Assembly: GCA_027459665.1 (NCBI GenBank)
Contig: DAIDHN010000021.1
Span: forward strand, 1-60,143
DNA: 60,143 nt
From: Chthonomonadaceae bacterium
GTDB taxonomy: Bacteria > Armatimonadota > Chthonomonadetes > Chthonomonadales > Chthonomonadaceae
Direction of reading: 5' to 3'
In this document: one piece after another, positions 1-60,143 of the stretch
Numbering within the stretch: the first letter of the stretch is position 1
Layout: every line of letters begins with the position of its first letter
Notes under the pieces: model-generated
The model's input: the letters and a program-made list of their open reading frames with translations, nothing else
The model's database searches: none
What the model was told of the DNA's origin: nothing
Program-made: the position numbers and the translations under genes

Positions 1-567
1 GACGGCGTGACATGGAAACGCCAGAGCATGCAGCCGGTGCTCTCTGCCGAACAGCCCTGGGAAAAGGTGGCCGTGATGTGCCCGGATGTGCTGTGGGATG
101 CGCACCGAAAGGTGTACAGAATGTGGTACTCGGGAGGAGATCAGTATGAACCCGATGCCATTGGCTATGCAGAAAGCAGCGATGGCATTCACTGGACAAA
201 AAACGCGCACAACCCCATTTTTCAAGCCGACCCAAGCCAATCGTGGGAAAAGTACAAGGTGACTGCCTGCAATATAGTGCGCAGCAGAGGCTGGTACTAC
301 ATGTTCTACATAGGTTTTCGAGACATAGACCATGCTCAAATCGGCCTCGCACGCTCAAAAGACGGTATCTCCAGCTGGCAGCGGTTTACCGGCAGCCCAA
401 TCATCAGCCCAACAGAAGGCAGCTGGGACAGCGATGCCTGCTACAAACCTGCCGTTGTTTGGGATGGCAGACGGTGGCTGCTTTGGTACAACGGGCGCAA
501 GGGTGGATTGGAGCAGATTGGGCTGGCAGTACACAACGGTGAAAACCTCTGGAACACGGGCCGCTAA
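1..567 (+). CDS. Beta-propeller glycosidase-like protein, C-terminal part
   Basis: The reading frame is open from base 1, so the 5' end lies outside the window; 188 residues remain before TAA. Short motifs of the type S-D-G-I-H-W recur (D-G-V-T-W at the left edge, S-D-G-I-H-W near residue 60, S-K-D-G-I-S-S-W near residue 120), each ending a propeller blade. W-Y-S-G-G, M-F-Y-I-G and L-W-Y-N-G strands alternate with them. This is the pattern of five-bladed glycosidases of the GH43/GH32/GH130 type, which cleave or phosphorolyse plant or host glycans. The catalytic N-terminal blades are missing from view, so family and substrate cannot be fixed. It precedes a sugar ABC transporter on the same strand, but about 500 bases and a promoter separate them. 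Confidence 0.7.
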   Translation, partial: DGVTWKRQSMQPVLSAEQPWEKVAVMCPDVLWDAHRKVYRMWYSGGDQYEPDAIGYAESSDGIHWTKNAHNPIFQADPSQSWEKYKVTACNIVRSRGWYYMFYIGFRDIDHAQIGLARSKDGISSWQRFTGSPIISPTEGSWDSDACYKPAVVWDGRRWLLWYNGRKGGLEQIGLAVHNGENLWNTGR

Positions 568-1085
568 CTGATGCAGCAGCGCAGGATGCAGACAGCAGGC
601 AGGCGGCTGCCATTTTCCGAATGAATGCTGCAAGCACAGCAGCCCTGCTGCATGCCTTCAGCGGCAGCTAGTCCCTCTCATACGCCCCCCCTTCTTCTCT
701 CCCCTCATCAACAGCAGGGCAGCGCTTCTGTTCGTCTGTTGCACACAAACAGTACGCTTCTGCAGCATGGCTGAAATATTGCTGAACAAGACAAACCAGT
801 AACAACAAAACACCATTCCCGCCTGCAGACAGAAGGCAGTCTCCCACACTAAAAATAGTTTACGTCAACCCTGCACACTTATAAATCAGCAGAATATACT
901 TGAAAAAAGTGTGCAGCAGAGTATACTTAGGGTCAGACTCCGTGCAGTGACACCACTTCAGCAGGATGCACGGTATTGCGAGTCTCCGTCCCTTCCAGAA
1001 AAACAGAGATGCTGTCAACAGCAGACAGCACAATCATACTGGCAGACAAACTGCCATTTGCAACTATCCCTGTAAGGAGAGTGAC
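568..1085. other. Non-coding regulatory region before the sugar transporter
   Basis: No convincing gene lies here. The left half is low in signals apart from a small CAGCAG/CTGCTG hairpin at 637-650. The right half holds the promoter at 900-927 with direct and inverted repeats around it, then a leader of about 150 bases with hairpins. The hairpins are CCGTGCA/TGCACGG (940-946 with 967-973), TGCTGTC/GACAGCA (1010-1016 with 1024-1030) and TGGCAG/CTGCCA (1040-1045 with 1051-1056). An in-frame ATG at 966 has no ribosome binding site and would add an unlikely hydrophilic stretch before the signal peptide. Confidence 0.6.
871..928 (+). promoter_or_regulatory. Promoter with operator-like repeats for the sugar ABC genes
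   Basis: A sigma-70-type promoter is visible: TTGAAA at 900-905, a 16-base spacer and TATACT at 922-927, five of six matches in each box. A 15-base direct repeat, CAGCAGAATATACTT (887-901) and CAGCAGAGTATACTT (914-928), differs at one base with a 27-base period; its second copy covers the -10 box. A perfect 10-base inverted repeat, CTGCACACTT (871-880) and AAGTGTGCAG (907-916), brackets the -35 box. This looks like an operator for a sugar-responsive regulator; the regulator is not identified. Confidence 0.6.
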
Positions 1086-2120
1086 TTGATACAAAAAACT
1101 AAGCGGCAGTACAATGCGGTGATTGCCCTCTGGTCTACGGCTGCCCTGCTGCTGGCAGGTTGTACCAACAAGGCAGCTGAAAACCTGCCCGCCCCCGTCA
1201 ATGTGGCCAGTAAGCAGACGCTTACCCTCCCAGAGCCTCCCGAACCATCTATAGCAGTACTCTCTGCCCCGGCAAATAAAAATTATACTGTTGGCGTCAG
1301 CCTTCTCACCCAGGATGACCCTTTTTACATTGCACTGAAAAAGGGCATGGTAAAAGAGGCTGCAAAAGAGAAAATAACGCTGGTGCCTCTCTCTGCAGAT
1401 AAAGACCTGAACAAGCAGATCAATCAGGTGCAGAATTTTATTGCCCAGAGAGTAAATGCCATCGTGATATGCCCGGTAGACAGCGAGGGAGTAATCTCTG
1501 CGGTGCAGGCTGCCAACAACGCGCACATACCCGTATTCACCGCAGATATAACCGCAAACGGCGGCAAGATTGTGAGCTACATTGCATCAGACAACGTGCA
1601 GGGCGGCAGGCTTGCCGGTGAGTATGCGGCAAAAACGCTGCTGCACGGCACGGGCAATGTGGCTATTCTCGACCTCAAAACCGTTAGCAGCGTGGAAGAC
1701 AGGGTGAAAGGCTTCAAGGAAGCGCTTGCTGCATACCCCGGCATTCATGTTGTATCTGACATCGATGTGCCCAATGCAACGCGTGAAAACGCGGTTGACA
1801 AAGCGACCAACCTGCTGACCGCCAACCCAAACATTAACCTCATCTTTGGCTGCAACGATCCGGTTGCGCTCGGAACCCTCTCTGCTCTCAAGCAGATGAA
1901 CAAAACCGATGTAAGCATTGTGGGGTACGATGCAACGCCTGAGGCGCAAAACTACATTGCAACCGGCACGAGCATGCTGAAGGCAGATGCCATACAGTTT
2001 CCAGACCTTATTGGCAAAACTACGGTAGATGCCATCATAAAGTACCTCGGCGGCACGCCTGTTCCAGCCCAAATACCCATTCCAACCGGTCTGGTTACCC
2101 CTGCATCGTTCAAAAAATAA
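1086..2120 (+). CDS. Sugar ABC transporter substrate-binding lipoprotein (RbsB-like)
   Basis: Periplasmic or membrane-anchored binding protein of the ribose/xylose class (Peripla_BP_4), expected to capture a monosaccharide for import. I place the start at TTG 1086 because AAGGAG lies at 1074-1079, six bases upstream, and this start gives a clean lipoprotein signal peptide with lipobox L-L-A-G-C, Cys at residue 26. The mature part has two Rossmann-like lobes: Y-T-V-G-V-S-L-L opening strand, an I-V-I-C-P-V-D-S-E-G segment typical of the first lobe, and I-F-G-C-N-D-P-V-A-L-G followed by V-S-I-V-G-Y-D in the second. Length 344 residues is usual. The permease gene follows after 71 bases containing a strong hairpin. 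The sugar cannot be read from the sequence. Confidence 0.9.
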   Translation: MIQKTKRQYNAVIALWSTAALLLAGCTNKAAENLPAPVNVASKQTLTLPEPPEPSIAVLSAPANKNYTVGVSLLTQDDPFYIALKKGMVKEAAKEKITLVPLSADKDLNKQINQVQNFIAQRVNAIVICPVDSEGVISAVQAANNAHIPVFTADITANGGKIVSYIASDNVQGGRLAGEYAAKTLLHGTGNVAILDLKTVSSVEDRVKGFKEALAAYPGIHVVSDIDVPNATRENAVDKATNLLTANPNINLIFGCNDPVALGTLSALKQMNKTDVSIVGYDATPEAQNYIATGTSMLKADAIQFPDLIGKTTVDAIIKYLGGTPVPAQIPIPTGLVTPASFKK

Positions 2121-2131
2121 TCACTCATAAA

Positions 2132-2160
2132 GAACAGCCTGTACTTTGTACGGGCTGTTC
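2132..2160 (+). terminator. Intercistronic hairpin between binding protein and permease
   Basis: Thirteen bases, GAACAGCCTGTAC (2132-2144), pair with GTACGGGCTGTTC (2148-2160) around a TTT loop; all pairs are Watson-Crick except one T-G. No T-run follows (CCTCTGG), so this is unlikely to be an efficient intrinsic terminator. A hairpin here is the usual way to keep the binding-protein mRNA more abundant than the permease mRNA, by 3'-end protection or partial termination. Confidence 0.6.
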
Positions 2161-2191
2161 CCTCTGGTAAAAAACTGGCGCCATTCACTAC

Positions 2192-3256
2192 ATGAACTCA
2201 CTTACACCCAAACCCTTTGCTTCTGCAAAACAGACATCCAGATATTCTACACTCAGGCGATCCGTCGGTTTTGGTCCCAATACCGGCATCAGCGTGGTCT
2301 TTGTCTGTCTGCTGATTCTGGTATGGGCTACAACGCCATCTTTCAGACATCTTCTCACCTTTCAAAACCTTGTGCAGCAGGTCTCCATCAATGCAATCAT
2401 TGCCATCGGCATGACCTTTGTAATCATCACTGCCGGCATAGACCTCTCTGTTGGCTCTATACAGGGCCTGTCGGGAGTAATCACAGCAATGGTGCTTATG
2501 AACCCCGCACTGGTTGGCAGATTCGGGCTGGCAGTGATTCCTCTTGCAGTCGCGGGTGGAGTGGCGGCAGGCGCACTTGCAGGTTTTCTCAACGGCGCCG
2601 CTGTCTCCCTTCTTCGCATGCAGCCATTTATTGTTACACTGGCAACCATGTGGGCCATCAGGGGCGTGGCAGAGATAATTACCAACGGATCGCCCATTGG
2701 AACCGTCTCTCCCGACAGGCCGCTTGCCAACCTGCGAAACAACATTCTGCAAAACAAATTCACCATGATTGGCATGGGCTTTACAGGCATTATCCCACTC
2801 TCTGCGCTCATAGCGCTGGTGGTAATGATAGCGAGTCACATTCTGCTAAGCCGATCGGCCTTTGGCAGACAGGTGTACGCAATAGGCGGCAACAAAGAGG
2901 CCGCCAGGCTTTCAGGCATCAATGTAGACCGCACGCTTCTTATGGTTTATGCACTCTCCGGCCTGCTGGCGGGCATAGCGGCAGTCATCCTTGCATCCAA
3001 ACTGGTAGGCGGTCAGCCAACCGCCGGCAACGGTTTTGAGCTGTATGCCATTGCCGCAGTAGTGGTGGGCGGCACCAGCCTGTTTGGAGGCGTTGGCAAC
3101 GTAATCGGCAGCGTGCTGGGGGCGCTTATTATTGGCATTATCAACATGGGGCTTGACCTTCATGGCATATCTGCCTTCTGGCAGCAGATTGTTACCGGCG
3201 CCATTATTCTTCTGGCTGTGCTGATAGATGACCGGGTAAGGCGCCGAAGAGCCTGA
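2192..3256 (+). CDS. Sugar ABC transporter permease (RbsC-like)
   Basis: Membrane permease of the branched-chain/ribose family (BPD_transp_2), forming the channel of a sugar importer. The 354 residues hold about eight to ten hydrophobic helices after a polar 30-residue N-terminus. Family hallmarks are the G-I-D-L-S-V-G-S segment near residue 88 and the A-I-G-G-N-K-E-A-A-R-L-S-G-I cytoplasmic loop near residue 230, which docks the ATPase, followed by G-G-T-S-L-F-G-G near residue 295. It belongs with the upstream binding protein. The RbsA-type ATPase normally encoded with such a pair is absent on both sides within the window. No good ribosome binding site precedes ATG 2192, which may reflect coupling or low expression. 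Confidence 0.9.
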   Translation: MNSLTPKPFASAKQTSRYSTLRRSVGFGPNTGISVVFVCLLILVWATTPSFRHLLTFQNLVQQVSINAIIAIGMTFVIITAGIDLSVGSIQGLSGVITAMVLMNPALVGRFGLAVIPLAVAGGVAAGALAGFLNGAAVSLLRMQPFIVTLATMWAIRGVAEIITNGSPIGTVSPDRPLANLRNNILQNKFTMIGMGFTGIIPLSALIALVVMIASHILLSRSAFGRQVYAIGGNKEAARLSGINVDRTLLMVYALSGLLAGIAAVILASKLVGGQPTAGNGFELYAIAAVVVGGTSLFGGVGNVIGSVLGALIIGIINMGLDLHGISAFWQQIVTGAIILLAVLIDDRVRRRRA

Positions 3257-3258
3257 AC

Positions 3259-3291
3259 CGCCGCCGTTTTGCGTATGGCTGTGCGGCGGCG
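3259..3291 (+). terminator. GC-rich hairpin after the permease
   Basis: CGCCGCCG-type arm at 3259-3266 pairs with 3284-3291 (eight G-C pairs) around a 17-base loop, three bases after the permease stop. No T-run follows, so it may be a weak or factor-assisted terminator, or merely an mRNA end-stabilising hairpin. Confidence 0.35.
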
Positions 3292-3396
3292 CTGTACGCA
3301 TACGCGCAGTATTCTGCATGCCAAACCATGCCGCCGCTGCCTGTAAAAAAGGTAAAATTCAGTTATGCTCACCGCCAGGAAAGGAGCATTTGATTC

Positions 3397-4716
3397 ATGG
3401 AAATTCACATCCCTACCAATATCTTCACCTATCCCGACATCGCACTGCCCCGCGTTGCCAGAATAATGCAGCGGGAAACCGTACCTGCGCTCTCTGAAAA
3501 ACAGGCGGCAAAACTGGCGGCAGAGGCCGTAAACACCCTGCTTGAGCAGCATCGGCTTGCTCCCGGCGCTTCTGTGGCAGTAGGAGTGGGCAGCAGAGGC
3601 ATCTGCAGCCTGGCAGCGGTGGTAAAAGCAGTACTAACCACCCTGCAGCAGGCCGGATTGCAGCCGTTTGTTACGCCAGCCATGGGAAGCCACGGCGGTG
3701 CAACCGCTGAAGGGCAGAAGGAAGTGCTGGAAAGCTACGGGGTAACCGAAGAAGCCATGGGAGCCGCCATCCGCTCCAGCATGGAGGTAGAGCAGGTGGG
3801 CGAGCTGGGTCGGGAAGCAGGTGAATACGCAGGGTTCCCTGTGTACTGCGATCGCAATGCCTATCATGCCGATGCCATTCTGCTTGTAAACCGCATTAAG
3901 TCGCACACCGATTTCAGCGGCCCCATAGAGAGCGGCATCGGCAAAATGGCGGTAATTGGGCTTGGCAAACGCCATGGCGCCGATGCCATTCACCGCCAGG
4001 GGGCGCATGGGCTGGCAAAACTGCTGCCCCTCATCGCACGTTTTCAGGCAGAGCGCCTTCCTCTGCTGGGCGGCATCGCACTCATTGAAAACTCCGCAGG
4101 CCGCACCTGCGAAATACACCCTCTGCCCGCTGCATTCATCGGGCAGAAAGAAGAAACCAGTCTGCTGCACAGGGCGGCAGCCCTGCTGCCACGCATCCCT
4201 TTTAAACAGCTTGATGTACTGCTGATAGATGAAATAGGCAAAAATATCAGCGGAGCATGCATGGATACCCATGTCATTGGCAGGCTCTGCATGCCCTCCC
4301 TGCCAGAAAGTGATTGGGAAGGACCGAGCATTCGCCTGATTGCTGCACTCGATCTCACCGAAGAAACGCATGGCAATGCCGTTTCGATGGGCCTGGCAGA
4401 CCTGACTACCGAACGCCTCATCTCCAGAACCAACTGGGAAAGCACCCTCATCAATGCGCGCACCAGCGGCGAAGGAGGAATACTGCGCTCACGCATACCG
4501 CTGATTCTGCCAACTGCAGAAGACTGCGCACGCACCGCCATTGCAACATGCGGCAGAGCCAATTCTGCCGATGTGAGGCTGGCACGCATACGCAGCACGG
4601 CACACACCACCCTGCTGGAAATATCGCCGGCCCTGCTGGAAGAAGCGCGTGCCAACCCGCAGCTGCAGGTAGATGAAGAGCTGCACGCGATCAACCTGAA
4701 CTGCAAACTGCAGTAG
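3397..4716 (+). CDS. LarA/DUF2088-type racemase-like enzyme
   Basis: 439-residue protein resembling nickel-dependent lactate racemase LarA and its DUF2088 relatives, which use a nickel-pincer nucleotide to racemise or epimerise 2-hydroxy acids. AAGGAG at 3381-3386 fixes the ATG at 3397. The segment A-M-G-S-H-G-G-A-T near residue 105 aligns with the LarA T-H-R-P loop that carries a catalytic histidine, and R-I-K-S-H-T-D-F near residue 168 offers the Lys/His pair expected around the cofactor. The second half is less conserved. No larB, larC or larE cofactor genes are in the window. Its position behind a sugar importer suggests a sugar-acid substrate; that is inference. The next gene is convergent, with only nine bases between the two stops. 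Confidence 0.7.
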   Translation: MEIHIPTNIFTYPDIALPRVARIMQRETVPALSEKQAAKLAAEAVNTLLEQHRLAPGASVAVGVGSRGICSLAAVVKAVLTTLQQAGLQPFVTPAMGSHGGATAEGQKEVLESYGVTEEAMGAAIRSSMEVEQVGELGREAGEYAGFPVYCDRNAYHADAILLVNRIKSHTDFSGPIESGIGKMAVIGLGKRHGADAIHRQGAHGLAKLLPLIARFQAERLPLLGGIALIENSAGRTCEIHPLPAAFIGQKEETSLLHRAAALLPRIPFKQLDVLLIDEIGKNISGACMDTHVIGRLCMPSLPESDWEGPSIRLIAALDLTEETHGNAVSMGLADLTTERLISRTNWESTLINARTSGEGGILRSRIPLILPTAEDCARTAIATCGRANSADVRLARIRSTAHTTLLEISPALLEEARANPQLQVDEELHAINLNCKLQ

Positions 4717-4725
4717 CGCGGCGCA

Positions 4726-6180
4726 TTACCTGTGCAGGTTGTTGGGCCGAAGCAGGCTGCCGGCATCGCTGCCCAGAGTGGTGCGCAGCAGCGTTTCAGG
4801 CATGGCATTTTCTGCGCTGGAGGCGCGCAGCAGCGTAACAGCAGCATTGCTTTTTTCTGCTGTAGAGGGCAGAGCCAGCAGGCATACCCTGGCGGCTTCT
4901 TTCACCCTCCCCTGCTCCGGCCCGACCGCCTCTGAATACGCCAGCCTTTCAACAGGCACAACTGCTGTAATGTTTCCCATACGCTGCAATACATTGAGAA
5001 TGGCAAGCAGAAAGTCGCAGTGATCTTCTGCCAGCCCCATATCCAGCCACTGGTAAAGAATGTCGTACCTCGCCTGCGAAAGCAGCGCCGCGTTTTCCAG
5101 CTTCATTTGCGGCAGCAGCCGCTGCAGCCCCAGTACTGCCATTTTGCGCGCATATCTGTCTGGCCACAACAGGGCGTCGGCGAGCGGGCCAACTGCACTC
5201 ACATCTCTGCTGCGTGCCAGAGCTTTCAGCTCTTTTATCTGCCTGCCCAGCACAGAATAGCGCCCCAGCAGCAGCGGAAGCAGTGCCAGCCCCCCGCCCA
5301 GCACGGCAGGCAGATACTGATGCTGCATTCCATAGTGCGCCATATTGTACAAACCAAAAGGGGTGAATACCGCGTAAGAGGCGGTAAGCACCTTGCTGCG
5401 CAGGGTATAGCGGCGGTGCAGACTGCCATCCTGCTGCTGTGCATGTTCGGCGGGCGGGGCTGTCGCTTCCTGTCCCGCTTCAGAGCCGACAGTGCGCTCT
5501 TGCTCTGCTGCAGACGGCATGTTCTGAGCCGGTTGCAGCGCGGAGGCAGCCGAAAGGGCGTCTACCGTCCTCCGTGCCGCATTGCGTACATCAACCGGGT
5601 ATGCTGCCCCGCACAGCCGGCGCGCTTCTGGCAGAGCAGGCAGGTACTGCTGACGCTCTATGGTGCGCAGGGCATGTTGCAGCATCTTTCTGTCGCGCCC
5701 TGTGCGGGCTGGCCCCAGTATGCGTCTTACCGCGGCAAGGCTGCCGGCATCCAGGTGCCCTTTTTCCACCTCGCTCAGGGTGCGCAGCAGTCGGCGTATG
5801 CGAAGGCGGCAGGCAGTTTGTATTTCCCCCTGCGTTTCATCCAGCAGTTCGGCCAGGGCGGGCAGCCATTTCATGTTCACATCTGCGGTAGCGGCAGCAA
5901 GCTGTGCGCCTCGTATCTGGCGCAGCTGCATTCGGGTCAGTTCGCTGGATATGCCCAGCAGAGCAAAAAGCAGCATGTCTATGCGCTGGCGCATCAGCGC
6001 GCTCACAACGGCTCCGGGCCAAAAGCCGTACCCCAGCACAATCCAGAGCCGCAGCAAAAAAACGTCGGCGCCATGATTCTCTTCCTCAAGCGTCTGCAGC
6101 AGCTGCACTGCGCTGCCTGCCCCGTTTTCAAGACTCGTGCTTACTCTGTCTGGCGGTTTTGCCCCTGTCTGTTTCGTCAC
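4726..6180 (-). CDS. Membrane protein of unknown function with HEAT-like helices
   Basis: 484 residues that I do not recognise. The start is GTG at 6180, overlapping the TGA of the upstream gene as GTGA, with GAGGGA upstream; this coupling supports minus-strand coding against a long shadow frame on the other strand. An N-terminal hydrophobic stretch (about residues 42-75) is followed by a Gln/Arg-rich helical region, an Ala/Gln/Glu-rich linker near 225-250, a hydrophobic hairpin near 270-300, and a segment near 310-345 (G-P-L-A-D-A-L-L-W) that looks like a HEAT or Armadillo helix pair. The C-terminal 100 residues are helical. It probably acts at the membrane together with the upstream gene product. 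No enzymatic motif is visible. Confidence 0.6.
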   Translation of the reverse strand: MTKQTGAKPPDRVSTSLENGAGSAVQLLQTLEEENHGADVFLLRLWIVLGYGFWPGAVVSALMRQRIDMLLFALLGISSELTRMQLRQIRGAQLAAATADVNMKWLPALAELLDETQGEIQTACRLRIRRLLRTLSEVEKGHLDAGSLAAVRRILGPARTGRDRKMLQHALRTIERQQYLPALPEARRLCGAAYPVDVRNAARRTVDALSAASALQPAQNMPSAAEQERTVGSEAGQEATAPPAEHAQQQDGSLHRRYTLRSKVLTASYAVFTPFGLYNMAHYGMQHQYLPAVLGGGLALLPLLLGRYSVLGRQIKELKALARSRDVSAVGPLADALLWPDRYARKMAVLGLQRLLPQMKLENAALLSQARYDILYQWLDMGLAEDHCDFLLAILNVLQRMGNITAVVPVERLAYSEAVGPEQGRVKEAARVCLLALPSTAEKSNAAVTLLRASSAENAMPETLLRTTLGSDAGSLLRPNNLHR

Positions 6181-7808
6181 GGCATTTCCCTCATTGCAAC
6201 CAGCTGCCCCGTCTCATCCGGCTGCCTTTTTGTCTGCTGCGTGCCTCCACCATATGAGTCGAGCGTAAAATAGTCGATATGAATATCCGCAGGGCCAATG
6301 CTGTATGCCAGCCCTCCAACTGCAGGGGCAGCGCCTGGTTCGGGGGGCAGATAGCAAAGCGGCTGGTTTTTTACGCGGGCAAACGGGTCGGCAGGCACAG
6401 CAGGCAGATAGGCGGGAACCAGCTGCTGCAGGCTGGCAGGCATGGCGCCATGATCCCTGGCATACAGCATTTCTGCCAGCGTAACCACAAGCAGACGGTT
6501 GTAGGCAAGGTCAGCCCTGTGGTTCATATCATTGTTCACAGGTGGCAGAACCGCTTCTGATATGCGCGGGCAGCGCTGCCGAAGCCACACCTGCCATTTT
6601 ACCAGAGGCAGATACGATCTGTCGGTGTATGCACCGCCTGTCAGGGCAGCATAGGCGTTTAGGGCCTGCTCATAGCGCCGAATAAAATGCTGCCAGGGGT
6701 GCTGTATCACCTGCATATCTGCGTGCAAACGGTTCCATTCGTTGTCGGCAAGCCCGCTGCTCTGCAGCAGATACGCTGGCTGGTAGTAGCGTGCCACGGC
6801 ATCTGCCAGCAGGGGAAGATGATTCTGCCTGTAGTTTTGCAGCAGTGCGCTGAAATGAGGGCGGCTGCTGAGCAGAAGCTGCACTGCCTGCAGCATATGC
6901 ACAAGGTCGGGGCGGGTAAGAAATGCTTTCTGCGGGGTATGGCTGTAATAGAGCTGCTGGTTTTGCGCCAGCATGCTCCATACAACAGAACGCGCAGCGT
7001 GGTTCATTTTCAACAATGCGCGGTACTGGTGCAGTGAACTGTTTTGCTGCAGCATAAAATTGAGCCGCAGTGCCTGCAGGGCGGTGTCGAACGCTTTCAT
7101 CCACTCCTGTTTTGCCTGGTAATACCGTGCCTCATCTATCAGCAGAGCATTCGCCCGCAAAACAACATTGTGCTGCTGCTGCGGGTTGACTGTTATCTGC
7201 ATTTGCAATGCCTCATGTATTTGCTGCAGAGGCTTCTGGTTGGCGTTCAGCACGCTTTGCAAAAAGGAGAATGTAATATGCCGGTTATGTATCTGCTCTG
7301 CAGAAGGCGCTGTATTGAAGACATACATTGTGCTGCTCTGGCCTGGTGCGCCGTATACTGCCTGATAGCCAACTGAAACGGGGTTCATCAGCCAGCCGTA
7401 ATCCAGCGGAGGCAGATGTGCAGGGTCGGCAAAGCCGAGTTTTTTTGCATCACTGGCAGAGTAGTACTTGCCGGCAGGCTCATGAATGGCTTCTGCTGCA
7501 TTCATCAGCAGCTGCCATCCTTTGCTTGGCCCAAGCACAGCGGGGTAAGCAGGCAGATGAGGCACGCGTTCGGCTTTGCGAACCTGCTGCTGCATATAAG
7601 CAGGCACAGAGTAGATGCCTGCCCCCAGCGCTATCGCTGCGCCTATGCGCACAGGCAGCGATACGCGGCTGGCCAGGCTGAACAATTTTCTCCTGCCGGT
7701 ATGCAGTGGCAAGCCAGCTGTTTCAGGCAGCGTTTTCTCTTCTGCATACACACCCGCTGCTGTCGGTTTGGCAGTAGCAGACGCTCCCTCAGTTTTATGA
7801 TTCAGCAT
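6177..7808 (-). CDS. Single-pass membrane protein of unknown function
   Basis: 543 residues from ATG 7808. I prefer this start over the ATG ten codons upstream because GGAGGGG sits at 7818-7824, nine bases before it. One transmembrane helix (about residues 42-62, A-A-I-A-L-G-A-G) follows a cytoplasmic N-terminus of about 40 residues. The rest is a large extracytoplasmic, Gln- and Tyr-rich, mainly helical domain ending in a short P-A-D-P-F region and a Y-S-I-G-P-A-D-I strand. That ending resembles the C-termini of Armatimonadota and Planctomycetes proteins in which a D-P-F-x-x-x-P-L-x-Y motif is frequent. No catalytic signature is seen. It is translationally coupled to the downstream gene (GTGA overlap), so the two products likely work together. 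Confidence 0.6.
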   Translation of the reverse strand: MLNHKTEGASATAKPTAAGVYAEEKTLPETAGLPLHTGRRKLFSLASRVSLPVRIGAAIALGAGIYSVPAYMQQQVRKAERVPHLPAYPAVLGPSKGWQLLMNAAEAIHEPAGKYYSASDAKKLGFADPAHLPPLDYGWLMNPVSVGYQAVYGAPGQSSTMYVFNTAPSAEQIHNRHITFSFLQSVLNANQKPLQQIHEALQMQITVNPQQQHNVVLRANALLIDEARYYQAKQEWMKAFDTALQALRLNFMLQQNSSLHQYRALLKMNHAARSVVWSMLAQNQQLYYSHTPQKAFLTRPDLVHMLQAVQLLLSSRPHFSALLQNYRQNHLPLLADAVARYYQPAYLLQSSGLADNEWNRLHADMQVIQHPWQHFIRRYEQALNAYAALTGGAYTDRSYLPLVKWQVWLRQRCPRISEAVLPPVNNDMNHRADLAYNRLLVVTLAEMLYARDHGAMPASLQQLVPAYLPAVPADPFARVKNQPLCYLPPEPGAAPAVGGLAYSIGPADIHIDYFTLDSYGGGTQQTKRQPDETGQLVAMREMP

Positions 7809-8251
7809 AACAAATTTCCCCTCCAAACGCATACGCATGCTGTGCTGTACGCATCAGCAAAACTGCAACCTTCCGGCAAAACTTTTTCACGACACTGGTT
7901 TACTCACAGCAGTTCCAGACTTCAATATGCCTCAGCAATATAGACGCTTTGATTCAACTTTCTTTCAAACGGCTCATGGAACCTGAGAGTGACTATGTGA
8001 AGCCGATATTATTTTTATCGCCCCGCCCTCCCCTGTGCCGGTATGCTGCCCTCTATGCCCGCACCACCAACGGCAGCCTGCCGGGCGTCAGTATCATAGA
8101 ATGGCAGGGCAGCCGGCAGTACCTAAATACTTGCATGCGGCATAGACGGCATTATGTCAAATACTGAAGCGCCAGCATACCCGGTTTATTTGGCTCGGTC
8201 TTCAAAGAGCTTCGGTATCGGCCTGCTGCCTCTGAAGGCGAACGATTATTT
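7809..8251. other. Non-coding stretch with a long imperfect inverted repeat
   Basis: No supported gene lies between the start of the 543-residue protein and the end of the CARF gene, both on the minus strand. A plus-strand frame at 7949-8167 has no ribosome binding site, domain or composition typical of the neighbours. The stretch holds the structured element at 8037-8117. A CTCTGAA/TTCAGAG hairpin at 8230-8257 overlaps the CARF stop codon. A minus-strand TTGACA at 8160-8155 has no good -10 box at the right distance. Confidence 0.5.
8037..8117. repeat. Long imperfect inverted repeat, candidate structured RNA
   Basis: Nested complementary arms are visible. GCCG (8037-8040) pairs with CGGC (8114-8117), GCTGCCC (8045-8051) with GGGCAGC (8107-8113), and TCTATG (8052-8057) with CATAGA (8095-8100), leaving ATGGCA as a one-sided bulge. 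Inside, CCCG (8058-8061) pairs with CGGG (8082-8085) around a CGGCAG/CTGCCG palindrome. About 20 pairs over 81 bases in a gene-free stretch suggest a structured transcript or a remnant mobile hairpin. Strand and function are unknown. Confidence 0.45.
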
Positions 8252-9358
8252 TCAGAGCTGAATATTGCTTTTCAGCCATTCCAGCAGCCTGTACTGCTCG
8301 TTACGAGTTTTTGCCGTAGTTTTCAACAACAGGCAGCAGGGCGGCTGGTCTCCTTTGCTGTCTCGCAGCACCGCCTCTATTTCACCAATCTGATCGCACC
8401 TCTTAAACTCAAGTACTGTATGAATGGGGCGGCCAGGCTGAGAATGAATAGAAACAATGTACGGGTCTGCACGCAGAAGCTGCACCAGTCTGTCGTAGTC
8501 TGCAGGGCGATGGTGCCCCTTGCTCTCTGCAACATTTTTCTGCTCCGGGCTAATATCGCATTCATTAGGCATGGGCATATGCACAAACTGCTGGTGCATT
8601 GCCTCATGGTACAGGGCGCCCAGTGCCGACAGCATCACCTGCCCCTGGCTGCGTTCCAGCATTGGCTCAAGCGCCTCAGGAATGTTTTGAAGCTTTTCAT
8701 TTTCCTCAGGCATCCCTTCATTTTGCAATTCTTCCAGAAGGTCGCTGTGTTCCAGCCAAAGAGTAAGGTCATAGTCTATGGGCATAACAGGCATCTCTAT
8801 GATTTCACGAAACCCTTCAAACTGGTAGTACACTGGCGCTTTCAGCAGCTGCCCCAACAGGGTGGCATAGCTGATCTGTGCCTTGTAGCCTCCCGTAGCG
8901 TTGATATGTATCTCGTGCCCGCTGTTTTTTGCCTTGCGCAGCTGCTCGCTCATGGTGCGAACCAGATTGCGCAGGCCATCCGTACGAAACAAATGCTGAT
9001 TGCTGTCATCCAGCTTATCTACCACCTGCACTTTTACCGTATCAAACTGGCAGTCAGACCTGCACTTTTCAAAAAAGCATTTCAAAATGCCCCCGGTCTG
9101 CTTCCCCTCTGCTGTTTCAGAAACAAACAGAACAAGCTCTTTCAGCTTCTTCCCTTTCAGCGTGCCGTTCACCAGAGACACCATCGAATTGATCTCTGCA
9201 CCACACACACCGGCTTTGGGGTCTTGGCTGACCAGCCATGCCGCAATATGGCTGTTCTCATTCTTGTCCAGCTTCTTTTTCAGGCCTTCATCAGTCTCTC
9301 TCTTCAAATTGCCCAGCAGGGAAGTCCCCACCGTACAAAGCACCACAACATTGCTCAT
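8252..9358 (-). CDS. CARF-domain protein, APE2256/Csx1-Csm6-like
   Basis: 368 residues from ATG 9358, chosen because AAAGGGTG lies seven to nine bases upstream and the protein then begins directly with the first CARF strand, V-V-V-L-C-T-V-G-T-S. Upstream in-frame codons overlap the divergent rhamnosidase gene. Residues 1 to about 200 form a CARF fold: the G-T-S loop near 11-13 and the N-A-T-G-G-Y-K signature at 153-159 are the cyclic-oligoadenylate pocket motifs of the APE2256 (TIGR02619) group. A helical linker follows. The last 90 residues (about 280-368) are predicted helix, strands, then L-L-L-K-T-T-A-K-T-R and a final helix. I see no HEPN R-x4-6-H motif and suspect a RelE-like toxin fold, as in CARF-RelE ribonucleases. 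No cas gene or CRISPR array is in the window. Confidence 0.8.
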   Translation of the reverse strand: MSNVVVLCTVGTSLLGNLKRETDEGLKKKLDKNENSHIAAWLVSQDPKAGVCGAEINSMVSLVNGTLKGKKLKELVLFVSETAEGKQTGGILKCFFEKCRSDCQFDTVKVQVVDKLDDSNQHLFRTDGLRNLVRTMSEQLRKAKNSGHEIHINATGGYKAQISYATLLGQLLKAPVYYQFEGFREIIEMPVMPIDYDLTLWLEHSDLLEELQNEGMPEENEKLQNIPEALEPMLERSQGQVMLSALGALYHEAMHQQFVHMPMPNECDISPEQKNVAESKGHHRPADYDRLVQLLRADPYIVSIHSQPGRPIHTVLEFKRCDQIGEIEAVLRDSKGDQPPCCLLLKTTAKTRNEQYRLLEWLKSNIQL

Positions 9359-9445
9359 CACAGCACCCTTTCTAGGCAGGAAAAATCTGATGCACTGTAC
9401 AATAATGCAGCAGGCACTATTTTGCAGTATCAAGAGGAACCCCAT

Positions 9446-11854
9446 ATGCGCATTTACCTGGAAGGCGATCCTTATCTGCCAGCGCAGACTGAAAAAACCT
9501 GGAGCGAAAGGGGTGCATGGCCCTGCCACTGGATAGGTTACACACCAGAGCAGGCTACTCCTGCTGTAATTGCTTTCCGGCTCTGCTTTCATCTAAATTC
9601 ACCGGTTTCTGCTTTGCTGCATGTCACGGCAGACCAGCGCTACACGCTTTTTCTTGATGGTGTGCAGATAGGCGAAGGCAGCGAACGGGGTGATGCAGAC
9701 CACTGGTATTTTGAAAGCTGGCAGGTAGATATGGATGCCGGCCCTCATATACTTGTTGCACGCGTATGGTGGCTGGCAGACATGGCCCCATATGCCCAGA
9801 TGTCGCTACGCCCAGGTTTTTTGCTTTCGCCGCAAAGCCCCGATCTGCAGCCGCTGATAGGCACTGGGCTGGCGCACTGGGAAGCAGCTCTGCTGCAGGG
9901 CTGCCAGTTCAAAGGCCCGCAGGCCGCCTGGGGAACCGGCGCCAATATGATAGTGCATGGAGAGCAGTACAGCTGGGGGCACGAAAAAGGCGAAGGAGAG
10001 AACTGGCTGCCTGCAGTTGTTGTAGAACGCGCCGTGTGCGCCGCGAAAAACGACAGGCCGCCCTCGCACCTGCTTACCCCCTCTAGCCTGCCGCCCATGA
10101 TGCGATCGCGCTGGAACCAGGGAAGAGTGCGCCATGTACAGGCGGCTGCCTCTCTGCATACCAGCCAGATGCCCGTGCTGCAAAGCGAGCACATTGCACC
10201 AGAGGCAGAACTCTGGCAAAACCTGCTCTCGCAAAATGCCCCTCTGCACATCCCTCCGCATACTGCAAGACGCATTCTGATTGATCTGCAAGACTACCTG
10301 TGCGCCTACCCGGTGGTTCAGCTTTCAGGCGGCAGGGGCGCTTTGGTAAGAGTACACTGGCAGGAAGCGCTGTTTGAGCAGTACCCTCCCCGTACAAAAG
10401 GCAGCAGAGACGAAGTAGAAGGCAAGTATTTCACAACCATCTGGTCGGGCGAAGATGGAATAGGCGACACTTTTCTGCCAGACGGCGGACAGAACAGGGT
10501 GTTTTCCACCCTCTGGTGGCAGTGCGGACGTTATGTTGAAGTGTACGTGCAAACCGGTGAAGAACCGCTCGCCATTGAAAACCTCTGTTTTTTGGAAACA
10601 CGCTACCCGCTGGAAAAACAGGCCGCATTCTCCTGCTCAGACCCTCGCCTGGAAGAAGCTGCGCAGCCAATGGTGCGCGCGCTGCAAATGTGCAGCCATG
10701 AGACATACATGGACTGCCCCTACTACGAACAGCTGATGTATGCAGGCGATACGCGCCTGGAAATCATGGCCACCCGTGCCATTACCTCAGATGACCGCCT
10801 TCCTCTCAAGGCACTGCGCACCTTTGGACATTCGCTGCACAGCATGGGGCTTACCCGATCGCGCTACCCAAGCAGAGTGGCGCAAACCATACCGCCCTTC
10901 TCACTCTGGTGGATAGGCATGCTGTATGACACAATGATGTGGCGCGAATGCCGGCCAGTGCTGCGTGAACTCATGCCCGCCGCCAGGGCAGTGGCAGAAT
11001 ACTATTTGCAGCGGCAAAACAGTGATGGGCTGACTGGCCCGGCAGAAGGCTGGAACTATATGGACTGGGTGGAGGAATGGCCCTCTGGTGAGCCGCCCGA
11101 TGGGCGCAGCGGCTGCAGCGGGTTAATACACTGGCAGTTTGTGCATGTGCTGGGCCTGCTTGCCGAACTGGAAGGTGCGCTGGGCGAACCAGAAATGGCG
11201 CTGCGCTGTGAAAGGCTTGCGGCGCAGCTGGCACAAAGCGGTGAGGCAGCATTCTGGAATGAGGAGAAAAGTCTTTTTGCCGATGACCTTCAGCATACCC
11301 GTTTCTCCGAACATACCCAGTGCATGGCCATACTCAGCCACAGACTGTCTCCCCGCCGGCAAAAACAGGTGGGCGACAGCCTGATGAGCGCTAAAAACCT
11401 GGCGCGCGCCACCATTTACTTTCAGCATTATCTTTTTGATGCCCTCTATATGCTGGGGCGTACCGATAAAATGCTGGAGCATATGGAACTCTGGTTTTCG
11501 CTCAAGTCACAGGGGTTCAAAACCACGCTGGAAAAGCCCGAACCCAGCCGTTCAGACTGCCATGCCTGGGGCGCGCATCCGCTTCATCATTACACCGCCT
11601 CGCTGCTGGGCATTCGCCCGGCGTCACCCGGCTTCCATACGGTGCGCATTGCTCCTCAGCCTGCTGGCCTTGCCTGGCTGAGAGGAGAAGTGTTTCACCC
11701 AGCAGGCAAAATTCTGGTAGAGCTTCAGAGAGACAATGGAATGCTGACCGGCATGGCTGTACTGCCCCAAAACATATCTGGTTCTTTTGAGTATGCAGAT
11801 TCGCATCTGTCTCTCCTGCCGGGAGAGAACAAAATCAGCATGCGCGACCACTAG
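9446..11854 (+). CDS. Alpha-L-rhamnosidase-like glycoside hydrolase (GH78-type)
   Basis: 802 residues from ATG 9446, with GAGGAA at 9434-9439. An in-frame extension runs far upstream but is antisense to the CARF gene and is rejected. An N-terminal beta-sandwich (to about residue 170), then a longer beta region, lead into an (alpha/alpha)6 barrel from about residue 390. The barrel carries D-C-P-Y-Y-E-Q-L with Asp 423, followed by Y-A-G-D-T-R; in the rhamnosidase family this Asp/Glu-rich loop lines the active site. W-N-Y-M-D-W-V-E-E-W near residue 535 and the D-C-H-A-W-G-A-H-P segment near 710 are also typical. A small beta domain closes the protein. No signal peptide is visible, so it probably acts on imported rhamnosides, for example pectin or flavonoid fragments. 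Confidence 0.85.
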   Translation: MRIYLEGDPYLPAQTEKTWSERGAWPCHWIGYTPEQATPAVIAFRLCFHLNSPVSALLHVTADQRYTLFLDGVQIGEGSERGDADHWYFESWQVDMDAGPHILVARVWWLADMAPYAQMSLRPGFLLSPQSPDLQPLIGTGLAHWEAALLQGCQFKGPQAAWGTGANMIVHGEQYSWGHEKGEGENWLPAVVVERAVCAAKNDRPPSHLLTPSSLPPMMRSRWNQGRVRHVQAAASLHTSQMPVLQSEHIAPEAELWQNLLSQNAPLHIPPHTARRILIDLQDYLCAYPVVQLSGGRGALVRVHWQEALFEQYPPRTKGSRDEVEGKYFTTIWSGEDGIGDTFLPDGGQNRVFSTLWWQCGRYVEVYVQTGEEPLAIENLCFLETRYPLEKQAAFSCSDPRLEEAAQPMVRALQMCSHETYMDCPYYEQLMYAGDTRLEIMATRAITSDDRLPLKALRTFGHSLHSMGLTRSRYPSRVAQTIPPFSLWWIGMLYDTMMWRECRPVLRELMPAARAVAEYYLQRQNSDGLTGPAEGWNYMDWVEEWPSGEPPDGRSGCSGLIHWQFVHVLGLLAELEGALGEPEMALRCERLAAQLAQSGEAAFWNEEKSLFADDLQHTRFSEHTQCMAILSHRLSPRRQKQVGDSLMSAKNLARATIYFQHYLFDALYMLGRTDKMLEHMELWFSLKSQGFKTTLEKPEPSRSDCHAWGAHPLHHYTASLLGIRPASPGFHTVRIAPQPAGLAWLRGEVFHPAGKILVELQRDNGMLTGMAVLPQNISGSFEYADSHLSLLPGENKISMRDH

Positions 11855-11937
11855 GAAAAGGTCATGAATACTGCAAGGCTAATGAAAGCGTAATGTAAGC
11901 ATACAACTATATCACCACATGTACCCGGGAGGAAAAC

Positions 11938-12894
11938 TTGAATTCTCAGCAGGTTGCCCTGAAGGCGCAACAGATTGTTTCTGCAGTTGAAAAAGCTATT
12001 GTAGGTAAAAATGACACAGTAACCATGGCGCTCGCTATTCTTCTTGCACAGGGACACCTGCTCATAGAAGACATACCCGGCGTGGGCAAAACAACTCTTG
12101 CAAAGTCGCTCGCAAAAGCACTCGGTCTCAAATTCAAGCGCATACAATTCACCCCCGATCTGCTGCCTTCCGATATTACGGGGTCTTCTATTTACAACCA
12201 GAAAACGGGTGATTTTGAAGTGCGGCCAGGCCCGGTTTTTGCAAATCTGGTGCTGGCGGATGAGATCAACCGCACCACCCCCAAAACACAGGCGGCCCTG
12301 CTGGAATGCATGGAAGAACAGCAGGTTACCATCGACGGCAGCGGCCTTGCGCTTCCCTCCCCTTTTTTCGTGATTGCCACACAAAACAACATTGAGATGG
12401 CTGGCACCTATCCCCTGCCAGAAGCGCAAATGGACAGGTTTATGGCGCGCATTGCAATGGGCTACCCCGATAGAACCGCTGAGGAAAATATTTTGAAGGG
12501 GCAGATTACCTCGCGCCCCGTAGACAGCATAGAGCCAATCAGCTGCGAAAGCGAGATACTGGAAATGCAGAAAGCTGTGCGCACTGTATTTGTAGATGAG
12601 GCAGTACAGTCGTTTCTGCTGGACATTGTGGTGGCTACGCGCACGCACTCCTCTGTTGCACTGGGTGCGTCACCCCGCGGAGCGCTTGCCCTGCAGTACT
12701 CGGCTCAGGCCCTTGCTGCTATAGAAGAGCGTGACTTTGTAAAGCCCGACGACATAAAACGCCTTGCAGCCATTGTTCTGCCGCACAGAATGCTGATACG
12801 CCCCGAACAGAGAATTAGAGGAATTACCTCCGACGAGTGCCTGCAAGACATCCTTGCTTCCATCTCTCCGCCTGTAGCAGCCAGAATACGCTGA
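11938..12894 (+). CDS. MoxR-family AAA+ ATPase
   Basis: 318 residues from TTG 11938, with GGGAGGA at 11927-11933. The Walker A motif G-V-G-K-T-T is at residues 48-53, the Walker B motif L-A-D-E-I-N at 106-111, and sensor 1 is in the A-T-Q-N-N segment near 145. The MoxR-specific P-L-P-E-A-Q-M-D-R-F follows near 158-167. MoxR ATPases act as chaperones or insertases that mature partner proteins, usually of the DUF58/von Willebrand type. The next gene is exactly such a DUF58 partner, 21 bases downstream, then a TgpA-type transglutaminase. Length and motifs are complete. Confidence 0.93.
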   Translation: MNSQQVALKAQQIVSAVEKAIVGKNDTVTMALAILLAQGHLLIEDIPGVGKTTLAKSLAKALGLKFKRIQFTPDLLPSDITGSSIYNQKTGDFEVRPGPVFANLVLADEINRTTPKTQAALLECMEEQQVTIDGSGLALPSPFFVIATQNNIEMAGTYPLPEAQMDRFMARIAMGYPDRTAEENILKGQITSRPVDSIEPISCESEILEMQKAVRTVFVDEAVQSFLLDIVVATRTHSSVALGASPRGALALQYSAQALAAIEERDFVKPDDIKRLAAIVLPHRMLIRPEQRIRGITSDECLQDILASISPPVAARIR

Positions 12895-12915
12895 ACCACG
12901 TGCAAGGAGCAGACA

Positions 12916-14130
12916 GTGCAACACAGTAAATGGATTACTCTGGTGTTTGGTTCCCTTTGCCTGGTTGCGGTGGCAACCGTTTTGCAGTCTCAGCATCTGT
13001 TTTACATGGCAGCCCTTCTGCTTACCCTGCCCGGTGTCTCTTACGCCATGGGCTGGTTTACACTGCGCGGCCTCACCTTTCAGAGAAAACTGCCCGCCAG
13101 CGCCTGGGAAGGAGAAACCGCTGTGGTAGAGTACCAGGCAGCCAACCCTACTCATATCACCCGATTTTTTATCTCCATGCAAGAATCATGGCCAGACTGG
13201 ATAAATGAAGAGCAGGAAGATACTCCATTGCTCAATGTACCCGCAGCAGGCAGCGTTTCGCAGTTGTGCCGCCTTCGCTTCGAGCGCAGGGGATGCTATT
13301 CAAGCAGCCATTTTTCTGCAGTGGCTCTAGACCCGCTCGGCGTATTCTCCTTCTCACGCAATGTCCTCTCAAAACAAGAACTGGTGGTGTATCCCGCCCC
13401 ATGCGTCACGGCAGAGCTGCCCGAATCTGGGGCGGAGCGCTTTGGCTGGCAGTCGTTTGTATCTGCGGCCTTGCGCGGAGCCAGCATAGACCCAGACGGG
13501 GTGCGCACCTATGTTCCAGGCGACCCGCTCAGACACATTCACTGGAGACAAACGGCCCGAACCGGCAGGCTCAACGTAATGGAGTTTGAAGAAACCTACT
13601 CTATACACCTCATTCTTGCTATTGAAACCCAACTGGGCACCAATATTGGCCCTGCAAACAACAGCACACTGGATTATGCAGCGCGCCTTGCTGCATGGCT
13701 GGCCAACGAAACCGTGCGCGCCGGAGCATCGCTGCGCCTGATGCACTGCTCTCCTTCTGCAGGCAGTGCAGTTACCGATGTGGGCGGCGGCAAGGGAGAA
13801 GAGAATCTGATGCTGATACTAGATACGCTGGCGCGCATGGAAGACAATGCAGAAATGCATCTCGGCAGGGCGCTGCAGCATCTGCAAGGCCCGCTTCCGC
13901 CCGGTTCTGTGCTGCTGGCGCTTACCTCTACAGCAGACCCAGACCTTGCCCAAACGCTCTCGACATATACCGCGCAAAACGTAAACTGCGCAGTAGTGCT
14001 GCTCAAGGCAGGTTCTTCTGATACAGAAGATAAAAACTTTCTGGCTGCGCTGGCAGGCGCCGGTGTGCATACATTTACGCGATTTCCGCTTGAAGACCAT
14101 GAAACCGCCCGAAAGGAGCATGCCCAATGA
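12916..14130 (+). CDS. DUF58 membrane-associated protein
   Basis: 404 residues from GTG 12916, with AAGGAG at 12904-12909. Two hydrophobic segments lie in the first 55 residues, then a beta-rich domain with the D-P-L-G-V-F-S-F-S-R segment near residue 138. The DUF58 hallmark Y-V-P-G-D-P-L-R-H-I-H-W-R followed by A-R-T-G-R-L is near residues 197-217. A vWA-like domain follows, without a complete MIDAS motif that I can see. DUF58 proteins are the substrates or partners of MoxR ATPases in envelope assembly. The stop overlaps the start of the transglutaminase gene as ATGA, so the three products are made together. Confidence 0.9.
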   Translation: MQHSKWITLVFGSLCLVAVATVLQSQHLFYMAALLLTLPGVSYAMGWFTLRGLTFQRKLPASAWEGETAVVEYQAANPTHITRFFISMQESWPDWINEEQEDTPLLNVPAAGSVSQLCRLRFERRGCYSSSHFSAVALDPLGVFSFSRNVLSKQELVVYPAPCVTAELPESGAERFGWQSFVSAALRGASIDPDGVRTYVPGDPLRHIHWRQTARTGRLNVMEFEETYSIHLILAIETQLGTNIGPANNSTLDYAARLAAWLANETVRAGASLRLMHCSPSAGSAVTDVGGGKGEENLMLILDTLARMEDNAEMHLGRALQHLQGPLPPGSVLLALTSTADPDLAQTLSTYTAQNVNCAVVLLKAGSSDTEDKNFLAALAGAGVHTFTRFPLEDHETARKEHAQ

Positions 14131-16331
14131 CTGCCCCTGCATATTCGGCCTCAGCGAAAAAAGAAAACGTTTTTCTTCGGCCAAGCCCCTGGCTCTATTT
14201 GTCTGGTCTGATAGTTACGCTCGCCGGTCTGTTTGCCATCAACTACACACTCAACGATTCAGGTTTTCTTGTACTTACATTTGGCCTTGCCACACTGGGA
14301 TACCTTTTCAGCTTCACCCTGCGCAGCCTCAAAATATCGTTTCAATCTCTGCAGGCCCCGCTGATACTGGCAGGCTGCCTGCTTACAGCGCTGCTTATAG
14401 CAAATGGCAGCCTTACCTACCTTGCCATACCAGATGCTGCCATCCACCATAAGCTGCTTACCCTGCAGGTGCTGATCGGCTGGATTGCAGTGATCCACTC
14501 GTTTACCCTCATCGGCGACTCTTCTGTTCTGTTTGCCTGCGTACCCTGCATCACCGCACTCTCTCTGGTAAGCGTACGCACCAGCGACAGCGTGATACAG
14601 TACGATTTTTTCGTATTTGTAGCCGCAGCAACGTTTTTAATGGTTCATGAAAACTATTTGCGTACACTTGCGGCACAGGCGAAAGGCAAATCATATGCAA
14701 CCGTGCAGCAAAGGCTCTTTGGCGGGCAGTTTATGCTGGCCCTCTCGTGCATAGGAGGAGCGCTTCTCCTCGCAAATCTGGTTGATGTGCCTATTCAAAG
14801 CCTGGGCAATCTTTTGTTTGGGCAAAACTCAGCCGGGCAGGGCAAGGGATTGTTCAGCAAACTGCTGCCACAGGTAAGAGTAACAGAAAAAAATCATGTT
14901 GCTATAGATACAGGAGGCGTGCGTTCTACCGACACCCCTCTGCTTAGCGTGCACTGCTCTCAGGGCCTTTACTGGCTGGGCAGCACATACAACTACTACA
15001 CAGGGCACGGGTTTAAAGATACTCTGCAAACAGGTGCAGGCGGCTCTGGTACAGACGCAAACGTTGTGCTGATGCCCTATTCGCAGAATTCACAAGATAC
15101 ATTCGGCCCTCCAAGCATGCTCTACCATATACCAAACAGCCCTGTGCAGCTGCCCGATTCGCAAATGCTTCATTCCACTCTGGTCACAATAGATGTAAAG
15201 GTGCTGGATGGCAGGTTCAATGTGCTCTATGGGGCGGCAAAGGTGAAAAGTATTTCCGGAGTACTGCCCCGTGTAAGCTTCAATGCAGCAGGCAGGCTGC
15301 AAACCAGCGATACGCTGCCCTCAAACACCACCTATGAGGTAGTATGCCGCGTCCCATGCACAAACCCTGATGTGCTGCGGCAGTGCCCCGCTTCTCTTGC
15401 CGATGTGCCCCCGATTATTGCCAGGTATTACCTGCAAACCAAAGTAGATGGCAAACAGGATGAGCAGGCAGCCGCTTTGGCAAGACAGATAGCCGCGGGT
15501 GAAAACAACAATTACGACAAGGTTATGGCGCTGCGAGACTACATTGCCTCGCATTGCGATTACAACCTGAACGTGAGAGGAGCACCTGCCGGGCTGGATG
15601 TTGTACACTACTTTCTGTTTGGGTCGCACCAGGGATATTGCGACAGCTTTGGGGCTTCTCTGGTGATGTTGTGCCGCTATGTCGGCATACCGGCACGGCT
15701 CGCCTCTGGTTTTATTACAGGAGACCCCGATGGCAGCGGATCGTACACTGTGCGAGATAGGCACAAGCATATCTGGACAGAGGTATTTTTTTCGCACATT
15801 GGCTGGGTGCCGTTTGATGCCACAGCCGGGGCAAAAGATATTACAGTTCAAAACCGGCATGCTGTAAAACCGCTCATGTTTTTTCAGTGGATATTCGCGC
15901 ACGGGCCAGTTCCTCCCCTGGCTGTTGGTGTCATTCTGCTGCTGCTCGGCATAGTGTACAAGCAGGAAGTGCTGGATAAGCGGCGCCTGCGCCCGGTGCG
16001 AAGACTGGGCAGGCGCGTTCTGCCGCAAACCAACGGCATGGTGGCAGCGTTATTTTTTCAGGCGGTGTACTGCCTGAAACAGCAGGGGGTGCCCTACTCT
16101 TCCTCTCTCACGGCAGATGAGTATGTTCTGCTGGCGCTGCAGCGCCTTCCACTCACAGCTGAAACGCAGACCAGTCTGCTCAGGCTCACTGCTCTCTTCA
16201 ACCGTGCCGTCTACAGCCCGCACACTCTCAGCCAGGCAGAGGCAGACGAAGCAAAATTTATTCTGGCCAGCCTGAAAAACGCGCTCAAACTGATCAAAAA
16301 GCCAATCGCTGCCGCTGCTGTACGCACATAA
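14127..16331 (+). CDS. TgpA-like transglutaminase-domain membrane protein
   Basis: 734 residues. Six or seven hydrophobic helices fill about residues 20-225, then an extracytoplasmic domain leads to a transglutaminase-like core. The catalytic triad is readable: Cys 505 in G-Y-C-D-S-F, His 548 in H-K-H-I-W-T-E and Asp 564 in P-F-D-A-T-A-G. A further transmembrane helix (about 590-615) precedes a cytoplasmic DUF4129-like tail. TgpA-type proteins are thought to cross-link or cleave envelope proteins, though substrates are generally unknown. The gene starts within the DUF58 stop (ATGA) and ends within the holA start (TAATG), giving a tightly coupled order MoxR-DUF58-TgpA-holA. Confidence 0.9.
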   Translation: MTAPAYSASAKKENVFLRPSPWLYLSGLIVTLAGLFAINYTLNDSGFLVLTFGLATLGYLFSFTLRSLKISFQSLQAPLILAGCLLTALLIANGSLTYLAIPDAAIHHKLLTLQVLIGWIAVIHSFTLIGDSSVLFACVPCITALSLVSVRTSDSVIQYDFFVFVAAATFLMVHENYLRTLAAQAKGKSYATVQQRLFGGQFMLALSCIGGALLLANLVDVPIQSLGNLLFGQNSAGQGKGLFSKLLPQVRVTEKNHVAIDTGGVRSTDTPLLSVHCSQGLYWLGSTYNYYTGHGFKDTLQTGAGGSGTDANVVLMPYSQNSQDTFGPPSMLYHIPNSPVQLPDSQMLHSTLVTIDVKVLDGRFNVLYGAAKVKSISGVLPRVSFNAAGRLQTSDTLPSNTTYEVVCRVPCTNPDVLRQCPASLADVPPIIARYYLQTKVDGKQDEQAAALARQIAAGENNNYDKVMALRDYIASHCDYNLNVRGAPAGLDVVHYFLFGSHQGYCDSFGASLVMLCRYVGIPARLASGFITGDPDGSGSYTVRDRHKHIWTEVFFSHIGWVPFDATAGAKDITVQNRHAVKPLMFFQWIFAHGPVPPLAVGVILLLLGIVYKQEVLDKRRLRPVRRLGRRVLPQTNGMVAALFFQAVYCLKQQGVPYSSSLTADEYVLLALQRLPLTAETQTSLLRLTALFNRAVYSPHTLSQAEADEAKFILASLKNALKLIKKPIAAAAVRT

Positions 16332-17476
16332 TGGAACTCACAGTACAATCGGGAAAATGGAACCTGCTCTGGCAGCAGGGGGTGCAAAAAGCGTATCTCT
16401 TTTTCGGAACAGACGACAGGCTGAAACAGCTGGCGGTGCAGCAGCTTCTGCAGCAGGCTGCGCCCGAAGAGTGGCGCGATTTTGATATGGAAGCCATGCA
16501 TCTCTTTGATACGGATGCAGGCAGAATTTTTGCCGCTGCCGTTCAGGCCCCGTTTGGAGCAGAGAAAAGAGTGGTGCTGGTGCGCGGTGCAGAACTATGG
16601 CGCGAGAAGGCGCGCCAGCAGGATGCCGACAAGTTTGCTGAACTTTTGGGCGCTCTCCCCGCATCTGCCTGCGTAATTCTGGTCGCAGCAGCGGGTGATG
16701 AAGAGGCAAAGCGAAAAACAGCCGTTTCTGCCAAACTTGATGCCGCTTTGCGGCAGCATGGCATGCTGGCAGCGTGTAAAATGCCAGAACGCGCAGAGCT
16801 GGTGCAGTGGATTACGGCATGGGTGAAACAGGAAAACAAGCAGATCGAACCGGAAGCGGCGCGCAAGCTGATGGAAAATGTGGGCGCCGATATGCAAAGA
16901 CTGGAAACCGAACTGCAAAAGCTGTGCGCCTATGCAGCAGAACGCCAGCACATTGGCCTGCAGGATGTGCTGCTGCTTGCGCCGGAAACCCCCGAAGACT
17001 CTATTTTCGCTGCCGTAGATGCAGTGATGAACCGCAGCACAGACAATGCGCTTTTGCTGCTGGCAGAGTTGCACCGCTACGATCCGCATCCGCATGCTGT
17101 TGCCGGCAAATACCTGGCAATGCTTGCCAGGCAAATACGACTGGTATGGCAGGCACGCTTTTTGATAGAAAAAGGGCTTACTCCAAACGATGTGCGAAGC
17201 CTGCCCGCTGAAATACTAGAAGAACTGCCTTCAGATGCACGCATTGTTTCGATGGCCTTTCGCGCAAGAGAGCTGTTTGCCATGGCCCGCCTGTGGGAAT
17301 ACGCTGACCTGGAATGGGCACTGGAACAGCTCATGCTGTGCGACCTGGCAAACAAGGGAGGGGCCACCCGCGAAGAAACCATCTTTGGCGCAGCCCCGGC
17401 ACGCAACCTGCAGATGCTGGTTGCGAGCATTGCAGTTCACCCATCTTCTGCACCGCACCGCGCCAGGTACCGTTAA
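16331..17476 (+). CDS. holA: DNA polymerase III subunit delta
   Basis: 381 residues. Delta opens the beta clamp and is part of the clamp loader of the replicative polymerase. The N-terminal AAA+-like module begins with the K-A-Y-L-F-F-G-T-D-D strand-loop near residue 20, where delta lacks a functional Walker A. F-D-M-E-A, the P-F-G-A-E-K-R-V-V-L-V segment near residue 75 and the helical C-terminal collar (R-S-T-D-N-A-L-L-L-L-A-E-L then L-A-R-Q-I-R) agree with the family in order and spacing. The start codon overlaps the transglutaminase stop (TAATG). holA is usually near rpsT or comEC; here it ends an envelope operon. Confidence 0.85.
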   Translation: MELTVQSGKWNLLWQQGVQKAYLFFGTDDRLKQLAVQQLLQQAAPEEWRDFDMEAMHLFDTDAGRIFAAAVQAPFGAEKRVVLVRGAELWREKARQQDADKFAELLGALPASACVILVAAAGDEEAKRKTAVSAKLDAALRQHGMLAACKMPERAELVQWITAWVKQENKQIEPEAARKLMENVGADMQRLETELQKLCAYAAERQHIGLQDVLLLAPETPEDSIFAAVDAVMNRSTDNALLLLAELHRYDPHPHAVAGKYLAMLARQIRLVWQARFLIEKGLTPNDVRSLPAEILEELPSDARIVSMAFRARELFAMARLWEYADLEWALEQLMLCDLANKGGATREETIFGAAPARNLQMLVASIAVHPSSAPHRARYR

Positions 17477-17577
17477 TGCAACTTTTGCCTCTTCAAGCTT
17501 GTCTTGTTCGTAACGCGCTGCACTCTCCTCGGCCAACAGGCGCGTAGTACTCTGCACCACAACAGGAGGCTTATGCA

Positions 17578-18135
17578 ATGGAACTGGAAACCGACAGGCT
17601 GTTGCTGCGTATTCTCAGGCAAACCGACGCACCGCGCATTCAACTGCTGGCTGGCCATGCACTGGTGGCTGCCACCACATCCAACATTCCCCACCCCTAT
17701 CCCGATGGCGCGGCAGAAGAGTTTATACAGCATGTACAACAGCAGTACAAACAGAAAACCGGATACACTTTTGCCATTACACACAAAGATACCGGCCTGC
17801 TGATGGGCGTGATTGGGCTGGGCTTTGATGCAGCAAATCTGCATGGAGAAATGGGGTACTGGATTGGCGTGGATTACTGGGGAAATGGAATTGCCACAGA
17901 AGCCGCAAAAAGAGTGATTGAATTTGCGTTTGAAGCGCTGGCAATGCACAGGGTGTATGCAGGCTGCTTTATGAACAACCCGGCATCGGGAAGAGTACAG
18001 GAAAAAGCAGGCATGCAGCTGGAAGGCATTTGGCGCGAGCATTATAAAAAAAACGGGATATACATAGATGTTGCCTACAGGTCTATTTTGCAGCAGGAGT
18101 ATGCACAGCTCACAACAAAACATTCTCCAGAATAA
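17578..18135 (+). CDS. GNAT N-acetyltransferase (RimJ/RimL type)
   Basis: 185 residues from ATG 17578, with AGGAGG at 17564-17569; an out-of-frame ATG at 17573 is ignored. It begins with E-T-D-R-L-L-L-R, the opening strand of ribosomal-protein-alanine-acetyltransferase relatives. G-E-M-G-Y-W-I-G near residue 94 and W-G-N-G-I-A-T-E-A-A near 105 form the acetyl-CoA-binding strand and P-loop-like turn. N-P-A-S-G-R-V-Q-E-K-A-G-M near 140 and the final E-G-I-W-R-E strand complete the fold. It transfers acetyl to an amine; the acceptor, protein or small molecule, cannot be told. Confidence 0.88.
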   Translation: MELETDRLLLRILRQTDAPRIQLLAGHALVAATTSNIPHPYPDGAAEEFIQHVQQQYKQKTGYTFAITHKDTGLLMGVIGLGFDAANLHGEMGYWIGVDYWGNGIATEAAKRVIEFAFEALAMHRVYAGCFMNNPASGRVQEKAGMQLEGIWREHYKKNGIYIDVAYRSILQQEYAQLTTKHSPE

Positions 18136-18175
18136 CAGCAGGCGGCTGCTATTCCAAATTCATCCTATTCGCCGA

Positions 18176-18205
18176 TTGCCTAAAATTGCAAAAATGCCTT
18201 ATAAT
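18176..18205 (+). promoter_or_regulatory. Promoter before the FG-GAP/UnbV genes
   Basis: TTGCCT at 18176-18181 and a perfect TATAAT at 18200-18205, with an 18-base spacer. Transcription would start near 18212, giving a leader of about 38 bases. AAGGA at 18226-18230 in that leader is 19 bases before ATG 18250. It is optimally placed for no in-frame start, so translation initiation here is unusual. Confidence 0.6.
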
Positions 18206-18249
18206 ATTGCAGGAATTCTATTTAGAAGGAATGGCAGCTGCTAAACTAC

Positions 18250-21200
18250 ATGACTGTATATCGCAAATTGGGCGCGCTCTGCGCCCTTGCCCTGCTTGCA
18301 GGCACGTCCGGTTGCCACAGAAGTATTCGCTACACAACAATGCAGAAGGTTTCTGCATTTACTATTGGTACCATTGCTCTGCAGGTAGGAAGCGATCAGG
18401 CTGCAGGAAAAACCGGTTATGACCAGAAGTACCTTACCCTCGCCTGCAAAATGATGCCCAAAGAGGCGGCGGCATGGGCGAACCTGGGGCTGCTGTATCT
18501 GCGCCGGGGAGAATTTGACAAAGCAGCGGCAGATTTGAAAAAAGCAGAACAGCTGGCTCAGGCAAATGCGCAGATACAAACGCTGATGGGTTTGCTAAAT
18601 GATCAGCGCGGCAATGTACAGCACTCTATTGAACATTATGAAAAAGCAGTGCAGCTCAACCCTGCTGATATGCAGGCCCGTTATGCACTGGCGCAGCAGG
18701 AAGGCCGCCTCAATACCCCCGATGGGCTGCAGCAGGAACAAACCCAGCTGCTCAGTATTTTGCAGGCTCTGCCCGACAACCTTTTTGTGCTTACACACCT
18801 TGCCCACGTTGCAGCAGTGCGCAGCGATTCCGCTACCCTGCAAACAGTAGTAGACCAGCTGGCGGCACACAGCAGCGCTTATACCCCCGATGCACAGGCG
18901 CAGCTGAAACAACTGCAAAACGATATAGCAAATAAAGACCTGCGCACAGCAGCGATCGACTCGATTTACCTGCAAAACCTGCTCAAACGCAGCAGCGACT
19001 ATGGAAACGGAAGCCTGCTGCTGCAGGGCGATGTGGTGCATGGACTGATTGGCGACCCATTGGAAAAGTTTGTCAATCACCCCAACCCACCCTCCAACCC
19101 AGCCGCACCAGACATGGGCCTTGCCTACACTGCGCAGCCGCTGCCTGGAGGCACTGGCGCTGCACAGTGGGCAGGGCAATTCTTGCTCAACGGAGACGGA
19201 TCCGTGCAGCCAATGGTCTGCAGCGGCGCCACTCTGTCGGTTGGGACAGCCGTTTCACTGCCTTATCCGGGCGGTACAGCGCACAAGGTTAGCTCACCCC
19301 ACGACATTCTGGCTGTAGACCTCAACTATGACCTGAAAAACGACCTGGTTCTGGCTGGCCCTGGGGGAATTCAGTTTTATCTGCAAAATGCGCAGGGAGG
19401 TACATTCACCAATGTCACCGCAAAAACCGGGCTGCCTGCCTCGCTGCTGAAAGGCAGCTACACCGGGGTATGGCAGGCTGATTTGAATGCAGATGGAGAA
19501 ATAGACCTGGTTCTTGCCCCTCTGCACGGCGCACCGATAGAGCTGCAAAACGATGGCGATGGCACGTTCAGGGTGCTGCACCCTTTTGCCGGCATCACCG
19601 ATGCACGCGATTTTACATGGGTAGACCTCGACAACAGCGGCAACCCAGACGCATGTTTTGTAGATGCCGCAGGTAAGCTGCACGTTTTTCAAAACATGCG
19701 GTCGGGCTTTTTCACCCCCGCAACCCTGCCTCAGCTTCCGCACATCCTTGCGCTTGCAAATGGAGACTTCAACGGCAGCGGCATACTTTCACTGCAGCTG
19801 CTTACCAGCAGCGGGCAGATACTCGGCCTGCAGCAGGGTGCAGAAGGGGGCTGGCAGGTCACCCAGGAGGCACAAAGCCAGGCACCCGCAGCACCCGTGC
19901 AGCCAGGCCAGGCACAGCTGCTTACAGGTGACCTCGATAACAATGGCGGGATGGACATTGCTGCCTGCTGGCCGGGCCAGTGGCAGGTGTTTCTCTGCAG
20001 CGCGCAGTATGAGCTGCAGCCGCTGGCCGTGCAGACAGGCACGCCGGCCACCCTGCTGGATGCCACAGCCAGCGGCCTGCTCGATTTTGCAGGAGTAAAC
20101 TCCTCTGGCCAGCCTGTACTCTGGACGGCGCATTCGACCAGGCATTACCACTGGCAGGAACTGCGCCCGCAGCCTGCAAAAGAAGAATTCAAACGGTCAG
20201 ACTACTTCAACAGCCAGAATCAGCCGCTCAGCGGCAACCGGCGCATCAACTCGTTTGGCATTGGCGGAGAAATGGAAGCGCGCGCCGGCCTGCTATATGA
20301 AAAACAGATGATGCAGGGCGCAGTAGTCCATTTCGGGCTGGGAACTTATCCTCACCTTGATGCAGTGCGCATTGTTTGGCCCAACGGAGACACCCGTGCA
20401 CTTTTTGCCGATCAGCTCAAGCCAGATATGTCGGTGGTTTCACTTCACTTTCTCAAAGGCTCATGCCCCTTTCTGTTTGTATGGAACGGCAAAAAATTTG
20501 TATTCGTCACCGACTGCATATGGCGTTCGCCGCTTGGTTTAAAAATAGATGCACAAGATACGGCAGGCATTGGGCAAACCACCGACTGGGTAAAAATACC
20601 CGGCAGCATCATGCAGCCGCGCAATGGGCAGTATCAGCTGCGCATCACCGCAGAGCTGTGGGAAACACATTTCTTTGATAAACTGGGCCTGTTTGCAGTA
20701 GATCATCCCAAAAACACAGGCGCATGGGTAGATGAGCGCTTCGCTATTCCGCCGCCGCCCAAAAAAGTGTATGCCACCGGCCCGCTCATGCCCGTGGCCT
20801 CTGCCGTCGACAACTACGGCAACAACGTAACGGCACTGCTGCGCCATGTAGACGGCCGGTACCTGGGCACATTCCCGCTGGGCCGCTACCAGGGTGTTAC
20901 CAGCGAACACTGGGTAACCCTCAACCTGAGCAATGCACCCGCAAACAAATCGATCTGGCTGGTGTGCCAGGGCTGGATTCACCCAACCGACAGCAGCATC
21001 AATGTAGCGCTGGGGCTGAGCCATTACCCCAAACCGCAAAGCCTTTCACTCTGGACGCCCGACAGAAAGGGCAAATGGGTGGAGCGCAAAAAAGACCTGG
21101 GTTTTCCCGAAGGGAAAGTAAAAACCGTTCTTATCAGTCTCAAAGGGGTATTTGCTCCAGGTGCGCCGCATCTGGTGCAGCTGCGCACCAACCTGGAAAT

Positions 21201-21750
21201 CTACTGGGACGCCATACGCTGGGCGCAGGATGAACCACACACCCCGCTCATCATTCATAAACTGCCGCTGCAAACCTCCACGCTCGATTACAGGGGCTTT
21301 TCGGTGCTGCGTTCGGCAGACCCCTATTCGCCAGAACTGCCTGTAAACTACCGCAGCATTCTTACACGCTCACCCAGATGGCGCGATCTCATTGGGTACT
21401 ACACCCGGTATGGCAATGTGCGCCCGCTGCTGATGCATACAGACGACAGGTACGTAATAATGAATGCAGGGGATGAACTGCGCCTGGCTTTTCCGGCGCT
21501 GCCTCCTCCGCCTCCCGGATATATTCGTGATTTTGTGCTGATAGGAGATGGCTGGGTAAAAGATGGCGACTACAACACCTCTTTTTCACGTACAGTGCTG
21601 CCTTTGCCTGCTCATTACATACATAGCTACAATAAACCACCCACTCACCTGTACGACGACCCGGTATGGAAAAAACACCGCAAAGACTGGTTAACCTATC
21701 AGACACGCTGGGTGGAACCCACTCAATTTATGCGCGGCCTGCGCCCATGA
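18250..21750 (+). CDS. Large lipoprotein: TPR, FG-GAP repeats and UnbV-like domain
   Basis: 1,166 residues from ATG 18250. A lipoprotein signal ends in A-G-T-S-G-C at Cys 23. Residues of about 60-150 contain TPR helix pairs (A-W-A-N-L-G-L-L-Y-L and the next repeat ending in L-N-P-A). From about 350 to 620, several FG-GAP/VCBS loops recur, each with a calcium-type signature: D-L-N-Y-D-L-K-N-D, D-L-N-A-D-G-E-I-D, D-L-D-N-S-G-N-P-D and D-L-D-N-N-G-G-M-D. An ASPIC/UnbV-like segment follows near 670-725 (H-F-G-L-G then R-I-V-W-P-N-G-D), then 440 residues of beta-rich sequence I do not recognise. It should fold as a beta-propeller on the outer surface. Binding partner unknown. The next two genes are co-directional at 22 and 2 bases. 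Confidence 0.85.
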   Translation: MTVYRKLGALCALALLAGTSGCHRSIRYTTMQKVSAFTIGTIALQVGSDQAAGKTGYDQKYLTLACKMMPKEAAAWANLGLLYLRRGEFDKAAADLKKAEQLAQANAQIQTLMGLLNDQRGNVQHSIEHYEKAVQLNPADMQARYALAQQEGRLNTPDGLQQEQTQLLSILQALPDNLFVLTHLAHVAAVRSDSATLQTVVDQLAAHSSAYTPDAQAQLKQLQNDIANKDLRTAAIDSIYLQNLLKRSSDYGNGSLLLQGDVVHGLIGDPLEKFVNHPNPPSNPAAPDMGLAYTAQPLPGGTGAAQWAGQFLLNGDGSVQPMVCSGATLSVGTAVSLPYPGGTAHKVSSPHDILAVDLNYDLKNDLVLAGPGGIQFYLQNAQGGTFTNVTAKTGLPASLLKGSYTGVWQADLNADGEIDLVLAPLHGAPIELQNDGDGTFRVLHPFAGITDARDFTWVDLDNSGNPDACFVDAAGKLHVFQNMRSGFFTPATLPQLPHILALANGDFNGSGILSLQLLTSSGQILGLQQGAEGGWQVTQEAQSQAPAAPVQPGQAQLLTGDLDNNGGMDIAACWPGQWQVFLCSAQYELQPLAVQTGTPATLLDATASGLLDFAGVNSSGQPVLWTAHSTRHYHWQELRPQPAKEEFKRSDYFNSQNQPLSGNRRINSFGIGGEMEARAGLLYEKQMMQGAVVHFGLGTYPHLDAVRIVWPNGDTRALFADQLKPDMSVVSLHFLKGSCPFLFVWNGKKFVFVTDCIWRSPLGLKIDAQDTAGIGQTTDWVKIPGSIMQPRNGQYQLRITAELWETHFFDKLGLFAVDHPKNTGAWVDERFAIPPPPKKVYATGPLMPVASAVDNYGNNVTALLRHVDGRYLGTFPLGRYQGVTSEHWVTLNLSNAPANKSIWLVCQGWIHPTDSSINVALGLSHYPKPQSLSLWTPDRKGKWVERKKDLGFPEGKVKTVLISLKGVFAPGAPHLVQLRTNLEIYWDAIRWAQDEPHTPLIIHKLPLQTSTLDYRGFSVLRSADPYSPELPVNYRSILTRSPRWRDLIGYYTRYGNVRPLLMHTDDRYVIMNAGDELRLAFPALPPPPPGYIRDFVLIGDGWVKDGDYNTSFSRTVLPLPAHYIHSYNKPPTHLYDDPVWKKHRKDWLTYQTRWVEPTQFMRGLRP

Positions 21751-21772
21751 CAGGCTGCCTGGAATTCTGATC

Positions 21773-23641
21773 ATGACAGTTCTTGAGAAAAAAAACGAAA
21801 CATCGTCAGCCCGTTCTGCCCTTATGCAGCGCATTGGGGCAGCGCTTCTTATACTGCTTATCCTTGGCGCTGCAGTGTACAGGGCCATAAAACCTGCACA
21901 ACACCAAAACATTAACAAGTCTGCCCTGCAGGGCACCCCCTCCCTTCCTCCGCAAACCGCCCTGCAGCGCTACGGTTTCTACCTTACCCAGTGCGCCGCC
22001 CAGTGCGGCATTCACTTTGTGCATCAGGCGCCGAAACTAGACCCCAGGCTCAACAACGTAATGCCCGATGTAGCCTCTATGGGAGCCTCGGTTACAGCCG
22101 TCGATTACAACCATTCAGGCTGGCCAAGCATTTTTGTAACCAACAGCGCAGAAGGTTCGCAGTGCGCCCTCTACCGCAACAACGGCAACGGCACCTTTAC
22201 CAACGTTACCAGCCAGGTAGGTCTGCAAAACCTGAATGCACCTGGCACAGGGGTATGCATGGGCGCAGTGTGGGGAGATTACGACAACAGCGGCTACCCC
22301 AGTCTGCTGGTATACAAATGGGGCCAGTGCATGCTGTTTCACAATGACGGAGGCAGCCATTTTACCAATGTAACTGCCTCGGCAGGGCTGCCCCAGCATG
22401 CCAACATCAACAGCGCCATGTGGTTTGACTTCAATGGAGACGGCAAACTCGACTTGCTGCTCAACGGCTATTACCCTTCGCATGTAAACCTCATGCACCT
22501 CGCAAACACGCGCATGATGCCTGCCAGTTTTGAGTTTGCAAACAACGGAGGGCGCAAATACCTGCTGGAAAACATGGGCGGAGGGCGCTTTCAAGATGTA
22601 ACCCGGCAGATGGGCATCAACAGCCATGCCTGGACGCTTGCCTGCCTTGCTGTGCCCGGCGCAGACCCCCGCTACCCCGACATCTTTCTTTGCAACGACT
22701 ATGGCGAAAGCCAGTACTACAAAAATGAACAGGGCAAAAAGTTTGTGGAAACAGCCCAGCATACCCTCTACTGGGACCCAACCGGCCCAGGCTCTTTGAG
22801 CGGGATGAATGCAAGCTTTGGAGACCCGTTCAACCAGGGAAAGCTGAGCATTTATGTCTCCAACATCAGCGTGGGCGGCGAACTGATGCAGGGCAACATA
22901 CTCTGGACGCCTAAAAGGGGCGCTTCTGAAAGCAACATGCAGTACCAGGCTTCGGGAGACCAGATAAAGCAGGGCGGCTGGAGCTTTGGCGCTCAGTTTG
23001 CAGATTTTGCCAACACGGGCAATCAAGACCTGGCGCTTACCAACGGCTTCTATTCGGGAGACCCTAACCGAAGTTACTGGTATGACTTTGGCAAAATAGA
23101 CGGCGCAAATTACAACATTATTTCAGATGCTTCTACCTGGCCTGCTTTCAGAAACCGCAGCCTGGCAGGCTACGAACGCAAACGCCTCTGGCTGGGAGAC
23201 GGCGAAGGCGATTTTACCAACGTAGCGCAGATGGTTGGTTTTACCGACCGCTACGATGGGCGCTCTGTTGCCGTTGCAGACCTCTTCAACAACGGGTGCA
23301 TGGATATTCTGGAAGCCGCTCAGCGAGGGCCGCTGCTGCTTTACCGCACCACTGCAGCCCCAAACAACAAATGGGTGGAATTCAACCTGCAAGGCGTTCG
23401 CAGCAATAGAGATGCAATAGGCGCCACGCTCACCCTCTATTTCAGCGGCAAGGTGCAGCAGCAGGTTGTCGCCAGCGCCTGCGGGTTCTGTGCGCAAAAC
23501 GATCACCGCCTGCACTTTGGTCTGGGAGAAGCGCCCAGTATCACACGCGCCGTTATACGATGGCCCTCTGGAATCACTCAAACCCTGCTTCCTTCTCAAA
23601 TTCATATCAATGCAGTAAATAACATTAAGGAGCCTCAATAA
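21773..23641 (+). CDS. FG-GAP/ASPIC-UnbV (CRTAC1-type) protein
   Basis: 622 residues. A single hydrophobic helix near residues 22-44 acts as signal anchor or signal peptide. FG-GAP loops appear as D-Y-N-H-S-G-W-P-S, D-Y-D-N-S-G-Y-P-S and D-F-N-G-D-G-K-L-D between residues 100 and 230, and D-L-F-N-N-G-C-M-D near 505, so the propeller spans most of the protein. The ASPIC/UnbV domain closes it (F-N-L-Q-G-V-R-S-N-R-D-A-I-G-A near 540, H-F-G-L-G-E and I-R-W-P-S-G near 580-600). Family members are secreted or surface proteins of undefined role, some linked to cartilage acidic protein 1. Two bases separate it from the RnfD-like gene, so the pair is one operon. Confidence 0.88.
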   Translation: MTVLEKKNETSSARSALMQRIGAALLILLILGAAVYRAIKPAQHQNINKSALQGTPSLPPQTALQRYGFYLTQCAAQCGIHFVHQAPKLDPRLNNVMPDVASMGASVTAVDYNHSGWPSIFVTNSAEGSQCALYRNNGNGTFTNVTSQVGLQNLNAPGTGVCMGAVWGDYDNSGYPSLLVYKWGQCMLFHNDGGSHFTNVTASAGLPQHANINSAMWFDFNGDGKLDLLLNGYYPSHVNLMHLANTRMMPASFEFANNGGRKYLLENMGGGRFQDVTRQMGINSHAWTLACLAVPGADPRYPDIFLCNDYGESQYYKNEQGKKFVETAQHTLYWDPTGPGSLSGMNASFGDPFNQGKLSIYVSNISVGGELMQGNILWTPKRGASESNMQYQASGDQIKQGGWSFGAQFADFANTGNQDLALTNGFYSGDPNRSYWYDFGKIDGANYNIISDASTWPAFRNRSLAGYERKRLWLGDGEGDFTNVAQMVGFTDRYDGRSVAVADLFNNGCMDILEAAQRGPLLLYRTTAAPNNKWVEFNLQGVRSNRDAIGATLTLYFSGKVQQQVVASACGFCAQNDHRLHFGLGEAPSITRAVIRWPSGITQTLLPSQIHINAVNNIKEPQ

Positions 23642-23643
23642 AC

Positions 23644-24540
23644 ATGGCACAATCGCTTACTGCTCCTGCAGGCGATCCTCCTGCCCGGCGCCTGCATATC
23701 GATCAGCGCTACTATGCACCAATACTGGTCAGCCTTATTCTGCTGGTTGGCCAGATTAGTTTCCGCTTTCTCACCAGCCCCATGGGCACTGTGCTGGGCA
23801 TTTTGGCATCTATCGGCATGGAAATACTGCTCAGCCTGCTTTTCACACGCAAAATGCCTAATGTGGCCAGTGCATATGTTTCGGGCATCAGCGTGGGCAT
23901 TCTGGTGCAGTCTACTGCGGTGTGGCCCTACATGCTCTGCAGCGCTATCGCTATTCTCTCCAAGTATCTTATCCGCGTAGAAAACCGCCATATCTGGAAC
24001 CCTTCCAACCTGGGCATAGTCACCCTGCTGCTGCTTGCACCGCGCTATGTTTCTACCTTGGGGGCGCAGGCTGGAAACAGCTTTTTTGCCATGATTGTTA
24101 TCTGGACGGTGGGAAGCATTATCATCTACCGTCTAAAGCGGTTTCATATCTGCTTTACCTATGTAATTTTCTTTCTCATGTATGCAGCCATGCGCGCCGC
24201 AATTCTGGGGCACTACGTTTCTCACGAATCTTTTGCACAAGAAGCAGCGCCGCTTTCGGGGCCAATGTACCAGCTGTTTGTATTTTTTATGATTACCGAC
24301 CCAAAAACCACGGTAAATTCATGGCGCGGCCAGGTGCTGGTGGCGTTTCTTGTGGCTACTGCCGAAAACCTTATGCGAATATACGGCACACTCGCTTCCC
24401 CGCCCGATGGCACGCTGGGCAATATCGTGGCAACCCATGCTCCCTACTTTGCACTCACACTCATGGGGCCGGCTGCTAACCTGATTGAAATTGCCCAAAA
24501 ACGAAAAGCACGCAAAACCCAGGCCGCTGCAGCAGCATAG
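23644..24540 (+). CDS. Lone NqrB/RnfD-like membrane protein
   Basis: 298 residues with about nine hydrophobic helices. N-P-S-N-L-G near residue 119 and F-M-I-T-D-P-K-T-T near residue 217 match conserved loops of NqrB and RnfD, the membrane subunits of sodium- or proton-pumping electron-transfer complexes that carry a covalent FMN on a Thr of an S-G-A-T motif. I see no S-G-A-T motif here, and no other nqr or rnf gene is in the window, so this is probably not an Rnf pump subunit. Its tight linkage (two bases) to a FG-GAP/UnbV gene suggests a membrane anchor or electron carrier for that surface protein; this is inference. Confidence 0.75.
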   Translation: MAQSLTAPAGDPPARRLHIDQRYYAPILVSLILLVGQISFRFLTSPMGTVLGILASIGMEILLSLLFTRKMPNVASAYVSGISVGILVQSTAVWPYMLCSAIAILSKYLIRVENRHIWNPSNLGIVTLLLLAPRYVSTLGAQAGNSFFAMIVIWTVGSIIIYRLKRFHICFTYVIFFLMYAAMRAAILGHYVSHESFAQEAAPLSGPMYQLFVFFMITDPKTTVNSWRGQVLVAFLVATAENLMRIYGTLASPPDGTLGNIVATHAPYFALTLMGPAANLIEIAQKRKARKTQAAAAA

Positions 24541-24592
24541 TCGAACGAATTGCGCACTCTTCTCGTCCATCTAGATACAGGAGAACACGAAC

Positions 24593-25201
24593 ATGACAGG
24601 ACATACCTGGAAAGTAGAAGATGCGCTGGGTGCGCAGGACGCTGCTGCAGTTGAAGAGCGCAAAAGAGAACGGGAATGGCTGGACCGCTGCGTGGAGGGC
24701 GATGAACGCGCCATCCGCTGGATTTTGGACCACTACCGTGAACGAGTAGTGCGCCTGGCCTCACGCGTGTTGCACAATTCGCGAGAGGCAGAAGACGTAG
24801 CACAGGAGGCATTTGTAAAAGCGTTTCGGCAAATAGACCAGTTTCGGGGAGAATCAGGTTTTTACGCCTGGCTTTACCGTATTGTTATCAACCTCTGCCT
24901 GGATAAAATGCGCCGCAAAAGCGCTTCCTGTGAGATTCTTCTGGAAGAATACCCTCTGGCCCAGCAAACTGCTGCTGCACCGGATATGGACAATCGGCTC
25001 TGGATGGAGCAGATTCTCAATACCCTTACACCTGCCATGCGCGCAGCACTGGTGCTGCGCGAAGTAGAAGGGCTGGAGTATGCTGAAATCGCCAGCGTTC
25101 TCAATATCCCGGTAGGCACCGTTCGCTCTCGCCTCAATGCAGCACGAGAACAATTTCGCAAACAGTATGCCGCCATGATGCAGGAGGTTGATCATGTTTG
25201 A
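24593..25201 (+). CDS. ECF-type RNA polymerase sigma factor
   Basis: 202 residues from ATG 24593, with AGGAGAA upstream. Region 2 is clear: R-E-A-E-D-V-A-Q-E-A-F near residues 63-73 and the -10-reading segment F-Y-A-W-L-Y-R-I-V-I-N near 87-97. Region 4 ends with Y-A-E-I-A-S-V-L-N-I-P-V-G-T-V-R-S-R-L near 162-180, the helix-turn-helix that reads the -35 box. The overlapping downstream gene encodes a zinc-binding anti-sigma factor (eight-base overlap), the standard pairing. It probably controls an envelope-stress or extracytoplasmic regulon, perhaps including the adjoining FG-GAP genes; no promoter copy was matched. Confidence 0.93.
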   Translation: MTGHTWKVEDALGAQDAAAVEERKREREWLDRCVEGDERAIRWILDHYRERVVRLASRVLHNSREAEDVAQEAFVKAFRQIDQFRGESGFYAWLYRIVINLCLDKMRRKSASCEILLEEYPLAQQTAAAPDMDNRLWMEQILNTLTPAMRAALVLREVEGLEYAEIASVLNIPVGTVRSRLNAAREQFRKQYAAMMQEVDHV

Positions 25202-25700
25202 CCCTTGTAAAAGCTTTTTCAACCTGCTTCCCGATTATCTGGCAGGAAGACTGGCCCAAGAGCAGGTGGAGAGGATTGAAGCACACCTTGAAATATGCCC
25301 CGACTGCCAGAAAGCACTGGAAGCAGATAAACTGATGCGTTCTTTGCTGCAGCATGCGCCGCTGCCAGACACCGAACCCGAAAGCTTTGAGAAAGCAGTA
25401 ATTGCCCATCTGGAACACCCGCCCGAAAACAACGGAGGCATGGCGCTCTGTCTCATACAAATGCTGGCAGGTGCGCTGGCAGCCAGCGCACTGGCTGCGC
25501 TGCTGCTTTCACCTTACTTCCGCCTGCCTGCCACGCGCAATGCATGGCCAGAGCGGCACAAAACACTGCAGGCGAGCCAGCGCCCAATATCGCTTGAAAG
25601 CCTGCTAAAAATGCGCATTCCGCGTGCAGCGCTTCTCTGGACAGAACCCACTTCCCTGCCTGCACACGCGCCTCTGCAAAACATGCGCCCGTCAGGCTAA
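25194..25700 (+). CDS. Zinc-finger anti-sigma factor (ZAS type)
   Basis: 168 residues from ATG 25194; AGGAGG lies at 25182-25187 inside the sigma gene. A TTG two codons earlier is too close to that site. The first 50 residues form the anti-sigma domain with Cys 5, the helix ending L-L-P-D-Y-L-A-G, and H-x3-C-x2-C (H-L-E-I-C-P-D-C near residues 31-38), the zinc-binding ZAS signature. A transmembrane helix follows near residues 86-105, and a short extracytoplasmic tail of about 60 residues may sense a signal. It should hold the ECF factor at the membrane until a stress releases it. Confidence 0.85.
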   Translation: MFDPCKSFFNLLPDYLAGRLAQEQVERIEAHLEICPDCQKALEADKLMRSLLQHAPLPDTEPESFEKAVIAHLEHPPENNGGMALCLIQMLAGALAASALAALLLSPYFRLPATRNAWPERHKTLQASQRPISLESLLKMRIPRAALLWTEPTSLPAHAPLQNMRPSG

Positions 25701-25705
25701 CCGGT

Positions 25706-27550
25706 GTGGCTCAGCATGCATCTGAAAAACGCAGGTTTTGGCTGCAGTCTCCCCATCAATCGGGATGGCTGGCAGGCATGCTGGCAGGGCTTTGCCTTAC
25801 ACTTTGCTTTCTGCCTGCTGTACACACTCTTTTTCTTGCGCAGCTTCAGTTCGCGCTGCCGGCATCCCCTGCGGTCTTCTCTGGCCCCATTCCCTACTCT
25901 GCCAGGCAAATGCGCGTACTTAGCCGCACTGCAGACAAGTATCCCGATGACTATCTGCTGCAGGTAGGGCGCGCAACAGTGCTTTTCAGCGCTTCTCGGC
26001 AGCAAAGAAGAAAAGACCACACGCTGCTGCGCATGGTGCGCCTGGCAGACCTGTTTCCCCTTTCACCAGGGGTGTACGCCATGCTGGTACGCTATCTTAC
26101 CACTGACCATATGGGTGAGCAGAGTAAAACCCCGCTCAGCCCGCTTACTCTCAACCTGCTGGAACATGTAATTACCCGCGGCAAACACCTCGACCCCGAC
26201 AACGCCTTCTGGCCAGTAATGCAGGCTGCCCTTGAGCTGCGAGAGGGCAGCACAAGCCTCGCGCTGCGCGACTTTAGCGCAATTCGCACCACATCGCACT
26301 GGGATGCCTACCTGTATGAGCAGGTGATTGGCCAGTGGCGTCTTTATTCCCTTGCCTATGGCAACCATGGCGCTGCCCAAAAGGTCGCCCCACTCTCGAT
26401 GATTGGCTTTCCATATCTGCAAATTGTACGCCATATGGCTCTGCAAATGCAAACTATTGCAGAGCAGCGCGCCCTGCATGGAAAAACAGACCAGGCTGTA
26501 AATATACGACACCAAATTGCCAGGCTGGGGCAGATACTGCGCAATACCGCCCCCTGGTCGTATGAAGCCCTGTTTGGCACAGACCTCACTCTCATTGCTT
26601 CTACCGACAAGGGCGCCTCTACTCTGCATCTCTTTTATTCGGGCAGCTGGCCGCGGCTTGCACACCGCTACCTGGCTCTTCTGCGCAAGGCACACCGCAA
26701 ACCAGAAGAAGAATGGATGATGCATCAGGTGGAAAAATCGCTGCGCCTGCGCCGCAGAATGAACCTGGCACGGTACGATGCCTCCTATCCGGGGGTGCCG
26801 CCCGGTATTCCGCTGGCTCCGCTCTTCGGTCTCTGGATGACAGGAGTATGCCTGCTTCGGCAGCTTGGCGCCTTCGTACTCACAGCGCTGTTTCTGGCAG
26901 TTTTGCCATGCCTGCCCATACGGGCGGTGCGTATAGCGCTGCCAGTAGTTTTCGCTTTGACTGCCGCTGCAGCCCTGCTGTTCTGCAAAAGCATTGGCAG
27001 TGAACCTGTCGGAAGCGCCCTGCTTGTCTTCAGCGCACTCTCTCTGCTGCTCTGGCTGGAATTGTATGCAAACAGCCGTCGCAAAACAAACTGGGCAGGG
27101 CGGGGTGCACCGCGTTTTTCCCTGCAAAACCAGGAGGCAATGCTGATTTGCCTGCTCATTCTTCTGGCGGCAGATACTCTGCTGCTCTGGATGCTGCAGC
27201 CATTTCTGGCCTCACAGCACCCGGTAGCGCACCTGCTCAGCCTGATTGCAGGCGAGCAAACACGCAGTACTATCCTAGATGTACTCACAATGCTCTCGCT
27301 GCAGCTGGCACTGCCTCTGCTGCTACCTGTTGCACTTGCATGCACAACGCTGCATAGCAGCATACGCCCTCTGCATATGGCACAGAGAACAATGAAACAG
27401 ATGTTTCTGCCTGCCTCGGTAGCATTGCTTATACTCTATCTGCTTTCTGCTCAAACCACCCTGCGCCTCGATAACAGGGCAAGCAATGCCCTTTCACAAG
27501 CTGCGCTCAACGACAGACAATGGGTGCTTACCCATACTCCTGCCCAATGA
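25706..27550 (+). CDS. Large membrane protein of unknown function in the ECF operon
   Basis: 614 residues from GTG 25706, five bases after the anti-sigma stop. One hydrophobic helix near residues 18-42 is followed by about 330 residues of soluble helical sequence with TPR-like spacing. The C-terminal third has roughly six to seven membrane helices. I know no family. The spacing and strand indicate co-transcription with the sigma/anti-sigma pair, so it may be the sensor or effector of that system. Codon use and composition match the neighbours. No enzymatic motif is visible. Confidence 0.6.
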   Translation: MAQHASEKRRFWLQSPHQSGWLAGMLAGLCLTLCFLPAVHTLFLAQLQFALPASPAVFSGPIPYSARQMRVLSRTADKYPDDYLLQVGRATVLFSASRQQRRKDHTLLRMVRLADLFPLSPGVYAMLVRYLTTDHMGEQSKTPLSPLTLNLLEHVITRGKHLDPDNAFWPVMQAALELREGSTSLALRDFSAIRTTSHWDAYLYEQVIGQWRLYSLAYGNHGAAQKVAPLSMIGFPYLQIVRHMALQMQTIAEQRALHGKTDQAVNIRHQIARLGQILRNTAPWSYEALFGTDLTLIASTDKGASTLHLFYSGSWPRLAHRYLALLRKAHRKPEEEWMMHQVEKSLRLRRRMNLARYDASYPGVPPGIPLAPLFGLWMTGVCLLRQLGAFVLTALFLAVLPCLPIRAVRIALPVVFALTAAAALLFCKSIGSEPVGSALLVFSALSLLLWLELYANSRRKTNWAGRGAPRFSLQNQEAMLICLLILLAADTLLLWMLQPFLASQHPVAHLLSLIAGEQTRSTILDVLTMLSLQLALPLLLPVALACTTLHSSIRPLHMAQRTMKQMFLPASVALLILYLLSAQTTLRLDNRASNALSQAALNDRQWVLTHTPAQ

Positions 27551-27675
27551 ACCGGTAAATGTTAGGGTGAAACTGGTACTCTATTCATCCGAATATCTAC
27601 CTGTATCAAACAACGATGCTACCAGAACAAAGTACCTGCCCTGCTGCAGAATTCGGGAAGAAATGGTAGAAAGGG

Positions 27676-29820
27676 ATGGCAGTGACCGAGACGGATACGT
27701 TGAATAAACAAACAGGCATAACAAACAACAGAAATATTGCCCGTGTACTAAGACTGCGTTACTATCTGATCACGTTAATTATTGCTTTGCAGGCAGGTAT
27801 GGGCGCCATTATAATGAAGGGCATGGTTTCGTCGCAAAAGCATACTGCACACATGATGGATGTTGCAGACAAACAGCGCATGCTTAGCGAGAAAATACTG
27901 CTGCTTACATACCAGATGGATGCACCGCATCATGCTGCTGCAACGCGCACCACTCTTGCACATACATTGTCCAACTGGGATAGTCAGCAGTTGAGTCTGC
28001 AGCAGGAAAGCCGTTCACTCAATATTTACAGCACCCCCGAAGACAAACATCTTCTTGCAGGCATGTCTGATTTGCAGCACCAGATAGACAGGTGCGCAGG
28101 CAGCATTCTCATGCATGCTTCAGCAAAATCGCTGCACATGCTGAAGCAGGATCAGGCGAAATGGTACACACTCATCAATCATCTGATGTCTAGCTATGTT
28201 CACGACACCAACCTGCACACCATCAATATGCTCAGAATGATCTGGTATATATTTGCATGCCTCACTTTCACGCTGCTGCTTGGCGGAAAACTCATTTTTC
28301 ATTCTGCGCTAACCAATTTTGAAAAAGCAGACAAGTCTGTCCACGAGTATGCAGAACATACTGTAGAGCAGGGCAAAATACTGGAACAGCAGAATGCAGA
28401 ACTACAGGCCCAAAGTGAAGAACTGCAGGTGCAAACTGATGCGTTGTACAAATCGCATGAGCAGCTTGCTCTCACTGCAGCGCTGTTGCAAAAATGCCAG
28501 GATGCAGTAATTGGAGAAACAGCAGACGGCATGATTACCCATTGGAGCAAAGGCGCGGAAAATCTGTACAACTATTCTGCAGAAGAAGTAATTGGGCAGC
28601 ACATATCTATTCTGGTGCCGCCTTATCTGGCTGACCAGCTGGAGGAGATTGATGTACAGATACTACAGGGCAAACATGTAGAACAGCTTGAAACCTTCAG
28701 GCAGAAAAGAGATGGCACCCTTGTTTCTGTAATGGTATCTATTTCTCCCATCTACGATGATGCAGGCAAACTATCCGGTCGCATTGCCATTACGCAGGAT
28801 ATTACTGCAAACAAACAGGCGGAAGATGCAAGGCGCATTACTGAAGCCAGATTCCGTGCTGCCATGGAGGGCAGCATGGACAACTTTATCGTGATGGAGG
28901 CGCTGCGCAATGAAGCAGGAGAAATTGAAGACTTTGTATTTGTAGAAATGAACCAGCGCAGTGAAGAGTTTTTTGAACGAAGCAAGCATGAAATGTTTGG
29001 CAGGCGGGTGTGCGAGGAATATCCTATCACCAGAACTTCTGGCATGCTGGAGCGCTACAGGGAGGTAGTTCTGTCGCGTCAGGTACAGCAGGGAGATTTA
29101 ATATTTGAAGGCCGGCAGGGAGACATGCTCACCTATCACTTTCAGATAGTGCCGGTGGGAGACGGCATTGCCATTACCTTGCGAGATATTACCGACCAGA
29201 GATGGCTGGAAGACATGATTCAGCAGCAAATCATGCAGGTGAATGAGGCGCGAATTCAGCTCATGCAGCAGGCAGAAGACCTCGCAAATGCCAATCGGCA
29301 GCTGGGAGAGCTTGCTACCATAGACGGCCTTACCGGTCTGAAAAATCACCGTGCATTTCAAGAGAAACTGCAGCAGGAGCTGGAGCATATAAAAGAGGCA
29401 AAACAATCTCTCTCTGTAGTGCTTATTGATGTAGACCACTTCAAACAGTACAACGATACCTTTGGGCATCCTGCCGGTGATGATGTGCTGCGGCGGCTGG
29501 GCAGTATCTTGCAAAACAGCGTGCGCGGTTCAGACTTTGTAGCGCGTTACGGCGGAGAAGAATTCGTTCTGCTTTTCCCAGGGGCCGGCAGCGAGCAGAG
29601 CGTTGTGCTTGCAGAGCGAATTCGCGGTGCAGTCGCTGCAGAAAACTGGCCACTTCGAGAAGTCACCATCAGTGTAGGCATTGCTACCTGCGATGAATGC
29701 GGTTCTACTACGTCGCTTGCAATGGTAGAGCAGGCAGACCGTGCGCTTTATGTTTCAAAAAAAGCAGGGAGAAACAGGGTAACGCACAGCAACTCGCAAG
29801 AGATACCCCTGGCCGCCTGA
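27676..29820 (+). CDS. Diguanylate cyclase with PilJ-like sensor and two PAS domains
   Basis: About 714 residues. ATG 27676 lies directly behind AAAGGG; GTG 27682 would have better spacing, so the true start may be two codons later. Order: transmembrane helix near 32-52, an extracytoplasmic helical sensor with D-K-Q-R-M-L-S-E near 72, the nitrate/PilJ-type signature, a second helix near 190-210, a coiled coil to 280, a PAS domain (about 275-390), a second PAS-like domain (about 390-515), a short coiled coil, then GGDEF. The active-site motif is G-G-E-E-F at 626-630. An inhibitory R-x-x-D site (R-G-S-D, 617-620) sits five residues upstream, so product feedback is expected. It makes cyclic di-GMP. 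Confidence 0.92.
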   Translation: MAVTETDTLNKQTGITNNRNIARVLRLRYYLITLIIALQAGMGAIIMKGMVSSQKHTAHMMDVADKQRMLSEKILLLTYQMDAPHHAAATRTTLAHTLSNWDSQQLSLQQESRSLNIYSTPEDKHLLAGMSDLQHQIDRCAGSILMHASAKSLHMLKQDQAKWYTLINHLMSSYVHDTNLHTINMLRMIWYIFACLTFTLLLGGKLIFHSALTNFEKADKSVHEYAEHTVEQGKILEQQNAELQAQSEELQVQTDALYKSHEQLALTAALLQKCQDAVIGETADGMITHWSKGAENLYNYSAEEVIGQHISILVPPYLADQLEEIDVQILQGKHVEQLETFRQKRDGTLVSVMVSISPIYDDAGKLSGRIAITQDITANKQAEDARRITEARFRAAMEGSMDNFIVMEALRNEAGEIEDFVFVEMNQRSEEFFERSKHEMFGRRVCEEYPITRTSGMLERYREVVLSRQVQQGDLIFEGRQGDMLTYHFQIVPVGDGIAITLRDITDQRWLEDMIQQQIMQVNEARIQLMQQAEDLANANRQLGELATIDGLTGLKNHRAFQEKLQQELEHIKEAKQSLSVVLIDVDHFKQYNDTFGHPAGDDVLRRLGSILQNSVRGSDFVARYGGEEFVLLFPGAGSEQSVVLAERIRGAVAAENWPLREVTISVGIATCDECGSTTSLAMVEQADRALYVSKKAGRNRVTHSNSQEIPLAA

Positions 29821-29828
29821 TCGAAGGC

Positions 29829-29855
29829 AGGGGGGACAGGCTGGCCCGCCCCCCT
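29829..29855. terminator. G/C hairpin between convergent genes
   Basis: AGGGGGG at 29829-29835 pairs with CCCCCCT at 29849-29855 around 13 bases. It lies between the diguanylate cyclase stop and the end of the minus-strand KGG gene, where a two-way terminator is expected. No T-run follows on either strand, so efficiency is uncertain. Confidence 0.4.
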
Positions 29856-29866
29856 ATTCGATTGGG

Positions 29867-30133
29867 CTATGCACTTGCATTTTGTGCAGGACGGGAAATA
29901 CGCGAGCCTCCAATGCGCCCAATGGCTGACATATGCTCGCGGTTTTGTGAAACTTTGGCTCCTCCCTTTCGCCCTATTGCTGCCATATGCGCTCTGTCGG
30001 AAGAAACCTTTAGACCGCCCCGCCTTCCAATTTCTGCATGCCTTTCAGGGTCTCCATGCCAGCCGCGCCTGCTGATATGCTCGGTTGTTTCTGCCTGCAT
30101 ATCTTCCGGCATACTGGTCTTGTCAGGTTCCAT
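29867..30133 (-). CDS. KGG-repeat stress protein
   Basis: 88 residues from ATG 30133; AAAGGAG at 30141-30147 (minus strand) lies seven bases before it and decides against longer readings. The N-terminal 30 residues are polar and acidic. The rest is a run of near-identical 18-residue units starting G-R-R-G-G, G-R-K-G-G and G-R-I-G-G, with S-S-D-R-A-H-M-A-A-I and S-Q-N-R-E-H-M-S-A-I between. This is the stress-induced KGG (acidophilic repeat) motif of YciG/GsiB-type small hydrophilic proteins, which are induced by general stress. Neighbours give no operon context. A promoter was not found. Confidence 0.85.
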   Translation of the reverse strand: MEPDKTSMPEDMQAETTEHISRRGWHGDPERHAEIGRRGGLKVSSDRAHMAAIGRKGGAKVSQNREHMSAIGRIGGSRISRPAQNASA

Positions 30134-30385
30134 GCCTGTACTCCTTTCTTGCATATCAATTGGGTGCTGCTGCCTCAGTGCAGAAAATGCACCCTGGGTC
30201 TGCCGTTGGCAGGGCAGACTTGAAAAACATACCGTTTGAAATACTTTTTTTGTTCCCGCACCAATATTCGGCAGCGCTGCACAAAACAATATGCGTACTG
30301 CCACAAATTATGTACTGCTGCAGCGTGGGACCGCTTTTAACGTTTAGGGGAAAAGTACACGTTTGATGCAAAAAAGACTGCCGGT

Positions 30386-30802
30386 TCAGCCTTGCTGCTT
30401 TTTATGAGACTGAGCAAAATTTTCCATTAAAAGCGCACACTGATTCAGGCTTTCGGCAAAAAGGGTTCTTGTTAAACCGGCAGGCAGGCTCGACAGGGCG
30501 GTATCAATACGGTGCAGCAGAGCCTTTTCTTCCAGGCTGAGCGGTGCAGAGAGTTCTGTTTCTTCTTCGGGCAGAAAGCCTGCCAGCAAAAGGAGCGGCC
30601 GGGGGTCTGTTTCAAGCCCTCGCGCCAGTGCGTTTACAGCATGGGCAGTGCGTGCCATACCTTTCGCCAATTCTCCAACAGTTGCAGGCGAAAGGCCGGT
30701 GCGCCGTGCTGCCTCACGCAGCGAAAGCGGTTTGCCCTGCTCGCCCCGCTCCTGCAGCAATGCAGCTACTGCCTGCTGCAGGCCATAGCGGGCCGCTTTC
30801 AT
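30386..30802 (-). CDS. XRE-type helix-turn-helix regulator
   Basis: 138 residues. A lambda-repressor-like helix-turn-helix occupies residues 10-65: A-V-A-A-L-L-Q-E-R-G, then S-L-R-E-A-A-R-R-T-G-L-S-P-A-T-V and V-N-A-L-A-R-G-L. The C-terminal half is helical and has no recognised ligand domain. ATG 30802 overlaps the TGA of the cyclophilin gene (ATGA), and no separate ribosome binding site is evident, so translation depends on the cyclophilin message. It may regulate this small operon; its target sites are unknown. Confidence 0.8.
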   Translation of the reverse strand: MKAARYGLQQAVAALLQERGEQGKPLSLREAARRTGLSPATVGELAKGMARTAHAVNALARGLETDPRPLLLLAGFLPEEETELSAPLSLEEKALLHRIDTALSSLPAGLTRTLFAESLNQCALLMENFAQSHKKQQG

Positions 30803-31410
30803 TTTTTATGCGGTGCAGACTTGTGATTGAGAGTAAGCAGTTTTACAGTGAGTATGCGGTCACCCTGGCGAATGCTTTTCAGCACTTTCATGCCTTTTAC
30901 CACCTTGCCAAACACGCAGTAATTGCCATCCAGGCTTGCATTGTAAACCAGATTGATAAAAAACTGGCTGTCGCCGGTATCCGACTGCGGCTGCGAAAGC
31001 GCCATGGCAAGGGTGCCGGGCTGGTTGGTGTGCGAGTTTTGCTCAAAAGGAATGTTGGTGCCAGAGCCGCCGGCCCCCAGGTGATAGCGCGAAAACACTT
31101 GCTGATCGGAGAGACTGCGAATTAGACTGCCCTTGATTTTCTTGGAATTTGGGTCTCCGGCCTGGGCAACAAACCCTGGGATAACGCGGTGAAACAAAAT
31201 GCCATTGTAAAACTTTTCTTTTACCAGTTTCAGAAAGTGGGCCACGGTTTTGGGTGCATCTTTCTGATAGAGTTCAATGGTCATTGCCCCGCGCCCCTTC
31301 ACCTGCATAACAACCTCCGGGTTTTTTACAGAGGGTGCGGCAAATGCGGCCTGTGCCAGTGCAATGCAAAGGAATACTGCAGAAACAGAAAATGCTTTGT
31401 AACGGTTCAT
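30799..31410 (-). CDS. Secreted cyclophilin-type peptidyl-prolyl isomerase (copy 1)
   Basis: 203 residues with a Sec signal peptide (hydrophobic core about 7-22, cleavage near A-F-A-A). The cyclophilin core shows F-H-R-V-I-P-G-F-V-A-Q-A-G-D-P near residue 75, G-T-L-A-M-A near 135, and D-S-Q-F-F-I-N-L near 148. The catalytic Arg is in F-H-R. It catalyses cis-trans isomerisation of proline bonds in exported proteins. Q-A-G-D-P replaces the common Q-G-G-D-P, and about 18 residues (S-L-S-D-Q-Q-V-F) are inserted before the F-E-x-N segment. The adjacent gene encodes a close paralogue, so this is probably a tandem duplication. Confidence 0.92.
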   Translation of the reverse strand: MNRYKAFSVSAVFLCIALAQAAFAAPSVKNPEVVMQVKGRGAMTIELYQKDAPKTVAHFLKLVKEKFYNGILFHRVIPGFVAQAGDPNSKKIKGSLIRSLSDQQVFSRYHLGAGGSGTNIPFEQNSHTNQPGTLAMALSQPQSDTGDSQFFINLVYNASLDGNYCVFGKVVKGMKVLKSIRQGDRILTVKLLTLNHKSAPHKK

Positions 31411-31458
31411 GCGAATGCTTGCTCCCCGGCAGTGTGCCGTACATGGTGAAATATCAGG

Positions 31459-32145
31459 CTAACTGCCTGTAGTAAAAGAAACTATTCGGTCGCCCTGTCG
31501 TATTGCATCAACTACCTTCATCCCTTTCACTACACGGCCAAACACACAGTAGTCTCCATTCAGGCTGGCATTGTTGCCCAGATTGATAAAAAACTGACTG
31601 TCGCCGGTATCCGACTGCGGCATCGAAAGCGCCATGGCGATGGTGCCGGGAATGTTATCGAGGCTGTTTTTTTCAAATGGTATGGTTTGCCCCGAACCAG
31701 ATGATCCCAGTTGATACTGCTGCATTACCTGATCGGCTGTAAGGCTGGCAATGGCGCTGCCTTTCACATGTTTAGAGGAGGGGTCTCCGGCCTGCACCAC
31801 AAAACCCGGCACTACTCTGTGAAACAGAATGCCGTTGTAAAACCCTTGTTTGCAAAGCTGTACAATTCTGGCCACGGTTTTTGGCGCTGCCTTTGGGTAG
31901 AGCTGCAAAAGTATTACCCCGCGGTTTTTCACGGTGAGTTTCGCAGAGACGGCTCCCTGCTGATAGCGTGTGAAAGCAGCCTGTGCCTGTGCCATAGAAA
32001 CAGGGGGCTTTTTGGGTGCGGGCGGTGTAGTTTGAGTGGAAGTATCGCTGCTCGATGAGGAGCCGGGGTGTATGTACGATGAAAGAGCAGCCAGACCTAC
32101 TCCCAGCACAATAATCAATACCAGCCCTATAAGAGTGTTGCGCAT
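31459..32145 (-). CDS. Membrane-anchored cyclophilin-type peptidyl-prolyl isomerase (copy 2)
   Basis: 228 residues from ATG 32145, where AGGAGT lies about 11 bases upstream; an in-frame ATG 12 codons earlier lacks a site. An uncleaved-looking hydrophobic segment (residues 4-22) is followed by a Ser/Thr/Pro-rich linker, then the cyclophilin core. F-H-R-V-V-P-G-F-V-V-Q-A-G-D-P, G-T-I-A-M-A and D-S-Q-F-F-I-N-L are all present. It shares the unusual Q-A-G-D-P variant and the D-Q-V-containing insertion with copy 1, which argues for a local duplication with divergent N-termini (anchored versus secreted). It assists folding of proline-containing exported proteins. Confidence 0.92.
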   Translation of the reverse strand: MRNTLIGLVLIIVLGVGLAALSSYIHPGSSSSSDTSTQTTPPAPKKPPVSMAQAQAAFTRYQQGAVSAKLTVKNRGVILLQLYPKAAPKTVARIVQLCKQGFYNGILFHRVVPGFVVQAGDPSSKHVKGSAIASLTADQVMQQYQLGSSGSGQTIPFEKNSLDNIPGTIAMALSMPQSDTGDSQFFINLGNNASLNGDYCVFGRVVKGMKVVDAIRQGDRIVSFTTGS

Positions 32146-32248
32146 ATAAAAATGCACTCCTGATAAATAAGGTGTACGCATGCCATGCAGGCAATGCGAG
32201 TGTTACGAGCCTTAGTACGAAGAATACAGGGCAAAATATCTCCCCGGT

Positions 32249-33394
32249 TTAATGTGTATCCTGCCTTACCGGGTTATTGGCTATAGGAGACAGTATGCCT
32301 ATTCGTTTCAGCTCATCTACCAGTTTGCCAGCTTCAGCCAGCACCAGGCGCGCCATGCGCTGGGTTTCGGGGTCTTGTTTTTTTTGCAGAATCTGTGCAG
32401 CCGCGCAGAGTGACATAATAGGCCCAAGCAGTATTTCTTCATGCACCAGTTCATTGGGCAGATTTACACCCGGATGCTGCAGCTGATCGGTTTCCGGTGC
32501 TTCTACCCCCTCCAGCCAGCCAACTCGTACCGGAATCTGCGGCGCTGGCGCAACCTGAGGCAAGGGGAGAACAGGTACTGCGCCCTGCTGTTTTTCTATC
32601 TCAGTCAGTTCCTTGCGAATGGCCACATACAGCGGGGTATCGTCCATGTCTTTATCACCCGAAACGCCGTAATCATGGCGGTTGATGCCATAAAACATGG
32701 GGTCGGTTGTTGCGTAGTTCACAAACATCACGGCAATAAATTTTTGAAACACGTTGCGGTCAAACAGGTATTTGCGCCGGTAATTACTGTCATCACGCAC
32801 ACTTTGCAAAACATCCTGCAGCAAGGTGACAATAAATGGTCTGGGCGGGTAGTTCATAATCTCCTGCAAATCAATTCCTGCATTGAACTCATACTGGTAG
32901 GGCAGGTCGTTGGGGTCAGAATACCCTTCGGCTTCTGCCACACTGGAAAAAACATCCAGTTTCATCATGCTGTCGAGTGTGCGTCTCTGCTGCCCTCGTT
33001 TGATCATATTGACCACATACGCCTTGAATTCTTCGTAATCGGTTCCCAAAAAAAATGCTTTTTGTGCGTCAATGCGCTCACGCAGTTCTTCCAGCCTTCT
33101 GGTTAGGTTGCCGCGCGCGTCTTCTACAATTTCCATCATCTCAGCCCGCAGCGGGTCATCTTCTGCAAACAGGTCGAGGGTTTCAAAGGTAGTGCGAATC
33201 ACTGCAAAGTCATTGAGGCCGTCTTCAAGGCAGGGGTATGCAATGCCCAGTATTAAATCAGATGGTATATCTGGCACTGTGTCTGCATTGCGTATGCCCC
33301 GTTCGGGGTGCGCCATTGTATAAAAACGGTTTTTCGTGCGCAGGCTCTTTATCAGCACCACGCGCCTTTGGTCGTCAGTATTCATAGTTGCCAT
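32249..33394 (-). CDS. Conserved-looking protein of unknown function
   Basis: About 381 residues from ATG 33394; ATGs at 33385 and 33454 are alternatives, none with a clear ribosome binding site. The earliest would overlap the upstream gene by 22 bases. The protein is soluble, acidic, without signal peptide or membrane helix. A coiled-coil-like helix (about residues 75-115, R-R-L-E-E-L-R-E-R-I-D) precedes a mixed region with D-L-P-Y-Q-Y-E-F. A Pro-rich linker near 285-300 leads to a C-terminal helical part of about 80 residues. It follows an aminotransferase and a lipoprotein gene on the same strand. I do not recognise it. Confidence 0.6.
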   Translation of the reverse strand: MATMNTDDQRRVVLIKSLRTKNRFYTMAHPERGIRNADTVPDIPSDLILGIAYPCLEDGLNDFAVIRTTFETLDLFAEDDPLRAEMMEIVEDARGNLTRRLEELRERIDAQKAFFLGTDYEEFKAYVVNMIKRGQQRRTLDSMMKLDVFSSVAEAEGYSDPNDLPYQYEFNAGIDLQEIMNYPPRPFIVTLLQDVLQSVRDDSNYRRKYLFDRNVFQKFIAVMFVNYATTDPMFYGINRHDYGVSGDKDMDDTPLYVAIRKELTEIEKQQGAVPVLPLPQVAPAPQIPVRVGWLEGVEAPETDQLQHPGVNLPNELVHEEILLGPIMSLCAAAQILQKKQDPETQRMARLVLAEAGKLVDELKRIGILSPIANNPVRQDTH

Positions 33395-33432
33395 GTTCCA
33401 AGTACCTGTTAGCAGAAGAGATTGATGTGCGA

Positions 33433-34062
33433 TTAACCTCGCAGCAATGTCCATTGCGCGCCCAACATGAGGGCGCCGTTTATGCTGGCCACTTTTGCAT
33501 GAAGTCCGCGCAAAAGAGGCAGTATCAATGCAAAATCTGGCCTGTACCTATACAATTCAGCGTAGAGTGTAGCTCCCGATCGCAGATTTACCCTAACAGA
33601 AACAAACAATCCATTTAGCCTGCCGGTTCCAAGCCCACCTCCTATATGCACGCTTCGCAGCCATTTGTTTTGTGCTGCAGAGAGCGGCACAGACCTTCCT
33701 ACCGCTGCATATACCGACATATGGTCTATGCCAGTGCCAAACAGATCGCGCACCCCTACAGATACAGACGGGATGCTGCCTATATCAATGAGCAGCGGAT
33801 AAGCGATATTGAGGCCAAAGCGGGCTTTTGGGTCTGGCCACTGCTGGCTGCGCTGCACTTCCATCTCAATACCCTGCGGAGTGCCGTACTGCAGCCATAT
33901 CAGGCTGTTGTTGTGTTTGGAGGGGGAGAAAAGCCCTTGAATTTGCAAACTGTTTGGATACACGGTAGAGCTGAGCGGGGCCTGCAGAATGCGGTCGGCT
34001 TTGCAGCTGCTGCCAATTACCAGCAGCGCAGCGCAGCAGAGCGGTATTTGGTTGAGCTTCAC
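33433..34062 (-). CDS. Putative lipoprotein, beta-rich
   Basis: 209 residues. The N-terminus is a hydrophobic signal with lipobox-like I-G-S-S-C (Cys 20). The mature part alternates short hydrophobic strands and polar turns (N-S-L-I-W-L-Q-Y-G, V-S-V-G-V-R-D-L-F-G, L-F-V-S-V-R-V-N-L, A-T-L-Y-A-E-L-Y), the look of a small outer-membrane-type beta-barrel or a YjbH-like barrel segment. The last strand ends in Q-W-T-L-L. ATG overlaps the aminotransferase stop (ATGA), so it is translated from that message. Function unknown. Confidence 0.6.
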   Translation of the reverse strand: MKLNQIPLCCAALLVIGSSCKADRILQAPLSSTVYPNSLQIQGLFSPSKHNNSLIWLQYGTPQGIEMEVQRSQQWPDPKARFGLNIAYPLLIDIGSIPSVSVGVRDLFGTGIDHMSVYAAVGRSVPLSAAQNKWLRSVHIGGGLGTGRLNGLFVSVRVNLRSGATLYAELYRYRPDFALILPLLRGLHAKVASINGALMLGAQWTLLRG

Positions 34063-35273
34063 GCAGCATGGCTCCCTGAATTTTGCAGTCGATCTAAAAA
34101 TCTTTCCATACGTGCCAGCGCTTCTTCAAGGCGGGGCAGCGCTGTGGCATAAGAGCAGCGTATATAGCCTTCGCCTCCCGGCCCAAAGGCTGTGCCGGGC
34201 ACAACCGCTACCTTCTCTTCCATCAGCAGCCGTTCTACAAACTCTTCGCTGCTCAACCCCGAAACATGAATAGATGGAAAAGCGTAGAAAGCCCCGCCTG
34301 GCAGAACGCATCTCAGGTTGAGGCGGTTCAGACCAGCTACAAACAGGTCGCGGCGGTGCTTGTAATCTGCACGCATCGCCTCCACCTCTTCCCCTGCAGA
34401 GTTAAGCGCTTCCAGCGCAGCGTACTGCGCCATGGTAGGTGCACACAGCATGGTGTACTGGTGTACGCGCGTCATCAGCGTTACAATTTCTTCCGGGCCG
34501 CAGCAGTACCCCACCCGCCAGCCAGTCATGGCATAACTTTTTGAGAATCCGTTCAGCACAACAGTTCGTTCTCTTCCACCTGGCAGGGCGGCAGGCGATG
34601 TATGAGTACCAGAGTAGAGAAGCTGCTCATAAATTTCATCTGATATCAAAAACAGGTCATGCCGCACAGCAATATCCACCAGCGCCTGCACATCTTCACG
34701 ACTTTGCGCTGCACCGGTAGGGTTGGCGGGAGAAGCAATCATTATGGCTTTGGTGCGGGGGGTAACTGCGGCCTCTATGCGGTCTGCATGAATGCGAAAG
34801 CCATCTTCTGCATCTGCCGCTACCGGCACCGCCTTCCCTCCTGCAAACTCAATGCCGGGCAGATAGGCTACGTAACATGGAACAGGAACAATCACTTCAT
34901 CGCCGGGGTTGAGCAGTACGCGCAGGGCAAGGTCGAGACCTTCAGACACCCCCACGGTAATCAGGCACTCGCTGTCAGCATGATAATCCAGATTGAGGCG
35001 GGTTTTGAGGTCTCGGCAAATAGCCTCGCGAAGCTGCGGCAGGCCGCTGTTAGAGGTGTAGCCTGTTATCCCCTGCTGCAGGCTGCGAATGCCTGCCTCT
35101 CGCACACATTCTGGAGTAACAAAGTCAGGTTCACCTACTCCAAGTGCAATAACGCCTTCCATTTGCTGGGCTATATCAAAAAATCGGCGTATGCCTGAGG
35201 GAGGGCAGGATGCTACCACCCGGTTCAGTGGTTTGGAAGGGAACCTCTCTGTTTTTGCGGGTTGTTGCGTCAT
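34059..35273 (-). CDS. Class I/II PLP-dependent aminotransferase
   Basis: 404 residues of the fold-type I family that includes aspartate and aromatic aminotransferases. Y-T-S-N-S-G-L-P-Q-L-R near residue 72 and S-P-A-N-P-T-G near 180 are the cofactor and substrate loops. S-D-E-I-Y-E near 210 holds the PLP-phosphate Asp and Tyr, and S-K-S-Y-A-M-T-G-W-R-V-G-Y near 245 holds the Schiff-base Lys. R-C-S-Y near 380 carries the carboxylate-binding Arg. Transfer of an amino group between an amino acid and a 2-oxo acid is certain; the exact substrate (aspartate, aromatic or alanine) is not. It leads an apparent three-gene operon and has a strong promoter. Confidence 0.92.
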   Translation of the reverse strand: MTQQPAKTERFPSKPLNRVVASCPPSGIRRFFDIAQQMEGVIALGVGEPDFVTPECVREAGIRSLQQGITGYTSNSGLPQLREAICRDLKTRLNLDYHADSECLITVGVSEGLDLALRVLLNPGDEVIVPVPCYVAYLPGIEFAGGKAVPVAADAEDGFRIHADRIEAAVTPRTKAIMIASPANPTGAAQSREDVQALVDIAVRHDLFLISDEIYEQLLYSGTHTSPAALPGGRERTVVLNGFSKSYAMTGWRVGYCCGPEEIVTLMTRVHQYTMLCAPTMAQYAALEALNSAGEEVEAMRADYKHRRDLFVAGLNRLNLRCVLPGGAFYAFPSIHVSGLSSEEFVERLLMEEKVAVVPGTAFGPGGEGYIRCSYATALPRLEEALARMERFLDRLQNSGSHAA

Positions 35274-35342
35274 ACCAGTTGCTCAGGGTTTCTCCCGCTT
35301 GGCAGCAGGGCAGGGGCAGTTTTTTTGGTTTCGATTCAAAAT

Positions 35343-35372
35343 AGTATAGCCCACCTTGCATCTATCTGTCAA
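35343..35372 (-). promoter_or_regulatory. Near-consensus promoter for the aminotransferase operon
   Basis: On the minus strand, TTGACA (35372-35367), an 18-base spacer and TATACT (35348-35343) give a near-consensus housekeeping promoter. Transcription would begin near 35336 and leave a leader of about 60 bases before ATG 35273. No operator repeat is obvious next to it. Confidence 0.75.
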
Positions 35373-35475
35373 CGTGAAAAATGTCACAGTTGCATCTCTT
35401 CACAGCGAAAACGCATTCGACACTGCATCTCTGGCAGCAGGGCAGGGAGCGCATCCTGTCCTGCTGCCGGTTCGA

Positions 35476-36270
35476 TCAGTTGCCATGGCCTGTGTATGCC
35501 ACCAGAATGCTCACTCTTCGGTTTACGTAGCTAAACGGGTGTTTAGGGTCGAGCAGTTTGTGATCTGCATAACCTCGCACCTCCACTACCTGCCCTTTGC
35601 GCAGCCCGTGGCCATCCATCGCCCGCCGTGCCTGATTGGCCCGCTCTTCTGAAAGTTCCCAGTTGGTATACCCGCGCGGCCCGTGGTACGGGCGTGCATC
35701 GGTATCGCCTTCCACCACCACTGGGTTTTTCAGGCGCCCCACTTCTCCTGCAATCATGTGCAGCAAATGTATCGCCTGCGGGGTCAGTTCTGAGCTGCCG
35801 CTTGAGAAGAAAAGGGCATGGGTTTTTTCCATCAGATCAATGCGCAGTCCCTCATTGGTGAGTTGAACCTGTATGCTGTCTTTCATGCCTTTGTAGTCTT
35901 TCGATTTTTTCAGCTGCTGCAGTATCTCTTCGGCAATTTTCTTAAAATGTGCCTTCACTGCCGCTTCTACGGCATGCCCCGCCCCGCCTGTAGGCAGTAC
36001 AGGCGAAGGTGTTCCTCTGTCTGAACCGCCCGACTTGGCCATGGGGTCTTTTCCACCGCGCACGCTCTTCATAAAGCCCGAAGGGTCTTTGAAGTATGCG
36101 GCCACCGCTTCCCGAATGGGTTTACTCAGCCCCACTATCCACATCACCAGAAAGAATGCCATCATGGCAGTCACAAAATCGGCGTAAGCCACTTTCCATG
36201 CCCCGCCATGGTGCCCGCCATGGCCTGCCTTCTTTTTTACAATGCGTATCACCGGCTTATCGTCGTCCAT
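35476..36270 (-). CDS. motB: Flagellar motor stator protein MotB
   Basis: 264 residues from ATG 36270, with GGGGGAG upstream. After a Lys/His-rich cytoplasmic start, the single transmembrane helix opens with Y-A-D-F-V-T-A-M-M-A-F-F; Asp 31 is the ion-binding residue of the stator. A Gly/Ser/Pro-rich plug and linker follows. The OmpA-like peptidoglycan-binding domain (about 125-260) has E-G-D-T-D-A-R-P and N-W-E-L-S-E-E-R-A, the conserved pocket. With MotA, encoded 28 bases upstream, it forms the ion channel that drives flagellar rotation. No other flagellar gene is in the window. Confidence 0.92.
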   Translation of the reverse strand: MDDDKPVIRIVKKKAGHGGHHGGAWKVAYADFVTAMMAFFLVMWIVGLSKPIREAVAAYFKDPSGFMKSVRGGKDPMAKSGGSDRGTPSPVLPTGGAGHAVEAAVKAHFKKIAEEILQQLKKSKDYKGMKDSIQVQLTNEGLRIDLMEKTHALFFSSGSSELTPQAIHLLHMIAGEVGRLKNPVVVEGDTDARPYHGPRGYTNWELSEERANQARRAMDGHGLRKGQVVEVRGYADHKLLDPKHPFSYVNRRVSILVAYTGHGN

Positions 36271-36298
36271 AATCTCCCCCTGTTTCTCTCATAAAGGC

Positions 36299-37174
36299 TC
36301 AGGCTGCCTGAGCCATGTCGCCTCCGCCATTCTTCACCGTATTCTCCATCTCGCTGAAGGTGGGGCGCATCTCCGGGGCAATGTTGCGTCGTGCAAATTC
36401 TACTGCGGTGAGGGGCGCATCGCCTCTGGCAAATGCCAGCAGTGCATTTTTAATGCAGCCCATATACAACCCTTCGCTGTGCACCCGCGCCTCCATGGCA
36501 GCAGAAATAGGGGCAAACAGACCATATGCCATCAAAATCCCCAAAAAGGTGCCTACCAGCGCAGCACCTACCTTCTCGCCAATTACTTCTGGCTTGCCGC
36601 CAATAGCGGCCATGGTATTTACCACTCCGAGTACCGCCGCTACAATGCCAAACCCTGGCATGGCATCACCCATTTTGCTCACTATCTGCGACCCCTTCAG
36701 GGCCGATTCATGCGCTGTTTCCAGGTCGAGGTCCATCAGCTCGGTCAGGTTATGTTCTGCCACCGATCCGCTCACAATCACTTTCATGGTGTCTGCCAGA
36801 AAAAAGAGCGCATGATGATTTTTGTAGAAGGTTGGGTAGTTCTGAAAAAAGCTCGACTCTTCTGGCCTCTCCACATGAGAATCCAGTGCCATCAGCCCCT
36901 CTTTGCGTGCCATCATAAACATGTCATAAAGCATCTTCAACAGTTCTGCATAGGCATCACGGCTGAATGGGTTTGGCTTCAATATTCCCAGCGATTCTTT
37001 TACCACCGCCATTACCTGCGGAAGCGGGTTAGCTATCAGTAAACTTCCCAAAGCCGCTCCGCCAATAATAATCAATTCATTTGGCTGTATCAGGGCGGCT
37101 ATTTTTCCGCCCTCCATTGTAAAGCCGGCCAAAATCGCTCCAAATAAAACCACTACACCAATTATGGTGAACAT
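36299..37174 (-). CDS. motA: Flagellar motor stator protein MotA
   Basis: 291 residues from ATG 37174; GAGGAGG sits just upstream and the longer in-frame reading has no site. Four membrane helices are seen (about 2-20, 32-50, 170-192, 203-225). The cytoplasmic loop with A-R-K-E-G-L-M-A-L and V-E-R-P-E-E holds the charged residues that contact FliG. M-P-G-F-G-I-V-A-A-V-L-G-V-V near 170 carries the conserved Pro of helix 3, which couples ion flow to torque. Together with motB it forms a complete stator unit. Promoter not identified. Confidence 0.93.
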   Translation of the reverse strand: MFTIIGVVVLFGAILAGFTMEGGKIAALIQPNELIIIGGAALGSLLIANPLPQVMAVVKESLGILKPNPFSRDAYAELLKMLYDMFMMARKEGLMALDSHVERPEESSFFQNYPTFYKNHHALFFLADTMKVIVSGSVAEHNLTELMDLDLETAHESALKGSQIVSKMGDAMPGFGIVAAVLGVVNTMAAIGGKPEVIGEKVGAALVGTFLGILMAYGLFAPISAAMEARVHSEGLYMGCIKNALLAFARGDAPLTAVEFARRNIAPEMRPTFSEMENTVKNGGGDMAQAA

Positions 37175-37489
37175 TGCGCTCCCTCCTCTGGCGCCGATGC
37201 AGCCACTGGGCATGCTTACGGCGGCAATATGTCGCCCCTATTCTGGTAAAACCACCTGCTTTCTAAAGAGAATTTGCCTTTTTTTGCCTTTCTCAGAAAA
37301 AAAACTGGTATTTTTTGCGGGTTGGAACTAAAATTGCATTGTAATACATTCAGAGTAATTGCCTCGTCAGACTCACAGACTAATTATCATGCCTGGGGAT
37401 GCCGATAATTTTCTGACAAAGTTCAGGTTTATGCTGCATTCAACAGCAGTCTGCAAAGTCAATTTTGAGGCCATCAGAAAAGGAAAAAT
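37175..37489. other. Divergent intergenic region between motA and ugd
   Basis: No gene. The centre (37270-37320) is rich in A and T runs. A weak plus-strand promoter candidate is TTGGAA (37322-37327), 17 bases, TACATT (37345-37350), each box four of six matches. AATTATC (37382-37388) and GATAATT (37404-37410) form an inverted repeat around 15 bases within the ugd leader. A clear motA promoter was not found. Confidence 0.4.
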
Positions 37490-38812
37490 ATGAACATCTG
37501 CGTAATCGGAACCGGGTATGTTGGCTTGGTGACAGGCTGTGTTTTCAGCGATCTGGGCAATGATGTTATTTGTGTAGATAAAGACCCTGCAAAAATTGAG
37601 ATGCTGCAGCAGGCGCATATGCCTATCTACGAACCTGGTTTGGAAGAAGTGGTACACCGCAATGTAGAAGACAAAAGACTGCACTTCAGCACCAATTTAC
37701 ATGAGGCTGTAGAGCAGTCGGAGGTAGTATTCATCTGCGTAGGTACGCCGCCACTGGAAAATGGCGACCCGGATATGCGCTTTGTACAAGAAGTCGCCGC
37801 TTCTATTGCCAAAGCTCTTAATGGCTACAAAGTCATAGTCAACAAATCTACCGTACCTGTAGGCACCGGCAATATGGTGCGCGAAATCATAGAAAAAGGG
37901 CGCAAGGCGCCCATAGAATTTGATGTGGTGAGCAACCCTGAATTTTTGCGCGAGGGCAGCGCCATTAAAGACACGCTGGAACCAGACCGCATTGTGATTG
38001 GCGCACCCAGCCAGTCGGTTGCCATGAAAATTATGGAGTTGTACGCCCCCCTCGAACGCCCCATGATTATCACCGATGTGGCAAGCGCAGAAATGATCAA
38101 ATACGCATCTAACGCCTTTCTTGCTACAAAAATCAGCTTTGTAAACAACATCGCCCTGCTCTGCGACCAGGTAGGGGCAGACGTGCTGCAGGTGGTAAAA
38201 GGCATGGGCCAAGACAGCAGAATCGGCGCTGCCTTCCTCAATGCCGGGCTGGGGTATGGCGGATCATGCTTTCCAAAAGATACCAGTGCACTGGTGCGCA
38301 CTGCAGAGCGGCACGGGGTAAATTTTCCTATTCTGCGTGCTGTTATGGATATAAACCGTGAACAGCCGCTTTACTTTCTCGACCGTGCCCGAAAAAACCT
38401 GGGCGGCTTTGAGGGTAAAACCATCGGAGTGCTGGGGCTGGCATTCAAACCCAACACCGATGACATGCGCGATGCGCGATCGCTTGAGATTATTGCCATG
38501 CTGTTGGCAGAAGGCGCTGCAGTGCAAGCCTACGACCCTATTGCCATGCCCAACACAAAGCGAATTTTTCCGCATCTCTGCTATGGCGAAAACGCATACC
38601 ATGCCGCCCATGGTGCAGATGCACTGCTGATTATTACCGAATGGAACGAGTTTAAGCAGCTCAATATGGAGCGAATACGCGACTCGATGAAAACACCCGT
38701 TATTTTTGATGGACGCAATATATACGATCCGGCTCGCATGAAGCGAATCGGCTTTCACTACTACGGAATTGGACGGGGGCTGTCGGAACCGGAAAACCGC
38801 AAGGTCGGGTGA
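37490..38812 (+). CDS. ugd: UDP-glucose 6-dehydrogenase
   Basis: 440 residues. It oxidises UDP-glucose to UDP-glucuronate with two NAD+, feeding exopolysaccharide or cell-surface glycan synthesis. The N-terminal NAD-binding motif is G-T-G-Y-V-G-L-V-T-G near residues 7-16. N-K-S-T-V-P-V-G-T-G near 120-129 and N-P-E-F-L-R-E-G-S-A near 150 are family signatures. The catalytic Cys 260 is in G-Y-G-G-S-C-F-P-K-D, and G-L-A-F-K-P-N-T-D-D-M-R-D near 325 marks the UDP-binding domain. All catalytic residues are present. A TPR-protein gene follows 30 bases later. Confidence 0.95.
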   Translation: MNICVIGTGYVGLVTGCVFSDLGNDVICVDKDPAKIEMLQQAHMPIYEPGLEEVVHRNVEDKRLHFSTNLHEAVEQSEVVFICVGTPPLENGDPDMRFVQEVAASIAKALNGYKVIVNKSTVPVGTGNMVREIIEKGRKAPIEFDVVSNPEFLREGSAIKDTLEPDRIVIGAPSQSVAMKIMELYAPLERPMIITDVASAEMIKYASNAFLATKISFVNNIALLCDQVGADVLQVVKGMGQDSRIGAAFLNAGLGYGGSCFPKDTSALVRTAERHGVNFPILRAVMDINREQPLYFLDRARKNLGGFEGKTIGVLGLAFKPNTDDMRDARSLEIIAMLLAEGAAVQAYDPIAMPNTKRIFPHLCYGENAYHAAHGADALLIITEWNEFKQLNMERIRDSMKTPVIFDGRNIYDPARMKRIGFHYYGIGRGLSEPENRKVG

Positions 38813-38842
38813 AGGCAGGCGGCTCTGGAGAGGAGATATAGA

Positions 38843-39778
38843 ATGTCACTGCTGGGCAAGATGCTGGGATTTGGGCGCAGTTCAGACTATGATACGGGCA
38901 TACGCCTTTTTGATCAGGGGCAGTACGAAGAGGCAATAGAAGCATTTGCCCGAGCGCTGCAGATGAGCACAAAGCGGCCTGATCCGCTTACACAGCGGCT
39001 CGCTACATTTTACACTGCAGAGTCGTACACCCATCTGGGGCATGAAGCATTGAAAACCTCTCATTGGGAAAGAGCGGCCCAATGTTTCTCTTCTGCACTA
39101 GACATTCATCCGCATTATGCCGACCTGCACTTTCACCTTGCCTGCTCTTTGTATAAACAGCAAAAACCAGATATGGCGCTGGCCTCTCTGGCCCATGCCA
39201 CAGCCATCAATGCGCGCTATGCACGAGCCTACATGCTGAAAGGCCAGATACACTACTCGCAGGCAAACTATGAAACCGCCCTGGCCTCCCTGGCGCTTGC
39301 CCTGGAATATGAGCCTGGCTTCAAAACTGAAGTGTGGCAGCGTTTTCAGCAGGCGCATGAAACAGAACAGTACACTGAGGCGCAGCAGCTGCTCGACACT
39401 GTACTGCATACTGATATAGAAGACATTCAATACCACTTCAAGCTGGGCGATGACTTTTATAAGCGCGAGCTGTTTGCAGAATCGGTAGAAGAGTACCATA
39501 GAGCACTCTCTATCAATCCGCATTACCCCGACATACGCTGTCATCTCGGTTTGGCCCTGCGGCAGCTGGGCAGGCTGCCAGAGGCCATTTCAGAGCTGCG
39601 CCAGGCGGTAGATGCCAACCCGCGCTACATAGATGGCCTGCTCTACCTGGGCATTGCCCTGGAAGAAGCTGGCAGCGGGCTGGAAGCCAGCCAGTTTTTC
39701 ACCCAAGTGCTGGAACTCGACCCAGACCATCCTGCTGCCCGTGAACACATACAGCGTTATAATCAACGTGCCGCCTAA
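38843..39778 (+). CDS. TPR-repeat protein
   Basis: 311 residues from ATG 38843, with GAGGAGA upstream. At least six tetratricopeptide units cover the whole length. Typical repeat cores are Y-E-E-A-I-E-A-F-A-R-A-L, W-E-R-A-A-Q-C-F-S-S-A-L-D-I-H-P-H-Y, Y-E-T-A-L-A-S-L-A-L-A-L-E-Y-E-P-G and G-R-L-P-E-A-I-S-E-L-R-Q-A-V-D-A-N-P. No signal peptide or enzyme domain. Such proteins are assembly scaffolds. Placement after ugd suggests a role in glycan synthesis or secretion; this is inference. The stop overlaps the convergent neighbour's stop by four bases. Confidence 0.85.
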   Translation: MSLLGKMLGFGRSSDYDTGIRLFDQGQYEEAIEAFARALQMSTKRPDPLTQRLATFYTAESYTHLGHEALKTSHWERAAQCFSSALDIHPHYADLHFHLACSLYKQQKPDMALASLAHATAINARYARAYMLKGQIHYSQANYETALASLALALEYEPGFKTEVWQRFQQAHETEQYTEAQQLLDTVLHTDIEDIQYHFKLGDDFYKRELFAESVEEYHRALSINPHYPDIRCHLGLALRQLGRLPEAISELRQAVDANPRYIDGLLYLGIALEEAGSGLEASQFFTQVLELDPDHPAAREHIQRYNQRAA

Positions 39779-41724
39779 TGCCCGCGTGTGCGCAGCGTCT
39801 TAACAACGCTGCGCACCTCTTGTCTGGCTGCCGCTGCCAGTGTTTTGAGCACAACCCACAAAAGCGGTCCATCGCAAAAAGCAGCTGCAACCGCAAGCAG
39901 AAAGCGAAACCGCACACATTCCCCCATGCCAAGCAAATACACTGGTTCCCAGTCATCGGGCTGAAAACGTGCCTTGAACGCTTCCAGCCCCTCGAAATTG
40001 TAAAACCTTCTGCCATGCGCGCGCAGCCACTGCAGCAAAAACCGCATCCAGCGTGCAGAAAGCTCTATTTCTCCCGCCCTGCGCGCCAGCGGAGCCATTC
40101 CCGGGGTCACCATTTGCGCGCTTTCTGCTGCAAATACCCGGTTGGCAGCGTCGGCAAGCAGTTCAGCGGTTCCATTGGGTGCATTCATATCACGCACTAT
40201 CTGCTCTAGCAGCCACCCTTTTCTTTCTGGCACAGGCGTAGCAATCAGATAACCTGCAATGCTGCCATCACGCAGTGCGACAAACAGCCTTCGGTCGTGC
40301 AGCTGGTCAAGTGGTACGGCTTCTGTAAGAAAATGCAGCGGGGGCGCAAGCCTGCTGGATTCTCTTTTTTTTCTGCATGCTTCCAATTCCTGCCTTCGCG
40401 GCACGGGCTGCACGGGCCACTCTTGCACATGCACGCCTTTGTTGCGCGCCCTTGCAATTTGCGCTCGCAGCGAACTGCGTTTTCTAATCATCTGCTCCCA
40501 CTCTGCCGGGTTCCAGCATGGCTGTGCGCCTATTTTCAGCCTCTGCCGCCCTCCGCTGCGTTCCATAACGCTGCACAGCCTTTCGCTTACGCCAAAGTAG
40601 CATACTTTCTCACCTGCAGCCTTTGCATCACGCTCAAATTCTTCGGTAGTTTCTAGCAGGCGTTCGGGGGCGCAGATTGGTGCGCCGGCTACCACGCGCA
40701 CGCCCAGCTTGAGGGTATAGCACACCAGCGAATTTTGCTCTGCATTGTACCAGCGCTCAAAGGCAGGGTTCAGAGCCTGATAGGCTGCTACATTCCAGCC
40801 GTGCTGCATCACGAGGCTGCGTGCTTTCTGCCTCTCATGGCTCATCAGCGTACACTGGCGCGGCAGCGGCTGTCTGCCGGGCAGCAGGGCGCGTTCAAGC
40901 GCCTCTACAACCAGTTCTGGGCAGGAAAGTGCAGGTTCATGGCCTTCTCCATCCAGCAGAACAAGGCTGGCCTGCTGCACATCTTCCATTAGGGGGTATG
41001 TATGCTCTGCAGGGTTCAGAATTTTATCTGCATTGCCTGTAATAAGCAGAAGCGGCAGTTTAAGAGACGCGTAGTGCGCACTGAGTTCTGGCAGCAAATG
41101 CAGGGCCGAATAGTTTTCCTGTGCAAACACCCTCCACTGCGCCGGTGTGCGCAGCCATTGCTTCAGGGCAGTATTCAGGGCATGCAGCGGTACATGCCCC
41201 GGTGCAAACGCCATGCAAAGCACCTTGCGCAGTACGGCCCTGCGAACAGGAATGGAAAAAAGAGCGGCTGCAGCAGGGCCGGCAGCAGGCAGCTGCGCCA
41301 GTCGCAGCGAACGGGGAAGGTGTGCAGCGCCTGGGTAAAGCCAGCCGCCGCTGATTAGTGCAATAGAATGAAGCTCTTCTGGCGCCTCCAGTGCCCATAT
41401 CAGGGCTGGCAGCGCCCCCCACGAGTGTGCTGCAAGCACTGGCCGCTCGGCATTGAGCTGCCTGAGGGCGCTGCGCAGCAGGCGAAGCTGGGTGTACGCC
41501 GTTGCAGCAAAAGCGGGCGCCTCGCTTTGGCCATACCCCGGCCTGTCTAATGCAATTACGCGAAAATTTTTGCCCAGCGCATTGCAGAGTTCCGGCGGAA
41601 AATCGTGCAGGGTGCCAGGGCTGCCATGCAGCAAAACCAGCGGCTGCCCGCTGCCCTGTTCTGTATAATGCAGTCGCAGCCCTTCTACATACATGGTGCG
41701 GCTTTGACCAGGTGCATCTATCAT
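39775..41724 (-). CDS. Alpha/beta-hydrolase fused to DUF2156 (MprF-type) domain
   Basis: 649 residues. Residues 15-280 are an alpha/beta-hydrolase with oxyanion loop L-L-H-G-S-P-G (31-37), nucleophile Ser 101 in A-H-S-W-G-A, and Asp 233 and His 262 (G-H-E-P) completing the triad. Residues from about 294 to 600 match DUF2156, the C-terminal catalytic domain of MprF/LPG synthases, which transfers an aminoacyl group from tRNA to a lipid (R-S-L-V-M-Q-H-G-W opening, V-A-G-A-P-I-C near 350, N-F-E-G-L-E near 580). A hydrophobic stretch near 605-640 could touch the membrane. The flippase part of MprF is absent. One polypeptide thus couples a putative acyl hydrolase with a putative aminoacyl transferase. 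Confidence 0.8.
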   Translation of the reverse strand: MIDAPGQSRTMYVEGLRLHYTEQGSGQPLVLLHGSPGTLHDFPPELCNALGKNFRVIALDRPGYGQSEAPAFAATAYTQLRLLRSALRQLNAERPVLAAHSWGALPALIWALEAPEELHSIALISGGWLYPGAAHLPRSLRLAQLPAAGPAAAALFSIPVRRAVLRKVLCMAFAPGHVPLHALNTALKQWLRTPAQWRVFAQENYSALHLLPELSAHYASLKLPLLLITGNADKILNPAEHTYPLMEDVQQASLVLLDGEGHEPALSCPELVVEALERALLPGRQPLPRQCTLMSHERQKARSLVMQHGWNVAAYQALNPAFERWYNAEQNSLVCYTLKLGVRVVAGAPICAPERLLETTEEFERDAKAAGEKVCYFGVSERLCSVMERSGGRQRLKIGAQPCWNPAEWEQMIRKRSSLRAQIARARNKGVHVQEWPVQPVPRRQELEACRKKRESSRLAPPLHFLTEAVPLDQLHDRRLFVALRDGSIAGYLIATPVPERKGWLLEQIVRDMNAPNGTAELLADAANRVFAAESAQMVTPGMAPLARRAGEIELSARWMRFLLQWLRAHGRRFYNFEGLEAFKARFQPDDWEPVYLLGMGECVRFRFLLAVAAAFCDGPLLWVVLKTLAAAARQEVRSVVKTLRTRGH

Positions 41725-41731
41725 GCCTACA

Positions 41732-41761
41732 TGTATACTGCAGTGTAACCGCGCATGTCAA
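41732..41761 (-). promoter_or_regulatory. Promoter placing the fusion gene on a leaderless mRNA
   Basis: On the minus strand TTGACA (41761-41756), an 18-base spacer and TATACA (41737-41732). Seven bases after the -10 box lies the ATG at 41724, exactly where transcription should start. No ribosome binding site precedes the ATG. Together this suggests a leaderless transcript. Confidence 0.55.
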
Positions 41762-41866
41762 CCACAGCCGCATGCTAAGTGCGGCACGGCTTTCAAAACA
41801 AATGCATGGGGGGCATCTGGCACGCCCCATGCATTAAACAACACTGCAGGCTTTGCAGCGCTCTGT

Positions 41867-42814
41867 CTAGCTGCTGCCGGCGGTGCTTGCAGCGTACCCT
41901 GAGTTTGGGTTGAAGTAGAACGGTGCGCCCAGCAGTTTCTGCCACTGTGCAGATTCTGCGGGGGTAAGCAAGGCAAGCACTTTCTTGCCCAGGTCTTGCC
42001 GTACCTGCAGCAAAGTCATTGCCGCCTTGCGTGCAGCATCAGTCATGGCGCCCTGGTTTTGCTGTATTTGCTGCTGCATTTGCTGCATGCGCTGCTGAAA
42101 ATACTGCCTTCGCTGCTGGGGGCTAAGGCCCTGGGGCATCTGCTGAGGGGCAGGCATGTTTGCCTGCATAATGGCACGCATCTGCTCTTGCTGCTGGCTG
42201 CGGTACTGCTGCAGCAATTTGCCTATCCCGGTATTCTGGTCGGGGGTAAGCTGAAATATTTTTGCCATATCGGGGTTGGCAAGGGCCAGTGCACTGCGCC
42301 ACTGCATGTCTAGCTGATGCAGACGGGCTACCTGAGAAGGGGTCAAAACAGACTCCAGCTGCTTGTCTTGATCATCTGTGATTTTATTAATCTGCTGCTG
42401 CATGCTGGTGCGCATTTGCTGAAATGCCGACTGTCTCTCTTGAGGAGACATGCCGCGCATAGACTTGAAGCCCCCCTTGAAGGTTTGCTGAAAAGCAGTG
42501 CGGCCGGCAGTCATTGCTTGGGTCATGATATTGGTTTGCACCTGAGAAATGAGCTGATCCAGCTGCTGCTGCTGCGCGCCAGAAAGCAAAAGCGCACTGC
42601 GCACATCGTTTCGCTGCAGAAGCAGAGCTTCATTGCTGCGGGTAGGGTCTACCTGAACAGGGGCCAGCGCAGAACCCATTCCGCGCATCATCATCATTGG
42701 GCCGCCAAAGCCGCCACCTCTGCCAAAACCGCCAGGGCCCTGTGCCAGCGCCATAGTAGAGAGGGTGATAGCCAGTGTGGCTGCCAGCCAGCCAGATATT
42801 GCATGTAGCCGCAT
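41867..42814 (-). CDS. Gln/Met-rich periplasmic protein of Spy/CpxP (LTxxQ) type
   Basis: 315 residues with an obvious Sec signal peptide (cleavage after A-L-A near residue 24) and AGGAGAA before ATG 42814. The mature protein is helical and very rich in Gln and Met (M-M-M-M near residue 40; M-Q-Q-Q-I-Q-Q-N near 245). L-T-P-S-Q-V near 165, L-T-P-D-Q near 193 and L-T-P-A-E near 285 are LTxxQ-like motifs of Spy/CpxP chaperones and related metal- or envelope-stress proteins. Repeated helical hairpins separated by LT motifs suggest three domains. The mRNA leader contains a strong inverted repeat. Function probable, ligand unknown. Confidence 0.7.
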   Translation of the reverse strand: MRLHAISGWLAATLAITLSTMALAQGPGGFGRGGGFGGPMMMMRGMGSALAPVQVDPTRSNEALLLQRNDVRSALLLSGAQQQQLDQLISQVQTNIMTQAMTAGRTAFQQTFKGGFKSMRGMSPQERQSAFQQMRTSMQQQINKITDDQDKQLESVLTPSQVARLHQLDMQWRSALALANPDMAKIFQLTPDQNTGIGKLLQQYRSQQQEQMRAIMQANMPAPQQMPQGLSPQQRRQYFQQRMQQMQQQIQQNQGAMTDAARKAAMTLLQVRQDLGKKVLALLTPAESAQWQKLLGAPFYFNPNSGYAASTAGSS

Positions 42815-42837
42815 GGTTTTTTCTCCTTGATATTGTT

Positions 42838-42865
42838 TGTTACAGCTTCATTTTCTGCTGTAACA
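42838..42865. promoter_or_regulatory. Inverted repeat in the leader of the LTxxQ-protein gene
   Basis: TGTTACAGC (42838-42846) and GCTGTAACA (42857-42865) are perfect nine-base complements around a ten-base spacer, starting 24 bases upstream of ATG 42814 in the divergent region toward the beta-galactosidase gene. It could be an operator for a two-fold symmetric regulator or an mRNA hairpin. Confidence 0.5.
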
Positions 42866-43074
42866 GCAAATGATTTTTCTGCAACAAACATTAGACGCCT
42901 GTGCTAAAGCTTTGTTTACACCAATATTGATGACAAATTGTATGTTTGAATAGAAAAAATGTTGCAATACTCTTTGCTGTTTCTGCTGCAGGCATGCCAG
43001 GCAGCGCACACGGGCAGGAATTTGTACAGGATGCGCTGAATTTTGAAAGCATCATATCGAAAAAAGGACTGCAG

Positions 43075-45066
43075 ATGTATTTCGGAAATGCATGGTACCC
43101 AGAACACTGGCCCCAGCAACGCTGGAGAGAAGACGTACGCCTAATGCGTGAAGCCGGCATGAACGTGTGCCGCATTGCAGAATTTGCCTGGAGTTCGATG
43201 GAACCGGTTGAAAGCAGCTACGAATTTGACTGGCTGGAAAAAGCCGTGGCTTTGCTGGCAGAAAACGACATCGCAGTGGTGCTGGGCACACCTACTGCCG
43301 CCCCGCCGGCATGGCTTACCTTTCATCACCCCGACACACTGGCAGTAGAAGCAAACGGGCTGCATGCACAGCATGGCAACCGCTGCCATGCCTCGCCGCT
43401 CAGCACCACTTACCACAAATACTGCAGGCGCATTGTAGAGCAGATGGCACAGCGGTTTGGCAAAGACAAACGGGTAATTGGCTGGCAGATAGACAACGAA
43501 TACAACCGCGTTGATTATTCAGAATATGCCCGGCGGCAATTTCAGCTTTTTCTTAAAAACCGCTATGGCTCCCTCGAAAGCCTCAACCAACACTGGTCTA
43601 CTGCCTACTGGAGCCAAACCTATCGGCAGTGGGAAGAAATTCCTATTCCCATTGGCGGGCACAACCCCGGCTTAATGCTCGCCTTCAGGCACTTTGTTAC
43701 CAGCGTCTGGCGCGAATTTCAGCGCATTCAGATCGATGCCATTCGCCAGCATGCTGGCCCAGAACAGTGGATTGCCTCAAACTTTATGGGATGGTTCGAT
43801 TCTTTTGACCATTTCGAGGTATGCAAAGACCTTGATCTGGTTACCTGGGACTGGTACGTGGGAACCGGTCATCATGACTATGTAGAAACAGGCTTGCTGC
43901 ATGACCTGAACAGGGGCTACAAGCGACGCAATTTCTGGATCATGGAGACACAACCGGGCAGTGTAAACTGGGGCGGAGTGAACAACATGCTCAATCGCGG
44001 CGAGGCACGCTGCATGGCGCTGCACGCCGCCGCGCACGGGGCAGACGGCCTGCTTTACTGGCAGTGGCGGCCGGCTTTGGGCGGGCAGGAACAGCTGCAT
44101 GGCAGCCTGCTTGGAGCAGATGGCAAACCCCGTCCGTTTTATACCGAGGCGGCGGAAATTGGCGCAGACTTTGCCCGCCTGTCTGAAGCAGTGCAAAACA
44201 CTGCCCCTCAAGCCAAAGCGGCCATGCTGCACTCTTTCGACAGCAGATGGGCCATCAATTTTCAGAGGCATCACAAAGATTTTGACCCTGCCATCTACAT
44301 GCTGCACTGCTACCGCCCCCTCATACAGCGCGGTGTTACGGTAGACGTAACAGATACAGAGGCTCCGCTTGAAGGCTATAAACTGCTTATTGCCCCTGCC
44401 CTCACTGTGCTGCCCGACTCTCTGCCCGAACGGCTGCAGCAATGGGTGGAAGCAGGCGGCACGCTGCTGCTTACCCCCCGCACCGGCCAGAAAGACCGCC
44501 ACAACGCACTCTTTCCGGTTTTGCAGCCCGGCCCGCTGCGTGAGCTGGCCGGCACAGAAACCAGAGAATACTATGCACTGCATGAACCGGTTCCTATAGA
44601 GGCGGTATGGGCAGGCGCTGAAACAGGTGAAGCGCACATATGGGCCGAAATGCTCTGCCCGCTGCAGCCTCAGGTGCAGGTGATTGCGCGCTACGGCGCA
44701 TGCAATGGCTGGCTGGATGGAATGCCTGCGGCAACACGCCTGCAGGTAGGAGACAAGGGAGGGCAGGTAATTGTGCTGGGAGCATGGCTGAACAGGGAAC
44801 TGCAGGATTCTTTTCTCAACTTTGTACTGCAGTGTGCAGGCATTTCCACGCTCACGCTGCCAGAAGGTGTTGAAACTGCCTCCCGTTTTGCTGCAGATGG
44901 CAGCGCCCGCGTTTTTGTTATCAACCACACGCGCCAGACTGTCACTTTGCAAACCAGCATACTTTCACTCATCAACCCTATCGACATTCTGAGCGGAAAG
45001 CCGGCAGAAAACGTACTTTCGCTGCCGCCTTACGGCGCAGTGGTGCTGCGGGATGCTGCTGTATAA
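43075..45066 (+). CDS. Beta-galactosidase, glycoside hydrolase family 42
   Basis: 663 residues from ATG 43075, six bases after AAAGGA (43063-43068); this start gives the usual GH42 N-terminus M-Y-F-G-N-A-W-Y-P-E-H-W. A (beta/alpha)8 barrel covers about residues 1-380. The acid/base Glu 142 is in Q-I-D-N-E-Y-N and the nucleophile Glu 291 in W-I-M-E-T-Q-P-G. A trimerisation domain (about 390-600) and a small C-terminal beta domain follow. It hydrolyses beta-galactosides such as galactan fragments. The frame is open 43 codons further upstream from TTG 42946, and that part looks like a signal peptide (V-A-I-L-F-A-V-S-A-A-G), so an exported form cannot be excluded. Confidence 0.93.
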   Translation: MYFGNAWYPEHWPQQRWREDVRLMREAGMNVCRIAEFAWSSMEPVESSYEFDWLEKAVALLAENDIAVVLGTPTAAPPAWLTFHHPDTLAVEANGLHAQHGNRCHASPLSTTYHKYCRRIVEQMAQRFGKDKRVIGWQIDNEYNRVDYSEYARRQFQLFLKNRYGSLESLNQHWSTAYWSQTYRQWEEIPIPIGGHNPGLMLAFRHFVTSVWREFQRIQIDAIRQHAGPEQWIASNFMGWFDSFDHFEVCKDLDLVTWDWYVGTGHHDYVETGLLHDLNRGYKRRNFWIMETQPGSVNWGGVNNMLNRGEARCMALHAAAHGADGLLYWQWRPALGGQEQLHGSLLGADGKPRPFYTEAAEIGADFARLSEAVQNTAPQAKAAMLHSFDSRWAINFQRHHKDFDPAIYMLHCYRPLIQRGVTVDVTDTEAPLEGYKLLIAPALTVLPDSLPERLQQWVEAGGTLLLTPRTGQKDRHNALFPVLQPGPLRELAGTETREYYALHEPVPIEAVWAGAETGEAHIWAEMLCPLQPQVQVIARYGACNGWLDGMPAATRLQVGDKGGQVIVLGAWLNRELQDSFLNFVLQCAGISTLTLPEGVETASRFAADGSARVFVINHTRQTVTLQTSILSLINPIDILSGKPAENVLSLPPYGAVVLRDAAV

Positions 45067-45122
45067 GGTATTCTGTCTGCGACGGGGTTTGCCCGATACA
45101 TAGTAGAGGAGCAGAAGCGGGT

Positions 45123-45407
45123 TTGGAGAAAATACGCTGTCCGCATTGCGGGGCCATGAATCAGGATGCAACACTAAAAGATAACTGCTGGCAGTGCGAC
45201 AAACCGCTTTCTGCCGTGCCAGATACGCCGCAGCCCATAAACAAGGGCGCGGTGCAGCAGGCAACTCTGGAAGAAAGGGTGGCACGTCGCAAGGCAGAGC
45301 GTCTGGCCGGCCGCAACCGCAGATTAATGCAGCAGGCGCTGGCAGCCATACTCGTTCTGCTTGCAGTAGCGCTGGTACTTTTTCTACTGCACAATGCAAG
45401 GCGCTGA
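45123..45407 (+). CDS. Small zinc-ribbon membrane protein
   Basis: 94 residues from TTG 45123, with GAGGAG at 45106-45111. C-P-H-C-G-A-M-N near residues 6-13 and C-W-Q-C near 22-25 form a four-Cys zinc ribbon. A basic helical middle (R-R-K-A-E-R-L-A-G-R) is followed by one transmembrane helix near residues 69-88 and a short H-N-A-R-R end. It is probably a tail-anchored membrane protein with its ribbon in the cytoplasm. Beta-galactosidase lies 56 bases upstream. Function unknown. Confidence 0.65.
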   Translation: MEKIRCPHCGAMNQDATLKDNCWQCDKPLSAVPDTPQPINKGAVQQATLEERVARRKAERLAGRNRRLMQQALAAILVLLAVALVLFLLHNARR

Positions 45408-45442
45408 AAAACAGCACGCCCTAAAAACCTGTTGATATACTC

Positions 45443-45471
45443 TTGCTTTTCATGGCATGCTGTGCTATTAT
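45443..45471 (+). promoter_or_regulatory. Promoter before the two small proteins
   Basis: TTGCTT (45443-45448), a 17-base spacer and TATTAT (45466-45471), four and five of six matches. A start near 45478 would leave a leader of about 120 bases before ATG 45598. Confidence 0.55.
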
Positions 45472-45597
45472 ATGCCCTGCAAGATACCTTATCCCTGTGC
45501 ATACAATGTGCTGTACGCTCTGAGCAGATGCCTGCACAGCCTGTAACCGGTAAGACTGTTTCGAAACACGACACAACATTCATTCAGGAGATTCATC

Positions 45598-45798
45598 ATG
45601 CCCTATTCTGTTGTCAGCAAAAAGTCCGGCGCAACATACCATCTGCATGTGCGTGAGCGCACCACCAGTACCGGAAAACAGGTGCCGCTCTACTTTTTTA
45701 GCAAGGAAGCACAGGGTGCACTGGAGAAACTGCCTGACGGATACACTGTGGTTGAGGCTCCTACAGGCCTGCCCCTGCTGAAGCGGGCCGCTTCGTAG
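45598..45798 (+). CDS. Small conserved protein, 66 residues
   Basis: 66 residues from ATG 45598, with CAGGAGA upstream. The sequence opens P-Y-S-V-V-S-K-K-S-G and contains Y-H-L-H, Y-F-F-S-K-E and T-G-L-P-L-L-K-R, a pattern I associate with short hypothetical proteins of Chloroflexi and Armatimonadota; that is recollection, not a search. It looks like a compact beta-sheet protein, with K-L-P-D-G-Y-T-V-V-E as a strand-turn-strand. Its TAG overlaps the next start (TAGTG), so the two small proteins are coupled. Function unknown. Confidence 0.7.
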   Translation: MPYSVVSKKSGATYHLHVRERTTSTGKQVPLYFFSKEAQGALEKLPDGYTVVEAPTGLPLLKRAAS

Positions 45799-46004
45799 TG
45801 GCGATGCATCGCGAGGCCCATGCCCCTGAAGACAGGGTGCAGGGGTACTGCGTACACTGCCGCACAAGGCGCACCATGATTCATGCCATTCAGGTATGCA
45901 ACAAAAGGGGCCGTTACGACCTGAAAGGCCATTGTGCTGTGTGCGGAAAAGCCATGTACCGGCTGGGAGGATGGGACTCTGTTGCGCAGGCAGTTGAAAA
46001 ATAA
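45798..46004 (+). CDS. DUF5679-type zinc-binding protein
   Basis: 68 residues from GTG 45798, overlapping the upstream TAG; ATG 45804 is an alternative two codons later. The core Y-C-V-H-C-R-T-R-R near residue 17 and G-H-C-A-V-C-G-K-A-M-Y-R near 44 form a four-Cys zinc site, and the order matches DUF5679 proteins (Y-C-x-x-C ... G-x-C-P-x-C-G). Function of that family is unknown, possibly nucleic-acid binding. It is translationally coupled to the 66-residue protein upstream and followed by the valS leader. Confidence 0.8.
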   Translation: MAMHREAHAPEDRVQGYCVHCRTRRTMIHAIQVCNKRGRYDLKGHCAVCGKAMYRLGGWDSVAQAVEK

Positions 46005-46097
46005 TGAGGCGGATGCGTAAAACCCCCTCCTTCTAACAAAACAAAGCTCTCTCTTAAACAGAAACATGCTTTCGTAATGTTTCATAACTATCGTATC

Positions 46098-46351
46098 AAT
46101 TGGCTGTGATGAGGAATAGTAGGCGAATAGTCAGACCTCAGCGAGGGAGGAAACGGTGAAAGCCTCCCGGTCTGCTCCGCCCAATGTCACCTCTGAGCCG
46201 CTGGCAAAACAGAGTCTGCAAACTCTCTCAAGCTGAGCCGGGTGCGCCCGTTAAAGCGCTTACAAGCGCCTGCCAGAGGCAGGAAAGAAGGTGGTACCGC
46301 GCGGCCATCCGCGTCCTTCTGCTATCCAGCATGGAGAGACGCGTTTTTTTT
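46098..46351 (+). ncRNA. T-box riboswitch for valS (specifier GUC)
   Basis: A complete T-box leader. Stem I is built from GGCT (46102-46105) with AGCC (46196-46199), GAGG (46111-46114) with CCTC (46190-46193), GGCG (46122-46125) with CGCC (46178-46181), CAGACC with GGTCTG and GGGAGG with CCTCCC. The AGTA bulge is at 46118-46121, and opposite it the specifier GTC (46186-46188) followed by A reads a valine codon. The T-box motif AGAAGGTGGTACCGCG is at 46286-46301, with TGGT (46292-46295) complementing a tRNA ending ACCA. CCTTCT (46315-46320) closes the antiterminator. Uncharged tRNA-Val should allow read-through into valS. Confidence 0.95.
46310..46351 (+). terminator. Regulated intrinsic terminator of the valS T-box
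   Basis: CGCGTC (46310-46315) pairs with GACGCG (46338-46343), continued inward by TTCT with GGAG and a TGCT/AGCA apex, then eight T (46344-46351). The left arm includes the CCTTCT needed by the antiterminator, so the two structures exclude each other, as in transcriptional T-boxes. Confidence 0.85.
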
Positions 46352-46391
46352 GACGCGCCTCTCCCCTAACTCCTGAGGGGAGCAGAAAATC

Positions 46392-49175
46392 ATGAATCAT
46401 TCATCTCACGGCAATGCACCACTGCCTGAAACATACAACCCGCAAACTTCTGAAACAAAATGGTACGCTTTCTGGAAAGAACGAGGCTTTTTTCATCATG
46501 AGCCGCAGGCAGACAAGCCCGTTTTCTCAATAACCATTCCACCCCCCAACATCACCGGCAGCCTGCATATGGGCCATGCACTCAACAACTCGATCCTCGA
46601 TGCCCTCACCCGCTGGCACCGCATGAGAGGCTTTGTTACACTCTGCCTGCCAGGCACCGACCATGCCGGCATTGCCACACAAAACGTGGTAGAGAGAGAC
46701 CTGGCCAAAGAGGGCCTTACAAGGCAGCAAATCGGCAGGGAGCAGTTTCATCAGCGCTGCCTGCAGTGGCGCGAGCAGTATGGAAACCGAATCTACTTTC
46801 AGCTGGAAAAACTTGGCTGTTCGTACGACTGGCAGCGAGTGCGCTTCACCATGGACCCATCATATGTAGAAGCCATTATGGAAGCATTTCGCCAATGGTA
46901 CCAAAGAGGGCTTGTGTACCGAGGCACACGGGTAGTGAATTGGGACGTAAAATTTCAGTCGGCAGTGTCTGATATCGAAGTGCTCACCCAAGAGCGCAAA
47001 GGCAGGCTCACCCATTTCAGATACCCCTTTGCAGATGGCAGCGGATACTTAACCATTGCCACCACCCGCCCCGAAACCATGCTGGGAGACAGCGCAGTAG
47101 CTGCAAACCCGGCAGATGAGCGCTATCAGCCCCATTTTGGAAAAATGCTGCGCCTGCCACTCACCAACCGTCTCATACCGCTCATAGCAGACGACTATGC
47201 CCGGCCGGAATTTGGCAGCGGAGCGGTAAAGGTAACCCCTGCGCATGACCTGAACGACTTTGAATGCGGCCTGAGACACAACCTGCAGCAAATCATTGTG
47301 ATTGGGCGTGACGGCAGAATGACCGAAGAAGCAGGAGCAGAATTTGTCGGTCTCGACCGCTATGAAGCGCGCAAAAAAGTCACCGCCGCCATGGAAGAAC
47401 TTGGCCTGCTGGAAAAAGTGGAAGACTATACAATACAAACTCCCATATCCGACCGCTCTGGAGAGGTAATAGAACCTCTGCTTTCAGAACAGTGGTTTAT
47501 GGATATGAAGCCGCTGGCAGCCCCCGCCATACAGGCTGTTGAGCAGGAACTGATACAGTTTCTGCCCGAAAGATATGCCTCAATCTGCCTGCACTGGCTG
47601 GAAAACATAAGAGACTGGTGCATAAGCAGGCAGCTTTGGTGGGGGCACCGCATACCAATCTGGTGGTCTGAAATACCTGCCCCACAGGGGCACACCCCTC
47701 CCGAAGGTGCAGCAGATGTGCGCAGCTTTGGCGCAAGGCGCTTTGTATTTGCACGAAACCATGCAGAAGCGGCAGCGGCGCTGGGCGACGAAAACTGCCA
47801 GCAGGACGAAGATGTGCTGGACACCTGGTTTTCCTCGGCACTCTGGCCGCAGGCAACACTCGGATGGCCGGCAGATACCCCCGACCTGCGCTGCTTCTAT
47901 CCCACCAGTCTGCTCTCTACAGCGCAGGAGATTCTTTATCTCTGGGTAGCCCGCATGATAATGACCGGGCTTGACTTTGTACACCGCCCCGAAACCGAAA
48001 CCAGTTTGACCCAAAGCCTGCCCCTGCAGCAGGACAAACGCGCTCTTATCCCATTTCATACCGTGTATGTACATGCTACCGTGCTGGATGCAAAAGGAGA
48101 GCGCATGAGCAAAAGCAAGGGCAACGGCATAGACCCCATCGATCTGATAGACCGATTTGGAGCAGATGCCACCCGGTTTTCACTGCTGCAGCAGGCTGGC
48201 AAAAATCAAGACATTCGCTACAGCGAAAAACGCACAGAAACAGCGGCAGCCTTCTGCAACAAAATCTTCAATGCGGCGCGCTTTGTGCTTATGAACCTGG
48301 CAGCAGATACCGCCTGCGCGCTGCCGCCCGCAGAACGAAGAACCCTGCCCGACCAATGGATACTGCACAGGCTGGGAGAAACCATACAGCAAACAGATGC
48401 CGCCCTGCAAACCTGCGACATGGATGATGTGTGTCGCGCAGTGTATGCATTTTTTTGGTCAGACTTTTGCGACTGGTACCTTGAAATGGCCAAGGCTACC
48501 CTGCGCAGCGAAAATGCACAGGCGGTGGCAGACACCCGGTGCATGCTCGCTTTTGTGCTGGAAGCCTCTATGCGCCTGCTGCACCCCCTGCTGCCCTTTC
48601 TCACCGAAGAAATTGGGCAGGCCCTGCCTCGCGGTGCGCAGGCAGCACCTTCTGTAGCCGAATCTGCCTGGCCTCATCCAGAAGAGGGCTGGCACAACCC
48701 GCAAGCCTGCGCTTCGGTAGAACAGCTCATGGAAATAGTACGCACACTGCGCAACCTGCGCGCCGAATCTGGCATAGCGCCCGGCAAATGGCTGCCCGGC
48801 GCAGTAAATGCACAAGATGCAGCACTGCACGCTGACCTGCAGAGTTCGCATTTGCAAAAACTGATTTGCGACTTGGCCCGCCTGCAAAACCTTTTACTGG
48901 TGCAGCAGCAGCCGGCAGAAGGCGTACGCTGGGTATCTGCGCCAGTCACCGGAGGGACAGCTCTGCTGGACATTGGTGAATCGCTGAACCCGCAGAAAGA
49001 AAAAGAACGTATTGCTAAAGAACGCGCAGAACTGGAGAAGCAGATTGCCAGAAGCCAGGGAATGCTGAACAACCCTCAGTTTGTAGAGCGCGCAGCACCT
49101 GCAGTAGTAGAAAAAGAACGCGCCAATCTGGCCGCTCTGCTGGAAAAACTGGAGAGGCTGAACCAGAGTGCCTAA
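46392..49175 (+). CDS. valS: Valyl-tRNA synthetase
   Basis: 927 residues from ATG 46392, with GAGGGGAG nine bases upstream. Class I synthetase that charges tRNA-Val. The HIGH motif is H-M-G-H at 59-62 and the KMSKS motif R-M-S-K-S at 571-575. The editing (CP1) domain carries T-T-R-P-E-T near 220 and V-T-P-A-H-D near 282. W-C-I-S-R-Q-L-W-W-G-H near 405 is the post-editing signature. The tRNA anticodon-binding domain follows from about 625. The last 65 residues form the valine-specific C-terminal coiled coil. Expression is controlled by the T-box directly upstream, sensing uncharged tRNA-Val. Confidence 0.97.
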   Translation: MNHSSHGNAPLPETYNPQTSETKWYAFWKERGFFHHEPQADKPVFSITIPPPNITGSLHMGHALNNSILDALTRWHRMRGFVTLCLPGTDHAGIATQNVVERDLAKEGLTRQQIGREQFHQRCLQWREQYGNRIYFQLEKLGCSYDWQRVRFTMDPSYVEAIMEAFRQWYQRGLVYRGTRVVNWDVKFQSAVSDIEVLTQERKGRLTHFRYPFADGSGYLTIATTRPETMLGDSAVAANPADERYQPHFGKMLRLPLTNRLIPLIADDYARPEFGSGAVKVTPAHDLNDFECGLRHNLQQIIVIGRDGRMTEEAGAEFVGLDRYEARKKVTAAMEELGLLEKVEDYTIQTPISDRSGEVIEPLLSEQWFMDMKPLAAPAIQAVEQELIQFLPERYASICLHWLENIRDWCISRQLWWGHRIPIWWSEIPAPQGHTPPEGAADVRSFGARRFVFARNHAEAAAALGDENCQQDEDVLDTWFSSALWPQATLGWPADTPDLRCFYPTSLLSTAQEILYLWVARMIMTGLDFVHRPETETSLTQSLPLQQDKRALIPFHTVYVHATVLDAKGERMSKSKGNGIDPIDLIDRFGADATRFSLLQQAGKNQDIRYSEKRTETAAAFCNKIFNAARFVLMNLAADTACALPPAERRTLPDQWILHRLGETIQQTDAALQTCDMDDVCRAVYAFFWSDFCDWYLEMAKATLRSENAQAVADTRCMLAFVLEASMRLLHPLLPFLTEEIGQALPRGAQAAPSVAESAWPHPEEGWHNPQACASVEQLMEIVRTLRNLRAESGIAPGKWLPGAVNAQDAALHADLQSSHLQKLICDLARLQNLLLVQQQPAEGVRWVSAPVTGGTALLDIGESLNPQKEKERIAKERAELEKQIARSQGMLNNPQFVERAAPAVVEKERANLAALLEKLERLNQSA

Positions 49176-49177
49176 CC

Positions 49178-50266
49178 ATGCGGATTGAAACAGCAGTGCA
49201 ATTTATGAGAACAAAACAGCCTGTTATGAAATACTGCAGATTGATATGGCGCACATTGCAGTACGTTTTGTTCTGCCTGCTCCTCTTTGGCCTCACCGGG
49301 CAGCCCAGGGGATGGCCAGAGGAAAAAAACCCATTGCGGCCGCTGCAATGGGTGCAAGACGTGCCGCTGCCCGGCGGTGCGCGCCGTTTTGACTACCAGA
49401 GTCTGAATGGCGGCATCGACTATGTATCTCACATGGGAACCAGCCAGCTGCTGGCTTTTGATGTGCGCGGCAGCAGGCTTTTACATACGGCAAACCATAT
49501 GAGCAGCTGCACAGGAGTATTGGCTGTACCAGCCCTGCACCTGGTGTTTTCTTCCAATCCGGGCAGACACTGCCTCAGTGTACTGCAGCAACGCGATCTG
49601 CATCTGCTGAAGCGTCTTTATGGCCCCGACTTCCCCGATGGCATTGCATGGGATGCTCAGGATAAACTACTCTTCGTATCAGATGAATCTGGGCGGGCAG
49701 ACTGGGTTTACCGCCCCGGTTCACACAGCATGCTGCATCGCATAGCATTGCAGGGAGAAGCCGGAAACACGGTGTACGACACGCAGAACAACAAAATACT
49801 GGTGACAGTGCAAACCAAAAACGAGCTTGCCGTGCTATCTCCAAAAACACTGCAGGTAGTGCAAAACATTCAGCTGCCAGGCAGCGATTCGCCTCATGGA
49901 ATGTACCTCGACACAGCTGCGCACCGACTGTTTATTGCCTGTCAAAACAACAACAGACTGCTTTGTCTGAACTCAAAACACTTTACCGTGCTGCAAAACC
50001 TGCCTACAGGAGAAAACCCAGACGTGCTTGCCTTCGACCCTGGCCTGGGCTTGCTCTACGCAGCCTCAGAATCGGGGGCCGTATGGGTATATAGACTGCA
50101 GCAGGGCAAGCTGACTGTAGAAGGACATTACCTTGCGCCCCATGCCCACACAGTGGCAGCAGACCCGCGCACGCATCGCGTGTACCTGCCCTTGCAGAAT
50201 ATAAACGGCCGCCCGGTTATGCGCATACTAATGCCTGCACCATGGCTTTTGCATAACAAACGATGA
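49178..50266 (+). CDS. YVTN/NHL-type beta-propeller protein
   Basis: 362 residues as read from ATG 49178; ATGs at 49205 and 49226 are alternatives, the last giving a compact signal anchor (M-K-Y-C-R-L-I-W). A hydrophobic helix lies near residues 28-44. The rest is seven or so blades of about 40 residues, with D-Y-V-S-H, N-K-I-L-V-T-V, H-R-L-F-I-A-C, G-L-L-Y-A-A-S and H-R-V-Y-L-P strands, typical of YVTN-type surface propellers. Two bases separate it from valS, so it is probably transcribed from the T-box promoter as well. Ligand unknown. Confidence 0.75.
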   Translation: MRIETAVQFMRTKQPVMKYCRLIWRTLQYVLFCLLLFGLTGQPRGWPEEKNPLRPLQWVQDVPLPGGARRFDYQSLNGGIDYVSHMGTSQLLAFDVRGSRLLHTANHMSSCTGVLAVPALHLVFSSNPGRHCLSVLQQRDLHLLKRLYGPDFPDGIAWDAQDKLLFVSDESGRADWVYRPGSHSMLHRIALQGEAGNTVYDTQNNKILVTVQTKNELAVLSPKTLQVVQNIQLPGSDSPHGMYLDTAAHRLFIACQNNNRLLCLNSKHFTVLQNLPTGENPDVLAFDPGLGLLYAASESGAVWVYRLQQGKLTVEGHYLAPHAHTVAADPRTHRVYLPLQNINGRPVMRILMPAPWLLHNKR

Positions 50267-50300
50267 ACTGCACTTTTCAGAAAAGGGACTTTAAGCAATT

Positions 50301-53258
50301 ATGAGACACAACGGATCAGACCCTCCCATACATGTGCTGTTTCCAGAGGGGCAAAACCCTTCAGGCGGATTCAGCCCCCGCACCATTCGGGCAGCGCTCG
50401 TGCTGCTCACTCTGTTTCTGTTGATCTTTGTGCTGTTTCACAACGGTATTCCACTTTACACCGACTGGCTCTGGTATCGCTCTATACACGATACCGGGGT
50501 GTTCAGCACAGTCGTATTGGCAAAAACCGGCCTGTTTGCATTGTCGGCGCTGCTGTTTGCAGCCATACTGGGCAGCAGCATAATAACAGCCCTGCGCATG
50601 GCGCCCGGGCATCTAACTGAAAGCCTCAGAGACCGGCTGGGCGATGAGCTTGCCGAGCTGTTACAGCGCAGACTGGGCCTCATTCTGCTGATTGCAACGC
50701 TGCTGCTTAGCCTGTGGGCAGGGCGCTTTGCCTCTGACAACTGGGCAGACTGGCTGCTTTTTCTGCACCCGGCAAGCTTTCACCAAACAGACCCGGTATT
50801 TCACAACGACATCAGTTTTTATGTATTTCAGATGCCGTTTCTAGAATTTGTTTCCAGCTTTCTTACACTCACCCTGCTCATCACATTCGCAGTATCTGCG
50901 GGGCTTCACCTGCTGGCACATGCCTCCGACCAGGGCTTTTCGCTGCGCCAGCTGCCCAGCGGGGTAAAAAAACATCTGCTGCTGCTGGCAGCGCTGGGCG
51001 CACTGCTCTTTGCCTTCGGCACGCGCCTTTCAGCCTACGACCTGCTGCAAAACAACAACGGCATATTTTCAGGCCCCGGCTATGTAGACCTGCACGTTAC
51101 CCTGCCCGCCCTCAATTTGCAGGTTCTGCTGCTGGCAGCGGCTGCGCTGGGCTGTATAGCCGCAATGTTTACCGGCTCCCTGCGACTACCTATACTCTGT
51201 GCAGCAGCATGGCTCGTTACTGTCATTGTGGGCGGCAGCATTCTGCCGCCTGCTGTGCAGCAGCTTATTGTAAACCCCAACCAGCTGGCCAAAGAAACCC
51301 CCTACATTCGAGAAAACATTGCCTACACCCGCATGGCCTATCAGCTCAACCACGTCACCGTGGTAAACAACTTCCCGGCCAGCACCAACCTCACTGCGGC
51401 AGACCTGAATAAAAACCAGGATACCCTCGACAACATTCGCCTGTGGGACCACCACTACCTGGGCAAGGTATACGAACAACTGCAAACCATTAAGCCCTAC
51501 TACCGTTTTCAACAAGCAAATCTGGACGGCTCTTTTTCCAACAACATAGACATAGACCGCTATCAGCTGCAGGGCAGAATACGCGAGGTTATGCTGGCTC
51601 CCCGTGAAATGAATACCAGCGGGCTGCCGGCAACAGCACGCACATGGCAAAACATGCGTCTCAGCTACACGCACGGCTACGGGCTGGTGATGTCGCCGGT
51701 AAGCCGCGTGATTTCGGGCGGACCTGAAATGTATGTACAAGACTTTCCGCCTGCAGCAAACGGCACTGCTGCTTCGCTCAAAATCACACGTCCCCAAATG
51801 TACTTCGGAACACTCTCAGGCGGCCCGGTATATGTAGACACGCAGCAGAAAGAGTTCGACTACCCATCCACCACGGCCACCAATGGAGGGCAGGACCACT
51901 ACAGTTCCTACCATGGCAGCTACGGGGTAAACATCGGCAGTTCCTGGATGAGGCGAATTGCCTATGCCCTCGTATTGGGAGATGTCAACCTCATTCTTGC
52001 CGACAACCTCACCTCACATACTCAGGTGCTTTACCGCCGGGATATTCGCCACCGGCTTCAACTGGCAGCCCCGTTTCTGCAGCAGGATACCGACCCCTAT
52101 CTGGTAGTGAATCAGGACAGCGGGCACCTTGACTGGATAGTAGACTGCTATACCCTTTCCGACCGCTACCCCTACTCTGCCTCCCACAACATCGCGGTTG
52201 GTTCCGGGGCATACGAAGCGCCCAACTACCTGCGCAACAGTGTAAAAGCGGTAATAGATGCCTACACGGGGCAGGTACGTCTCTATCTCACCGACCCATC
52301 CGACCCAATTATACAGGCATGGAGCCGCATATTTCCCGGCCTGCTACATCCCCTATCACAAATGCCTGCCGGTTTGCAGGCGCACCTGCGCTACCCTGAG
52401 AACCTTTTTCGGGTGCAGCGGGCTATTTATGCCACCTACCATGTACACGACCCGCGGGTATTTTATCTGAAAGAAGATGCCTGGGCGGTGCCTACCGAAC
52501 CCTCCAGCGACCCCAATGCCCCCGAAGCCAGCATGAGTCCCTACTATGTAGTAATGCACCTGCCCGATCTGAGCGGTGCGGCGGCCTCTGAAAGGAATAC
52601 AGGCGCAGAGTTTGTGATTATGAGTCCCATGTCGCCTATCAACAAGGAAGAACAGAACATACTGGGGTGGATGTGCGGCAGATGCGATGCCCCTCACTAC
52701 GGCCAGCTGGTACTTTACCGCTTTCCTCAGCAGGCATCGGTGCTTGGGCCGGCACAAATTGTGCAGCGCATCAACTCCGACAAGGTTATCTCGCCTCAGC
52801 TCTCCCTGCTGCGCAGCGGCGGTTCCAGCGCATCGCTGGGCAATATGCTGGTCATTCCTGTAGAACGCTCGCTGCTTTACATTGCGCCGTTGTATGTAGA
52901 GGCTACCAACACCACCGGCCAGCTGCCCAAGCTGGTGAAGGTAATTGTGGCCTATGGAGACCGGGAGGTAATGACCGACACCCTGCAGGAGGCGCTTGCA
53001 CAGCTCTTTCCTGGTTATGGGGGGTCTGCTGCGCCTGCCGGTGCAGCTGCGCCATCTGGCGCCCCGGCGGTTTCTGCTGTTTCACTGCCTGCCGGCTCTG
53101 TTCCTCAAAAACTGCGCGCACTTATACAGCAGGCTTCAGATGAGTATCAACAGGCGCAGGCGAAATTGAAACAGGGGGATTTTGCCGGCTATGGTGCAGC
53201 TACAAAAGCGCTTTCCAGCACACTTCAGCAGCTTCAGGGCATTGCCGGCTCACACTGA
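50301..53258 (+). CDS. UPF0182 family membrane protein
   Basis: 985 residues. Seven hydrophobic helices in the first 340 residues, with Y-T-D-W-L-W-Y-R near residue 52, D-I-S-F-Y-V-F-Q-M-P-F near 172 and N-P-N-Q-L-A-K-E-T-P-Y-I near 325, are hallmarks of UPF0182. The long soluble part that follows (R-L-W-D near 375, P-R-E-M-N near 435) is predicted extracytoplasmic. The C-terminus has an Ala/Gly/Pro-rich linker and a helical tail rich in Gln and Lys. The family is common in Actinobacteria and Cyanobacteria; its role is not established. Length agrees with the family (about 900-1,000). It may be co-transcribed with valS. Confidence 0.92.
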   Translation: MRHNGSDPPIHVLFPEGQNPSGGFSPRTIRAALVLLTLFLLIFVLFHNGIPLYTDWLWYRSIHDTGVFSTVVLAKTGLFALSALLFAAILGSSIITALRMAPGHLTESLRDRLGDELAELLQRRLGLILLIATLLLSLWAGRFASDNWADWLLFLHPASFHQTDPVFHNDISFYVFQMPFLEFVSSFLTLTLLITFAVSAGLHLLAHASDQGFSLRQLPSGVKKHLLLLAALGALLFAFGTRLSAYDLLQNNNGIFSGPGYVDLHVTLPALNLQVLLLAAAALGCIAAMFTGSLRLPILCAAAWLVTVIVGGSILPPAVQQLIVNPNQLAKETPYIRENIAYTRMAYQLNHVTVVNNFPASTNLTAADLNKNQDTLDNIRLWDHHYLGKVYEQLQTIKPYYRFQQANLDGSFSNNIDIDRYQLQGRIREVMLAPREMNTSGLPATARTWQNMRLSYTHGYGLVMSPVSRVISGGPEMYVQDFPPAANGTAASLKITRPQMYFGTLSGGPVYVDTQQKEFDYPSTTATNGGQDHYSSYHGSYGVNIGSSWMRRIAYALVLGDVNLILADNLTSHTQVLYRRDIRHRLQLAAPFLQQDTDPYLVVNQDSGHLDWIVDCYTLSDRYPYSASHNIAVGSGAYEAPNYLRNSVKAVIDAYTGQVRLYLTDPSDPIIQAWSRIFPGLLHPLSQMPAGLQAHLRYPENLFRVQRAIYATYHVHDPRVFYLKEDAWAVPTEPSSDPNAPEASMSPYYVVMHLPDLSGAAASERNTGAEFVIMSPMSPINKEEQNILGWMCGRCDAPHYGQLVLYRFPQQASVLGPAQIVQRINSDKVISPQLSLLRSGGSSASLGNMLVIPVERSLLYIAPLYVEATNTTGQLPKLVKVIVAYGDREVMTDTLQEALAQLFPGYGGSAAPAGAAAPSGAPAVSAVSLPAGSVPQKLRALIQQASDEYQQAQAKLKQGDFAGYGAATKALSSTLQQLQGIAGSH

Positions 53259-53269
53259 CAATCACACAG

Positions 53270-54625
53270 TTATGCGGAGGAGATGAGTTTTCTCAGCCCC
53301 TCCGCATACAGCATCTGTTCCTCTCGCACCGCCCACGCCGAGGGGCTGCAGGGCGGAAAGCGCTGCATGCCCCCCTTTGCATACACCCACTGCAAAAATG
53401 TGGCAATGGCTCCCAGCACACGTACAGCTTCCATCTGCACAGCCATATCGTAAGCTTCTTCCAGCGGCACATGCGGCATCAATTCATGCCAGGGCTGCAG
53501 GTATGCATCGCGCAGATTCTGCTGCACCCCCGCAAGGGCCGGCAAATCGCCTGAATAGGCGGTAAGCGCACGGCAAAAAAACGGATGACTGATGCATACA
53601 TCGGTTAAATCAAAAAAAACAGTTTTTTGGCCATGGCAGCGCAGGTTAAACACATGCAGGTCGCCATGCTCAAGAGCATCAGGTATGCCATGCGCTGCCA
53701 TCTCTTGCAGTCTGCGTATCCACACAGGGGCTGCCGCCTGCAACATGTGCAATTCATCGTCTGTCAACGCATCCGGGCTGCCTTTCAGCAGATACGGGGC
53801 CTGATCATGCACTTTCTGCAGCGCCTGCTCATACCATTGCAGCGGAAAATACGCCATTCTCTGCTGTTTCCAGCTCTCTTGCTGCTGCAGCGATGCTATT
53901 TGCAGCAAGGCAAATGCCCGCACAGCCGACAGCCAGTCTGCCAGGTTCGATTCGGGTGCAAGGTGCTGGCCGGGCACTTCATGCATCAGCAGCATGCGGG
54001 GCACGCTTTCTACAATTTTGGGAAACGCCTCAGGCATCCATGCTGAAAGCAGCACCGCAAGCGCTGCCTCGTCGGGTTCATATTCGGGCACTGCCTTCAA
54101 AAACAGGGTTTCACCTTCTGCAGGCACTTTTAGTAGCGCACTTCTGTACCAGCCGCGTGTCAGGCGGGCAGGGCCGGTGCGTCTTGTTCCCTTTCGGGCC
54201 AGTACATCGTCAATCCAGTCGGTTGTCTTTTTTTGCCAGCCTGGGTTCCACCATGCAACAGGCAGCGAATCCGCTTCGCCCAGCTGGCAGGCAAACCAGC
54301 CTTCTACAAGCTCCCGCTCATCGCGGGGCAGCAGGGCACTCTGTTCTCTGTCACACCACTTCAAGGCAGAAGGCAGCTGAACGCCGGCAGCATGGGATGT
54401 GAGACAGTTGCCGCCCCCGGGGGTTTCAAAAAACTGCATGGGCAGGCTTTGCAGGTCAAAGGCGTTTTGCAGGGCATTTTGCAGCACAGTCAGTTCTGCT
54501 TCCTGTGCAGAAATCAGCGCTTCAGAAACAGTAAGGCGCGGCAGGCAAAGCCCCGTGCCATCTGCTGCGGCGGCCCAATGGCTGCAGTCGGGCGCTATCA
54601 GCAGCACAAAACAGCAATCGGCCAT
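53270..54625 (-). CDS. APH-type phosphotransferase with N-terminal extension
   Basis: 451 residues. The C-terminal 300 residues are an aminoglycoside-phosphotransferase/choline-kinase-like fold. Catalytic loop L-E-H-G-D-L-H-V-F-N is near residues 318-327, and the metal-binding F-F-D-L-T-D is about 15 residues later, replacing the usual I-D-F/W-D. A Lys in T-L-F-L-K-A near 175 probably binds ATP. The first 130 residues resemble no domain I know and make the protein longer than usual APH enzymes. It phosphorylates an unknown hydroxyl substrate; antibiotic resistance is not implied. Its last codons form part of a two-way hairpin with the convergent UPF0182 gene. Confidence 0.8.
   Translation of the reverse strand: MADCCFVLLIAPDCSHWAAAADGTGLCLPRLTVSEALISAQEAELTVLQNALQNAFDLQSLPMQFFETPGGGNCLTSHAAGVQLPSALKWCDREQSALLPRDERELVEGWFACQLGEADSLPVAWWNPGWQKKTTDWIDDVLARKGTRRTGPARLTRGWYRSALLKVPAEGETLFLKAVPEYEPDEAALAVLLSAWMPEAFPKIVESVPRMLLMHEVPGQHLAPESNLADWLSAVRAFALLQIASLQQQESWKQQRMAYFPLQWYEQALQKVHDQAPYLLKGSPDALTDDELHMLQAAAPVWIRRLQEMAAHGIPDALEHGDLHVFNLRCHGQKTVFFDLTDVCISHPFFCRALTAYSGDLPALAGVQQNLRDAYLQPWHELMPHVPLEEAYDMAVQMEAVRVLGAIATFLQWVYAKGGMQRFPPCSPSAWAVREEQMLYAEGLRKLISSA
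53271..53308. terminator. Two-way hairpin inside the phosphotransferase 3' end
   Basis: TATGCGGAGG (53271-53280) and CCTCCGCATA (53299-53308) are perfect ten-base complements; inside, TGAG and CTCA pair around TTTT. The structure sits between the stops of two convergent genes and covers the last codons of the minus-strand gene. It can act on both transcripts; no long T-run follows. Confidence 0.55.
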
Positions 54626-54658
54626 TTCTACTCCGGGTTCTCTGTGCAGTTGGGCAGT

Positions 54659-55723
54659 TTAGGGCGCTTCGGGGTAAGAGCCAAGCACACGAACCATTAG
54701 TGCATGCTCTGCCAGCTGTTTCAGCGCCTTGGCCACTGCATTGTCTTTTACATGCCCCTGCACATCTATGTAGAACAAATACTGCCAGGCGGCGGTTTTG
54801 TTGGGTCTCGATTCGATCATAGTCAGGTTCACATCGTACTTTTCAAACGCATTCAGGGCATGCACCAGCTCGCCGGCTCGGTTATGAACCGCAAAAATAA
54901 GCGAGGTCTTGTCTTTCCCGGTAGGTTCAGGTTCATTGTAGCCCAGCACAAGAAAACGGGTGTTGTTGGAAGGATTGTCTTCAATGTGCCTGCACAGCAC
55001 TGGTACATTGTAGCGTTCTGAAGCAAGCGTGGTGGCAATGGCTGCACTCTCATTGTCTTGCGATGCCTGTTCTGCCGCCCTCGATGTGCTGGAAGCCTCT
55101 ATCACCTCTACCTGAGGCAAATGATTTTGCAGCCACTGTCTGCACTGTGCCAAAGGCTGAAAGTGCGTGTACAGCCGACGTATCTGTTCAATATTTTCGC
55201 AATGGGTAAGCAGATTGTGGGCAATAGGCTGATAGATTTCAGAAACCACGCGCAGGTTTGAGTTTTTGAAAGTATCAAGCGTTTCAGGCACTACGCCGGC
55301 CCATGAGTTTTCAACCGGCACTACCCCGTAATCGCACTGATTTCTCTCTATCTGCGAAAACACCTCGGTAATGGTGGCCACAGGCACAAGCGCTGAAGAA
55401 GACCCGAAGCGCGCCAGCGCCGCCAGGTGGCTGAAAGTGCCTTCCGGCCCCAGAAATGCCACCCCCAGCGGCTTCTCCAGGGCACGGCATGCTGAAATAA
55501 CTTCACGGTACACAGCACGTATAGAAGCGCTGTCCAGCGGGCCTGCATTCAACTGATTCAGTCGTTTAAATACATTATGTTCCCGTTCAGGGGTAAAATA
55601 GTGTGAACGGCTGCTGGATTTGGCCAACCCGATCTGTTGTGCAAGGGATGCCCTTCGGTTGAGCAGCTGCACAATCTGTTCATCAATTTTATCTATTTCT
55701 TTCCGCCATTCCGGGAGACTCAT
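54659..55723 (-). CDS. pheA: Bifunctional chorismate mutase/prephenate dehydratase
   Basis: 354 residues from ATG 55723, with AGGAAAGCGAG upstream; a longer in-frame reading lacks a site. Residues 1-88 are an AroQ chorismate mutase helix bundle (E-I-D-K-I-D-E-Q-I-V-Q-L-L-N-R-R). Residues 88-260 are the dehydratase with G-P-E-G-T-F-S-H (92-99), P-V-E-N-S (136-140) and N-N-T-R-F (253-257). The ACT regulatory domain starts near 272 and carries E-S-R-P (304-307), which binds phenylalanine for feedback control. It converts chorismate to phenylpyruvate. A divergent accD starts 138 bases away. Confidence 0.95.
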   Translation of the reverse strand: MSLPEWRKEIDKIDEQIVQLLNRRASLAQQIGLAKSSSRSHYFTPEREHNVFKRLNQLNAGPLDSASIRAVYREVISACRALEKPLGVAFLGPEGTFSHLAALARFGSSSALVPVATITEVFSQIERNQCDYGVVPVENSWAGVVPETLDTFKNSNLRVVSEIYQPIAHNLLTHCENIEQIRRLYTHFQPLAQCRQWLQNHLPQVEVIEASSTSRAAEQASQDNESAAIATTLASERYNVPVLCRHIEDNPSNNTRFLVLGYNEPEPTGKDKTSLIFAVHNRAGELVHALNAFEKYDVNLTMIESRPNKTAAWQYLFYIDVQGHVKDNAVAKALKQLAEHALMVRVLGSYPEAP

Positions 55724-55861
55724 GATCACTCGCTTTCCTGCAGGATTTCGGCGCATTGCCGTAGTGGTTCAGAATACCACATGCGCGCTTCTATCTCCTT
55801 CTCTGCCTCAGGAAAAACGACTTACCTCCCTGGCGAAAAAGAGTACAGGAGAAAGTTTGTT

Positions 55862-56731
55862 ATGGGGCGTGGAAAATGGTTTCAGCGAGGGGATCACAAT
55901 GATGCCCGGAAAAGAGAGAAAATGGCTGAAAACCTCTGGCTGAAATGCCCGCGGTGCAACGAGATACAATTTGCCAAAGATGTAGAACGCAACCTGCGCA
56001 CATGCACACGGTGTGAATATCACTTTCGCCTGCGCGCGCTTGACCGTGTAGAGATCACAGTAGACGAAGGCAGCTTTGAAGAATTCGATGCCAATCTCTA
56101 TTCGTGCAACCCCCTGGATTTTCCGGGATATGCCGACAAGGTAAAGCGCGCCCAGGAAGAAACCGGTCTCACCGATGCTGTGCTTTGCGGATTTGCGCGC
56201 ATAGAGAATTTCCCTGTGGTGCTGAGTGTAGCCGATTTTGAGTTTCTGGGCGGTTCGATGGGTAGCGTTGTGGGAGAAAAACTGGTGCGAGCCATGGAGC
56301 GCAGCCTGCAAAAACGCCTGCCTCTGGTGCTTTTTACCGCAAACGGCGGCGGCGCGCGCATGTTTGAGGGCCTGCTCTCGCTGATGCAAATGGCAAAAAC
56401 CAGCGCCGCTCTGGCACGCATGCAAGAAAACGGAGTGCCCTTTCTGGTAGTGCTCACCGACCCCACAATGGCCGGGGTGTACGCCTCGTATGCCTCACTG
56501 GGAGACGTTATTCTGGCAGAGCCGGGAGCGCTTATCGGCTTTGCAGGCAGGCGCGTGGGCAACCAGGACATGGGCATGAAACTGCCCGAAGATTTTCAAA
56601 CCTCGGAATTTCAGTTTCGATGCGGTCAGGTAGACCGTATTGTGCCGCGAAGGGAAATGCGCAACACCCTTGCGCTGCTGCTTTCATTTTTTGAAGAGGA
56701 GGCTGCTGCTAATGCTGCAAAATCTGCTTGA
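55862..56731 (+). CDS. accD: Acetyl-CoA carboxylase carboxyltransferase subunit beta
   Basis: 289 residues from ATG 55862, with AGGAG at 55847-55851; the frame is open further upstream but overlaps pheA. The zinc ribbon is C-P-R-C ... C-T-R-C within residues 29-51. F-L-G-G-S-M-G-S-V-V-G-E near 121-132, G-G-G-A-R-M near 160 and P-T-M-A-G-V-Y-A-S-Y near 200 are the crotonase-type CoA-binding and oxyanion segments. With AccA it transfers carboxyl from biotin to acetyl-CoA, making malonyl-CoA for fatty acids. AccA begins within its last codons (20-base overlap). Confidence 0.95.
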   Translation: MGRGKWFQRGDHNDARKREKMAENLWLKCPRCNEIQFAKDVERNLRTCTRCEYHFRLRALDRVEITVDEGSFEEFDANLYSCNPLDFPGYADKVKRAQEETGLTDAVLCGFARIENFPVVLSVADFEFLGGSMGSVVGEKLVRAMERSLQKRLPLVLFTANGGGARMFEGLLSLMQMAKTSAALARMQENGVPFLVVLTDPTMAGVYASYASLGDVILAEPGALIGFAGRRVGNQDMGMKLPEDFQTSEFQFRCGQVDRIVPRREMRNTLALLLSFFEEEAAANAAKSA

Positions 56732-57764
56732 ATTTGAAAAACCCATTGCAGAACTGGATGCGCTGATAGAAGAACTGAAGCGCACTGCCGCCGACCCAGA
56801 CAGGCTTGCAGAGGCAAAAGCCAGCAACATAGATTTCGAAAAAGAAATCGCCGGCATTGAAGCACGGCGCGAACAGGTGATGCGTGATGTGTTTGCCAAT
56901 CTGACCCCATGGAACAGGGTGCAAATGGCCAGACATCCGCAGCGCCCCTATACACTAGACTATATTCGCCTCATTACAGAAAACTTTGTAGAACTGCACG
57001 GCGACCGAATCAATGCCGACGACCCGGCCATTGTAGGCGGCACTGCACGTTTTATGGGCAGACCTGTGATGGTTATAGGGCACCAGAAGGGCCGCGACCT
57101 GAAAGAGCGGCAGATGCGCAATTTCGGCAGCGCACGGCCTGCAGGGTTTCGAAAAGCGCTTCGGCTGATGCAAATGGCCGACCGCTTCAAAAAACCCATA
57201 CTCTGCTTTGTAGACACCCCTGCTGCAGAGGCGAATCTGATGGCTGAAGAAGAGGGCATCAGCCGCGCCATTGCCTGGAACCTTGAGCAGATGTTTCACC
57301 TGCGTGTGCCTGTTGTGGCTGCAGTAATTGGCGAGGGAGGCAGCGGCGGGGCGCTGGGCATTGCAGTAGGCGACCGGGTGCTGATGCTTGAACACGCCAT
57401 TTATTCGGTGATTCCCCCCGAATCCTGCGCTGCCATTCTATCAGAGTTTGGCAGAGACCGCAGCAGGGCGCCGGAAGCCGCTGCGGCACTCAAAATTACC
57501 GCGCAGCATGCCTGCCAGTTTGGCGCCGCAGATGAAGTGCTGCCCGAACCCCCTGGCGGCGCACACCGCAACCCGGCAGCGGCAGCAAGTCTGCTTCAAA
57601 CCGCTCTTCACAAGCATCTGAGCGAACTGGAGACCCTTTCGCCTGATCAGCTGCGCGAAGCGCGCTATCAGCGCTACCGCAGACTGGGGCAGTGGCTTGA
57701 CCCGCAGGCCATGGTTGAAAATGCATCGCGAAAGGCTGGAAAAACCAAACCGGAAACCATCTAA
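56712..57764 (+). CDS. accA: Acetyl-CoA carboxylase carboxyltransferase subunit alpha
   Basis: 350 residues from ATG 56712, nine bases after GAGGAGG (56696-56702) inside accD. N-terminal helices (F-E-K-P-I-A-E-L) and W-N-R-V-Q-M-A-R-H-P-Q-R-P-Y-T near residue 65-80 are family signatures. G-E-G-G-S-G-G-A-L-G-I near 210 is the second oxyanion loop, intact. The first loop departs from the family: V-D-T-P-A-A-E-A-N-L near 165 stands where nearly all AccA proteins have D-T-P-G-A-Y-P-G. The beta partner gene and the rest of the protein look functional, so this is probably a lineage-specific variant. It forms malonyl-CoA with AccD. Confidence 0.93.
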   Translation: MLQNLLEFEKPIAELDALIEELKRTAADPDRLAEAKASNIDFEKEIAGIEARREQVMRDVFANLTPWNRVQMARHPQRPYTLDYIRLITENFVELHGDRINADDPAIVGGTARFMGRPVMVIGHQKGRDLKERQMRNFGSARPAGFRKALRLMQMADRFKKPILCFVDTPAAEANLMAEEEGISRAIAWNLEQMFHLRVPVVAAVIGEGGSGGALGIAVGDRVLMLEHAIYSVIPPESCAAILSEFGRDRSRAPEAAAALKITAQHACQFGAADEVLPEPPGGAHRNPAAAASLLQTALHKHLSELETLSPDQLREARYQRYRRLGQWLDPQAMVENASRKAGKTKPETI

Positions 57765-57790
57765 AAACTTTCCAAAGGTTTCCTGTCGTA

Positions 57791-58330
57791 GTGTACAGTA
57801 AGATGAACCAGAAAAATGCCACATTGCGCCCTGCGCTGTTTGCCGTAATCACGGGAATGGTGTTTGTCTGCGACCAGATGAGTAAATACTGGGCGCAGCA
57901 ACACCTGAGCATTGCCAGCGTACCTATATTCGGACATGCGTTTATGCTCACGCTTACCCACAACCATGGAGGGGCTTGGGGGGTAATGCCCCGCGGAAAC
58001 CTGTTTTTTATTTTGTTTGCGATTCTGGCAGGCTGCGCTCTGATAGCCGCCTATCTGCGAACAGGCAGAGAACTCACCCCCGGTGCAGCATTCGCGCTTG
58101 CACTGGGGGGCGCACTGGGCAACCTGCTCGACAGAGTGCGGCTGGGCTACGTAGTAGATTTCTTTGATATACGCATCATTCACTGGCCCATTTTCAATGT
58201 TGCCGACACTGCCATCACCCTCGGCATCGCACTGCTGTTCGCACACTTTATGCGCTCATCACAGCCGGCAGAAGAAACTGCACCAGCAAAGAACAGCGCT
58301 CCAGATGCTGCTCCCGCTTCCCACGAATAA
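57791..58330 (+). CDS. lspA: Lipoprotein signal peptidase (signal peptidase II)
   Basis: 179 residues from GTG 57791; ATG 57803 is an alternative, and neither has an ideal ribosome site. Four membrane helices. Catalytic aspartates are in G-N-L-L-D-R-V near residue 117 and F-N-V-A-D-T near 138, with N-H-G-G-A-W-G near 59. The enzyme cleaves the signal peptide of diacylated prolipoproteins, working directly after Lgt, which is encoded next. A Pro/Ala/Glu-rich cytoplasmic tail of about 25 residues is extra. Several lipoproteins of this window are its substrates. Confidence 0.93.
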   Translation: MYSKMNQKNATLRPALFAVITGMVFVCDQMSKYWAQQHLSIASVPIFGHAFMLTLTHNHGGAWGVMPRGNLFFILFAILAGCALIAAYLRTGRELTPGAAFALALGGALGNLLDRVRLGYVVDFFDIRIIHWPIFNVADTAITLGIALLFAHFMRSSQPAEETAPAKNSAPDAAPASHE

Positions 58331-58340
58331 AGGTCTTTTC

Positions 58341-59228
58341 ATGCACCCTATTCTTTTTCACATAGGCTCATTTGCCGTGCACTCTTACGGAGTGCTGATT
58401 ATGCTTGGCTTCTCTATTGGAATGTGGCGCGCCCTGCGGCTTTGCCGAATGAGAATGGAGAAACTGCCGCCAGAATCAAGGCGCAGGGTTTCGCCGGATG
58501 CCATGTTTGATATTGGCTTTTACGGCTTGATTTGGGGCATGGTGGGGGCACGCCTGTTTTTTGTTTTACTTGACTGGCAAGACTACTCCGCACATCCTCT
58601 GAAGGCGTTTGCACTCTGGGAAGGCGGCCTCACCTTGCAGGGAGCAATGCTGTTTGGCATTCTTTTTCTGGTATGGTACTGCAAAAAGCACAAGGTAAAC
58701 ATACTTGCCGCAGCAGATATAGCAGCGGTTTCCTGGCCGCTGGCATACGCAATCGGGCGCATTGGCTGCCTGCTCAACGGCTGCTGCTATGGGGCACCTA
58801 CCTCGCTGCCCTGGGGCATTCGTTTCCCCGATGAAGACCATCCCGGCACACTCACACCTCCCAGTCACCCCATACAGCTGTATGCCACGCTCATCAACCT
58901 ATGCTTCTTCTGGTGGCTTGTAAAACGCGAAAAACGCCCGCGGCAGGATGGGCTGCTCTTCTGGATATACATTGCCATGTACGGGGCGTACCGCTGTGCC
59001 ATGGAGCCGCTGCGCATAGGAGGCACCTCTACCTACGACATACCCAGCCTGCATCTTACCTACACCGAAATTGTGAGTTTTGCCATGGTAGTCTTAGGGA
59101 TGTGTGCCGCATTCTGGCTGAAAAAGCACCGCACTGCCTATACCGACGATCAGCCTTCTCCTATTTTGCAGCAGGCAAAAAACATTGGTCAGGTACCTAT
59201 CAACGAGAAAGGCACTCCGGCAGCATGA
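58341..59228 (+). CDS. lgt: Prolipoprotein diacylglyceryl transferase
   Basis: 295 residues from ATG 58341, with AAAGGT at 58329-58333. Seven membrane helices. H-S-Y-G-V-L-I-M near residue 16 starts the family pattern, and the signature loop G-R-I-G-C-L-L-N-G-C-C-Y-G near 140-152 carries the catalytic Arg and Asn. P-I-Q-L-Y near 179 and the C-terminal Y-R-C-A-M-E-P-L-R segment are also conserved. It transfers diacylglycerol from phosphatidylglycerol to the lipobox Cys of prolipoproteins, before LspA cleaves. The stop overlaps the amidotransferase start (ATGA). Confidence 0.95.
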   Translation: MHPILFHIGSFAVHSYGVLIMLGFSIGMWRALRLCRMRMEKLPPESRRRVSPDAMFDIGFYGLIWGMVGARLFFVLLDWQDYSAHPLKAFALWEGGLTLQGAMLFGILFLVWYCKKHKVNILAAADIAAVSWPLAYAIGRIGCLLNGCCYGAPTSLPWGIRFPDEDHPGTLTPPSHPIQLYATLINLCFFWWLVKREKRPRQDGLLFWIYIAMYGAYRCAMEPLRIGGTSTYDIPSLHLTYTEIVSFAMVVLGMCAAFWLKKHRTAYTDDQPSPILQQAKNIGQVPINEKGTPAA

Positions 59229-59929
59229 TTCAAAAACTGGTAGGGCTTACCTGCAATGTTCTTTCTGCAGCAGATGGGCACGGGCCGCGTTTGACCTGCA
59301 ATACCGCCTATCAGAATGCGCTGCTGCAAGCCGGCTGCCTTCCGGTAATTCTTCCTCTCACTGCCTGCAGCAGCGCTCTGCAAAAGATAGTTGAAAAACT
59401 GGATGGCATACTGCTTACGGGCGGTGCAGATATTCAGCCCTCCATTTACCATGAAGCTCCCCACCCCAAACTGGGTGAAACAGAGCCAGAGCGCGATGCA
59501 ATGGAAATGGACCTTATTCCACTTGCGCTGCAAAAAGACTTACCTGTGTTTGCCATTTGCAGAGGCATGCAGTCGCTCAATGCAGCGCTGGGAGGCACAC
59601 TGCACCAGCACCTGGAACCGGGCAGCATTGACCACCGTCCAGGCAAAGGCCGCAATTATCTTGCCCACTCCATTGCGATTACCCCCGGCAGCCGGCTTCA
59701 TTCCATTGCGGCAGCGCCACAAATGCAAGTAAACTCACTGCATCACCAGGCAGTGAGCAAAGTTGCACCGGCGCTGCAGATTGCTGCAGTGGCTCCAGAT
59801 GGAATTGTAGAGGCTGTAGAAATGCCCGGCAGAAAATATGTGCTGGCGGTACAGTTTCACCCCGAGGAACTCTACCGGGAACAGAGTGTTATGCTCAAGC
59901 TGTTTGAAGCCTTTGTACAGGCGCTCTAG
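59225..59929 (+). CDS. Class I glutamine-amidotransferase-like (peptidase C26) hydrolase
   Basis: 234 residues from ATG 59225 within the lgt stop. Related to gamma-glutamyl-GABA hydrolase PuuD. L-L-T-G-G-A-D-I near residue 64 is the oxyanion strand, the nucleophile Cys is in A-I-C-R-G-M-Q near 112-118, and the catalytic His and Glu are in Q-F-H-P-E-E near 217-222. It hydrolyses gamma-glutamyl amides; the substrate is not fixed by sequence and no polyamine genes are close. It is translationally coupled to lgt, and the gene group ends here with a strong hairpin. Confidence 0.9.
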   Translation: MIQKLVGLTCNVLSAADGHGPRLTCNTAYQNALLQAGCLPVILPLTACSSALQKIVEKLDGILLTGGADIQPSIYHEAPHPKLGETEPERDAMEMDLIPLALQKDLPVFAICRGMQSLNAALGGTLHQHLEPGSIDHRPGKGRNYLAHSIAITPGSRLHSIAAAPQMQVNSLHHQAVSKVAPALQIAAVAPDGIVEAVEMPGRKYVLAVQFHPEELYREQSVMLKLFEAFVQAL

Positions 59930-60007
59930 CCGGTTTGCCAGAGTAACAGCTGTTTGTATTCCCCGTATTTCGGGCAGAACGCCTGCATGAACTTATCCTG
60001 AAACTAC

Positions 60008-60044
60008 ACTTCTGCAGGCAGAGCGCACCCCTGCCTGCAGAAGT
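60008..60044. terminator. Strong hairpin between convergent genes
   Basis: ACTTCTGCAGGCAG (60008-60021) and CTGCCTGCAGAAGT (60031-60044) are perfect 14-base complements around a nine-base loop. It lies 78 bases after the amidotransferase stop and eight bases beyond the end of the next, minus-strand gene. No T-run follows on either side, so two-way termination without poly-U, or mRNA end protection, is likely. Confidence 0.65.
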
Positions 60045-60052
60045 GAGGCATG

Positions 60053-60143
60053 CTAGGGGTTGTAGGGGCGTATTGTGCCCGGATTAAAGTGCCGCTGACG
60101 GTCTGCCTTCACCCGATCAATCACCTCATTGGCGTAACCGGCA
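60053..60143 (-). CDS. C-terminal tail of an unidentified protein
   Basis: Thirty codons on the minus strand read without a stop into TAG at 60055-60053; the gene runs off the right edge. The tail ends D-R-V-K-A-D-R-Q-R-H-F-N-P-G and T-I-R-P-Y-N-P. The K-x-x-x-x-x-F/H-F-N-P-G pattern recalls the end of FAD-linked oxidases and berberine-bridge-type proteins, but the piece is too short to assign. The hairpin at 60008-60044 directly after the stop supports a real gene end. Confidence 0.5.
   Translation of the reverse strand, partial: AGYANEVIDRVKADRQRHFNPGTIRPYNP

Follow-up and report, generated by a model that had tools for sequence, protein, structure and literature searches.

A gene for a CARF-type protein of 368 residues lies on a contig that has no recognisable CRISPR machinery of its own. 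This raises two questions. Which system, if any, does such a protein serve, and what does its C-terminal part do? The original prediction saw an orphan CARF effector, possibly with a RelE-like tail, serving either a distant type III system or a CRISPR-independent form of defence.

The window, meaning the whole stretch of DNA analysed here, is 60,143 nucleotides long and comes from a Chthonomonadaceae bacterium, whose contig C21 it covers from end to end. The assembly is 3.67 Mb in size and 99.9% complete. The reading frame of the CARF gene is intact. A longer open reading frame starts at 9592, but we take the ATG at 9358 as the start, because homologues align there at the TVGTS start region. 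The features of the gene are collected in the table below.

Its divergent neighbour at 9446-11854 (+) encodes an alpha-L-rhamnosidase-like glycosidase, and starts 88 bp upstream of the CARF gene. A listed open reading frame of 1144 residues from 8420 is an artefact that reads into the CARF gene. Also beside it, at 4726-7838 (-), are two consecutive genes of 484 and 553 residues, for which Pfam, NCBIfam and PADLOC gave no credible match. Further on, genes for a MoxR-type AAA protein, a DUF58 protein and a transglutaminase stand in a row (11938-16331, +), which is an ordinary operon. Promoter and terminator scans stayed at chance level.

No CRISPR array was found in these 60 kb, nor any other recognisable cas gene, as had been said from the letters alone. 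The sole cas-like match in the window, at E=0.006, was taken as chance. Within the window, no cyclase or other defence gene adjoins the CARF gene.

Features of the CARF gene, with positions in the window
Feature	Position	Strand	Evidence
CARF7-type protein, whole gene, 368 aa	8252..9358	(-)	PADLOC PDLC01930 CARF7--CARF_DUF2103, E=2.2e-85, residues 5-365
CARF domain, residues 1-190, predicted cyclic oligoadenylate sensor, probable ring nuclease	8789..9358	(-)	PF09651 E=2.1e-34; model fold matches Sis0811, Sso1393 and Cami1 CARF
G11-T12-S13 loop	9320..9328	(-)	S13 invariant 17/17; aligns with Sis0811 S12
N153-A-T-G-G-Y-K159	8882..8902	(-)	K159 invariant 17/17; aligns with Sis0811 K169
Winged-helix-like domain, residues 198-259, common to Sis0811/Sso1393 and Cami1	8582..8767	(-)	model secondary structure; VIA against 7pq3
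C-terminal tail, residues 275-368, helix-4 strands-helix, candidate effector domain	8255..8536	(-)	whole and tail-only models; no PDB match
H282-H283-R284-P285 motif, tail start	8504..8515	(-)	H283 16/17, P285 14/17, H282 13/17, R284 11/17
T347-T348, end of the tail's last strand	8315..8320	(-)	T347 17/17, T348 15/17

Sensor and chassis

That this is a CARF protein of the APE2256/CARF7 clade is well supported by its sequence. PF09651 (Cas_APE2256) matches with 118.7 bits where the cut-off is 24.8, and at an E of 2.1e-34 the CARF assignment is not due to chance. TIGR02619 matches as well, with 72.9 bits against a cut-off of 37.45. Besides an APE2256-type CARF domain over cut-off, the protein has the putative ring-binding or catalytic serine and lysine of CARF7. 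They lie in the G-T-S loop and the N-A-T-G-G-Y-K motif, both of which, like the APE2256-type sensor, had been recognised in the original prediction.

Membership of Csx1/Csm6 (CARF-HEPN) was considered and rejected, since the C-terminal domain has no R-X4-6-H. The only such string in the protein spans residues 141-148, inside the CARF domain. A string search of the tail finds none, which agrees with the earlier observation.

The AlphaFold2 model of the whole protein (pLDDT 88.9, pTM 0.79, built from 17 sequences) has the domain order CARF, winged-helix-like (about 198-259) and tail (about 275-368). A C-terminal domain of 90 residues after CARF had been described before. The separate tail is indeed there, but the winged helix between it and CARF had been overlooked.

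The closest fold to the whole model is that of Cami1 (Foldseek 2.3e-16; VIA Z 22.9, rmsd 8.0 over 287 residues, model residues 4-359). Cami1 is also the best PDB match by sequence, at 7.9e-39, for residues 1-253 only. Next come Sis0811 and Sso1393, both ring nucleases, which match residues 2-259. For this part of the model VIA gives a Z of 21.1 against 7pq3, with an rmsd of 3.5 over 239 residues.

Cami1 is a cA4-activated CARF-RelE ribonuclease (PDB 8phb/8phj; PMC11229360). It has the same chassis of CARF and winged helix, followed at the corresponding position by a small C-terminal domain. However, neither sequence nor fold identifies the present tail as RelE, and the present gene is outside a cas locus. 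Sis0811 and Sso1393 (7pq2, 3qyf) share the CARF fold, the winged helix and the positions of the catalytic S and K, but both lack the 94-residue tail. SyCsm6 (Sll7062), a CARF7-RelE protein of Synechocystis, likewise has a small C-terminal domain joined to a CARF7 sensor. Its own tail is annotated as RelE however, and its gene is inside a III-D operon (PMC9676260).

By profile, the protein belongs to a class that PADLOC has catalogued as CARF7--CARF_DUF2103. The best model is PDLC01930, with 285.1 bits over residues 5-365, against 189.9 bits for the best CARF_RelE model. The second model of the class, PDLC01931, matches at E=1.3e-57. The match is full-length and shows no difference from the class, other than that the tail is unmatched by Pfam's DUF2103. 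As far as could be found, this class is catalogued but uncharacterised, and no mention of DUF2103 was found in the literature searched.

The C-terminal tail

A profile search of the tail (RelE, HEPN, PD-D/ExK and NYN) and a structure prediction had been suggested as checks on the RelE-like idea. The model of the tail alone is confident (pLDDT 94.3, pTM 0.86), yet nothing in the PDB matched it. Against the PDB there is no confident fold match (best Foldseek E 0.22, best VIA Z 4.6), and no RelE chain is among the best matches listed. A viral structure library gave nothing. Such an absent match does not prove a new fold.

The sequence searches were similarly empty. Pfam yields no RelE/ParE match for the tail, and no credible match of any other family, and PHROGs has no credible match either. 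For HEPN, PD-(D/E)xK and NYN there is no Pfam match to the tail or to the whole protein.

The tail is under purifying selection, with dN/dS of about 0.29 (L013/L019) and about 0.16 (L015/L016). In one of these close pairs the CARF part is under somewhat stronger selection than the tail. The most strongly conserved positions of the tail are T347, H283, T348, P285 and H282, which might fit the active site of an RNase that works without metal. It could also be that the tail is a regulatory or binding domain.

On a tree of CARF domains only, RelE-type tails and tails of the present type are interleaved. Two changes are needed to explain this, with modest support for the deep forks. The present tail is called an effector mainly because it and RelE exchange on the same sensor. 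Tentatively, the tail may be an effector domain whose fold or catalytic type is new for CARF proteins. It would then replace RelE on the CARF-winged-helix chassis and be widely used in trans outside cas loci, beyond the reach of surveys that cover only a few kb on either side of Cas10.

Type III systems in the genome and the phylum

The rest of the genome was read in stretches around its two cas loci, and was also searched for repeat patterns. Contig C19 carries a type III-B Cmr locus with Cmr1, Cas10/Cmr2, Cmr3, Cmr4, Cmr6 and a CARF2-HEPN Csx1. The SGGDD motif of this Cas10/Cmr2 is intact, which makes it cyclase-competent by sequence. An array of 11 repeats lies near the Cmr locus. Its repeat occurs in 25 copies, spread over C19, C26, C72 and C78; C21 has none. 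The genome thereby contains a predicted type III system that produces cyclic oligoadenylate (GGDD Cas10 plus repeat arrays). A peptide-pattern scan of genome contigs found one relative only.

The CARF gene on C21 is outside this locus and, to judge by the lengths of the contigs, at least some 30 kb from it. Since the Cmr locus is on C19 of the same genome, the gene is an orphan by position only, not by genome. The suggestion that it may serve a distant type III system is supported: Cas10 and an array, for which a search of the whole genome had been proposed, are both on C19. Genome content and co-occurrence give good support to a trans relation between the protein and the type III-B system.

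The other cas locus, on contig C3 (L030:12378-18759), is type I-B-like, with cas7, cas3, cas4, cas1 and a probable cas2, which we take to be such from its sequence and place. No array was found near it in the 40 kb read.

Co-occurrence was studied in 291 genomes of the phylum, where the CARF7 profile matches 46 genomes and RAMP profiles match 87. RAMP genes are present in 42 of the 46 genomes with CARF7, against 45 of the 245 without (Fisher p of about 1e-21, which ignores species relatedness). A profile of the tail alone matches 12 genomes, 11 of them with RAMP genes. These matches are always inside a CARF7 protein, and no stand-alone copies of the tail were seen in the 291 genomes. One genome that is 74% complete, G023, carries the gene and shows no RAMP gene.

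Type III genes lie near the tail-type gene in 8 of 17 cases. In G217, G260, G008, G009, G252, G255 and G289 the distance to Cmr, Cas10 or RAMP genes is 1-5 kb, and in L010 (G007) a RAMP gene is about 9 kb away. No type III gene is beside the tail-type gene in G022, G024, G025, G006, G007 (second copy), G176, G253 and the genome studied here.

These neighbourhoods vary. In G217 (L072:551-9022), Csx1, Csx15 (7149-7529) and the tail-type CARF7 gene follow one another in a compact Cmr locus. In G025 (L087:4150-12044) the genes some 3 kb away from the tail-type gene are of type I, namely Cas8a and Cas3, and not of type III. Long CARF7 proteins of 747 and at least 763 residues are encoded directly beside tail-type CARF7 genes in G255 (L080:9333-11576) and G007 (L021); they probably carry an HD or other large domain. 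Ureibacillus thermosphaericus DSM 10633 has a III-B locus (L003:10001-13392) with two adjacent CARF7 proteins, of 263 and 392 residues, followed by Csx1. The 263-residue protein is tail-less and of the CARF-winged-helix form; it looks like a protein of the Sis0811 type.

A proposed role and its rivals

The favoured reading, held with modest confidence, is that the protein works in trans as an ancillary effector for the genome's own type III-B (Cmr) system, activated by cyclic oligoadenylate and with its tail in RelE's place. It builds on the architecture, the conserved pocket residues, the presence of a type III system elsewhere in the genome, the co-occurrence and the exchange of tails. On recognition of target RNA, Cas10, with its GGDD intact, would make cyclic oligoadenylate, most likely cA4. 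This ring is named because it predominates as a signal and because Cami1-like proteins and Crn1 belong to the same CARF group. A dimer of the protein would bind the ring in the CARF pocket (S13, K159), and the signal would pass via the winged-helix domain and switch on the tail. In CARF effectors including Cami1, it is the binding of Cas10-made cyclic oligoadenylate that switches on the effector domain (PMC11229360).

Where Cami1 has its RelE ribonuclease, the tail would most likely cleave RNA or otherwise block translation, using the conserved H282/H283/R284 and T347/T348. Its likely job would be to halt the growth of phage-infected cells. Slow cleavage of the ring by the CARF site is also probable, and would shut the effector off. 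Such a dual role is plausible because one CARF7-RelE protein acted as a ring nuclease but did not cut naked RNA (PMC9676260). Against an effector stands the lack of a match between the tail and any nuclease family or fold in Pfam, PHROGs, profile and PDB searches, and also that the gene is not in a cas operon.

The tail may be a RelE domain after all, diverged beyond recognition in a CARF-RelE protein of the Cami1 kind that cleaves mRNA at the A site of the ribosome. It sits at the same place in the chain, and the helix-4 strands-helix order of the model is compatible with a diverged RelE/BECR-type fold; the whole-protein match to Cami1 also extends into the tail, up to model residue 359. When a profile is made of the full-length family, its alignment with RelE-type C-termini is collinear (prob 90, E 1.5e-6), which leaves room for a distant kinship of the two tails. 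This match is not counted for RelE however, because it rests largely on the shared winged-helix end that anchors it. Comparing the tail alone with the RelE-type tails of sister CARF7 proteins fails (prob 0.3). RelE is characterised by a Lys/Arg/Tyr set, whereas the conserved residues here are His/Arg/Thr, and PADLOC separates the protein from its CARF7--CARF_RelE models. The Pfam and fold searches brought up no RelE among their best matches either. A diverged RelE is the less likely reading, and the RelE-like tail of the original prediction stands unconfirmed. The PADLOC class name, matched by 17 of the 17 tail-type proteins, offers another identity: the DUF2103 domain of Pfam (PF09876, predicted metal-binding), acting by metal chemistry. 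PF09876 does not match the isolated tails at E<=10 and was rejected for the tail; it also has no match over cut-off in the 291 genomes, while control archaea were positive. The tail alignment has no conserved Cys or acidic cluster. Metal chemistry of this kind is quite improbable.

The other rivals concern the role of the whole protein. It could mainly be a ring nuclease, an off-switch of the Cmr/Csx1 response in which cA4 is cleaved at the CARF site, with the winged helix and the tail doing no more than tune this activity. S13 and K159, the equivalents of S12 and K169 in Sis0811, are invariant in all 17 proteins, and only Cami1 ranks above Sis0811 and Sso1393 as a fold match. The Sis0811 winged helix is reported to be autoinhibitory and to tune ring nuclease activity (PMC10018336). 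Crn1 belongs to CARF7 (PMC12409355), and SyCsm6 had ring nuclease but no RNase activity in vitro (PMC9676260). The tail-less form in Ureibacillus means however that a tail is not needed for this role, and the present tail exchanges with RelE on the same lineage and has strongly conserved positions of its own. A ring nuclease first and foremost is a distinct possibility, but a less likely one. Service to a CRISPR-independent nucleotide signalling defence would fit a 60-kb window without cas genes, and a gene that is also away from type III cas genes in the seven other genomes named above. Yet the G025 copy lies near a type I cas locus, relatives occur within type III loci, and no cyclase or other defence gene adjoins in the window. 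Because CARF7 genes co-occur so strongly with type III RAMP genes, this part of the original prediction is weakened, and it is now highly improbable.

The favoured reading, an effector working in trans for the type III-B system, bears on how such effectors are counted. Censuses of type III effectors have used a radius around the cas operon of 4 kb (PMC11229360) or 6 kb (PMC12409355). About half of the tail-type proteins in this one phylum lie outside a radius of some 4-6 kb, so the count of effectors is probably too low. Genomes with Cas10 loci that seem to have no effector may be served in trans. The sensor half of the protein is, on good support, ordinary. The point of interest is its uncharacterised output domain: a small, well-folded and exchangeable tail that is a candidate for a new output of CRISPR signalling.
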